A DNA stretch of 35,427 bases from Acidobacteriota bacterium (lineage in GTDB: Bacteria > Acidobacteriota > Blastocatellia > Pyrinomonadales > Pyrinomonadaceae): positions 1 through 35,427 of the forward strand of contig JAHBSH010000018.1 of assembly GCA_019639215.1 (NCBI GenBank), given 5' to 3'. Each line of letters starts with the position of its first letter. Positions within the stretch are counted from its first letter, which is position 1. The notes under the pieces are model-generated. The model ran no database searches and was not told where the DNA came from. It worked only from the letters and a program-made list of their open reading frames with translations. The translations under genes and the position numbers were made by a program. This document shows, piece by piece, positions 1-35,427 of the stretch.

Positions 1-623
1 ATTATCAGAACACCCGCGTAATTCTTATCAAGATACTTTTCATTTGTGCCGTGATGAACTCGATGATGCGACGGCGTATTCAAGATGTATTCCAAAGGAC
101 CGAGGCGGTCTATCAGCTTTGTGTGTATCCAAAATTGATAGATCAGGTTAAAGCCGTGCATGACGGCAAACATCCACGGAGCAAAACCGAGCAGCATTAT
201 CGGCAGATAAAATATCCAATGTGCGATGCCGCTAAACCAACTCTGCCGCACCGCAACCGAAAGGTTATAGCTTTCGCTGGAATGGTGAACAACGTGAAAA
301 TTCCAGAAAAAGCGGCATTCGTGGCTTACGCGGTGAAACCAGTAATAGGCAAAGTCGTCGATAAAGAACAAAATGACCCATGTCCACCACGCATCGGCAG
401 GGAATTTATAAGGAGCAAATTCGTAAACCGCCGTATAAATTACACCGATGAAAATACCGAAAAGCGCCCCAAATGCAACACTCCCAAAACCAAGAAAGAT
501 ATTTGTCCAGGCGTCTTTGCGGTCGTAATCCTCGCGGTCCTCGCGCACGGTAAACCAAGCCTCAACCGCGATAAGCACGGCAAAAAGCGGAATGGCGATG
601 ACCGTAGGCTTCAGATACTCCAC
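1..623 (-). CDS. Sterol desaturase / fatty acid hydroxylase superfamily membrane protein (partial, 3' end outside window)
   Basis: The minus-strand frame is open from a GTG at 623 to the window edge, giving about 207 residues without a stop. It carries the histidine clusters of the di-iron fatty acid hydroxylase superfamily: HRVSHE, then HVVHHSS, then HHRVHH near the window edge. Hydrophobic segments (first near residues 6-18, another around the FGALFGIFIGVIY stretch) fit a multi-span inner-membrane enzyme. Family members hydroxylate or desaturate sterols, fatty acids or related lipids with O2; the substrate cannot be read here. The nearest in-frame stop upstream is about 33 bases before the GTG, and no ATG lies between, so GTG is the only reasonable start, although no clear ribosome binding site precedes it. 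The family call is firm; the exact start is less so. Confidence 0.88.
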   Translation of the reverse strand, partial: MEYLKPTVIAIPLFAVLIAVEAWFTVREDREDYDRKDAWTNIFLGFGSVAFGALFGIFIGVIYTAVYEFAPYKFPADAWWTWVILFFIDDFAYYWFHRVSHECRFFWNFHVVHHSSESYNLSVAVRQSWFSGIAHWIFYLPIMLLGFAPWMFAVMHGFNLIYQFWIHTKLIDRLGPLEYILNTPSHHRVHHGTNEKYLDKNYAGVLI

Positions 624-732
624 AAAGGTTATTTTACTATTACTTCGGCGTTAGGAGAAAGAGCGATACGATCTGAAAGTTCTTATACTTTCGGTGATTT
701 ACTTCAAAGACGTTACGAATAATATTGTTTTA

Positions 733-797
733 GGCGGCTTGCCGAGCAACTGACAGAGCTATCCGGGATTTCATGCGGCTTGCCACTATGTCGTGCG
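733..797 (+). repeat. Direct repeat copy A (65 bp)
   Basis: This copy matches 858-922 at an offset of 125 bases, with about eight mismatches in 65; the last 47 bases differ at only three positions. It contains a GGCGGCTTGCC core that reappears in the hairpins further right. Confidence 0.8.
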
Positions 798-857
798 AGA
801 ACATCTTTTGTTATAGGCGGAGTGGTTCTAAGAGTAGATAGATCTCCTGAATGTTTT

Positions 858-922
858 GGCGGTTTGCAGCGAAGCTGACAGAGCTATCAGGGATTTCATG
901 CGGCTTGCCGCTATGTTGTGCG
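858..922 (+). repeat. Direct repeat copy B (65 bp), leading into a hairpin string
   Basis: Second copy of the 733-797 unit. It ends in the left arm of a perfect 24-bp inverted repeat (900-923) whose partner lies at 1062-1085. A perfect 9-bp stem with a TT centre (921-940) and GCGGGCTTGCCCGC (960-973) follow directly. Confidence 0.8.
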
Positions 923-1040
923 GCGAAACTTGTTTCGCCGGGAGCTTGCCCAAACACGAGCGGGCTTGCCCGCGATCACCAGATCACTTTCGTTCTTTCT
1001 GTAAGAAGGCCTTCGGCAGAGAGGAATTTTCTTTTTTTTG

Positions 1041-1068
1041 TGTGCGGAAAAGCAAGCTTTTCCGCACA
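1041..1068. repeat. Perfect 13-bp-stem hairpin with AA centre
   Basis: Bases 1041-1053 are exactly complementary to 1056-1068, around two adenines. An eight-T run lies directly to the left (1032-1039), so on the minus strand the hairpin is followed by an A-rich run and on the plus strand it is not followed by Ts. It therefore does not read as a standard intrinsic terminator and fits the repeat cassette better. Confidence 0.7.
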
Positions 1069-1073
1069 ACATA

Positions 1074-1174
1074 GCGGCAAGCCGCGAAGAGAAGAGGGAA
1101 TTGGAATACTGAAAAGCGGCAAGCCGCGAAGAGAAGAGGGAATTGGAATACTGAAAAGCGGCAAGCCGCGAAGA
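1074..1174 (+). repeat. 42-bp tandem repeat, two identical copies plus a 17-bp third
   Basis: Units 1074-1115 and 1116-1157 are identical over 42 bases, and 1158-1174 repeats the first 17 bases. Each unit starts with the small palindrome GCGGCAAGCCGC, followed by a purine-rich tract. The units are directly adjacent, so this is not a CRISPR array. Confidence 0.9.
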
Positions 1175-1286
1175 CAAACATCTCGCCACCTGCTAACGCA
1201 GGCGGTACAGACAAGAGCGAGGCATCGTCAGCTGCTCACGCAGGCGGTACATTCAGAATAGTAAGATCTATCTTTAGAAAAAATCA

Positions 1287-1315
1287 TTGCCTCTCTTTTG
1301 TTGAAACGATATAAT
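1287..1315 (+). promoter_or_regulatory. Sigma-70-type promoter for the CAP-domain gene
   Basis: TTGCCT at 1287-1292 is separated by 17 bases from a perfect TATAAT at 1310-1315. The predicted start leaves a leader of about 43 bases before the ATG at 1366. Spacing and both hexamers are close to consensus. Confidence 0.6.
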
Positions 1316-1365
1316 TTATTTGCAGAACTTTCCCCCGCCTTTCCCCTATGCCCCGCGTCTAACTT

Positions 1366-1872
1366 ATGAAGTTCTCTCATCTTAAAATCAAATTGGTCGC
1401 AGCATTTATCATTTTGTTCGCCTTTTGCGGACAGATCTTTGGCCAGCGGAACGACGGCGATAGTGGCAATAATAAAAACGCCCTCGAAAACGACATATAT
1501 ATAAAGGTAAACCGGCAGCGAACCAGAAGGCATATGAATATGCTGGTCTGGGACGAACGCCTCGCGGAAGTTGCTCGTGCCTATTCGCGACAAATGGCAC
1601 GAGAGAACTTCTTTGCTCATGCTGACCCGAAAGGCCGCATGGTTCAGGATCGAATCGTTGATACGGACATTATCCAATGGAAAAAAGTAGGAGAAAATCT
1701 GTTTTGGGTGGCCGACCTCGATGATTTTGGTACGCTAGCGGTGAACCGATGGATGGCTTCAGCATCTCACCGCGAGAATATACTTGACCGCGAATGGACA
1801 ACGACAGGCATAGGCGTTTGGTGTAACAACGAGAACAAGTGTTATGCAACCCAAATATTCCTGATGGACTGA
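1366..1872 (+). CDS. Secreted CAP (SCP/PR1-like) domain protein
   Basis: The product has 168 residues. Residues 1-26 form a Sec signal peptide with a hydrophobic core, probably cleaved before Gln27. The rest is a single CAP domain: a first helix with EVARAYSRQMAREN, His85 in FFAHADP, Glu110 in VGENL, and His135 in ASHRENIL followed by TTGIGV. His85, Glu110 and His135 match three of the four conserved cavity residues that bind divalent metal in this superfamily. Bacterial CAP proteins of this YkwD type are exported and their roles are mostly unknown. It is transcribed alone from the promoter at 1287-1315. The next gene starts 150 bases later with its own strong ribosome binding site. Family call firm, function open. 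Confidence 0.88.
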   Translation: MKFSHLKIKLVAAFIILFAFCGQIFGQRNDGDSGNNKNALENDIYIKVNRQRTRRHMNMLVWDERLAEVARAYSRQMARENFFAHADPKGRMVQDRIVDTDIIQWKKVGENLFWVADLDDFGTLAVNRWMASASHRENILDREWTTTGIGVWCNNENKCYATQIFLMD

Positions 1873-2010
1873 TCTCAGCCTTTTTTATAACCTTCCTTTT
1901 ACCTGAATGCTTTTTGTAAGCAACTGCGGCGAACTATTTAGAAGAATTTAACGTAAGTTTCTGTTAGAGTATTCTGAATTTCAACGCGGTATTTTTGTGA
2001 TCATTTTTCC

Positions 2011-2016
2011 GGAGGT
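2011..2016 (+). promoter_or_regulatory. Strong ribosome binding site for the zinc-ribbon gene
   Basis: GGAGGT lies six bases before the ATG at 2023. It is one of the clearest Shine-Dalgarno sequences in the window and fixes the start at MYCPNC. Confidence 0.7.
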
Positions 2017-2022
2017 TTACGG

Positions 2023-2469
2023 ATGTATTGCCCAAATTGCGCTTCTAAGAACACAGCAGGACAAAAGTTTTGCCGTTCGTGCGGCATGAATCTTAGCCAG
2101 ATCTCCGTCAGCTATAAGGAACAATACGGCAGCGAAAAAGATGCAGCGATAGCTTTCTGGGACCGCTTCTTTGAGAGATTTGGAAAATTTGCTTTTGGCG
2201 GCCTTGTCGGGATCATCTTCGTCGGTGTAATTATCCTTATATATACAGTTGTCACTTCCATGATTTTTTCCGGAAAGAATCCCGTAATAGGAAGTTTTGT
2301 CGCTGTCTTCATCATTTTTGCGGTTATGACGCTTATCTGGGTCTTTTATAATGAGGCTAAAAAGGACAGGCCAAACGCCAAGGCCGATGAAGCTGATAAA
2401 CATCTACTAGAAGGCACCGATACGCAGGATTTCTTGCAGACCCGATCTTCGAACCTGTTCCCTCTGTAA
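2023..2469 (+). CDS. Zinc-ribbon membrane protein, C-terminus apparently frameshifted
   Basis: As read, this encodes 148 residues. Residues 2-20 form a zinc ribbon (CPNC, then CRSC) and two hydrophobic segments follow (about residues 55-85 and 90-112). The last residues read QTRSSNLFPL and stop at 2469. In the frame one base back, the same region reads FLADPIFEPVP, then SVTETTTRQL, and continues to a stop at 2529-2531. That tail matches the C-terminal motif of the two zinc-ribbon paralogues at 30791-31899 (SVTENTTKLL and SVIENTTRLF). A single-base insertion near 2425-2440, real or a sequencing error, would explain this; the ancestral gene probably spanned 2023-2531. Function unknown. Such proteins join a cytoplasmic zinc ribbon to a membrane anchor. 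Confidence 0.8.
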   Translation: MYCPNCASKNTAGQKFCRSCGMNLSQISVSYKEQYGSEKDAAIAFWDRFFERFGKFAFGGLVGIIFVGVIILIYTVVTSMIFSGKNPVIGSFVAVFIIFAVMTLIWVFYNEAKKDRPNAKADEADKHLLEGTDTQDFLQTRSSNLFPL

Positions 2470-2586
2470 CAGAAACCACTACACGCCAGCTAAGGACAAA
2501 AGAACCTGTAAAGAGGGCCGATCAAACCTGATCTCTTAATTGTTCTTTACGAACTACCTTTCCTAACCACGACCTCAAGGACGCGA

Positions 2587-2616
2587 TTGTTTTAATACCA
2601 TTTGATGGCTTATAAT
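2587..2616 (+). promoter_or_regulatory. Promoter placing the def start at or near +1 (leaderless)
   Basis: A perfect TATAAT lies at 2611-2616 with a weak TTGTTT at 2587-2592 (18-base spacing). The ATG of def is at 2624, seven bases after the -10 box, where transcription would be expected to begin. No Shine-Dalgarno sequence precedes the ATG. Confidence 0.5.
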
Positions 2617-2623
2617 TCGTGTA

Positions 2624-3145
2624 ATGAGTGAATTAAAGATAGTTCTCTATCCCGATCCGGTATTGTTGACTATCGGAAAACCGGTCGGCGAAGAAGAGTT
2701 CAATGCCGATCTGGAAAAGACCGTGGCTGATATGTTCGAAACGATGCATTCAGCTCATGGCGTCGGGTTGGCTGCGCCCCAGGTGGGCATCTCAAAACGC
2801 TTTTTCGTAATGGATATTGCTGATGAAGAAGGCAGGCCGAATCCGCTTGCGTTCTTTAATCCTGAGATCATTGGTGTAGAAGGAGAGCAAACCGGTGACG
2901 AAGGCTGTCTCTCTTTTCCGGGCCTTTATCAGCAGGTCAGACGCGATATGCGTGTGATAGTTCGGGCACAGGATGTAAAAGGCGATAGGTTTGAGATGGA
3001 TGTAACGGAACTTTCCGCCCGCTGTGTGCTTCACGAAACAGACCATTGTGACGGCATCGTTTTTCTCGACCGTATGTCACCGCTGAAACGTCAGTTGGCA
3101 AAACGCAAGATAAAACGGCTGCAAAATACCGGAAAGTGGGAGTGA
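2624..3145 (+). CDS. def: Peptide deformylase
   Basis: The product has 173 residues, the usual length. It removes the N-terminal formyl group from nascent proteins in the cytoplasm, using a metal ion. All three motifs are intact: GVGLAAPQVG (residues 46-55, with Gln53), EGCLS (93-97, with metal ligand Cys95) and HETDH (137-141, with His137 and His141 as ligands and Glu138 as catalytic base). The lysine/arginine-rich tail is typical. The gene appears to be transcribed without a leader. It is separated by nearly 8 kb from its functional partner fmt (10977), although the two are adjacent in many bacteria. A terminator-like hairpin follows at 3174-3214. Confidence 0.97.
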   Translation: MSELKIVLYPDPVLLTIGKPVGEEEFNADLEKTVADMFETMHSAHGVGLAAPQVGISKRFFVMDIADEEGRPNPLAFFNPEIIGVEGEQTGDEGCLSFPGLYQQVRRDMRVIVRAQDVKGDRFEMDVTELSARCVLHETDHCDGIVFLDRMSPLKRQLAKRKIKRLQNTGKWE

Positions 3146-3173
3146 TCGCAGTAGGAAATGCTCTTAATTAACG

Positions 3174-3214
3174 GACCATCTATCTCAGATAAAAGAATCT
3201 TAGAATAGATGGTC
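3174..3214. terminator. Bidirectional terminator-like hairpin between def and a convergent gene
   Basis: A perfect 10-bp stem (3174-3183 with 3205-3214) encloses a loop that can itself pair in part. It is followed on the plus strand by a pyrimidine-rich stretch with TTTT. Its place between two convergent genes supports a terminator role in both directions. The U-tract is weak. Confidence 0.45.
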
Positions 3215-3291
3215 ATCTCTTTTGTTCTCAATGTTCTTCCGCTACGGATGCGATAGAACGCTGGCACATTTACCGGCAGACTCGACATTTG

Positions 3292-4344
3292 CTATTGGCA
3301 TTTCATAAGAATTCCGGTTGCTCCTAAACTGTCGATCTTGTTTCCCGTATATCGCCCGCCGCCGGCATAGTCCTGTTTTACTATCCATTCACGTGCCTGG
3401 CATATTGGCCGACCGGGGACCTGTAATAAAGCCCACCCGCGTTTAGTTCGGCTTGTGGGGATCCCTACTCGATTCTTAAAGATCTTCCATTCGGAATACG
3501 ATGACCCCATTTTGAGTATCTTGATTCCGGGCGTTTGACGTTGGTATTGTGATCTGACCCAGGTTTCTATTGCTGTATCCTTATAAGGTGGCATTTGAAA
3601 TGACCTCGATTCACCGGTCTTTATCCTTTTATCACGAAGTGCGTATCCGCTGTTGATGTACTCATTCAGAAAATCGTCCGGAACTTCCATGTCAAATTCG
3701 GCAAACATCGGCTTGAGTTTAGTAAATATTGATGCTTTCCATTTATCGGTTTCCCAAAACATAAGTTGAGCCTCAAGCCCTATTCGTTCCTCAGGTTCAT
3801 TCTCGACGTTCCTTAAAAATCTAGTTATTTGATCTGTCACGTTCCTTGCGCTTCGGGCAACTTCTGAGATCTTTCCTTTCTTTTCATACTCAAATCGATT
3901 AGCAGCGATCGTACACCACGTTGCCGGGAGCCGATTAAGCTCTCCTATTTCTATCTGGCGAGGTGTGTCTGTCATACCGGCATATTTAGATTTGCACGCA
4001 GCATCGATCTCGGCCAGTTCTGCCATTACTTTTACCCACTGACTTTTATCGGTGGGAGGGCCGTAACTTGTGTTTCCGACTTGCAGCCTTGGGTCGTGTA
4101 CCTGCATAAGGGCGTATACGGACTCCCTATACTTACCAAATTCGTTGATGAAATTCCTTCTCATTGCATCCTGGTCTCCGCCCGAATTATTTGGCTGGGT
4201 GGTTGACGGCGTGGTTGCCGGTCGGCGGCTAATACTCGGAATCCTGATCGGGAACTGAGCCGAAACACTAAGGTCGGCACGCAAGCATATTATTGCGGCA
4301 ATAAAGACCATTACTGTGGCGGTTGTTCTAGTTATGTACTTCAT
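3292..4344 (-). CDS. Secreted protein of unknown function
   Basis: I do not recognise this 350-residue protein. Residues 1-29 form a signal peptide ending in SVSA, followed by a Pro/Thr/Ser-rich linker (about residues 33-56). The mature part is mostly mixed alpha/beta in character. It has a helical middle section (about 150-260) rich in charged residues, and a C-terminal part (about 265-350) with KILKMGSSYSEWKIFKN and GWALLQVPGRPICQAREW that reads like a beta-rich domain. Three cysteines lie in the mature chain outside the linker and one more sits next to the C-terminus. It is a single-gene unit, convergent with def and divergent from the regulator at 4586. The export signal is convincing; no function is proposed. 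Confidence 0.8.
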   Translation of the reverse strand: MKYITRTTATVMVFIAAIICLRADLSVSAQFPIRIPSISRRPATTPSTTQPNNSGGDQDAMRRNFINEFGKYRESVYALMQVHDPRLQVGNTSYGPPTDKSQWVKVMAELAEIDAACKSKYAGMTDTPRQIEIGELNRLPATWCTIAANRFEYEKKGKISEVARSARNVTDQITRFLRNVENEPEERIGLEAQLMFWETDKWKASIFTKLKPMFAEFDMEVPDDFLNEYINSGYALRDKRIKTGESRSFQMPPYKDTAIETWVRSQYQRQTPGIKILKMGSSYSEWKIFKNRVGIPTSRTKRGWALLQVPGRPICQAREWIVKQDYAGGGRYTGNKIDSLGATGILMKCQ

Positions 4345-4585
4345 TAGACTTTATTTACTGGTTGACTCCTATCTTTTTGATTTGAGAGTGGTAGCAAACC
4401 GAAGACGATCCGTTGTGACTATGAGAATGTTTTGTGATCAAGATGCAGGGAGACGATCTCAAGTTCAAGGCATGAAATTAGCCACAATTCCCGTGAATTA
4501 TTGCCAACACTCTGAGGCATAGTTTAAAATCATCTTTCACCCAAAATCCTTTGGAAATTATTAGAAATTTATTTATTTACATTTG

Positions 4586-6502
4586 ATGCCGGAAAAAAAG
4601 CCTGAAATATTTGAATTTGGGAGATGTCGTCTGGAGGTTGGTTCAAGGGCACTCTGGATAGGCGAGGATTTTGTTTCCGTTTCACCTAAAGCATTTGACC
4701 TGCTTGTGTTGTTGGCCGAAAGAAGCCCGAACGTTGTAAACAGAAGCGAAATAATGGAAAGGTTGTGGCCTGACGTGATCGTAGAGGAAGGCAACATCAA
4801 TTTCACCATATCTTCTTTGCGTAAGATCCCGGAGTTAAAAAAAGTAATCAAAACCGTTCCCAAGATCGGCTATAGATTAGATTGTGAATCTCTTGTTGTT
4901 GATCCGGTTTTGGTAGAGGCTGAGGAAGTAGATTCGCCGGTATTGAAAGATGACAACCTAAACGCTTTCCACGTTTTTAAGAAAAAGAGCTATTTAGCCT
5001 ACGGTTCATTTGCACTCGTTGTATTGCTTTTAACGACAATCACCTTTCTTGCTTTTCAGAACATCTACCACTCGGATAAACCGGAAGAGGTAACGACAAA
5101 AACGATCAACGATATCAGCACCTTAGCCGTACTTCCATTTGCCGGAACTGATCCGGAGATAGAAGAAGTCCAGAAGGTTCTTATGACATCTGAGGTCATT
5201 GATAGATTGGGTTCTATCGGAGGGTTGAACGTTCGTCCATTTGATGCAGTTTCGCGATTCTCGTCAGACGCAGTCACGGCTGATGTGGGAAAAGATCTGT
5301 CAGTGGACGCGGTTATAAAGGGAACCTGGGTGAAAGCCAGTAGCGGGTATGAGATAGACGTCGAATTGAATGATATAGCGAAAGGCACCGTAGTCTGGAA
5401 ACAAAAAATACAAGTGCCGGATATCGATTCGACCGGTATATATGGTGAGGTTGCCTTTCAGATAGCGTCGAAATTAATGACGCATCTGACTGAGCAAAAT
5501 AAAGTCCTGCTTGGTAAACGCTATACAGATGATCCTGAGGCTTTCAAACTCTACCGAAAGGCAAGACTCAGGTTTCAGCGTTCAAAACCCGGTGTGTTTC
5601 AGGAGATCTTAGATAATTACAATAAAGCTATCTCATTAGACCCCGGTTTTGCACTTGCATATGCGGGATTGGCGGATCTGTTCTTTCGACAAGGAAATTC
5701 CCTGGAAGGTGCCGCATCTATGGCGGCATATCGCCGAGCAGAGGTTTTTGCCAGACGGGCGTTGGAACTGGACGACGAATTGTCTGAAGCTCATACAGGA
5801 ATCGGGCGGATCCACCGTAGATTGAATAGAAATTACGACGAAGCGGAGAAAAGTTTTCGAAAGGCAATAGAACTACATCCTAATAATGTTACTGCTTACG
5901 GCTATCTTGGACAGCTATTGATCCTGAAAGGTGATGCTCCGAAAGCTTTGGAACTTATAAAGAAGATCGAACAGATCGACCCAACGGCACACTCAATAAT
6001 CTTTTTGAGTTTTCGGGGAATGGAAGCTGTTCAAGACATTGAGATCGGTTTGAAAACCGCTGAGCGCCTTTTTATTTTGGATAAGCAGTTAGCGTATGCT
6101 CGGATCTTTTATGCCACCTTTCTGTATTATAACGGTGATTTTGAAAAAATGGCCGAAGTTGCTAATGAAGGAATGGAGGTCCATAAAGGATTTGCCTTTA
6201 TATGGCACAGACTTTTGGCCTCCTCTGCGCTGAAAACGGGTGACCAAGAGCGACTAAGAGAGAACGAAGATATCCTTATAGATCGCTCGTCTGAGTCGAC
6301 CAAATATCTTTATTGGCTCGCGGTATTACGTGCCGAGCAGGGAAGAAGGTCCGAGGCAATAACTGCGCTAAATGAATGTTTAGAAAAGCACGAGGCCTGG
6401 ATGTTGTGGATGGGGACTGAACCCGGATTTGAAAGTATAAGAACTGAACCAGAGTTTATTGAGATACTTAAAAAACTCAATCTACCTACCGATGAGTTCT
6501 AG
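4586..6502 (+). CDS. Winged-helix / TM / TolB-like / TPR one-component regulator (CadC/ToxR-like architecture)
   Basis: The product has 638 residues from the ATG (an adjacent TTG at 4583 is possible). Residues 1-100 form an OmpR/PhoB-type winged helix with SPKAFDLLVLLAER, the recognition-helix region NINFTISSLRK and the wing IKTVPKIGYRL. A single membrane span follows at about 137-158. Residues 178-295 read as the TolB-like domain (TLAVLPFAG, then DAVIKGTWVKASSGYEIDVELND) that often sits beside winged helices in Acidobacteria. From about 325 to 610 there are TPR repeats (DPGFALAYAGLADLFFRQG, then HPNNVTAYGYLGQLLILKG). No receiver domain is present, so the protein probably senses an extracytoplasmic or protein signal directly and binds DNA from the membrane. 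Its target is unknown; rocA, 215 bases downstream, is a candidate by position only. Confidence 0.88.
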   Translation: MPEKKPEIFEFGRCRLEVGSRALWIGEDFVSVSPKAFDLLVLLAERSPNVVNRSEIMERLWPDVIVEEGNINFTISSLRKIPELKKVIKTVPKIGYRLDCESLVVDPVLVEAEEVDSPVLKDDNLNAFHVFKKKSYLAYGSFALVVLLLTTITFLAFQNIYHSDKPEEVTTKTINDISTLAVLPFAGTDPEIEEVQKVLMTSEVIDRLGSIGGLNVRPFDAVSRFSSDAVTADVGKDLSVDAVIKGTWVKASSGYEIDVELNDIAKGTVVWKQKIQVPDIDSTGIYGEVAFQIASKLMTHLTEQNKVLLGKRYTDDPEAFKLYRKARLRFQRSKPGVFQEILDNYNKAISLDPGFALAYAGLADLFFRQGNSLEGAASMAAYRRAEVFARRALELDDELSEAHTGIGRIHRRLNRNYDEAEKSFRKAIELHPNNVTAYGYLGQLLILKGDAPKALELIKKIEQIDPTAHSIIFLSFRGMEAVQDIEIGLKTAERLFILDKQLAYARIFYATFLYYNGDFEKMAEVANEGMEVHKGFAFIWHRLLASSALKTGDQERLRENEDILIDRSSESTKYLYWLAVLRAEQGRRSEAITALNECLEKHEAWMLWMGTEPGFESIRTEPEFIEILKKLNLPTDEF

Positions 6503-6590
6503 AAATATATATTGACAACGAAATCGAACAGTATCTTCAAGGAATATATAGGCCCTGCGCGGTTCCGTTGAATGATCTTATACTATAGAC

Positions 6591-6618
6591 TTGATATATA
6601 GAGCGAATTCTCTAATCT
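6591..6618 (+). promoter_or_regulatory. Possible promoter upstream of rocA
   Basis: TTGATA (6591-6596), a 16-base spacer and TAATCT (6613-6618) precede rocA by about 100 bases. The match is moderate, and the AT-rich 215-bp gap holds other weak candidates. Confidence 0.3.
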
Positions 6619-6717
6619 TCGGTTATCTTTTGGGAACCGATCAGTTATATTAGACCCAGTTTTCGCAGACGTCTCCTTTTAACGTCCGCTTGAATAATTT
6701 TGTTACAGGTAAATATT

Positions 6718-8286
6718 ATGCAAACACAGAGAGTAGTTGATACATATAAGAACGAGCCATTTACAGATTTTTCTAAACCGGAAAATGCTGCCGCTTTTGA
6801 AAAAGCTCTCGAGAAGGTCAAAAGCGAACTTGGCCGGGAATATCCGTCTATTATAAACGGAGAAAAGGTTACGCTTGAGAGTAAATTTGAAAGTATAAAC
6901 CCTTCGAATATCTCAGAGGTCGTAGGCGTATTTTCTGAGGGCGACACAGACACATCCCTTGTCGAAAAGGCTATCGACGCAGCGACGGAAGCTTTTAAGA
7001 CGTGGAAAAATGTTGCTCCGGCCGAGCGTGCTGAATATCTCTTCAAGATCGCCGATGTTATGCGTCAGCGAAAGCACGAGCTTTCTGCGTGGATGGTATT
7101 TGAGGTTGGAAAGACCTGGGCCGAAGCCGACGGAGACACCGCCGAGGCAATAGATTTTGCGGAATATTACGGCAGAGAAATGCTTCGTTGGTCACAGGAA
7201 CAACCCATAACAAAGGTTGCCGGTGAGGACAACAGCTTTGAATATATCCCGCTTGGTGTAGGTGCGATCATCCCGCCGTGGAACTTTCCGCTTGCGATCA
7301 CATCAGGAATGACAATGGCTGCGATCGTCACGGGAAATACGACCGTTCTCAAGCCTTCATCGGATGCCCCGACCATCGCCGCAAAATTTATGGAGATAGT
7401 CGAGGAAGTGGGCATTCCAGCAGGAGTTGTCAATTTTGTGACCGGAAGTGCTGCAACCGGCGAAGCGATGGTCACAAGTCCCAAGACAAGATTCATCTCC
7501 TTTACCGGATCAAAAGGCGTCGGTCTTCACATCAATGAAGAGGCGGCGAAAACGCGTCCGGGACAGATATGGATCAAACGCGTTGTTGCTGAAATGGGCG
7601 GCAAAGACGCGATCATCGTAGCGGATGATGCTGATATTGACGCAGCCGCACTCGGTACTGTTCAGGCAGCTTTTGGTTTTCAGGGTCAGAAATGCTCTGC
7701 CTGTTCACGGTTGATTGTTGATGAAAAAGTGCATGATGAACTGATCGAAAAGGTCGTCAATATCGCAAAGGAGCTGAATATTGGTCAGCCGACCGAAGCA
7801 GGAACAAATGTAGCAGCTGTCATCAATAAACGATCTTTCGACAAAACCCTTGACTACATAAATAAAGGTGTGGAAGAAGGTGGTGAGGTTGCTCTCGGCG
7901 GTACCGGTGATGATTCAGAAGGTTTTTTCATTCAGCCGACCATCATCACTAACGTAAAACAGGGCGACACTATCGAACAGGAAGAGATCTTTGCTCCGGT
8001 GCTTGCTGTCATAAAGGCAAAAGACTATGACGACGCCCTTAATATAGCCAACGGAACAGAGTTTGGTCTTACGGGTGCTGTCTATTCTGCATCTGAAGAG
8101 AGACTGGAACGCGCCAGAAGAGAATTTCACGTTGGTAATCTTTATTTGAACCGAAAATGTACCGGAGCACTTGTAGGTGTACATCCTTTTGGCGGTTTCA
8201 ATATGAGCGGGACCGATTCAAAAGCAGGCGGCCGCGAATATCTCATTCAATTCATGCAGGGCAAAACAATTTCGAGGAAAATATGA
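6718..8286 (+). CDS. rocA: L-glutamate gamma-semialdehyde dehydrogenase (1-pyrroline-5-carboxylate dehydrogenase, RocA type)
   Basis: The product has 522 residues from the ATG; a TTG six codons earlier is less likely. It oxidises glutamate gamma-semialdehyde to glutamate with NAD+, the last step of proline (and arginine) breakdown. The RocA-type N-terminus (NEPFTDF, then PSIINGEKV and INPSN) distinguishes it from generic aldehyde dehydrogenases. Active-site parts are intact: PPWNFP with Asn189, FTGSKGVG, AEMGGK with Glu292, and GFQGQKCSACSR with Cys326. It stands alone as the monofunctional enzyme; no proline dehydrogenase domain or gene is in the window. Its TGA overlaps the ATG of the next gene, so the two are likely translated together. 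Confidence 0.95.
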   Translation: MQTQRVVDTYKNEPFTDFSKPENAAAFEKALEKVKSELGREYPSIINGEKVTLESKFESINPSNISEVVGVFSEGDTDTSLVEKAIDAATEAFKTWKNVAPAERAEYLFKIADVMRQRKHELSAWMVFEVGKTWAEADGDTAEAIDFAEYYGREMLRWSQEQPITKVAGEDNSFEYIPLGVGAIIPPWNFPLAITSGMTMAAIVTGNTTVLKPSSDAPTIAAKFMEIVEEVGIPAGVVNFVTGSAATGEAMVTSPKTRFISFTGSKGVGLHINEEAAKTRPGQIWIKRVVAEMGGKDAIIVADDADIDAAALGTVQAAFGFQGQKCSACSRLIVDEKVHDELIEKVVNIAKELNIGQPTEAGTNVAAVINKRSFDKTLDYINKGVEEGGEVALGGTGDDSEGFFIQPTIITNVKQGDTIEQEEIFAPVLAVIKAKDYDDALNIANGTEFGLTGAVYSASEERLERARREFHVGNLYLNRKCTGALVGVHPFGGFNMSGTDSKAGGREYLIQFMQGKTISRKI

Positions 8287-9203
8287 AGTTTCGAGACTCT
8301 TTTGTTTCTAAATTTACAGCGCTCACGGCGGTATTATTTACTGCCGTGAGTTTGGTCTATGGACAGCGTACCGCTCCCGCTAAAACTGCCGCTCCAAAAC
8401 CGATAATATTCGCTGTTCTTAATGATGGCATATCGTTAGAACCGATCGCACTGGTTGAAAAGAACGAGTTGAAAGCCACGGTAAACGGAAGTGATGAATT
8501 ATCTCTAGTACAAGCGTTCAACAAGGAATTCTATGCCCCGAAACAGTCCTATCGCGTTATTTTTGGCGGAACAAACGCAGGGACAATTACCGTAAATTCT
8601 TCTGACGCTACCGCTGAATGTACCAAGAACATTGCCAACATCACCACGACCTCAACTCGGGTCACGCCAAAGGGTCATCTTTATGCTTTGGCAACAAACA
8701 TCACCGTTCCGAAAAGCTCAAGCGGGACTCGTAGAATGCCGACCTGGCCGGAAAGAAATGAACTTGACGTACTTATAAGAGCAGAGTTTTCAAAAAATTC
8801 TGTTCCCGTCACAAAATTGGATTATCACAACCTTACAGCTGTTGATGTAGATAATGATAAGAAGGTCGAACTTGTCGGCAGTTTTTGGGTTGAAAATGAG
8901 CCAAAAGCACGTACACTCTTATTCTTTATTGCCGAGAAAGGAGGCGATGGTAAGTATGCGCTCGTTCACTCTGACCTAAGAACAATAAATGAGGAGGAGG
9001 TTCTGAACGGCGAAATATCCACTTTGGACGATGGTGTTTACCATGAGCTCCTTCTTGACGTTCTCGATTATGATGGCGATGGCGTAGCTGAGATATTTAC
9101 CTATGTTCGAGCCTTTGAAGGATCAGGATTCAATGTCTATAAGCGTTCGGCGGGCAAGTGGACGAAGGTTTTCGAAGGTTCAAACTATCATTGCGGATTC
9201 TAG
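8283..9203 (+). CDS. Secreted protein with EF-hand/FG-GAP-like calcium loops
   Basis: The product has 306 residues. The ATG at 8283 shares its last two bases with the rocA stop, giving an ATGA overlap. The start is supported by a signal peptide (residues 1-26, ending in SLVYGQ). The C-terminal half carries two acidic loops of the kind seen in FG-GAP/VCBS repeats, DVDNDKKVEL and DYDGDGVAEI, each followed by a short strand. These usually bind calcium in extracellular beta-propeller or dockerin-like folds. The N-terminal half (about residues 40-130) is unrecognised. A periplasmic or extracellular role is inferred. The coupling to a cytoplasmic proline-catabolism enzyme is unexplained and may only reflect gene packing. 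Confidence 0.82.
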   Translation: MKFRDSFVSKFTALTAVLFTAVSLVYGQRTAPAKTAAPKPIIFAVLNDGISLEPIALVEKNELKATVNGSDELSLVQAFNKEFYAPKQSYRVIFGGTNAGTITVNSSDATAECTKNIANITTTSTRVTPKGHLYALATNITVPKSSSGTRRMPTWPERNELDVLIRAEFSKNSVPVTKLDYHNLTAVDVDNDKKVELVGSFWVENEPKARTLLFFIAEKGGDGKYALVHSDLRTINEEEVLNGEISTLDDGVYHELLLDVLDYDGDGVAEIFTYVRAFEGSGFNVYKRSAGKWTKVFEGSNYHCGF

Positions 9204-9257
9204 CAGAAAAACGACTGTATTCTGCCCTAGCTGACCATTATGTTAAATCTTTGAGTT

Positions 9258-9281
9258 GATAGGGAAAACTTTTTCTCTATC
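9258..9281. other. Short hairpin in the phoA leader region
   Basis: An 11-bp stem with one G-U pair (9258-9268 with 9271-9281) and a two-base centre ends 20 bases before the phoA ATG. No T-run follows on the plus strand. It may be a terminator remnant, a leader structure or chance. Confidence 0.3.
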
Positions 9282-9301
9282 CGCTATAAACTGCCTACAT
9301 T

Positions 9302-10852
9302 ATGATGAACCAAAATATTCTGTTTAAGAGATCATTGTCGTTCTGTCTTTTATTAAGTTTTGCAATGTCTGTGATGGGGCAGATCCCTGCTCCATTCCCG
9401 GTCAAGAGGACAGAAACGCCCGAGACTTGGAAAAAAGACGGCTGGTCGCGTATGGACGAGGTCAAGAAACATAAGGTCCGAAGCGGCAAGGCAAAGAATG
9501 TGATTCTTTTCATGGGCGACGGGATGGGCATTTCGACACTGACCGCCGCACGAATTTTGGAAGGGCAGCTTCGCGGGGAGAGCGGCGAAGAGAATCGTCT
9601 GAGTTTCGAGGAGTTTCCTTTTTCCGCACTGTCCAAAACTTATCAGGTGGATCAGCAAACCCCCGACTCAGCTCCGACGATGAGCGCGATCACCACTGGT
9701 GTAAAAACGCTTAACGGGATGATATCCGTAAACCAGAATGTTCGACCTAACGACTTCAGAACGGTCAAAGGAAATGAAGCAAAGACCATCCTGCAATATG
9801 CCGAAGAAGCTGGGCTTTCAACAGGTGTTGTTTCAACCGCAAGACTGACCCATGCGACACCTGCGGCAACCTATTCTCATACGCACAAACGCGGCTGGGA
9901 ATCGGATAGAAATGTAAAAGCCGGGGACGAAGAGGCTAACAAAGCAGGCTTTCCCGATATTGCCAGGCAGCTTATCGAATTGAAATACGGAGATGGCGTT
10001 GATGTTGCTTTTGGCGGCGGTCGATCGAAATTTCTCCCGGAAACAAAACAAGACCCCGAGTATAGCAACCAAAACGGCGAGCGTCAGGACGGACGTGATC
10101 TCACAGAAGAGTGGGTTAAGAAACGCTCTGGTGCGCAGTTCATATGGAACAAGAAACAGTTTGATGCTCTTGATCCAAAGAAAACAAAAGGCGTTCTTGG
10201 TCTTTTTGAGCCGTCACACATGAAATATGAATATGACCGTTCGAAAGACACTGCCGGAGAGCCTTCATTAACAGAAATGGCGGTAAAAGCGGTCGATATT
10301 CTTTCTAATAATAAAAAAGGATATTTCCTAATGGTGGAAGGCGGCCGAATAGATCATTCGCACCATGACGGCAGTGCTTTTCGTGCATTGACGGAAACTA
10401 TCGAACTTTCAAATGCTGTCCGAGCAGTTGCAAGCAAGGTGAACCTTGATGAAACATTGATAATCGTCACGGCAGACCATTCGCACGCCTTTGTGATGTC
10501 AGGTTATCCATACCGTGGAAACAACATTCTCGGTTTGGTTAGGGAAGGCAAGGCAGATGGGGCTCCGGCTGATAGTTATAAACTCGGTACAGATAAAAAA
10601 CCATATACAACGCTTGGCTATATGAATGGAACCGGAGCGGTTCGTGAAGGTGAAAGGTCCGAACTTACCCAGGAACAGGCGATCCACCCTGATCACAAAC
10701 AACAGGCTCTGATACCACTGGCTGGTGAAACGCATGGCGGAGAGGATGTTGCGATATATGCCACAGGTATCAATGCCCACTACATACGTGGTTCTATGGA
10801 GCAGAATTGGATATTCTATGTCATGGCTGATGCCTTAGGACTGGCCAGATAG
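9302..10852 (+). CDS. phoA: Alkaline phosphatase (PhoA family)
   Basis: The product has 516 residues, including a signal peptide (residues 1-26). It hydrolyses phosphate monoesters outside the cytoplasm to supply phosphate. The active site can be followed: Asp73 in MGDGMG, the nucleophile Ser123 in PDSAPTMSA, Glu346, Asp351 and His355 in EGGRIDHSHHD, Asp392-His393 in TADHSHAF, and His475 in ETHGGEDV. These match the two-zinc, one-magnesium site of the E. coli enzyme, though the wording around Ser123 and the IDHSHHD loop follows the marine/Bacillus-like branch with His at the magnesium side. An ATG ATG pair opens the gene without a good ribosome binding site; I kept the first. No pho-box was recognised. 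A terminator follows at 10898-10930. Confidence 0.95.
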   Translation: MMNQNILFKRSLSFCLLLSFAMSVMGQIPAPFPVKRTETPETWKKDGWSRMDEVKKHKVRSGKAKNVILFMGDGMGISTLTAARILEGQLRGESGEENRLSFEEFPFSALSKTYQVDQQTPDSAPTMSAITTGVKTLNGMISVNQNVRPNDFRTVKGNEAKTILQYAEEAGLSTGVVSTARLTHATPAATYSHTHKRGWESDRNVKAGDEEANKAGFPDIARQLIELKYGDGVDVAFGGGRSKFLPETKQDPEYSNQNGERQDGRDLTEEWVKKRSGAQFIWNKKQFDALDPKKTKGVLGLFEPSHMKYEYDRSKDTAGEPSLTEMAVKAVDILSNNKKGYFLMVEGGRIDHSHHDGSAFRALTETIELSNAVRAVASKVNLDETLIIVTADHSHAFVMSGYPYRGNNILGLVREGKADGAPADSYKLGTDKKPYTTLGYMNGTGAVREGERSELTQEQAIHPDHKQQALIPLAGETHGGEDVAIYATGINAHYIRGSMEQNWIFYVMADALGLAR

Positions 10853-10897
10853 AGCAGGAAGCACTTGTTTTAGGATCAACTAAATCTTATTTTTAAC

Positions 10898-10930
10898 AAA
10901 CAGGATCGGATGTTTATTCCGTTCCTGTTT
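10898..10930 (+). terminator. Rho-independent terminator after phoA
   Basis: A 13-bp stem with one mismatch (10898-10910 with 10918-10930) and a seven-base loop runs into TTTTATTT. It separates phoA from the fmt operon. Confidence 0.65.
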
Positions 10931-10976
10931 TATTTGGATTCTGCGTTTTCATCTATCAGCAGTTAATATATTTCCA

Positions 10977-11930
10977 ATGAAGATAGTTTTTATGGGCACG
11001 CCGGAAGCGGCGGTCCCGACATTATTAAGGTTGATCGAAGACGGACATGAGGTTGCTGCTGTTTATACACAGCCCGACCGGCCATCAGGCAGGGGCAACA
11101 AAATAACGATGTCTCCTATAAAACTTGCTGCCATTTCTCATGATCTCAAAGTTTTTCAGCAGGAAAAGGTCAGGTCTCAGGAAACAATAGACTTAATGCG
11201 TTCGCACGGGGCTGATGCTGCTGTCGTCGTTGCGTACGGCCGCATATTGCCGCCCGCAATATTGGAGATATTTCCCAAGGGAGCCATCAACGTCCACTTT
11301 TCTCTTCTGCCAAAATATCGCGGTGCTGCTCCGGTAAATTGGGCTATCGTTAACGGAGAGAAAGAGACCGGCGTTACCACAATGCTGATGGATGAGGGTT
11401 TGGATACCGGGGAAATGTTACTAACAAGCAGGACAGAGATCGGCGACGGCGAAACAGCTGTAGAATTGATGTCACGTTTATCACATGACGGTGCGGAACT
11501 GCTTTCAAAAACACTTGCGAATTTAGATGATATTTCACCAACTAAGCAGGATAACGATCTTGCGAGTTATGCCCCACTGTTAAAGAAAGAGCTCGGTAAT
11601 ATTGATTGGCATGAAAATGCGAATGTCATCTCCAGAAAGACGAGAGGTTTTCAGCCATTTCCTACGACATTTACATCATTCAGAGGAAAAAGGCTTACAA
11701 TATGGTCATCAAAGGCCCTCGATCAGCAAGATATTGTCGATATAGGATCACATAGGATGGGCACTATAGTTAATGTTGGCAAAGATGCTTTTGATGTAGC
11801 TTGCGGCGGCGGAACTATATTAAGGATATTTGAGTTGCAGACCGAAGGAAAAAAAAGGGTTATGAGTCGCGACCTTATCAATGCAGCTAAACCTGCGGCC
11901 GGCGAAGTGCTTGGAGAAATTGTGTCATGA
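10977..11930 (+). CDS. fmt: Methionyl-tRNA formyltransferase
   Basis: The product has 317 residues, the normal length. It formylates initiator Met-tRNA using 10-formyltetrahydrofolate. The N-terminal Rossmann domain starts MKIVFMGTPE. The catalytic core INVHFSLLPKYRGAAP contains Asn105 and His107 and the LLPKYRG loop, and Asp143 lies in DEGLDTG. The tRNA-contacting loop around residues 34-48 (DRPSGRGNKITMSPIK) is typical. The C-terminal OB-like domain (about 205-310) includes RKTRGFQPFP. It heads a tight run: its TGA overlaps the ATG of trhO. Confidence 0.97.
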   Translation: MKIVFMGTPEAAVPTLLRLIEDGHEVAAVYTQPDRPSGRGNKITMSPIKLAAISHDLKVFQQEKVRSQETIDLMRSHGADAAVVVAYGRILPPAILEIFPKGAINVHFSLLPKYRGAAPVNWAIVNGEKETGVTTMLMDEGLDTGEMLLTSRTEIGDGETAVELMSRLSHDGAELLSKTLANLDDISPTKQDNDLASYAPLLKKELGNIDWHENANVISRKTRGFQPFPTTFTSFRGKRLTIWSSKALDQQDIVDIGSHRMGTIVNVGKDAFDVACGGGTILRIFELQTEGKKRVMSRDLINAAKPAAGEVLGEIVS

Positions 11931-12721
11931 GTGAAAGTTCTGCTGTACAGATAATCACGTTCTATCAATTCAAAGAGATCGCTCTTTTAAGGCCGCTTGA
12001 AGATAGCCGCCAGTTCATCCGCGACGAGATGATCTCCCGCGGCATCAAAGGCACTTTGATTCTCGCGGAGGAAGGTGTTAATTCAACCATCGCCGGTGAA
12101 CCAAATGCAATTGCCGCATTTGTGACCTACTTAGAAGACCTGTTTGATACCACATTGGTTTATAAATCTTCTTACAGTGACGTGTTTCCTTTTCGAAAGA
12201 TAGACGTGAAGATCAAGCCGGAGATAGTTACGCTAAAGCGTTCGGTCGATATTTCAAAAGGCGCCGGAACACATGTTTCACCAACGGATTGGAACGACCT
12301 TATTTCTTTGCCTGACGTTATATTGCTTGATACACGAAATGATTATGAATTCAATACCGGAACATTTGAAGGAGCGTTGAACCCAGGGACGGAAAAATTC
12401 AGTGATCTGCCGGAATTTGTTGAGCAGAATTTGTCAGAACACAAGGACAAAAAGATCGCTATGTTTTGTACAGGCGGCATCAGGTGCGAAAAATTCGCAC
12501 CGTATATGCTCGCCCAAGGCTTTCGGGAGGTCTATCAACTCCAAGGCGGCATTCTCAAGTATCTGGAAGAAGTAGGCAGCGATAACTCCAAATGGCAAGG
12601 CGAATGCTACGTATTTGATACGCGTGTAACAGTGGATCACGATCTGAAAAAAGGTGAAGGACGCGACCTTTCACAACTTCAATCTGAGGCGGAGATCGAA
12701 GTCTCCGACGACCGAAAATGA
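11927..12721 (+). CDS. trhO: tRNA uridine(34) hydroxylase TrhO (YceA-like, rhodanese domain)
   Basis: The product has 264 residues. TrhO forms 5-hydroxyuridine at the wobble position of some tRNAs in an oxygen-dependent reaction. The N-terminal acylphosphatase-like domain (about 8-105) contains KGTLILAEEGVNSTIAG. The rhodanese domain (about 118-225) carries the active-site loop FCTGGIRCEKFAPYM with Cys181 and Cys187, then YQLQGGILKYLEE. The chain ends soon after CYVFDTRVTV, so the cysteine-bearing C-terminal extension of the 350-residue E. coli protein is missing; shorter members are known. ATGA overlaps with fmt upstream and rsmB downstream indicate translational coupling and join it to translation functions. 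Confidence 0.92.
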   Translation: MSESSAVQIITFYQFKEIALLRPLEDSRQFIRDEMISRGIKGTLILAEEGVNSTIAGEPNAIAAFVTYLEDLFDTTLVYKSSYSDVFPFRKIDVKIKPEIVTLKRSVDISKGAGTHVSPTDWNDLISLPDVILLDTRNDYEFNTGTFEGALNPGTEKFSDLPEFVEQNLSEHKDKKIAMFCTGGIRCEKFAPYMLAQGFREVYQLQGGILKYLEEVGSDNSKWQGECYVFDTRVTVDHDLKKGEGRDLSQLQSEAEIEVSDDRK

Positions 12722-14034
12722 AGGTCTCTCCCGTAAGAAAATCTGCTTTTGACGTTCTTCTTAAGATCGAGACCGAAAAGGCATTTAGTTCAGTTGTTCT
12801 GCCAAAATACGCTGAGGATCTGAGCGAACGTGACCGCCCGCTGCTCTATACATTGGTTCTAGGTGTTCTGCGTCGGCAGATCCTTCTGGACCGTTATATT
12901 AAAGCTCTGACAAAAGGGAAAAAGCTGGATACAGAAGTGCTTTTGATCCTAAGGCTTGGCCTCTATCAGATAATTTTCCTTACCAAGATCCCTGATCATT
13001 CAATAGTGAATGAAGCTGTTCTACTGACTGGTATTGCCCGAAAAAGTTCGGCCAAAGGATTTGTTAATGCTGTCTTGCGCAATGCCCTGCGTAAAATGCC
13101 GGATCTTAGTTACGACAACGAGATCGACAGGCTTTCGTCCGAGGGTTCGATGCCTCAATGGATCGTCGAAAGGTGGATCGATCAGTTTGGTGCTGAAAAA
13201 GCAACGAGCATTATAGAGGCGGTCAATGAACCTGTCGGGATTTCATTTCGTCTTACGGCAAAAGCTCTTTCAGATACACAAACACGTGAGGAAGTGTTGA
13301 AAACTGTCTTGAGCGAGGGTTCTGTTTCGAACATTCTTTCCGGAGCGTTCACAACATCGCGAATATCGCCCGCTCTTCGGCAAATGAGTGACGACGGTTT
13401 GATATATTTTCAGGATGTTGGTTCTCAGATGATCGCATCAACCGTTGCGCTAAAAACCGGTCAGTCATTTTTGGATCTTTGTGCGGCTCCGGGCGGTAAA
13501 GTTTCTATGATTGCCGCTCATGCCCAAGATGGAGCAGGCCTTATAGTCGCTGCAGAACTTCATAGCTCGCGTTCACATTTTCTAAAACAGAATTGCGAGA
13601 ATCAAAGTGCCGAGAAAGTCAGCGTTGTACAGCTTGACGCTCAACAGCCGCTTCCTTTTTCTGAGGCATCTTTTGATGTAGCACTCGTAGATGCGCCATG
13701 CAGCGGTACGGGAACGATCAGGAGCAATCCCGAGATAAGATATTTTCTGAAAAGTGCGGATATAACAGAACTTCAAAGCAAACAACTCAGGATACTTCAA
13801 CAAGCATCAAATGCTGTAAAACCGGGAGGCCGTCTTTTGTATTCGACGTGTTCTTTGGAAACAGAAGAGAATGAAGAGGTTGTGGCGACGTTTTTAGAAG
13901 GGAAACCTGATTTTTATAAGCTTTCTCCGCCGTTGCCGGATAAGTTTATTACTCCTGACGGTGATGGACGCATATTTCCTAACACAGGCCCGTTTGACGG
14001 ATTTTGTCTTTTCGAGCTGAGGCGTCGAAATTAA
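12718..14034 (+). CDS. rsmB: 16S rRNA (cytosine-5-)-methyltransferase RsmB
   Basis: The product has 438 residues. It methylates C967 (E. coli numbering) of 16S rRNA using S-adenosylmethionine. Residues 1-130 form the NusB-like RNA-binding domain (KSAFDVLLKI, then DHSIVNEAV and GFVNAVLRNAL). The Rossmann methyltransferase domain has LDLCAAPGGK (252-261) for SAM, DAPCSGTGTIRSNPEIR with Cys328, and YSTCSL with Cys378; these are the paired cysteines of m5C methyltransferases. Its ATG overlaps the trhO stop (ATGA), and the next gene begins 81 bases downstream. Confidence 0.96.
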   Translation: MKVSPVRKSAFDVLLKIETEKAFSSVVLPKYAEDLSERDRPLLYTLVLGVLRRQILLDRYIKALTKGKKLDTEVLLILRLGLYQIIFLTKIPDHSIVNEAVLLTGIARKSSAKGFVNAVLRNALRKMPDLSYDNEIDRLSSEGSMPQWIVERWIDQFGAEKATSIIEAVNEPVGISFRLTAKALSDTQTREEVLKTVLSEGSVSNILSGAFTTSRISPALRQMSDDGLIYFQDVGSQMIASTVALKTGQSFLDLCAAPGGKVSMIAAHAQDGAGLIVAAELHSSRSHFLKQNCENQSAEKVSVVQLDAQQPLPFSEASFDVALVDAPCSGTGTIRSNPEIRYFLKSADITELQSKQLRILQQASNAVKPGGRLLYSTCSLETEENEEVVATFLEGKPDFYKLSPPLPDKFITPDGDGRIFPNTGPFDGFCLFELRRRN

Positions 14035-14115
14035 ACGGGATTTAGCTAGTCATTGGGTTTGTTGCTCTTTCGAAAAATGTTAAACTTTAACTTTAGGTTT
14101 TGGCTTGAATAACAG

Positions 14116-14799
14116 ATGAGTATTCTCAAAACAGGAGCATCCGCAATAGGGCGTCTGGTGACGCTGGGCATCCTTTTGTGCGCTTTCACGGCAGGCATGG
14201 CAGGTGTCATGTACATGTCGTTATCGGGCGAAGAGGTCCGGGTTCCTGAAATAGTCGGCAAAGATTTTGTCGAAAGTGAGAAAGAGCTTGCTGCATTAGG
14301 CTTAAAATTAAAAAGACGTGCCGACCGTCCGAGCACCGAAAAGATAAACACTGTGTTGGAACAGTTGCCGAGACCTGGTGAAACTGTCAAAACCGGCCAG
14401 ATGATCCTCGTAGTGGTCGCTTCTGCAGGTGGCTCTCAGGAACAGGCTCCGGAGTCGTTGAAAAAGGATATTGGATCGGATGATACGGAAAAGATCGAGG
14501 AAATGATCTCCGACAAACCTAAACGAACAAGGACGCCATCCAATTCCAACGCAAACGCCAATGCGGAGCCGGATCAGAAGAAAGCGGATACAAGGAGGGA
14601 CGTAATTTCAAATTCAGCTACACCTCCGGCAAATACGGGCTCGGGGTCAGGGGCAGAACAGCCCAAACCGGATGAGGCTCCGCGTCGTGACACTCCGCCG
14701 CCTCCGGTAACTCCAAAACCGCAGCCGACACAGGCAGAAAGGCCTGCAAGCGGGGATACGAGGCCAAGAACAACGCCACGAGCTACACCAAGGCCGTAG
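14116..14799 (+). CDS. Membrane-anchored single-PASTA-domain protein
   Basis: The product has 227 residues. A cytoplasmic stub of about 10 residues is followed by one membrane span (about 12-34) and one PASTA domain (about 41-104: VRVPEIVGKDFVESEKELAALGL, typical ending KTGQMILVVVAS). The remaining 120 residues are a low-complexity tail, first charged and then rich in Pro, Thr, Asn and Arg. PASTA domains bind muropeptides or beta-lactam-like ligands in PrkC-type kinases and penicillin-binding proteins. No kinase domain is present. Its position between rsmB and rpe is where the PASTA kinase gene lies in many Gram-positive genomes, so it may be a cell-wall sensor or scaffold relating to the same role; that is inference. 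Confidence 0.85.
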   Translation: MSILKTGASAIGRLVTLGILLCAFTAGMAGVMYMSLSGEEVRVPEIVGKDFVESEKELAALGLKLKRRADRPSTEKINTVLEQLPRPGETVKTGQMILVVVASAGGSQEQAPESLKKDIGSDDTEKIEEMISDKPKRTRTPSNSNANANAEPDQKKADTRRDVISNSATPPANTGSGSGAEQPKPDEAPRRDTPPPPVTPKPQPTQAERPASGDTRPRTTPRATPRP

Positions 14800-14842
14800 G
14801 AATAGGAATGCAACCGAAATCGATTTCGCCGCAACAAAATAA

Positions 14843-15505
14843 ATGTTTGAAATAGCACCTTCGATACTGTCTGCAGATTTTACTCGCCTCGCCGAGGAGA
14901 TCAGTGTCGTCAGAGAAGCGGGAGTACGCGTACTTCATGTAGATGTGATGGACGGTCGATTTGTGCCGAATATCACCATCGGTTTGCCCGTTGTAAGGTC
15001 CATCAGGTCTGCTACGGACATGGTGATCGACACGCATCTGATGATAGTAGAGCCCAGCCGTTACGCGGTCGAATTTGCAGAAGCTGGTGCAAATATGGTT
15101 TCCGTTCATGTTGAGGCAGACCCGCATCTGCACAGGACACTGACGGCAGTAAGAGACGCAGGAGCTCTTGCCGGAATTGCTATAAACCCGGCAACACCGG
15201 TGTCAATGCTCGAAGAAGCTATTGAGTTTGCAGATTTTATATTGGTAATGTCGGTAAATCCGGGTTTTGGCGGACAAAAGTTTATACCAACGGCTTTGAA
15301 TAAGGTTCGTGTTCTTAAGAATATGATCCGTGAAAAAGGCCTTGATGTTCGTATTGAGATAGACGGCGGCATCGATGGTTCAAACATCGCTGATGTGGTA
15401 GAAGCCGGAGCTGAAATTTTAGTTGCGGGGTCGGCCGTGTATGGAAAAGCAGATCCTGCGAAAGCAGTTCGTGAGTTAATGGAAAAAGGAACGGTTTGGG
15501 TTTAA
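14843..15505 (+). CDS. rpe: Ribulose-phosphate 3-epimerase
   Basis: The product has 220 residues, the standard length. It interconverts ribulose 5-phosphate and xylulose 5-phosphate in the pentose phosphate pathway. The TIM-barrel motifs are intact: IAPSILSADFTRL at the N-terminus, HVDVMDGRFVPNITIG with the metal-binding His and catalytic Asp, DTHLMI, SVNPGFGGQKF, and EIDGGI with the second catalytic Asp, then the phosphate-binding LVAGSAVYG. It starts 43 bases after the PASTA gene, probably in the same transcript. Confidence 0.97.
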   Translation: MFEIAPSILSADFTRLAEEISVVREAGVRVLHVDVMDGRFVPNITIGLPVVRSIRSATDMVIDTHLMIVEPSRYAVEFAEAGANMVSVHVEADPHLHRTLTAVRDAGALAGIAINPATPVSMLEEAIEFADFILVMSVNPGFGGQKFIPTALNKVRVLKNMIREKGLDVRIEIDGGIDGSNIADVVEAGAEILVAGSAVYGKADPAKAVRELMEKGTVWV

Positions 15506-15532
15506 GACACCTGTTCTGATTTGGAGCGATCT

Positions 15533-17065
15533 ATGAGAAATGTCAGATTTTGGAGCATTTTGCTTTTTTCTTTCACGGTAGTGTTGGGAAATGTAGTTAT
15601 TAGTGCTCAGACAACCGGCGAAGGTACACCGTCACAGCGGTTGGAGGTGATGCGTCAAAAATTGGAGACAATTCGCCGTTCTGCGAACAGTGCCGTTTCC
15701 GCCTTGAGGGAAGAAGGAGACGATGCGAAAACGGATCGTGAGAACCCGGATTCTCCAACTTCCAGACTGCGTTCTATTGAACGTGAGGCGGCCTCACTCC
15801 AAAATCAGGTGAACAGCCTGCGTGGTAAACTTGATAGAGCAGAAAAGTATGAAATGAGCGAGATCGACCAGCTGGAAGTCGCAGTTGCAGATCTTCAAAC
15901 TCGTGCTGAGATAGTACAGGTAGAAACTGCAGCTGATCGCGCCAATCCGGATTCAGCTGTTGGCCAACCGCGGGAGATCAAGAAGAAAAAGAAGTTTCTT
16001 GGCATTTTTGGCGGTGGCGGAAATGATGAGTACGACGAACTCATCGGATCAGTTGCTCCTGGACGTGACAAACAGCTTTTCATCAACGCGACCCGCGAAG
16101 TTCGTAAGCGTAATTATGATGTCGGGCGACTTTTGTTCCAGACCATAATCACCACTTATCCTGACTCGCCGTACCTACCGATGGCAAAGCTAGCTGTGGC
16201 CGACTCTTTCTATCTAGAAGGTTCGACAAGCGGCCTCATTCAAGCCATTGCTGCTTATAAAGACTGGCTGACTTTTTTCCCGACACATCCTTTGTCGGAC
16301 AGGGTTGTTCTGAAGATCGCAGAATCAGAGATGCGGCAGATCGGATTGCCTGATCATGATGCCACTAGAGCTCGACGGGCCGAAGTGACGCTAAAGGGTC
16401 TTTTGGCAAACTACCCCAATTCTATTCTTAAGGACGAAGCTGAACAAAGGCTTTCTGAGGTACAAAATAATCTTGGTACACACAATCTTTTAATAGCTAA
16501 TTACTATTACACATTGTCTGTTGACCAGAAAAAAGGCGTAGGCCTAAAGGGAGCTCAATCCCGTTACCGTGAGATCATAGACAAGTACCCGAATTTCGGT
16601 AACATGGACGAAGTTCTTTATAAACTTGCTGTTACATATATGGTCGAAGAAGAGACTGACCAGGCAGCTAGGTATTTTGCACAGATCGTCACCGATTATC
16701 CGCACAGCGACTATGGTGAAAGGGCTAAAGATCAGCTCGAGCTAATCGGTGTGCAGGTGCCGATGCCCAAACCTGAAAGAATGAATGTCCTACCGCCGGA
16801 GTCAGTGTCATTCTTCAGAAATTTCCGCAATCAGCTTTTTGGTATCTATCCCATGACCATTGACAGGAATGGTGTATTGATGACCCGAAACTTTGATAAG
16901 GAAAAATTTGAACTCATTGATCAGGTCGTTGAGAATCAGGGTGATATTTTTTCAAATCAGATACCCCAATCGCTTACAACGGTGATCTCACAACGGCAAT
17001 CTACACCGCCGAGTGTACAGCCTCGTGAAGGACAGGTTCCGAGAGCCAACGACCAGGAACAATAA
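15533..17065 (+). CDS. BamD-like secreted TPR protein (no lipobox)
   Basis: The product has 510 residues from the ATG at 15533, which has GGAG seven bases upstream; a TTG at 15521 is less likely. Residues 1-26 form a signal peptide. Residues 45-125 look like a coiled coil (SLQNQVNSLRGKLDRAEKYE). From about 175 to 420 there are BamD/YbgF-like TPR repeats marked by TYPDSPYLPMAKLAVADSFY, FFPTHPLSDRVVLKIAESE, and DYPHSDYGERAKDQLELIG. A Pro/Gln-rich tail follows. BamD proteins of the outer-membrane beta-barrel assembly machine are lipoproteins. Here no cysteine follows the signal peptide, so it is probably soluble in the periplasm or bound through partners. The family resemblance is good; a true BamD role is uncertain. 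Confidence 0.8.
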   Translation: MRNVRFWSILLFSFTVVLGNVVISAQTTGEGTPSQRLEVMRQKLETIRRSANSAVSALREEGDDAKTDRENPDSPTSRLRSIEREAASLQNQVNSLRGKLDRAEKYEMSEIDQLEVAVADLQTRAEIVQVETAADRANPDSAVGQPREIKKKKKFLGIFGGGGNDEYDELIGSVAPGRDKQLFINATREVRKRNYDVGRLLFQTIITTYPDSPYLPMAKLAVADSFYLEGSTSGLIQAIAAYKDWLTFFPTHPLSDRVVLKIAESEMRQIGLPDHDATRARRAEVTLKGLLANYPNSILKDEAEQRLSEVQNNLGTHNLLIANYYYTLSVDQKKGVGLKGAQSRYREIIDKYPNFGNMDEVLYKLAVTYMVEEETDQAARYFAQIVTDYPHSDYGERAKDQLELIGVQVPMPKPERMNVLPPESVSFFRNFRNQLFGIYPMTIDRNGVLMTRNFDKEKFELIDQVVENQGDIFSNQIPQSLTTVISQRQSTPPSVQPREGQVPRANDQEQ

Positions 17066-17101
17066 GGATCTGGCAGAAGAATAAAGTTGTGGTAAACAAG
17101 T

Positions 17102-17128
17102 AAAGCGGTTCTTTCGGGAACCGCTTTT
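17102..17128 (+). terminator. Intrinsic terminator between the BamD-like gene and the TPR gene
   Basis: A perfect 10-bp stem (17102-17111 with 17118-17127) closes a six-base TTTCGG loop and ends in a four-T run. It could end or attenuate the fmt-to-BamD-like transcript. Confidence 0.6.
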
Positions 17129-17151
17129 CCTAACAAAAGAGAAGTAAAAAA

Positions 17152-19284
17152 ATGTCACTTAATACACCGTGCGTAAAAGGACTGTTAATACGTTTTGCGA
17201 CCATCACAATTCTGTCGGCTGGCTTTGTAATGACACCGACCATTTCATGGTCTCAAAGTGTTCAGTTTCCTACTCCGACCCCTCCGCCTCAATCTGCTGT
17301 TAAAATATCTACGATTCTCAAAGCTAACCTTGACCGCCTTGGAAATACATCTCCTAGTGCCGAAGCGCGGCGAAAGGCTTATGCACTCATGTTAGAAGGT
17401 CAGCGTCATATGTGGACGGGGAATCGCACCAGAAATCGCACCAGGTCAACTGCGAGTCTTCGCTCAGCCCAATCTTCCTTTATTGCTGCCGCAAATACAG
17501 ATCCTCGTCTTGCTGAGGTCTATACTGCCCTGGCAGAACTTGAGATAAGTCTGAACGCACAGGAATCTGCCGTAGATGAAGCAATAGCTCTGGGAGAGCT
17601 GGCAATTAGAATAGATCCCAATAATTTCGGTTCGCTTAGACTTCTCGGCAGATTCTACTCGTACCGAAGCCGTGTTGGTTCAGGTCCATTTGATCGAAAG
17701 TTGGGCGACACAGCCGTACAGCATTGGACAAAAATGGTCGAGCTTGATCCAAGAAATGCTGAGGCTTGGGCTTTTCTGAGCGCCTTTTACGAGCGGTTTG
17801 GAAATGAGGATAAAAGGATAGAAGCCCTTCGCTCTTGGATCTCTTCGGCCGCCCCCTTGGATAGTCAGTTCTATTCGGCTGTCATGGGATCTTCAGAGAC
17901 ACTTGCTCCAGCATCAGCATCGCTGAAATTGGGTGCGGCTTTGCTGAATGCCGGACGGAATGCTGAGGCAATAGGCGTAATAAGCCCGATAGTTGTTGAT
18001 AGTCCTGATAATGCAACAGCAGCGGAATTACTAAAGGATGCTGTAAACACTGCTGATGCCTCAACCGCGGCAGCAGCTGTTGAGGCCTTACAGGCTGCTG
18101 TTTATGCCAATCCCGAAAATGTAGGGTTGATGATCATTTTGGCGGAGGTGTACGAACGAACCGGACGAACCGAGGATCTGAATAGGCTTTTTACATCTGC
18201 TGTTGAACGTCTCAGGGGACAGAACGTAGTTGCTGCTTCAGAGATACGGGCGGCTTATGGCGACATGCAATATCGCCAGGAACAATATTCGGAAGCTGCC
18301 AGAAGTTACCGCGAAGCCGTCGCGATGCGGTTAGGAGATGGAGAGGGTATTGAGGTTGAAGACGGACGAGAATTCATTATTGAAGTTATGTCACGTCTCA
18401 TCAGGACTGAACGGGCAACAGGCAATGATTCCGGGGTTGAAAAAGCAATTGAAGAATCCCGAAGGCTATTTGGAAAGGACGATCTTTTTGCTGACCGTCA
18501 GCTGATCTCTTATTACCGTGAAACAGGTAAAAGAGACAGGGCTTTGACCGTTGTACGTGAACTGAGAAAGCGGATGCCGGATGATGGCGGTTTCCTACGA
18601 CTGGAAGCAACGCTGCTGACAGAGACCGGAAAGGTCGAAGAAGGTGTAAAACTGATCACCGATCTGATGAAAGCACCGGTAGCGGCAAATCCGGAAAGAA
18701 ATACACTGCTGGATGACGAGTTCTCAAATTATTTGTTTATATCAAGTCTATATTCGCAGGCCGGACGAGGAAAAGATGCCGCAGATGCTGCTAACAAGGC
18801 ATTGTCTGTCGCTAAAAGCCCGGAACGTCAGCAGATAGCAAAATTAACGCTTGCGACCGCACAAAATGCCGGTGGAGACTTTGCCGGTGCCGAATCTACA
18901 CTGCGTTCCATACTTAAAACGTCGCCCAATAACCCGATAGCACTTAATAACCTCGGTTATTTCCTTATAGAACGCAATGAACGATTGGCCGAGGCCAAAG
19001 AAATGATAGAAAAGGCACTAAGATCGGATCCGACCAATCCGTCATATCTAGACAGCCTCGGATGGGCACACTACAAACTTGGTTCTTACACGGAGGCAGA
19101 AAGATTTTTAAGGGAAGCTGCCCGACATGATCCGTCTTCGGCAACGATACAGGATCATTTGGGAGATGTTCTAAAAAAACAAGGGAAGGAAGATGCCGCA
19201 AAAACAGCATGGGAAAGGGCTGTCCTACTGTCATCTGATCAGGCGGCTGTCACCAGAATACGCGAAAAATTGAGAAAAAAGTGA
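17152..19284 (+). CDS. Secreted/periplasmic tetratricopeptide repeat protein
   Basis: The product has 710 residues. The N-terminus (about 1-35) is a signal peptide or anchor ending in TISWSQS. The rest is almost all TPR-type helical hairpins, with clear units such as DPRNAEAWAFLSAFYERFG (about 200), PNNPIALNNLGYFLIERN (about 590), DPTNPSYLDSLGWAHYKLG (about 625) and DPSSATIQDHLGDVLKKQG (about 660). The last three form a canonical C-terminal TPR block. Such proteins act as periplasmic scaffolds in envelope assembly or export; no partner can be named. AGAGAAG precedes the ATG by about nine bases. It follows the BamD-like gene across a terminator and is closed by a bidirectional terminator at 19355-19391. 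Confidence 0.85.
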   Translation: MSLNTPCVKGLLIRFATITILSAGFVMTPTISWSQSVQFPTPTPPPQSAVKISTILKANLDRLGNTSPSAEARRKAYALMLEGQRHMWTGNRTRNRTRSTASLRSAQSSFIAAANTDPRLAEVYTALAELEISLNAQESAVDEAIALGELAIRIDPNNFGSLRLLGRFYSYRSRVGSGPFDRKLGDTAVQHWTKMVELDPRNAEAWAFLSAFYERFGNEDKRIEALRSWISSAAPLDSQFYSAVMGSSETLAPASASLKLGAALLNAGRNAEAIGVISPIVVDSPDNATAAELLKDAVNTADASTAAAAVEALQAAVYANPENVGLMIILAEVYERTGRTEDLNRLFTSAVERLRGQNVVAASEIRAAYGDMQYRQEQYSEAARSYREAVAMRLGDGEGIEVEDGREFIIEVMSRLIRTERATGNDSGVEKAIEESRRLFGKDDLFADRQLISYYRETGKRDRALTVVRELRKRMPDDGGFLRLEATLLTETGKVEEGVKLITDLMKAPVAANPERNTLLDDEFSNYLFISSLYSQAGRGKDAADAANKALSVAKSPERQQIAKLTLATAQNAGGDFAGAESTLRSILKTSPNNPIALNNLGYFLIERNERLAEAKEMIEKALRSDPTNPSYLDSLGWAHYKLGSYTEAERFLREAARHDPSSATIQDHLGDVLKKQGKEDAAKTAWERAVLLSSDQAAVTRIREKLRKK

Positions 19285-19354
19285 TTCATTCTAAGCTTTT
19301 AAGACGAGCGGTTTTCCGTAAACAAGATAAAGCTATTAAATATATCAAAATGAA

Positions 19355-19391
19355 ATATCCTCCGCATACTCAATAGATATGCGGAGGATAT
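19355..19391. terminator. Bidirectional terminator between convergent TPR and M48 genes
   Basis: A perfect 14-bp stem (19355-19368 with 19378-19391) has a nine-base loop. It is followed on the plus strand by GTTTTTG and on the minus strand by TTTCATTTT. It lies exactly between two convergent genes. Confidence 0.75.
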
Positions 19392-19419
19392 GTTTTTGAG
19401 AAGGGCTTTATCTACCCAC

Positions 19420-20604
19420 TTAATTTTCCGGTGATGGACTTGGGCTAGGGCTTGGCTCAGGTTCCTGATCACGGCGTCTGAGCGTCGGTGGTTTGGAACT
19501 TGATTCGCCATCCGTATTTCCGACATTCGGATCGCCCGGATCTTCGGGTTGCCTGCGCTTAAGTGTCGGTCTGCCCGGGTCGCCATCATTGGAATCACTA
19601 ATTATGCCGGCTTTGGCATTTGTCGTTCTCAGAAGATGACTCTTTACCCGGTTAAATTCAGATGAGCTGATCACATATTCTTCTTTTTCAGGGAAGCGGG
19701 CTACAAGTGAGATGCTCGCGTCACGACGATCTATTGATTGTGGATGGGTTGAAAAGATCTTTGCCCAAGTGCCCGGCTTTTTCTTGTTCTTTTCATTAAG
19801 CTTTTCAAACATCGTTGCCATGCCGTTAGGGTCATAACCGGCGGCGTAAAGATACTGTACGCCTAGCGTGTCTGCCTCAGTTTCAGCATTACGGCTAAAT
19901 TTGAGGAAGCTGAGAAGCTGGCCAAAACCACCCGCGTTCTGGGCAATTGCACTCGCAACGCCACCGCCGAATATAATCGTGGCGATAAGTCCGTAGTTGA
20001 TAGCCTGAAGTTTGCCTTGATTTTCCATTGCGTGCCGAGCAGCGACATGAGCTATTTCATGTGCCATCACGCCTGCAAGCTCTGATTCATTGTCAGCGGC
20101 GAGAATAAGCCCTTTATTGACAAAGAAATAACCTCCGGGCAGGGCAAAGGCGTTTACTTCATCACTGTCGATAACCTTTATGGTAAATGGGATCTTAGCG
20201 TCTGAATGGAGAACAAGATTCTGTCCTACCCGATTTACATATTCTGTGACGAGCGGGTCTTCGACCATTTTGGTAGATTGCTCCACCTCCATCGCGAGTT
20301 GCCGACCTAGGGCTAACTCTTTGCTCTGCGAACCGCCCAGCCAACCAAAGAGTTTATCTGTTCCTTTATTGATCTTGCGTTTGCCGATCATCGCCGGATT
20401 TTCTTTATCGGAAAGCGGTTTTAGCCTATCCTGAACGTCAGAGAGTTGACTGGTTTTCTTGGTATCGTCATCCTCTTTTTTGGCTGTAGCTGTTTGAGCA
20501 GGAGCCTGTGCAGAAACACTCATTAGCGGCAATGCAAAGCTTGTTGACGTGACGACCGCAGCCATGAAACTGGTCAATATTTGCTTGGAAAACTTATCTT
20601 TCAC
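19420..20604 (-). CDS. Secreted M48-family metalloprotease (BepA/YggG-like)
   Basis: The product has 394 residues. The GTG start is fixed by a strong GGGGAGGT five bases upstream. Residues 1-33 form a signal peptide ending in SVSAQ. The protease domain (about 95-310) has the zinc motif HEIAH (182-186) and the downstream ligand in AETEADTLG (probably Glu241), with NAFALPGGYFFVNKG before it as in BepA. These enzymes degrade misassembled outer-membrane proteins. No C-terminal TPR domain follows, unlike E. coli BepA. Instead there is a low-complexity tail with repeated RPTLKRRQ/PPTLRRRD-like segments and a final Pro-Ser repeat. The convergent TPR gene might supply such a scaffold, but this is only a suggestion from position. 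Confidence 0.9.
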   Translation of the reverse strand: MKDKFSKQILTSFMAAVVTSTSFALPLMSVSAQAPAQTATAKKEDDDTKKTSQLSDVQDRLKPLSDKENPAMIGKRKINKGTDKLFGWLGGSQSKELALGRQLAMEVEQSTKMVEDPLVTEYVNRVGQNLVLHSDAKIPFTIKVIDSDEVNAFALPGGYFFVNKGLILAADNESELAGVMAHEIAHVAARHAMENQGKLQAINYGLIATIIFGGGVASAIAQNAGGFGQLLSFLKFSRNAETEADTLGVQYLYAAGYDPNGMATMFEKLNEKNKKKPGTWAKIFSTHPQSIDRRDASISLVARFPEKEEYVISSSEFNRVKSHLLRTTNAKAGIISDSNDGDPGRPTLKRRQPEDPGDPNVGNTDGESSSKPPTLRRRDQEPEPSPSPSPSPEN

Positions 20605-20960
20605 GATCTACCTCCCCGATCGGTCTTTCTGTTGAAATAAATATTAGAACCTTTCCGATATTGATTCAATGTTTTTTGATGCAGTAATTCAAAAAAAAGT
20701 TGGTTTTATCGGATGATCGCAGCAATTATTTGTTGCTTTCATATGACCATTATTTATTTAGATGCAAATATCATTAGAATCGTCTAACAAAATTGATTAA
20801 CAATGTTTACAGAAAGTTCTTTTGAAATTGTCGGAAAACTGGTATGATTGTTTATATGACAGCTCTCACCGGCTGTTATTTGGTTGTTCATTCCGAATAA
20901 TTTATCTTGAAGTTTGTTTTCGTCGTCCTCACGAGGGGCCTTTCTCGGGTCCGATAACAC
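20605..20960. other. AT-rich intergenic region upstream of the large ATPase gene
   Basis: These 356 bases lie between the divergent M48 protease gene and the 1184-residue ATPase gene. I see no convincing gene, repeat or tRNA. The left third carries the M48 ribosome binding site (reverse strand), and the middle is strongly AT-rich. A promoter candidate sits at 20822-20848, leaving an unusually long leader of about 105 bases before the ATPase ATG, with GC-rich hairpin potential near 20930. Confidence 0.6.
20822..20848 (+). promoter_or_regulatory. Extended -10 promoter candidate for the large ATPase gene
   Basis: TGGTATGAT (20840-20848) is an extended -10 element. TTGAAA (20822-20827) lies 15 bases upstream of TATGAT as a -35-like hexamer. 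The implied leader is about 105 bases. Confidence 0.4.
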
Positions 20961-23900
20961 ATGAAAAAAATTCAGGAAAAAGTAAAGGATATTGTTGATG
21001 TCCGCCCCTATCGGGGACTTAGGGATTTTGCTGCTGACGCACGGCAAACCCTTGAACACTATTGCTTTACAGACGATACCTCGGCATTGATGGCAAAGTG
21101 GGTGAACGCTGCTGCGACCGTCTCACCGCAGAACGGGATCGCCTTGGCCTTGGCAGGGTATCGCGGGGTCGGCAAAAGCCATTTCCTTGCAGCGTTTGGC
21201 ACCATTTTGGCTCTTTCAGAGTTACGGTCAAAAGTTGGCGACGGACATGTAGCCGCAGCTGCTCAGGGTCTTTTGCGCCGTCATTATCCTTTGGTCAGCG
21301 TTCGTCGAGGCTCCCAGGAATCGCTTGTTGACGAAATAAAAGAAGCAATTAGGAACAGATTTGGTCCTGAGGTTCAGTTCAACGCAGATACACCAGCGGC
21401 GATACTCACCGAAGGCATAAAGCGGGCCGGCGATCTACCGCTCGTGGTAATAATCGATACGGCATTTGAACGCGGAAACCGTGTGGCCCGCAACGATGGG
21501 GCGATCTTAGGTGAGGCCGCCGAATTCGCACAAAGCAATAATATGCTGCTTTGTGTAGCTCTTGACGACGACATAGCAGGGGCGGACGGTTCTAACGCAG
21601 CGATCGTTAGGACGTTCAAGATCGATTACCTTGACCAGGAACATCTTTACAAGGTGGTCAATTCGCACATTTTCCCGAAAAATGGCCAGAAGCAGCCGAT
21701 CATAGAGGATATCTATCAGTTCTTTTGCTCAGTAGTTCCTAATTTTAGATGGAGCTCCCAGAGGTTTGTATCACTATATCCTTTGCATCCAGGTATTCTT
21801 GAAATTTCGCCTTATGTTCGTCTTTATGTTCATGATTTTGCTCTCCTGAGTTTTGCAGCTGAGGCTGGTGAGCGAATACTGGGCAGACCAGCCAATTCAC
21901 TGATCGCTTTTGACGAGGTATTCGATAAGGCAGAACCTTACTTAAGGAAGATCGAAGACCTGGCTGATGCATTTCAGGCATATGACAAACTTAACACTGA
22001 AGTTGTCAGCAAAATACCAGTAATTCAAAGACTTCAGGCAAAGCTGATCCTGAAAGCGTTGCTTTTGCTGTCGCTTAACGGACGAGGCGCTACCGCTGAG
22101 GATATTTGCTCGGCGATGTTGATATTCGACGAAGCCGAACCCGTAAATGCAGTTAATAACGTCAGAAGTATAATTGAATTGTTTTCACAGGCACTTCCGG
22201 AAGATATCACCACAATTCGCGAAGAATCATCCGGAGACACCTTGTTCAGCTTTAGGGTGCAGGCGAAGGAAAATATCAACAGCGCTTTGCAGGAAGCCGT
22301 TGCCGAGATGGACCGGAAAGATGTTCCATCAATAATAAGAGGCTTGCTGCAGGAACGTTACCCGGATTTCTCAATTCCGGTTAGGTTGGACGGTTCCGCA
22401 CGCCCGTCTATGGATTCGATAGCAGTTTGGCGAGGCGGCCAGCGAAGAGGACGCATCTATTGGCGCGAAGGGGATGGCTCTGATACGACTGCGAGAGAAC
22501 GGTCAGATGACGTCCTTGATTGGGAAGTAACAATTGATCTTGGATCAAGCCCTGCTGAAGGCTCTGTCGGACACTCTAGTTCCGGCGTAGTGTGGAAACC
22601 CGACTCACTTAAGAATGAAGAAATTGACACGTTGCTGAAGCACCATCTTCTGAAGACCGAAAACAATGTGGTTGATAGGTTTGGAGAACACGTAAGGGCT
22701 TCGATACACTCTCATAGAGTTGCCGCCGAGCGTATTGTCGATCGGATAATGCTGCAGAACGGCAATCTCCGCATAGACGGTTTCGATTATAATTTTACGG
22801 AAGAAGCTCTTTCAGCCGACACGATCTCGGGCCTTATTTCCTCGATGCTTGAACCGTTGTTTGAGACGCGGTTTCCGCTTCATCCACACTTCGGTGAAAA
22901 GCTTGGCATGGCTGAGGTGTCGAAGATCGTTTCTGAGCTTTATGCTGGTTCACGCCAAAATCTTGAAGAAGTTCAGCATCTTGCCCGAACATTCTCTCTA
23001 CCGTTAGGGCTTGTCCGTTACGAGGAAGGAAAATATCTTCCGGAAACGGCCGAGAATCTTGAAAAGCTTCCAAGCGCAGTAGAGATACTCAAATCTGTAA
23101 ATGAAGATGAGAACGGAACCGTCAGCCTTCAGTCTATCTATTTAAAGCTTCGCCAACCGCCATACGGACTTGTTCGCGAAGCCCAGCATCTGATCTTTGC
23201 CGCACTTGTCGCCGAACGAAAGATAGAGTTTCTTACATCCAAAGGCGACCGAATTAGCTCCCGTTCGTTAGACCTGAAGATCATCTGGGATGATATCGTA
23301 GGTGTCGCAAAGCCGTTAGACTCAAGCGTTTCGGGTAAGCGACTGATTACATGGGCGCAAAAGATCACCGGCGATCAGGCTATCTCTTCTGTTGAAAAGA
23401 ATGAAGACGTTGCAAAGATCACGGAAAGTCTTTTGACATGGTTATCCGAATGGGACAACTCCGGTCTGCTGAACAGAATGGAACGAACCCCGGACGACCA
23501 AATGAACACGCTGATTTGGACTGAGGCAGCCCGTCTTCGCAAAACCTTTGGTATTGTTGCGGATGAGATCAGGAATTTCATCAATGGAAATTCTTACGTT
23601 GAAACTGTTCTTAGCCGTATCTCTGACGTATTTCACGACAGTGAGGATGAGTATGATCGTTCATTAAATGCAATGGCAGATCTTACGTGCTTTCTTGCCG
23701 CAGTCAAACTTCGAATAGAGATCGTATCTTATGTCGCTGCCTGTGAACCGACCGGTGATTCGAAATTGGAAGATATAAGACAGGCATTGCTGGCGTCCCT
23801 TGATAGTGCAGTAACAAAGCCTAGTGAAACGCGAAACAGAGAAGCGGGCTATTTGTGGGAGCAATTTCGCCGCGGATATGTTGAGGTCTTTGCAACCCAG

Positions 23901-24515
23901 CATGATCAGATCATGAGATCTCATGATCTACAGGAAAAGTTTGATGAGATACTAAGGACAGATATCTGGTGGGAATTCGAAAGATTATCAGACATCTCCA
24001 CGCTTCGGGGTCCTGAATGGGCTTCAGTCAAAGCGATAATGAATCGTTTCCGGCAGCTTGATTGCAAGTTTGATGTGCGAGCTGCACTTTTACAGCGTCC
24101 GTCGTGCATCTGCGGATTCTACATGAGGGAAGCAAATTCATGGCAACAACTCCCTGATCTTTTGTGGTCTGAGATAACGAAAGGCCAGGCAGCTATACGA
24201 TCCAGATTAAGGGAAATGGCACCTGAGTTATCGTCACGAATGGACGAACTTTCGAGGAGTTCGAATGATAGTATTTCGCAGGCTTGTCGCGAGATGGCAG
24301 CCATTTTACGTTCGAACAAAGATCTTCCAAGGCTTTCAGATATTCACCTTATTGCCCTGAGAAGAGCTTTCACTCGGAAAATTATCGAAGCACCATTGCC
24401 AGACGAAGATACTCACCATGATGTAAGCGGATTTGACCAAAAAGTCAGAGAAGCTCTCAGCGGACCTATCGGCAGGCCGATCGACTCTGAAGAAGCAATG
24501 CTCATAGAAATGTGA
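20961..24515 (+). CDS. Large P-loop ATPase of unknown function (BrxC/PglY/DUF6079-like, orphan)
   Basis: The product has 1184 residues. A Walker A motif GYRGVGKS (66-73) is followed by HFLAAF, like the GKSH/GKTH loops of the large BrxC, PglY and DUF6079 ATPases. The Walker B strand LPLVVIID (159-166) ends in Asp166, but the next residue is Thr instead of the usual Glu; the nearest acidic residue is Glu170. A sensor-like strand MLLCVALDDD follows (about 195-204), then YPLHPGI (about 270), a segment that resembles the HP-containing stretch in that ATPase group. Residues 350-1180 are mainly helical with no recognised nuclease, helicase or protease domain. A CICGF motif with Cys1049 and Cys1051 lies near the end. 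No methylase, PglZ, Lon-like or other defence gene is nearby, and base composition matches the neighbours. Family relation is moderate; function unknown. Confidence 0.85.
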   Translation: MKKIQEKVKDIVDVRPYRGLRDFAADARQTLEHYCFTDDTSALMAKWVNAAATVSPQNGIALALAGYRGVGKSHFLAAFGTILALSELRSKVGDGHVAAAAQGLLRRHYPLVSVRRGSQESLVDEIKEAIRNRFGPEVQFNADTPAAILTEGIKRAGDLPLVVIIDTAFERGNRVARNDGAILGEAAEFAQSNNMLLCVALDDDIAGADGSNAAIVRTFKIDYLDQEHLYKVVNSHIFPKNGQKQPIIEDIYQFFCSVVPNFRWSSQRFVSLYPLHPGILEISPYVRLYVHDFALLSFAAEAGERILGRPANSLIAFDEVFDKAEPYLRKIEDLADAFQAYDKLNTEVVSKIPVIQRLQAKLILKALLLLSLNGRGATAEDICSAMLIFDEAEPVNAVNNVRSIIELFSQALPEDITTIREESSGDTLFSFRVQAKENINSALQEAVAEMDRKDVPSIIRGLLQERYPDFSIPVRLDGSARPSMDSIAVWRGGQRRGRIYWREGDGSDTTARERSDDVLDWEVTIDLGSSPAEGSVGHSSSGVVWKPDSLKNEEIDTLLKHHLLKTENNVVDRFGEHVRASIHSHRVAAERIVDRIMLQNGNLRIDGFDYNFTEEALSADTISGLISSMLEPLFETRFPLHPHFGEKLGMAEVSKIVSELYAGSRQNLEEVQHLARTFSLPLGLVRYEEGKYLPETAENLEKLPSAVEILKSVNEDENGTVSLQSIYLKLRQPPYGLVREAQHLIFAALVAERKIEFLTSKGDRISSRSLDLKIIWDDIVGVAKPLDSSVSGKRLITWAQKITGDQAISSVEKNEDVAKITESLLTWLSEWDNSGLLNRMERTPDDQMNTLIWTEAARLRKTFGIVADEIRNFINGNSYVETVLSRISDVFHDSEDEYDRSLNAMADLTCFLAAVKLRIEIVSYVAACEPTGDSKLEDIRQALLASLDSAVTKPSETRNREAGYLWEQFRRGYVEVFATQHDQIMRSHDLQEKFDEILRTDIWWEFERLSDISTLRGPEWASVKAIMNRFRQLDCKFDVRAALLQRPSCICGFYMREANSWQQLPDLLWSEITKGQAAIRSRLREMAPELSSRMDELSRSSNDSISQACREMAAILRSNKDLPRLSDIHLIALRRAFTRKIIEAPLPDEDTHHDVSGFDQKVREALSGPIGRPIDSEEAMLIEM

Positions 24516-24575
24516 TCTCAACGTTTCCATCATTCCACTTTTCATCTTTAGCCATACAAATTGTATTGTAGTTCA

Positions 24576-25463
24576 ATGCAGCGTGTTACTGTTGTTGGAC
24601 TTGGCCGTGTTGGCGGAGCGTTGACCTTGGCTCTTGACCGGAAAGGTTATCAGATAACCAATGTTGTGGTGCGCGATAAGCGGGCTGGCATTGAAACATT
24701 GGAAAAATTCCAACTGCGTTCAAAACCTGCCATCTATTCATGGCCGATAAGGGAAATTACCGATACCGATATTCTGCTGATAACTGTCCGCGATCCTGAG
24801 ATACAGGATGTTGCGGAAAAGCTTGCTGCACACGTGTCTAATGTAAAAGTCTCTCTTCACACCAGCGGATCACGTTCTTCCAAGGAAATAGAAGCCCTAT
24901 TAGCGACGGGCTCGGCGATAGGCTCAATGCATCCTTTGGTTTCGGTCAGCGATCCAATTGCCGGTTCTAATTCTTTTCAAGGGGCGTATTTTTGTGTCGA
25001 GGGCGACGAACCAGCAATATCAACCGCCTCTGACATTGTCAGCGCACTGGAGGCACATTCTTTTACTCTCGACACCGGCCTCAAGCCGCTCTATCATGCA
25101 TCAGCGGTCATGTCCGCTGGACACATCGTGGCTCTTTTCGATATGGCGATCGAGGCATTGTCCAGATGCGGCGTGGAAAATGCCCAAGAAATACTTCGTC
25201 CTCTACTGGCAAGCACTACTTCAAATCTGCAAGAACAATCCACCGGTCAGGCCCTGACAGGCAGCTTTGCACGTCGAGATCATGAAACCGTTAAAGCACA
25301 CATTAAAGCGTTAAAGGCCAATCTTCCAGCTGAAGTCCTGGCAGCTTATCTGTTGCTGGGAGAGAGGTCACTGAAGATCACTTCTAAGTCCGCGGCTAAC
25401 GCATCCGCTAGTGACCATGAACTCCGGAATGTGATAAACATAGCGAAAGAAAATTTAGAATGA
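24576..25463 (+). CDS. Rossmann-fold DUF2520 protein (NADP-dependent reductase-like)
   Basis: The product has 295 residues from the ATG at 24576; a TTG at 24561 is possible. The N-terminus VTVVGLGRVGGAL (residues 4-16) is a dinucleotide-binding GxGxxG loop. The first domain resembles the F420/NADP oxidoreductase Rossmann domain, with DTDILLITVRDPEI. The motif SMHPLVSVSDP and the helical C-terminal half (about 155-290: ASAVMSAGHIVALFDMAIEAL) match the DUF2520 pair that mimics ketopantoate or prephenate-type dehydrogenases. The substrate is unknown. It begins 60 bases after the ATPase gene and ends 15 bases before the Fur-type gene. Confidence 0.85.
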   Translation: MQRVTVVGLGRVGGALTLALDRKGYQITNVVVRDKRAGIETLEKFQLRSKPAIYSWPIREITDTDILLITVRDPEIQDVAEKLAAHVSNVKVSLHTSGSRSSKEIEALLATGSAIGSMHPLVSVSDPIAGSNSFQGAYFCVEGDEPAISTASDIVSALEAHSFTLDTGLKPLYHASAVMSAGHIVALFDMAIEALSRCGVENAQEILRPLLASTTSNLQEQSTGQALTGSFARRDHETVKAHIKALKANLPAEVLAAYLLLGERSLKITSKSAANASASDHELRNVINIAKENLE

Positions 25464-25478
25464 TAGAATAGGTTCAAG

Positions 25479-26003
25479 ATGAAGGCAGAAGAAGAGACAT
25501 TTTCAAAAGAGAAGGAGATCTTCCTCGAACACATCCAAAAGGCGGGGTTGCGGCGTACTTCCCAGCGTGATCTGATCCTTGAGACCTTTTTGAAGACCGA
25601 GGACCATCTAACCAGCGAAGAACTTTACTGGCTTGTCCACAAACAGGACGAAACTGTCGGTCACACGACAGTTTACCGTACCTTGAAGTTGTTGACCGAG
25701 GCCGGTTTGGCGCGTGAGGTTCGTTTTGGTGATAACAAGACCTATTACGAACATCATTACGATCAGGAACATCACGATCACCTGATATGTACCGAATGTG
25801 GCAAGGTGGTTGAATTCTTCTCGGCGGATATCGAAAGAATGCAGGATGAAACGGCCACACAATTTGGCTTTACACTATCGCATCACAGTCTGAGGATGTG
25901 GGGCGTATGCGCCGATTGCAGGACACATGACATTGAGGCGGTCACTCCTCCTGGAGCGCAACCTAAAGTGCGTGTTAAAACAGGTTATGGCAACCTTGTT
26001 TGA
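25479..26003 (+). CDS. Fur/PerR-family metal-dependent transcriptional regulator
   Basis: The product has 174 residues, slightly longer than the usual 140-150 because of both tails. The winged helix spans about 12-85 (GLRRTSQRDLILETF, then the recognition helix in GHTTVYRTLKLLTEAGL). The dimerisation domain has HHDHLIC and two CxxC pairs, Cys104/Cys107 and Cys144/Cys147, for structural zinc. Regulatory metal ligands are likely among His92-93, His98-101, Glu112 and His135-136. The protein may sense Fe, Zn, Mn or peroxide; the sequence does not decide. The NRAMP-type transporter gene nearby is an attractive target. Its stop overlaps an alternative TTG start of the next gene, so the two are probably cotranscribed. 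Confidence 0.93.
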   Translation: MKAEEETFSKEKEIFLEHIQKAGLRRTSQRDLILETFLKTEDHLTSEELYWLVHKQDETVGHTTVYRTLKLLTEAGLAREVRFGDNKTYYEHHYDQEHHDHLICTECGKVVEFFSADIERMQDETATQFGFTLSHHSLRMWGVCADCRTHDIEAVTPPGAQPKVRVKTGYGNLV

Positions 26004-26014
26004 TCAAAACAGTA

Positions 26015-26683
26015 ATGGAAGAAGTATTTTTAAGCTTTGAAGGAACAGAACGCGACGGTAAGGTCGCCTTAGGGACATATATTTCGGATGCTGGAAAGAG
26101 GTTCGGGCTTCGTGACGATTTTGCCTGTGACCCCGAGGCCCATATATGCGAAGTGAAGATACTGTCGGGCTTGGACTTACTTTCCGAAATGACCGCGTTT
26201 GAGAAGGATTATTTTCCTGAGAGAAAACTGAACGGTGAATATCGGCTCGGATGTCACACAAAACTGGAAAAGTCGGGAGAGGTGATCGTTATGAGTGCGT
26301 CAGGAAAAGAAGTTGCTGCCGAAGGTGAAGCGGCTAGGCCTAAAAAAGAAGAAAATCACTCTAATGCTGATATTGATGCAGATGCCGAATACCAGAAGCA
26401 CTTTGCCGAGCTGCCTCTGGAAAAGAAGGTGGCAGAACTGGTTAGGCTAGAAGCGATAACATTCAGCGAAACGATCGGTTTTATCATAAACTCTCCATTT
26501 TCGGCTGCCGGCAAGTTCATGGATGTTCTTGCGGAGTTTGGCTTTAAGAAAGAAGCAGATCAGCGTGCATCTATGCGACCTGAAGAACATAAACAGGAAA
26601 AAGACGAACAAGAAAAAGAAAAGGAAACAGCCGATGACACGATATCTGCATCTCAGGAAGAGACTGAAACTAAACCGGCTTAG
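26015..26683 (+). CDS. Degenerate 2Fe-2S ferredoxin-like protein with charged C-terminal tail
   Basis: The product has 222 residues from the ATG at 26015; a TTG at 26000 overlapping the fur stop would add five. Residues 5-95 follow the beta-grasp ferredoxin pattern (LGTYISDAGKRFGL, then FACDPEAHICEVKILSG, a TAFEKDYF helix and YRLGCHTKLEKSGEVIVM). However, only three cysteines (38, 45, 80) remain of the four cluster ligands, and the spacing in the loop is one short of the plant type. A helical segment (about 128-175) and a strongly charged Glu/Lys/Gln tail follow. It probably no longer holds a normal [2Fe-2S] cluster. Position after the Fur-type gene suggests a link to metal or redox state. 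The fold call is mine by pattern only. Confidence 0.7.
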   Translation: MEEVFLSFEGTERDGKVALGTYISDAGKRFGLRDDFACDPEAHICEVKILSGLDLLSEMTAFEKDYFPERKLNGEYRLGCHTKLEKSGEVIVMSASGKEVAAEGEAARPKKEENHSNADIDADAEYQKHFAELPLEKKVAELVRLEAITFSETIGFIINSPFSAAGKFMDVLAEFGFKKEADQRASMRPEEHKQEKDEQEKEKETADDTISASQEETETKPA

Positions 26684-26697
26684 GATGATCAATAACG

Positions 26698-27528
26698 GTG
26701 GATGACAGCAAGCTGCAAACAAGAGTTCCGGCAAAGATAAAGGAAAAAGGCCAGTATCTGTTGGTCTTTGGCATTATCGCGTCTATGCTCGTTGTCGCAA
26801 ATATCCCGATATTCGTTGTTTTCTTTTTTGGTGTTTTTGCATACTTGGTCGTAAAGATACTGTTTGCCGGAACCCGCAGCGAAACACGCGAGATCTTCGA
26901 GTTCTATCTGGCCTCACACGAAATACTCAAGGACGATGATAGAAAATGGTTTGGCTTTGAGATAAACGAGGTCATTCTCCGAGGTGAAGGTATTCTTCAG
27001 CGGATGAATGCTGCACCGCCGTTGGTGTACTTTACGCTCGGAGCCCTTTACGGAAAAACAGGTGACCACAGTTCTGCCGTAAGATACCTGTCCAATGTGG
27101 TCGAAGAAAAAGCAGTTGATGAATCTGCATACATGTATCCCTCACAGGAACTTCGCAATTACGTCAAGGTTCTGAGAAAGATCGAGCGTGAGCCTGCCGA
27201 TGCACCACTGACATCTTCTGCGGTACGTTCGCTTGAAAGAGCGAGACGGTTAAGAGGAGCGGTTCTGCTTGAATCAAGCAGGAAAAAACTTGCAGAATCA
27301 AAGGGCAAGACGGCTTTGGAGCAGCCTTCCAAACATGATGTTATCTCCGCTCTATCTGAAAAGTCTGAGCATAAACTGCCCGACAATGTCATAGATATGA
27401 CAGCTTCATCAGGTAAGGTCAGGACATCTGAGCAAAGAAAGGACGATCATCACAAATACGATCCTTATGCTGACCGCAAACCTATAACCGAAGTACTTCA
27501 CGACATTTACGACGGGAAAGCACAGTAG
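26698..27528 (+). CDS. Membrane protein with TPR-like soluble domain, function unknown
   Basis: The product has 276 residues from a GTG at 26698; AGGA lies about 12 bases upstream and no in-frame ATG is nearby. Two close hydrophobic segments (about 18-35 and 37-56) form a hairpin anchor with a short cytoplasmic N-terminus. Residues 63-170 look like TPR-type helices (PPLVYFTLGALYGKTGDHSSAVRYLSNVV). The remaining 100 residues are charged, and the end carries KYDPYADRKPITEVLHDIY, which could be a peptide-binding tail. It follows the ferredoxin-like gene by 14 bases and is likely in the same operon as the Fur-type gene. It converges with the transporter gene across six bases. Confidence 0.8.
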   Translation: MDDSKLQTRVPAKIKEKGQYLLVFGIIASMLVVANIPIFVVFFFGVFAYLVVKILFAGTRSETREIFEFYLASHEILKDDDRKWFGFEINEVILRGEGILQRMNAAPPLVYFTLGALYGKTGDHSSAVRYLSNVVEEKAVDESAYMYPSQELRNYVKVLRKIEREPADAPLTSSAVRSLERARRLRGAVLLESSRKKLAESKGKTALEQPSKHDVISALSEKSEHKLPDNVIDMTASSGKVRTSEQRKDDHHKYDPYADRKPITEVLHDIYDGKAQ

Positions 27529-27534
27529 ATCAAC

Positions 27535-28842
27535 CTAAAAAAGATCAATTACGGTAAAGTACAAGAGCAGTATCGACAGAGCCGAAACGGTTATAGTTAT
27601 TACCCACGCTGCGATGTTGAATGTTGGTGTGTTTACGTAATTTCCCATTATCTCTCTATTGTTCGCTAGCTTCAGAATAGAGATAAGTATTACGGGAAGC
27701 AGCAGACCGTTGATGCATTGTGTCAGTATCAAAAGAGGAATATGAGGTATTCCGGGTATTAACGCAACAACACCTCCGATCACGATAAGAGCCGTAAAGA
27801 TACCAAGAAAAATTGGAGCTTCACGAAAGCTTCTTGAAAGGCCTTTTTCAAAACCAAGAGCTTCGCTCATTGAATAAGCCGTGGCAAGAGGCAGAACTCC
27901 CATTGCAAGCATTGACGCTCCAAAAAGACCGATAGCAAAAAGGTACTTGGCATACTCACCAACCACAGGCACTAGAGCTTCGGCTGCAGTTGATGCCGAC
28001 TCAATTTCCGTAACACCACTTACATGAAGCGTAGATGCGGTTGAAATAACGATGAAAACAGCGATAAGGGTTGCGAAGATCGTTCCGACGATAACGTCTG
28101 CCCTAACAAGGTTTAGGTCATCTTTATCCAATCCTTTTTCGACAACAGAGGATTGGACATAGACCTGCATAAAAGGCGTAATTGTCGTCCCGATAAGAGC
28201 AACAAGGGTAAACAGGTACGCTCCTTCCAATCTGAATGTCGGCTTTACGAATCCCGTTGCTACCTCGCTCCATTTAGGTTCCGACATAAATGCCGAAACA
28301 ACGTAACAAAGAAATACCAGAGACATTGCGAGAAATACGGTCTCTACCCGCTTTTGATTTCCTTTTACCACCAGCCACCAGACAAAAATGGCAGCGGCGG
28401 GAACGGTGAGATACATTGAGATCCCGATTAGCTGGGACGCCTGTGCAATGCCGACAAATTCTGAGATAACGACACAGGTGTTTGCTATCAAAAGAGCAAG
28501 CATCACAAGTGCCGTCCATCTGACGCCAAACTGTTCGCGGATAAGGTCTGCAAGGCCTTGTCCCGTAACGACGCCCATGCGGGCACACATTTCCTGAACG
28601 ACCACCAGACCGATGACCATTGGGATAAAGGACCAGAGAAGATTGTATCCAAATCCGGCTCCAACAGATGAATAAGTGGCTATGCCGCTTGCGTCATTTC
28701 CCGCATTTGCGGCGATCATTCCGGGGCCGAGGATGGCGAGGTAAACGTAGAGTCGTTTTTCAGACAAACGGCGAGTAAGCCGCGAACGTATGCGGTCAAT
28801 TCTGCTTATCAGGTTTCTTAGTGAGAACTTTCCTGATCTCAT
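27535..28842 (-). CDS. NRAMP-family divalent metal transporter, divergent metal site
   Basis: The product has 435 residues with about eleven membrane spans and the NRAMP/LeuT fold. The first span reads GPGMIAANAGNDASGIATYSS, so the canonical DPGN metal site becomes DASG (Asp50 kept). In the sixth span the canonical MPHN becomes TPFM (Thr222 to Met225), so the selectivity methionine and the following histidine are lost. I recall that SLC11-related magnesium transporters lack this methionine, so a hard cation such as Mg2+ is possible, but Mn2+ cannot be excluded. The 25-residue basic N-terminal extension is longer than usual. It lies opposite the Fur-type operon and starts next to a 218-bp divergent region shared with ggt. 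Confidence 0.9.
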   Translation of the reverse strand: MRSGKFSLRNLISRIDRIRSRLTRRLSEKRLYVYLAILGPGMIAANAGNDASGIATYSSVGAGFGYNLLWSFIPMVIGLVVVQEMCARMGVVTGQGLADLIREQFGVRWTALVMLALLIANTCVVISEFVGIAQASQLIGISMYLTVPAAAIFVWWLVVKGNQKRVETVFLAMSLVFLCYVVSAFMSEPKWSEVATGFVKPTFRLEGAYLFTLVALIGTTITPFMQVYVQSSVVEKGLDKDDLNLVRADVIVGTIFATLIAVFIVISTASTLHVSGVTEIESASTAAEALVPVVGEYAKYLFAIGLFGASMLAMGVLPLATAYSMSEALGFEKGLSRSFREAPIFLGIFTALIVIGGVVALIPGIPHIPLLILTQCINGLLLPVILISILKLANNREIMGNYVNTPTFNIAAWVITITVSALSILLLYFTVIDLF

Positions 28843-29032
28843 TGCTACTGTCGGGGTCAGACATATAGATGTTCTGTTGCCTATTAAACGATACTAACTT
28901 TACGAATAGGAGCTTAAGTGACTATAACGTTTCACCATTGAATTATCAAAAACTTGAGCATATCGGTAAGCGTAATTGTTTGAAAATATCTAATTCTGTT
29001 TTGCTTAGTAGAGGTATCTGTAAATTTGTTAG

Positions 29033-29046
29033 AAAACCATGGTTTT
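29033..29046. promoter_or_regulatory. Perfect 14-bp palindrome upstream of ggt
   Basis: AAAACCATGGTTTT ends 14 bases before the ggt ATG at 29061. It could be an operator or a structure near the ribosome binding site. The lack of a visible Shine-Dalgarno sequence leaves both options open. Confidence 0.35.
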
Positions 29047-29060
29047 GATAAAGTTCTTTT

Positions 29061-30797
29061 ATGCTGAACAGTAAAATACGACCCGGTCTCGCTTTTTTCT
29101 TTCTGTTTCTACTCGTTTTCGTAGGGCTTCCAAAAGATCTTTCGGTTGCCGCAGCAACGCGAGAGCCTGTACGCGGAAAACATGCGATGGTTGCGTCTCA
29201 ACACGAACTGGCCTCACGTATCGGTGTCGAGATCATGAAAAAGGGCGGTAATGCAGTAGATGCGGCTATCGCCGTAGGCATTGCGTTGGCGGTCGTTTAT
29301 CCCGAAGCCGGCAACATCGGCGGCGGCGGATTTATGATCATCCATTCGCCGGGCAAAGAGCCTAAAGCGATCGATTACCGCGAGATGGCTCCGAAAGCCG
29401 CACATCGTGATCTTTATCTTGATAAAGATGGCGAGCTGATCAGAGGCGAAGGCGGTTCAACTATAGGTTATCGGGCATCAGGTGTCCCCGGAACGCTTGC
29501 GGGTTTCGATCTGGCATTCAAAAAATACGGTTCAGGCAAAGTTAAATGGGCCGATCTGATAGAACCTGCTCAGCGGCTCGCGGTTGAGGGATTTGTACTT
29601 TCTCACAGACTGGCTGAGCTTGCCATCGCATATCGCGAACATCTTGCCAAATATCCTGATAGCAACCGCATTTTCCTTAATGACGGGAAATATTACAGAG
29701 AAGGGGCACTTTTCAAACAAGCTGAGTTGGGAGAAACGCTTGGCCGTATAGCAAAAGAAGGGGCGGAGGAGTTCTATACCGGCAAGACCGCCAGAATGAT
29801 AGCCGATGACATGAAGGCAAACAACGGCCTTATCACGCTAGAAGACTTGAAGAATTATGTCGCAAAGGAGCGTGAACCTATCAGAGGCAATTATCGCGGC
29901 CACGAGATCATATCAATGTCGCCGCCAAGCTCAGGCGGACTTGTGTTGATGCAGGTGCTGAAGATGCTTGAACCGTATGACCTCAAGTCTCTAGGTAACA
30001 ATTCGGCGGCGAAATATCATTTGTACATCGAAGCTTCGAGACGAGCATTTGCTGACAGGGCTGAGTATATGGGCGATGCTGATTTTGCCGATGTTCCGAT
30101 AAAAGGACTGCTTGACAATGATTATATTGCATCGCGAAGGGCAACAATAGATCTGAAGAAGGCCACACCGAGCGCTGAGATCCGTTTTGGACAACCGCCG
30201 GGTTCCGAGAGTAACGATACGACGCATTACACAGTGGTAGATCCGTCCGGGATGGTTGTATCAAACACCTACACGATCAATGATCTTTATGGTTCGCGCG
30301 TTACCATAAAGGGAACTGGAATTCTGATGAATGATGAGATGGACGATTTTGCGGCGAGGCCGGGAATGCCGAATATGTACGGACTCATCCAGGGGGAACG
30401 CAACAAGATCGAAGGCGGTAAACGGCCACTGTCGGCAATGACGCCGACCATTGTCCTGAGAAAGGATGGAACTGTTTGGTTCGCTGTTGGAGCCAGAGGC
30501 GGCCCGCGTATCATATCGGCAGTATTGCAAACTGTGATAAACGTTATCGATCATGATATGAATATCCAACAGGCCATAGATTCGCCAAGGGTACATCATC
30601 AGTGGATGCCGGACACTATCGGTTTTGAACGGTATGGACTTTCTCCAGACACGATCAACATACTGACAGGCATGGGACATAAATTTGCTGGAAGTCCCGG
30701 AAATATTGCGTCGGCAACGGGAATAATGATCGCAGAGGACGGAACACGCCTTGGGGCCATAGACGGACGCAGCGACGGAGAAGCGATAGGTTACTGA
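29061..30797 (+). CDS. ggt: Gamma-glutamyltranspeptidase / glutathione hydrolase
   Basis: The product has 578 residues, the usual length, with a signal peptide (about 1-32) for periplasmic export. It cleaves the gamma-glutamyl bond of glutathione and related peptides. The proenzyme self-cleaves before Thr387 in SNDTTHYTVVD to give the two subunits, as in E. coli. Arg107 in DYREMAP, which binds the glutamyl carboxylate, is present, as are GNIGGGGF near residue 85, NDEMDDF and the SAMTPTIV loop with the substrate-contacting serine. No glutathione synthesis gene is in the window. The stop overlaps the end of the convergent zinc-ribbon gene by seven bases. Confidence 0.96.
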   Translation: MLNSKIRPGLAFFFLFLLVFVGLPKDLSVAAATREPVRGKHAMVASQHELASRIGVEIMKKGGNAVDAAIAVGIALAVVYPEAGNIGGGGFMIIHSPGKEPKAIDYREMAPKAAHRDLYLDKDGELIRGEGGSTIGYRASGVPGTLAGFDLAFKKYGSGKVKWADLIEPAQRLAVEGFVLSHRLAELAIAYREHLAKYPDSNRIFLNDGKYYREGALFKQAELGETLGRIAKEGAEEFYTGKTARMIADDMKANNGLITLEDLKNYVAKEREPIRGNYRGHEIISMSPPSSGGLVLMQVLKMLEPYDLKSLGNNSAAKYHLYIEASRRAFADRAEYMGDADFADVPIKGLLDNDYIASRRATIDLKKATPSAEIRFGQPPGSESNDTTHYTVVDPSGMVVSNTYTINDLYGSRVTIKGTGILMNDEMDDFAARPGMPNMYGLIQGERNKIEGGKRPLSAMTPTIVLRKDGTVWFAVGARGGPRIISAVLQTVINVIDHDMNIQQAIDSPRVHHQWMPDTIGFERYGLSPDTINILTGMGHKFAGSPGNIASATGIMIAEDGTRLGAIDGRSDGEAIGY

Positions 30798-31342
30798 TCG
30801 GTATCTTTTCTTTCAAAAAGCCTGGTGGTGTTTTCAATAACGCTGCCGGGTCTTTTTTCTATTGTGACGTCTTCGCGCCACTGTCCGACTGACGGCGGAT
30901 CATAGCTCTGGACAGGTGTTGTTAAAAATCCTGCTTTTATCGAGTTGGCATCAAATGACGATTGGATCGCATCAGTATGAGATGTTGAGGACCCTTGTTC
31001 AATTATCTCTGCGGATTCAAACATCAAAGCGTAGGCGGCTCTTAGCACCGAACCCATAAAAAAAGTTATCGCCAGGAGGACAACGAGAAAAGGTCCGGCA
31101 TTTAGACCTACCGATATTATAGTGACTAGAGGAACAACAAGAAATCCGATCAAAAAGAAGAAGAGGCCATGCTTCAAACCTCTTTTTCTCGGAGAGGTGC
31201 CGGTTCTTTCGGCCAGATGAGGGGTAATGCCTCGATTATCAACCAACTGAGCTACGCCGGTCATTAAAAAACCACAGCGCGAGCAGTATCTTGTTTCGTC
31301 ACTTATTTGCTGTTGACCGCATTTTGGACAATAGATGGGCAT
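30791..31342 (-). CDS. Zinc-ribbon membrane protein (paralogue B)
   Basis: The product has 183 residues. Residues 5-24 form a zinc ribbon (CPKC, then CSRC). A disordered linker is followed by two membrane spans (about 50-72 and 76-98), then a soluble part ending in GSVIENTTRLFER. This tail motif is shared with the paralogue 2 bases upstream and, in a shifted frame, with the gene at 2023. The two minus-strand genes form an operon in which this is second. The last seven bases overlap the convergent ggt gene. The general design, a cytoplasmic zinc finger tethered to the membrane with a conserved C-terminal peptide, suggests a signalling or scaffold role, which is inference. Confidence 0.82.
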   Translation of the reverse strand: MPIYCPKCGQQQISDETRYCSRCGFLMTGVAQLVDNRGITPHLAERTGTSPRKRGLKHGLFFFLIGFLVVPLVTIISVGLNAGPFLVVLLAITFFMGSVLRAAYALMFESAEIIEQGSSTSHTDAIQSSFDANSIKAGFLTTPVQSYDPPSVGQWREDVTIEKRPGSVIENTTRLFERKDTDQ

Positions 31343-31344
31343 GG

Positions 31345-31899
31345 TTATTTCTCTTTCTGCTGTCTGATCAGAAGCTTTGTAGTGTTTTCGGTAACGCTTC
31401 CAGGAACTCTTAGTTTTCCGGTATCGCGACCTTCTGCATTGGGACCAGCAGGTTGAATATAGTCTGTCGCAGTCGAATGAAGGTCATCATAAAGAGCCCT
31501 CGGAGCAACGGGTTCATTGATCAATGTGGGTTTGTTCTTAAGCTCGTCTAGAAATGCTCTGCCCGTCGGTGGACGCTTTGGTAGAAATAATGACACGAAA
31601 AGCAACATCACTCCTCCCGAAAAGCCAAAGACAGCTCCAAATGCCGCAAGATCGTCTATACCCATTGCACCTGAAAGAGGAACTACAAGAAGAAGCCAAA
31701 ACATGAACCAAAGCACACTGAACAATATGCCGTTCTTTCTGTAAAGCCATGACGGTAGCTTAGAATCTGTGTCAGAGCCTGATATCGGTGATCCATCATT
31801 AGAGAGTACGAGTGCTATTTGATCAAGCCGCAAACCGCATCTGTTGCAAAAGGTTGTTTCTCTGGTAAATTGTTCCTGACCACATCTTGGACAATACAT
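31345..31899 (-). CDS. Zinc-ribbon membrane protein (paralogue A)
   Basis: The product has 184 residues from the ATG at 31899, which gives the family start MYCPRCG and has AAGGA about ten bases upstream; an ATG at 31920 would add seven residues but lacks a ribosome binding site. Residues 2-22 form a zinc ribbon (CPRC, then CNRC). Two hydrophobic spans follow (about 56-78 and 83-105), then a soluble tail ending in GSVTENTTKLLIR. It is the first gene of a two-gene operon with its close paralogue, 2 bases apart, which points to a local duplication. The function of the family is not known to me. Confidence 0.82.
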   Translation of the reverse strand: MYCPRCGQEQFTRETTFCNRCGLRLDQIALVLSNDGSPISGSDTDSKLPSWLYRKNGILFSVLWFMFWLLLVVPLSGAMGIDDLAAFGAVFGFSGGVMLLFVSLFLPKRPPTGRAFLDELKNKPTLINEPVAPRALYDDLHSTATDYIQPAGPNAEGRDTGKLRVPGSVTENTTKLLIRQQKEK

Positions 31900-31985
31900 A
31901 ACTGAGTTTTCCTTGCTCATCGGCTGGATAAACGAATTTTTACACGAAAAGGTTCAATCGTAAAGCGTTAAATATGCCTGTTATG

Positions 31986-32441
31986 TTACCGAGCAGATGC
32001 TCTGTATAGGATAACGGCCTGGCCGAGGAGAAAATGGGACCTGCACAGTGCGTCAACTAGAACAACCTGAATAGGTTTAAACTCTTCGGGTGCCGGAATA
32101 AGTTTTAACAGATCGGCATCACTACTGATGAACTTAAAGCATTTGATCCGTTGATCATCAACCTCAAGCACATATTCTTTGATTTGTGCTGACGAAGATA
32201 ATGCTTCAGGCAGGGTCCACTCAAAAGGATCATCCCATAAACGTGTCATAATACCGCCAAATGCCTGCTCAGCGGCTGCGGCCGCACGAAGAATGCATTC
32301 ACCGCAGGTGCCCTGAAAAGAGATCTCGGCCGGAAACGGAGATCGAAACAGCAACTCTTCCGGGATCCTGTCAACAAGATCAAGGATAGTGTCCTTGAGA
32401 AAAACAAACTGTGACTCTATGTTTTCGGTCAATTCTCGCAT
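31986..32441 (-). CDS. Small helical protein, possibly DinB-like
   Basis: The product has 151 residues with no signal peptide or membrane span. It reads as four helices: residues 4-25 (NIESQFVFLKDTILDLVDRI), about 45-65 (TCGECILRAAAAAEQAF), about 80-95, and about 125-148 (VVLVDALCRSHFLLGQAVILYR). The overall plan and the RSHFLLGQ helix resemble DinB/YfiT-type four-helix proteins, which may bind metal or thiol cofactors. However, the usual three-histidine set is not evident: only one histidine is present, at the last helix. The start lies next to a strong hairpin (32448-32479) that leaves no room for a normal ribosome binding site. Confidence 0.6.
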   Translation of the reverse strand: MRELTENIESQFVFLKDTILDLVDRIPEELLFRSPFPAEISFQGTCGECILRAAAAAEQAFGGIMTRLWDDPFEWTLPEALSSSAQIKEYVLEVDDQRIKCFKFISSDADLLKLIPAPEEFKPIQVVLVDALCRSHFLLGQAVILYRASAR

Positions 32442-32447
32442 ATAAAT

Positions 32448-32479
32448 GGGCAGGCTCTATCTATGATAGCAGCCTGCCC
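32448..32479. terminator. Strong hairpin between the lipoprotein gene and the DinB-like gene
   Basis: A perfect 9-bp outer stem (32448-32456 with 32471-32479) continues into a 5-bp inner stem (32457-32461 with 32465-32469) with one bulged base and a three-base loop. On the minus strand it lies after the lipoprotein gene and ends six bases before the next ATG. It may be a terminator with a weak U-tract or a translational control structure. Confidence 0.55.
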
Positions 32480-32503
32480 TAGAATATCAGATCAGTGTTT
32501 ATA

Positions 32504-32875
32504 TCAGCGTTTACGAAAACGTCGATCTTTTTCCATCATTCCCAAACCAAAAGTTCTACCACCAATATTGACGCCGCTGCCGACCTTTCCTTTGACCCCG
32601 ATCTCAGCCCCTTTATTCGGCACTGCGTCTTCGGTGATCACCCAGATCGTTCCGGTTCCGTCGTCAACCTTGTAGGCTCCGCCTCGTATAGGAGTTCCGG
32701 GAATATTCACGCCCCAACTGTCGCGGACAACCCCGGCGATGGCGACCTCTTTATCATGGAACTTGGACGGATTAGCTTCGATCTCAGCAATACTTACACG
32801 TTTTGGACATCCTGCGGCCAAAAGCACTGTGAAACTAAGGCCCAGAACAAGGGCTATTTTGGAAACACTTTTCAT
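32504..32875 (-). CDS. Small lipoprotein with OB-fold-like domain
   Basis: The product has 123 residues. Residues 1-22 are a lipoprotein signal with lipobox LAAGC, so Cys23 should be lipidated. The next residues are not Asp at +2 (Pro), so an outer-membrane destination is plausible if Lol rules apply. Residues 28-115 have the pattern of the small OB-fold domains found in periplasmic proteins: SKFHDKEVAIAGVV, then YKVDDGTGTIWVITED, then IGVKGKVGSG. Such domains often bind nucleic acid, sugars or partners; no ligand is suggested by the sequence. AGGAG precedes the ATG by about 13 bases. Confidence 0.82.
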   Translation of the reverse strand: MKSVSKIALVLGLSFTVLLAAGCPKRVSIAEIEANPSKFHDKEVAIAGVVRDSWGVNIPGTPIRGGAYKVDDGTGTIWVITEDAVPNKGAEIGVKGKVGSGVNIGGRTFGLGMMEKDRRFRKR

Positions 32876-33033
32876 ATTGTCAGTTATACACTCCTTTGTT
32901 TGTTGAATAAAGGGAAGAGAATTGACAAGACTAAAGATTCAACTTGACCAAATTAGTTTGCCATATTTTTTTGTTTTTGAGATATTTGACGCGGTTTACT
33001 CTCATTTAATTCGGCTTGAAGGTCTAATATCTG

Positions 33034-34095
33034 ATGACACCAACTGATGCTAATCCTTATGAAATAAGTGTTCTTTCGAATCATTCAACGAAAGCGGGTA
33101 AGGGTGAGCAGACAACAGGGTTCTCTCAATGGTGGTATTTTGACGCCTTGTCCGATAACGGCGAAGACGCCTTAGTGATCGAGTTTATCGCTGCCCGTAT
33201 AGTTTCTTCGGACGCGACAGCGGAACTCGCCAGTGACGAAACATCTGGTATAAAAAGACCAGTCGTATCTTTTGAGTATTACCGCAAAGGAAAGCTCCTC
33301 TATCGTGCCGCCTGCGAGTATTCAGCGGATCGCTCATCCTCAGATCATGCAAACGGCTCATACCACATCGGCAACTCTCATTTTGAGCTAGGGTCTGCCG
33401 ATTACGGTTCGGGATATTCGCTGAAACTTGATCTTCCGATCGCACGAGGCCAGCGGATCAAGGTAGGAATGGAATGGCTCTTTATTGAATCAGACCTTTT
33501 GGAACCCGGTAGTGATTTTGGTCAAGGAAACAGTATTTGGAATGTTGTTGCACCACGTGCTGATGTTACCGGAAAGTTTGAGGTGGTGGACAAAGCCGGT
33601 AGAGTCGTTGACACTTGTCATTTCCGAGGCAGCGGATATCACGACCATAGAAGCGGCCCTGTAAATTTTCTAGAAAATTTTTCGCTTTGGTCATGGGGAC
33701 GGATCCATTTTCCTGATTCAACCGCAATATTTCTTTCTGCCGAGAACAAAGAAGTATCTATTTCAAAACTGCTGGTGGTTCGCGACAACACTTTCCGGGT
33801 CAGGGACGCGATCTGTGAAAGACGGGACGTATCACATGACCTGCTGGGAATAAAATTTGAACAAAACCTTAAGATCAGCTCGGACGACGGCCTTGAATTG
33901 ACAATAAACCGTATAAAGCCACTTAGTTCGGGAATTTATATGCTCCGGTTCATATGTGAGATGCAGCTTACGCTCCGTGATGGAAAACCACGAAAGAGCA
34001 TCGGTTTATCCGAGTGTATCTCGCCTAAGCGATTGCGTAGCGGTTGGATGAGAAAACTGACGGGCCTGTTTACGAACAGGAATGATCAGCGTTAG
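33034..34095 (+). CDS. CrtC/AttH-like lipocalin protein (carotenoid 1,2-hydratase-like)
   Basis: The product has 353 residues with no signal peptide. The N-terminal part holds FSQWWYFDALSD (about 30-41) and the middle HFRGSGYHDHRSGP (about 198-211), then FSLWSWGRIHF. These are the most conserved stretches of the hydroxyneurosporene synthase (CrtC) and AttH group, which form two lipocalin-like beta-barrels. In true CrtC enzymes the GxGYHDHNWG region is part of the active site; here Asn-Trp is replaced by Arg-Ser, so hydratase activity is doubtful. No carotenoid genes are nearby. It ends 145 bases before acnA with its own promoter in between. Confidence 0.8.
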   Translation: MTPTDANPYEISVLSNHSTKAGKGEQTTGFSQWWYFDALSDNGEDALVIEFIAARIVSSDATAELASDETSGIKRPVVSFEYYRKGKLLYRAACEYSADRSSSDHANGSYHIGNSHFELGSADYGSGYSLKLDLPIARGQRIKVGMEWLFIESDLLEPGSDFGQGNSIWNVVAPRADVTGKFEVVDKAGRVVDTCHFRGSGYHDHRSGPVNFLENFSLWSWGRIHFPDSTAIFLSAENKEVSISKLLVVRDNTFRVRDAICERRDVSHDLLGIKFEQNLKISSDDGLELTINRIKPLSSGIYMLRFICEMQLTLRDGKPRKSIGLSECISPKRLRSGWMRKLTGLFTNRNDQR

Positions 34096-34166
34096 TCCGC
34101 GATACATTTTCTTACCAAAAACTGCCCAAACCTTCACCCATACAAAGCAGAAAGCATCGGTCAATA

Positions 34167-34175
34167 TGATATAAT
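34167..34175 (+). promoter_or_regulatory. Extended -10 promoter for acnA
   Basis: TGATATAAT combines a perfect TATAAT (34170-34175) with the upstream TG of an extended -10 element. No good -35 is seen, which such promoters tolerate. The implied leader is about 60 bases. Confidence 0.5.
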
Positions 34176-34240
34176 CAACTTTGGCTCTGTCGATCCATTC
34201 GGCATGGGTTCCATCCACAGTTTACAGTTTACGAGATTAT

Positions 34241-35427
34241 ATGAAACACGACCTTTTTAATTCTTATCAGACCTTTAAAACCGGATCTGGAGAAGACGGA
34301 GTATTCTATTCGCTTCCAAAGTTGGAAGAAGCCGGTATAGGAAAGATCTCACGCCTTCCAGTGTCGATCCGTGTCGTTCTGGAATCGGTTCTACGCAATT
34401 TTGACGGAGGAAAGAAAGTATCAGAGGACAGCATCAGGCGTCTTGCGGCATGGCTTCCGAATGAGAACAGAACATCAGAGATCCCTTTTATTGTCGCCCG
34501 TGTGGTTTTGCAGGATTTTACCGGCGTTCCTCTGTTGGTTGATCTTGCTGCGATGCGTTCCGCTGTTGAACGCCTTGGCAAAGATGTCGGTATGATCGAG
34601 CCTTTGGTTCCGGTCGATCTGGTCATCGATCACTCGGTTCAGGTCGATTATGCCGGAAGCGATGCGGCATACGAGCAGAACATGGAGATCGAGTTCAAAC
34701 GAAATGAACAGCGGTATCGGTTTCTAAAATGGGGAACACAGGCATTTAGCGGTTTTAGTGTCATACCGCCGGGCATAGGCATTGTCCATCAGGTCAATCT
34801 GGAATATCTTGCAAAAGGCGTGTTTGAACGTGACGGTGTATATTTCCCCGACACTCTGGTTGGAACAGATTCTCACACCACGATGATCAATGGGCTTGGC
34901 ATCGTTGGTTGGGGCGTCGGCGGCATTGAAGCAGAAGCTGGAATGCTAGGCCAACCTGTTTATTTCCTGACGCCGGATGTGATCGGTGTGAATTTAACTG
35001 GAACTTTGCCTCAAGGAGCGACGGCGACGGATCTGGTACTGCGCATAACAGAGATGCTGCGTAACGCAAATGTGGTTGGTAAATTCGTCGAATTTTTTGG
35101 TGAGGGAACCGCCGCATTGAACGCAACCGATAGAGCGACCATCGGCAATATGGCACCTGAATATGGAGCCACAATGGGATTTTTCCCGGTCGACGAGAAA
35201 ACCCTTGACTATCTGGCATCTACCGGCAGAAGCAGCGAACAGATCGATACTATCCGGAACTATTATGTTGCGCAGCAGATGTTCGGGATCCCGCGTAAAG
35301 GCGATATAGATTATACGACGGTCTTGGATCTTGATCTTTCGACGATCACACCTGCTGCAGCCGGACCGAAGCGTCCGCAGGATCGCATTGAACTGGCTGA
35401 ATTGGATGATCGCTTTAAGGAACTTTT
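34241..35427 (+). CDS. acnA: Aconitate hydratase (partial, 5' end)
   Basis: The frame is open from the ATG at 34241 to the window edge, giving 395 residues of an expected 900 or so. Aconitase interconverts citrate and isocitrate in the TCA cycle using a [4Fe-4S] cluster. The N-terminus ([12 protein letters not shown], then [10 protein letters not shown] and [15 protein letters not shown]) is the AcnA/IRP-type pattern, not AcnB. The hallmark [14 protein letters not shown] with the following [12 protein letters not shown] is intact. The three cluster cysteines lie beyond the window. It starts from its own extended -10 promoter and is not coupled to the CrtC-like gene. Confidence 0.95.

Follow-up and report, generated by a model that had tools for sequence, protein, structure and literature searches.

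A zinc-ribbon membrane protein gene of an Acidobacteriota bacterium with its conserved C-terminal tail in the next reading frame

The open reading frame (ORF) at 2023 to 2469 on the forward strand of the window encodes a zinc-ribbon, two-helix membrane protein that loses its frame near the 3′ end, and it is very probably a normally longer gene broken by one insertion or deletion, either a real recent loss or an error of the consensus, rather than a gene with a regulated switch. The window is the whole stretch of DNA that was analyzed (35,427 nucleotides), which is contig 46 of a draft genome of 135 contigs and 2.9 Mb (completeness 92.24, contamination 0.8). The ORF is 148 aa long and ends with a TAA stop at 2467 to 2469. 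Residues 2 to 24 (2026 to 2094) form a Cys4 zinc ribbon that exceeds the Pfam cut-offs of both Zn_ribbon_3 (PF13248) and Zn_Ribbon_1 (PF13240), with its four cysteines invariant in 28 relatives, and a Kyte-Doolittle plot (sliding window of 19) shows two hydrophobic segments, the first beginning at residue 52 and the second at residue 80. We coined the name acidobacterial zinc-ribbon/hairpin/SVTE-tail proteins for a group defined by an N-terminal Cys4 ribbon, one, two, or three hydrophobic segments following it, and, without a change of frame, a C-terminal S-[VI]-x-[ED]-x-[TS]-T-x-x-[LF]; the window ORF has the first two, and the third is found only in the next frame. Upstream lies a fatty acid hydroxylase gene (3 to 650, reverse strand) and downstream def, encoding peptide deformylase (2624 to 3145, forward strand; PF01327), which is the syntenic neighbor in the orthologs. 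The stretch from about 730 to 1350 is dense in short repeated pieces, contains no convincing gene, and includes a perfect tandem repeat at 1073 to 1174 (42-base unit, 2.4 copies).

One base back, the frame opens at 2400, directly after a stop at 2397, stays open through 2528, ends with TGA at 2529 to 2531, and reads ...FLADPIFEPVPSVTETTTRQLRTKEPVKRADQT. It is tail-like from about 2430 and carries the motif SVTETTTRQL at 2463 to 2492. A tail profile was built from the C-terminal 48 residues of seven relatives, leaving out the window itself. Run against every window frame that spans 20 aa or more from stop to stop, it placed the 2400 to 2528 frame first of 1046 (25.5 bits, E 5.7e-7), with the two window paralogs next (E 0.004 and 0.054). 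When the 43-aa tail peptide was shuffled 5000 times, none of the 4959 shuffles reported reached 25.5 bits, and the best scored 12.2 bits. The paralogs, also zinc-ribbon proteins, are encoded on the reverse strand in tandem, 2 bases apart, at 30791 to 31342 (ending ...PGSVIENTTRLFERKDTDQ) and 31345 to 31920 (ending ...PGSVTENTTKLLIRQQKEK), each with the tail in frame. The sequence-only reading had taken the gene to be truncated by a frameshift, with a tail resembling those of the paralogs intact in the next frame; the independent profile and the shuffles put the resemblance above chance and, together with the in-frame tails of the orthologs described below, bear out the truncation.

The interval of frame loss (net −1 or +2) can be narrowed to about 2418 to 2440, because this is where the profile alignments of the first frame and the tail frame come together and where the codon-usage optimum falls. 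In a profile of the full relatives, the alignment of the first frame reaches position 142, and that of the tail frame starts at position 135. Codon usage trained on 16 window genes places the best frame switch at 2430, a modest improvement from 25.6 bits with no switch out of the original frame to 33.0 bits. After the break the ORF runs for about a dozen codons to its stop. When a family profile was searched against the organism's own genome, the ribbon part (2023 to 2445) and the tail (2373 to 2507) were returned as two separate matches.

Relatives were sought in 60 genomes, 53 of which gave a match. The closest other matches were L009, L010, and L011 (40 to 43% identical); no same-species genome was found among the relatives, the best of which are at most 43% identical. 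In all three of these loci (equivalent to L067, L071, and L064, respectively), def follows a short way downstream in the same orientation, just as it does in the window, and L068 is a fourth such locus. The ORF upstream in L009 appears by eye to encode a hydroxylase-like membrane protein, and the counterpart position in the window is occupied by the reverse-strand fatty acid hydroxylase. In all four def-linked orthologs, the tail and the membrane domain share one frame, and none ends at the same stop without the motif, the finding that would have told against a truncation. Because the four tails are in frame, the long form is ancestral, and the window copy, a frame-broken version of a normally longer gene, is the exception. 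The orthologs are 36 to 39% identical over the alignment, too distant for a test of present selection on the window gene. Breaks also occur in three further copies of the family, all at sites other than the window's: L071 (3001 to 3560), the equivalent of L010, has a frameshift within the zinc ribbon, L083 (639 to 1200) has a frameshift before the membrane part, and L082 (2115 to 2690) has an in-frame TAA. The window's own genome holds six further family members with the tail in frame (L145, L146, L147, L148, L151, and L152), and thus the tail is coded in seven of its genes, the broken copy counted. Searched as a DNA pattern in that genome, the motif was hardly enriched (6 matches versus 4 in a reversed control). 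A single-protein scan of a collection of genome contigs with the window ORF gave 75 pattern matches and no relatives by tblastn.

The tail proved to be widespread among acidobacterial relatives, which come from metagenome genomes of the Blastocatellia and Pyrinomonadaceae. Among 80 loci, 40 were acidobacterial by their titles, L071 being included because its contig is that of a same-genus genome, and S-[VI]-T-E-x-[TS]-T-x-x-L stands near the C terminus, in the frame of the ribbon, in 33 of them (30 by regular expression; L080, L095, and L099 by eye as variants). Three more have the tail behind a break (L071, L082, and L083), and four have no tail (L089, L114, L119, and L124). None of the 40 other loci (mostly from Clostridia, with archaea, Actinomycetota, and Bacilli) matches the tail expression. 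In an alignment of 28 relatives, 27 of which were chosen because a search had found the tail, position 1 of the motif is Ser in 28/28, position 4 Glu in 27/28, position 7 Thr in 28/28, and position 10 Leu in 26/28; within this tail-selected set, Ser 1 and Thr 7 match the zinc ligands in constancy. The loci, most of which were picked for zinc-ribbon similarity, and the window together gave 1469 frames that span 80 aa or more from stop to stop. The strict motif occurs near the end of 29 distinct ones: 27 carry a zinc ribbon, and L010 and L021, both broken copies, make up the other two, L021 being on the same contig as L082 by length. No frame with the strict motif was found in 20 stretches (about 232 kb) taken without regard to zinc ribbons. 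Pfam matches in the 28 relatives (E ≤ 0.001) were nearly all to ribbon models, with DUF6249 in 2/28 and none to the tail. A literature search by motif strings returned nothing on the motif, and one for zinc-ribbon proteins in Acidobacteria or Blastocatellia returned nothing that, judged by titles and abstract openings, describes the SVTE-tail family. Because its Ser and Thr are constant, Pfam does not cover it, and seven genes of one genome code for it, we regard the tail of these acidobacterial membrane proteins as a candidate regulatory motif of an uncharacterized family.

Three origins of the break had been offered from the sequence alone: a recent pseudogene, a one-base assembly error, and a programmed shift. 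The first two both stand, and the third does not. That the consensus of the metagenome assembly is wrong and the real gene intact comes very close to an even chance. The window belongs to a 135-contig, 92%-complete draft, and the copies in L071, L083, and L082, each broken at a different place, all lie in draft metagenome genomes. Many bacterial pseudogenes are assembly errors according to Cooley and Wright (PMC11017572), and where BLASTp supports a singleton frameshift, Antonov et al. (PMC3711429) expect a sequencing error. Two points speak against an assembly error: no homopolymer of four or more lies in the break zone, and the other genes of the window look intact. Among 20 further ORFs of the window, 17 match Pfam at E ≤ 1e-5, nearly all over the full model length and with no sign of a second break, and 3 have no match; the exceptions in length are repeat proteins and a 1184-aa ORF beginning at 20961. 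These intact neighbors argue against a generally error-ridden contig but do not clear a single site. The 1184-aa ORF (20961 to 24515) matches only part of DUF6079, and an early stretch of it, LAGYRGVGKSHFL, resembles a P-loop.

A real, recent indel, giving a tail-less allele that is becoming a pseudogene or is tolerated since paralogs remain, falls only a little short of an even chance. The genome has at least six more tailed members of the family, which could compensate for the loss, and the tail is otherwise undamaged, from which we infer that the event would have been recent. Antonov et al. (PMC3711429) attribute most unshared frame transitions to sequencing error or a recent indel and note that those near the 3′ end are likelier to be true indels. 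A point against a real loss is that there is no second lesion, and the rest of the ORF bears no sign of decay.

It is very improbable that programmed −1 ribosomal frameshifting or transcriptional slippage produces a short and a long form, even though, by profiles and codon usage, each frame looks like coding sequence as far as the junction. Because the last upstream stop in the next frame is at 2397, a shift would have to fall within 2400 to 2469, and this interval contains no X XXY YYZ heptamer; the sole in-phase slippery heptamer, CCCAAAT at 2031, lies upstream of ten next-frame stops. Slippage during transcription would call for a run of about eight or more A or T at the junction, and 2380 to 2469 has no homopolymer of even four. 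The RNA from 2425 folds like its shuffles in pseudoknot-free folding (z −0.30; 82 of 200 fold as well), and none of the four def-linked orthologs shifts here, the one that is broken being broken elsewhere. With no heptamer, no run, no unusual RNA structure, and no conserved transition, both programmed mechanisms were rejected. The notion that the gene normally ends with the stop at 2469 and that the tail, short as it is at about 20 aligned residues, resembles its relatives by chance is scarcely credible and was likewise rejected on the profile rank, the shuffles, and the acidobacterial counts.

On the preferred reading, a long-form gene broken by one indel, the ancestor would have encoded a membrane protein of about 168 residues with a cytoplasmic Cys4 ribbon, a two-helix hairpin, and a disordered cytoplasmic tail bearing S-[VI]-T-E-x-T-T-x-x-L. 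A single net −1 (or +2) indel within about 2418 to 2440 would then have shifted the tail out of frame, and the predicted product would now end with about a dozen unrelated residues, without the motif. A structure model of the ortholog L067 (mean pLDDT 76.1, pTM 0.44) has the ribbon, helices at 37 to 81 and 87 to 121, and a coil tail block with pLDDT of 47 to 56; truncation, judged from this model, would leave the ordered core of the protein in place. The hairpin would put the ribbon and the tail both on the cytoplasmic side. A search of solved structures gave only weak matches over the ribbon (best E 0.0038), and the ribbon is weakly similar to the kinase-prefix four-Cys domain NF045510 (23.0 bits, below the cut-off of 24).

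That so short a motif stays constant within a disordered tail suggests a site for docking or modification, and the tail is probably important to function. The invariant Thr at motif position 7 has Leu at +3 in 26/28 relatives, and FHA domains select their ligands partly by the residue at pT+3 (PMC5549992). The genome has 16 FHA-domain and 15 protein-kinase matches, some of them several per frame. We offer as a guess, and an unlikely one, that the tail may be an undescribed short linear motif acting as a phosphothreonine switch, in which the invariant second Thr would be phosphorylated by Ser/Thr kinases and then recognized, along with the Leu at +3, by FHA domains; if that were so, loss of the tail would uncouple the window copy. 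The tail is the more interesting part and may repay work. The frameshift itself is ordinary and matters mainly for annotation, in which the gene should be flagged as frame-broken and not as a short protein.

The gene can be set beside three known classes. It shares with Zn_ribbon_3 and Zn_Ribbon_1 proteins the ribbon of residues 2 to 24, above both cut-offs, but those models span the ribbon only, and none of the Pfam matches of the 28 relatives falls on the tail. Programmed −1 genes such as dnaX (PMC3711429) likewise have two overlapping frames on one strand; in contrast to them, the window gene has no slippery heptamer and no stimulator was seen, and its transition is not conserved. With the frameshifted singletons and artefactual pseudogenes of prokaryotes (PMC3711429, PMC11017572), it has in common one transition in one genome with similarity on both sides, and we found no difference from this ordinary class.

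What the first reader, a model, noticed from the sequence alone, without database searches (positions are those of the whole stretch)
20961..24515. Orphan 1184-residue BrxC/PglY-like ATPase with Glu-less Walker B
The GYRGVGKS-HF loop and the overall plan recall the large ATPases of BREX and related phage-defence systems. No partner gene is present, the Walker B acid pair reads Asp-Thr (Asp166-Thr167), and 800 C-terminal residues match nothing I know apart from a late CICGF motif. Its long leader, extended -10 promoter and native base composition argue for a resident, regulated gene. It could be a single-gene defence factor or a chromosomal ATPase of a new type. This is the best candidate in the window for an undescribed system.
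Basis: partly seen in the sequence, partly recalled or inferred. Interest (0 to 1): 0.72.

Follow-up and report, generated by a model that had tools for sequence, protein, structure and literature searches.

The report
BREX-type ATPase living without BREX
The gene encodes a full-length relative of BrxC, the core ATPase of the BREX phage-defence system, but in these Acidobacteria it has no BREX partners, is inherited like an ordinary chromosomal gene, and has lost the residues that normally hydrolyse ATP, so it is probably an ATP-bound, DNA-associated scaffold with a non-BREX job.

Summary
The ORF is real (20961-24515, 1184 aa) and the motif reading is right. It is not an ATPase of a new type: Pfam puts it in DUF6079, the BrxC/PglY family; profile comparison with BREX BrxC aligns 1104 columns (E 2.6e-29); the AlphaFold model best matches solved BrxC. 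The 'unmatched' C-terminal residues are the normal BrxC tail, CICGF included. Yet it is not BREX: no pglZ in 30 of 32 genomes, no other BREX gene nearby, no plasmid, phage or viral copies. It is single-copy in 33 of 36 congeners, sits in a conserved locus (M48 protease / ATPase / DUF2520), follows species phylogeny, and is under strong purifying selection (dN/dS about 0.03). In 42 orphan relatives Walker A and the Walker B Asp are kept; the Walker B Glu (1 of 42) and arginine-finger Arg (0 of 42) are lost; BREX BrxC keeps both (7 of 7). A C-terminal module with an invariant His-Cys-Cys-Cys set occurs alone, without ATPase, beside PBP1B genes elsewhere in the phylum. Best reading: an ancient host-domesticated BrxC that binds but barely hydrolyses ATP, a DNA-associated scaffold. 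The cellular role is open; a fixed single-gene defence role is not excluded.

The parts
20961..24515 (+). Orphan BrxC/PglY-family (DUF6079) protein, 1184 aa
   Evidence: ORF; Pfam DUF6079 7.7e-16 above gathering score; PADLOC BrxC-PglY 2.9e-15; hhalign to BREX BrxC alignment E 2.6e-29 over 1104 columns
21156..21182 (+). Walker A, GYRGVGKSH (residues 66-74), invariant Lys72
   Evidence: K72 in 42 of 42 orphan relatives and 7 of 7 BREX BrxC
21441..21461 (+). Walker B (residues 161-167): Asp166 kept, Glu replaced by Thr167
   Evidence: D166 42/42; residue 167 is T or S in 24/24 of the family, E in 1 of 18 other orphans, E in 7/7 BREX BrxC
21600..21614 (+). Equivalent of the BrxC arginine-finger segment (residues 214-218)
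   Evidence: Position 218 is Arg in 7/7 BREX BrxC and never Arg in 42 orphans; fingers K326/R330 defined in PMC13326643; mapping by alignment
22077..22256 (+). First winged helix-turn-helix (residues 373-432)
   Evidence: AF2 model; VIA match to the BrxC N-terminal construct spans 7-433
22401..22880 (+). alpha+beta domain (residues 481-640), fast-evolving
   Evidence: AF2 strands 483-546 followed by helices; 34% mean identity within the family; order as in BrxC (PMC12839542)
22881..23330 (+). Second winged-helix region (residues 641-790)
   Evidence: C-terminal model matches winged-helix domains, best Z 8.3 over 63 residues
23331..24380 (+). C-terminal helical coiled-coil module (residues 791-1140), occurs alone in other Acidobacteriota
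   Evidence: Stand-alone 366-587 aa proteins L114-L117 match profile 790-1157, E down to 1e-48
23901..24119 (+). Candidate metal site: His981, Cys1035, Cys1049, Cys1051 (CICGF)
   Evidence: All four invariant in the 32-row C-terminal alignment including stand-alone forms; present in 6-7 of 7 BREX BrxC
20840..20848 (+). Extended -10 promoter element TGGTATGAT
   Evidence: TGNTANNNT within 45-217 nt upstream in all 24 loci checked
24561..25463 (+). DUF2520/Rossmann-like protein, conserved downstream neighbour on the same strand
   Evidence: Pfam DUF2520 2.6e-30; directly downstream in 35 loci across three families, overlapping the ATPase stop in several
19420..20604 (-). M48 metalloprotease (BepA-like), conserved divergent neighbour
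   Evidence: Pfam Peptidase_M48 8.7e-32; found in 36 loci, and beside DUF2520 when the ATPase is absent

Best explanation
An ancient, chromosomally fixed, BREX-independent member of the BrxC/PglY (DUF6079) family. Shown: full BrxC architecture, vertical inheritance in Acidobacteriota, absence of BREX partners, retention of the ATP-binding residues and loss of the catalytic Glu and of the arginine-finger Arg. Inferred: the protein binds ATP and Mg but hydrolyses it poorly, so ATP acts as a structural switch that locks N-terminal dimers or rings; the C-terminal coiled coil, pinned by a His-Cys3 metal site, gives constitutive dimerisation; the winged helices and alpha+beta domain hold DNA. It therefore works as a stable DNA-associated scaffold serving a host function (chromosome organisation or gene regulation, perhaps coupled to its envelope and redox neighbours), not as a BREX restriction factor. 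The exact cellular role is not resolved.
For: Family: Pfam DUF6079 7.7e-16, BrxC profiles over N- and C-terminal parts, hhalign 1104 columns E 2.6e-29, Foldseek/VIA top hits BrxC 9zll and 9zdx, Z 18.7 over 397 residues against 13.4 for the next row, domain order as described for BrxC. Not BREX: PglZ absent from 30/32 genomes; neighbours are housekeeping and PADLOC hits among them are generic ABC or sigma-54 domains; no plasmid, phage or viral hit. Vertical: 33/36 congeners, 66/101 good genomes of the class, synteny, distances correlate with rpoB, r 0.79 overall and 0.61 within genus, 0 of 5000 permutations as high, gene tree groups by taxonomic family. Constraint: dN/dS 0.029, like Fur and BamD-type neighbours. 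Catalysis: residue table. In BREX BrxC, E269Q cuts ATPase and stabilises ATP-dependent dimers (PMC13326643), a laboratory analogue of the natural Thr here.
Against: No biochemistry. f3, f24 and f40 relatives carry Asp, and one Chloracidobacterium-like copy carries Glu, at the Glu position, so some members may hydrolyse; the conserved Asp202/Asp204 could supply an acid. Arg217, one residue off the finger column, is present in 15/24 of the family. Real absences of the gene (g41, g40, g47, part of g23) with neighbours intact show it is dispensable, as an accessory or defence gene would be. rpoB and gene trees share only 9 of 22 splits (random mean 0.19). dS is near saturation. AF2 pTM is 0.49, so inter-domain geometry is uncertain.
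Confidence: 0.55

Rival explanations
1. Single-gene phage defence: the orphan BrxC senses phage DNA and blocks replication by itself or with a generic host enzyme, and happens to be fixed at one chromosomal site.
For: Characterised relatives (BREX, SspC, DUF499 systems) are defence proteins; the gene is cleanly missing in several lineages with flanks intact, so it is dispensable; the alpha+beta domain is variable.
Against: One conserved locus throughout the family and no defence neighbours; no mobile copies; dN/dS 0.029; congruence with rpoB. BREX restriction generally needs its other proteins (PMC13326643 abstract), absent here.
Confidence: 0.2
2. Active AAA+ motor with a relocated catalytic acid (for example Asp202 or Asp204 of the conserved LDDDIAGAD loop) and a shifted finger (Arg217): hydrolysis is retained and the motif is only rewritten.
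For: D202 and D204 are 24/24 in the family while D202 is Gln in BREX BrxC; Arg217 in 15/24; strong constraint on the AAA+ core, 54% mean identity.
Against: D202 lies at the end of the strand after Walker B (sensor-1 place), not in the Walker B turn; Arg217 is not conserved; D202 is kept in only 8 of 18 other orphans.
Confidence: 0.25
3. Envelope-linked or redox-linked complex: the protein works with proteins encoded beside it (M48 protease, PBP1B, LptE) or with the DUF2520 dehydrogenase-like protein as a pair.
For: DUF2520 adjacent in 35 loci over three families with overlapping stops and starts; PBP1B adjacent in two other families and LptE in a Chloracidobacterium-like genome; a C-terminal-only version persists beside PBP1B.
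Against: The neighbour differs from family to family; DUF2520 and M48 persist in genomes without the ATPase, and family f3 has the ATPase without DUF2520.
Confidence: 0.2
4. Decaying BREX remnant, or a BREX component acting in trans with a remote BREX locus.
For: Missing catalytic Glu and missing partners.
Against: Strong purifying selection and intact ORFs in about 100 genomes; PglZ absent from 30/32 genomes; deep split from BREX BrxC on the tree.
Confidence: 0.03

Closest known systems
BrxC/PglY of BREX (Pfam DUF6079; BrxC from BREX-like loci L118-L125 of other Acidobacteriota; solved Acinetobacter BrxC 9zll, 9zdx)
   Same: Full-length homology, ORC/Cdc6-type AAA+, wHTH, alpha+beta, wHTH, coiled coil, His-Cys3 tail motif, Walker A, Walker B Asp
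   Different: No PglZ, PglX or other brx genes; fixed chromosomal locus; no Walker B Glu; no Arg in the BrxC finger column; far below the NCBIfam BREX_BrxC cut-off (25.8 vs 400 bits)
DUF499 ATPases of BREX-related (BR) systems (PMC12839542)
   Same: Similar AAA+ / wHTH / alpha+beta / wHTH plan
   Different: DUF499 proteins end in RRM-like domains and travel with an MTase and a helicase; this one ends in a coiled coil and has neither
SspC of phosphorothioate-based Ssp defence
   Same: Weak profile similarity in the second wHTH region (1.2e-4)
   Different: No ssp or dnd genes nearby; BrxC profiles score better
Archaeal Orc1/Cdc6 initiators
   Same: Same AAA+ clade and winged helix; VIA Z 13.4, rmsd 4.6, 258 residues (2qby)
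   Different: Much shorter proteins without the BrxC-type tail; similarity is at clade level

Membership tests
DUF6079 / BrxC-PglY protein family | Score above Pfam gathering cut-off and full-length co-linear homology | tested here: met
   57.2 bits vs cut-off 23; hhalign 1104 columns, prob 99.8, E 2.6e-29
DUF6079 / BrxC-PglY protein family | Domain order AAA+, wHTH, alpha+beta, wHTH, coiled coil | tested here: met
   AF2 models compared with PMC12839542; VIA Z 18.7 to BrxC for residues 7-433
BREX system | pglZ present, normally next to brxC | tested here: not met
   PF08665 absent from the own genome and over cut-off in only 2 of 32 genomes, at other loci
BREX system | pglX methyltransferase and other brx genes in the neighbourhood | tested here: not met
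   None among the window genes scanned or among the families reported for 88 neighbours in 19 loci (Pfam table shows the 25 commonest)
BREX system | NCBIfam BREX_BrxC equivalog cut-off (400 bits) | tested here: not met
   25.8 bits; none of 17 genomes over cut-off
BREX BrxC enzyme | Walker A Lys and Walker B Asp | tested here: met
   K72 and D166 in 42/42 orphans
BREX BrxC enzyme | Catalytic Walker B Glu (E269 in Acinetobacter BrxC) | tested here: not met
   T or S in 24/24 of the family, E in 7/7 BREX BrxC
BREX BrxC enzyme | Arginine finger (R330 in Acinetobacter BrxC) | tested here: not met
   Position 218 Arg 7/7 in BREX, 0/42 in orphans; alignment-based, Arg217 could substitute in 15/24
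BREX BrxC enzyme | ATP-dependent dimerisation and DNA binding | not testable with these tools
   Needs purified protein
DUF499 BREX-related ATPase | DUF499 profile hit and C-terminal RRM-like domain | tested here: not met
   No DUF499 hit at E<=1; C-terminus modelled as helical coiled coil
Ssp defence (SspC) | Best profile match is SspC, with ssp genes nearby | tested here: not met
   BrxC profiles score better; no ssp genes among neighbours
Stand-alone phage-defence gene | Enrichment next to defence genes or on mobile elements | tested here: not met
Stand-alone phage-defence gene | Protection from phage | not tested
   Needs plaque assays

The most novel reading that the evidence does not exclude
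A BREX core ATPase was domesticated long ago in Acidobacteriota into a vertically inherited, ATP-locked chromosomal DNA scaffold, whose C-terminal metal-bound coiled-coil module then became an independent protein linked to peptidoglycan synthesis (PBP1B); BrxC-type proteins thus have a host function outside defence, or BREX itself recruited a host protein of this kind.
Probability: 0.3. Interest if true: 0.75.

Novelty: new variant of a known kind. Interest (0 to 1): 0.52.

Why it matters
BrxC is the centre of BREX, whose mechanism is unsettled. A natural clade that lives without any BREX partner and has shed the hydrolysis residues but kept ATP binding, winged helices and the His-Cys3 tail separates the scaffold function of BrxC from its restriction function. 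It also warns against calling BREX or defence from a BrxC/PglY hit alone (PADLOC gives one here), and offers a test of whether defence ATPases can be domesticated, or were host proteins first.

Tried and rejected
phmmer of the single sequence against the PDB found nothing useful; the profile reached BrxC only at E 0.028-0.05, so structure comparison was needed. The C-terminal model (640-1184) gave no Foldseek match at E<=0.001 and VIA rows mainly for its winged helix, best Z 8.3 over 63 residues; no claim of a new fold is made. Rfam: nothing in the window. The first Mantel test was spoiled by a broken rpoB fragment (G100) and was repeated without it. PADLOC neighbour hits mad3/mad8 looked like MADS genes; the one member checked singly matches over a short stretch together with other generic ATPase models, and I read it as an ABC-type ATPase. 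The PglZ hit in G099 is at a different locus from the orphan. Absence of the gene in three congeners (G002, G016, G029) is not counted as loss because the DUF2520 neighbour is missing too, which suggests assembly gaps. Literature searches for an orphan or stand-alone BrxC, and for DUF2520, found nothing in the open-licence PMC library; subscription papers and preprints were not searchable.

Full report
Observation. The 1184-codon ORF at 20961-24515 (+) is intact. Composition is native (GC 0.477 vs 0.465). The extended -10 TGGTATGAT at 20840-20848 is supported by comparison: TGNTANNNT lies upstream in all 24 relatives checked, commonly as AAAA(C)TGNTAAAAT. The -35 candidate is poorly spaced (15) and the generic scan does not list it.

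Family. Pfam assigns DUF6079 (7.7e-16, 57.2 bits, cut-off 23). PADLOC BrxC-PglY profiles match residues 63-390 and 608-953, others up to 1056, and 29 of 30 aligned relatives match. DUF6079 is the Pfam family that BrxC hits first (PMC12839542). A profile of 30 relatives (A1) against seven BrxC proteins from loci of other Acidobacteriota that I read as type-3 BREX (A3; reading from memory of gene order in L118: a small BrxF-like gene upstream, AlbA-like and MTase-like genes downstream; DUF6079 1672 bits for the L118 protein) aligns 1104 columns at E 2.6e-29. So the C-terminal 800 residues are homologous to BrxC.

Structure. The AF2 model (pLDDT 83.6, pTM 0.49) shows AAA+, winged helix, alpha+beta, winged helix and a long helical tail, the order described for BrxC (PMC12839542 section 16). 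Best structural matches are the Acinetobacter BrxC N-terminal structures 9zll and 9zdx (Z 18.7 and 18.4, rmsd 5.1 and 5.8, about 397 residues; next, Orc/Cdc6 at 13.4). The separate C-terminal model (pLDDT 87) matches mainly winged-helix domains over about 65-78 residues.

Distribution and descent. One copy per genome in the family of the window (records name Acidobacteria, several Pyrinomonadaceae): 33 of 36 congeners, 66 of 101 good genomes of the class; relatives also elsewhere in the phylum. The locus is syntenic: M48 protease divergent on one side, DUF2520 downstream. The gene tree groups sequences by taxonomic family, separates them by a long branch from BREX BrxC and shows an old duplication giving ~1010-aa paralogues in families f3 and f5. 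Patristic distances correlate with rpoB (r 0.79 all, 0.61 within genus; 0 of 5000 permutations; 9 of 22 splits shared vs 0.19 at random). dN/dS to the 89%-identical relative is 0.029, close to Fur, BamD-like and GGT neighbours and below DUF2520 (0.135); dS exceeds 1, so this is approximate. Clean absences with M48 and DUF2520 left adjacent occur in other genera, so the gene can be lost.

Not BREX. PglZ, one of the two proteins conserved across BREX subtypes, is absent from the own genome and from 30 of 32 sampled genomes over cut-off. Neighbours in 19 varied loci are housekeeping in kind; PADLOC matches among them are few and look generic (ABC-type and sigma-54-activator ATPase domains). No plasmid, phage or viral-contig copy was found. 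The NCBIfam BREX_BrxC cut-off is missed by far (25.8 vs 400 bits).

Catalytic residues. In 42 orphan sequences K72 and D166 are invariant. Residue 167 (BREX: Glu 7/7) is Thr/Ser in 24/24 of this family and Gly, Asp, Asn or Ser in the others, Glu once. Residue 218, aligned with arginine finger R330 of Acinetobacter BrxC, is Arg in 7/7 BREX and 0/42 orphans; K326 aligns with A214. In Acinetobacter BrxC, E269Q lowers ATPase and stabilises ATP-dependent dimers, and DNA promotes larger assemblies (PMC13326643). By analogy (inference) the orphan is an ATP-bound scaffold. The sensor-2 equivalent could not be fixed with confidence.

C-terminal module. His981, Cys1035, Cys1049 and Cys1051 are invariant in 32 aligned tails and present in BREX BrxC, so CICGF is part of a candidate metal site (inference), not a peculiarity. 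In family f34, four loci encode only this module (366-587 aa; profile 790-1157), and where the neighbour was scanned it is a PBP1B gene (L115, and the 1040-aa form in L113); the full-length gene in f24 also adjoins PBP1B. A Chloracidobacterium-like genome (my inference from its two-contig 3.7-Mb form) has LptE just downstream.

Mechanism. Shown: family, architecture, descent, missing partners, residue pattern. Inferred: ATP binding with weak hydrolysis, dimer or ring formation, DNA binding, host role. The weakest step is the host role: neighbours point to envelope and redox genes but differ between families, and the gene is dispensable in some genera. A fixed single-gene defence role keeps about 0.2.

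Limits. MAG-based genomes without names; profile search outside Acidobacteriota was not possible; open-licence papers only; no experiment.

Noticed in passing
window 20677-20702 (-), and about 45 related loci: Bipartite motif CAAC-N16-GCATCA upstream of the M48 protease gene, conserved with the same spacing in relatives and kept where the ATPase is absent (L138-L140, L145); looks like an ECF-sigma type promoter. Only two exact CAACYTT-N13-GCATCA sites in the whole genome.
   Followed up: partly
L114:7246-8535, L115:8281-10044, L116:8678-9778, L117:8441-9610: Stand-alone C-terminal BrxC module without ATPase, downstream of a PBP1B (transglycosylase/transpeptidase) gene where scanned (L115), with the His-Cys3 set invariant.
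   Followed up: partly
L074, L079, L080, L082, L084: A second, shorter orphan BrxC-like paralogue (1008-1043 aa) in two other families of the class, from an old duplication.
   Followed up: partly
L085:8898-15059; L121:125-5434: Very long versions of the protein (2053 and 1769 aa) with unexamined extensions.
   Followed up: no
window 30791-31920 (-): Two tandem paralogous zinc-ribbon membrane-like proteins (183 and 191 aa), only about 41% identical to the nearest relative's copies while most flanking genes are 70-99% identical: a fast-evolving pair.
   Followed up: no
window 24561-25463 and 121 of 162 genomes: The DUF2520/Rossmann-like gene is nearly universal in the family, has no paper in the library searched, and evolves faster than the ATPase (dN/dS 0.135).
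   Followed up: partly
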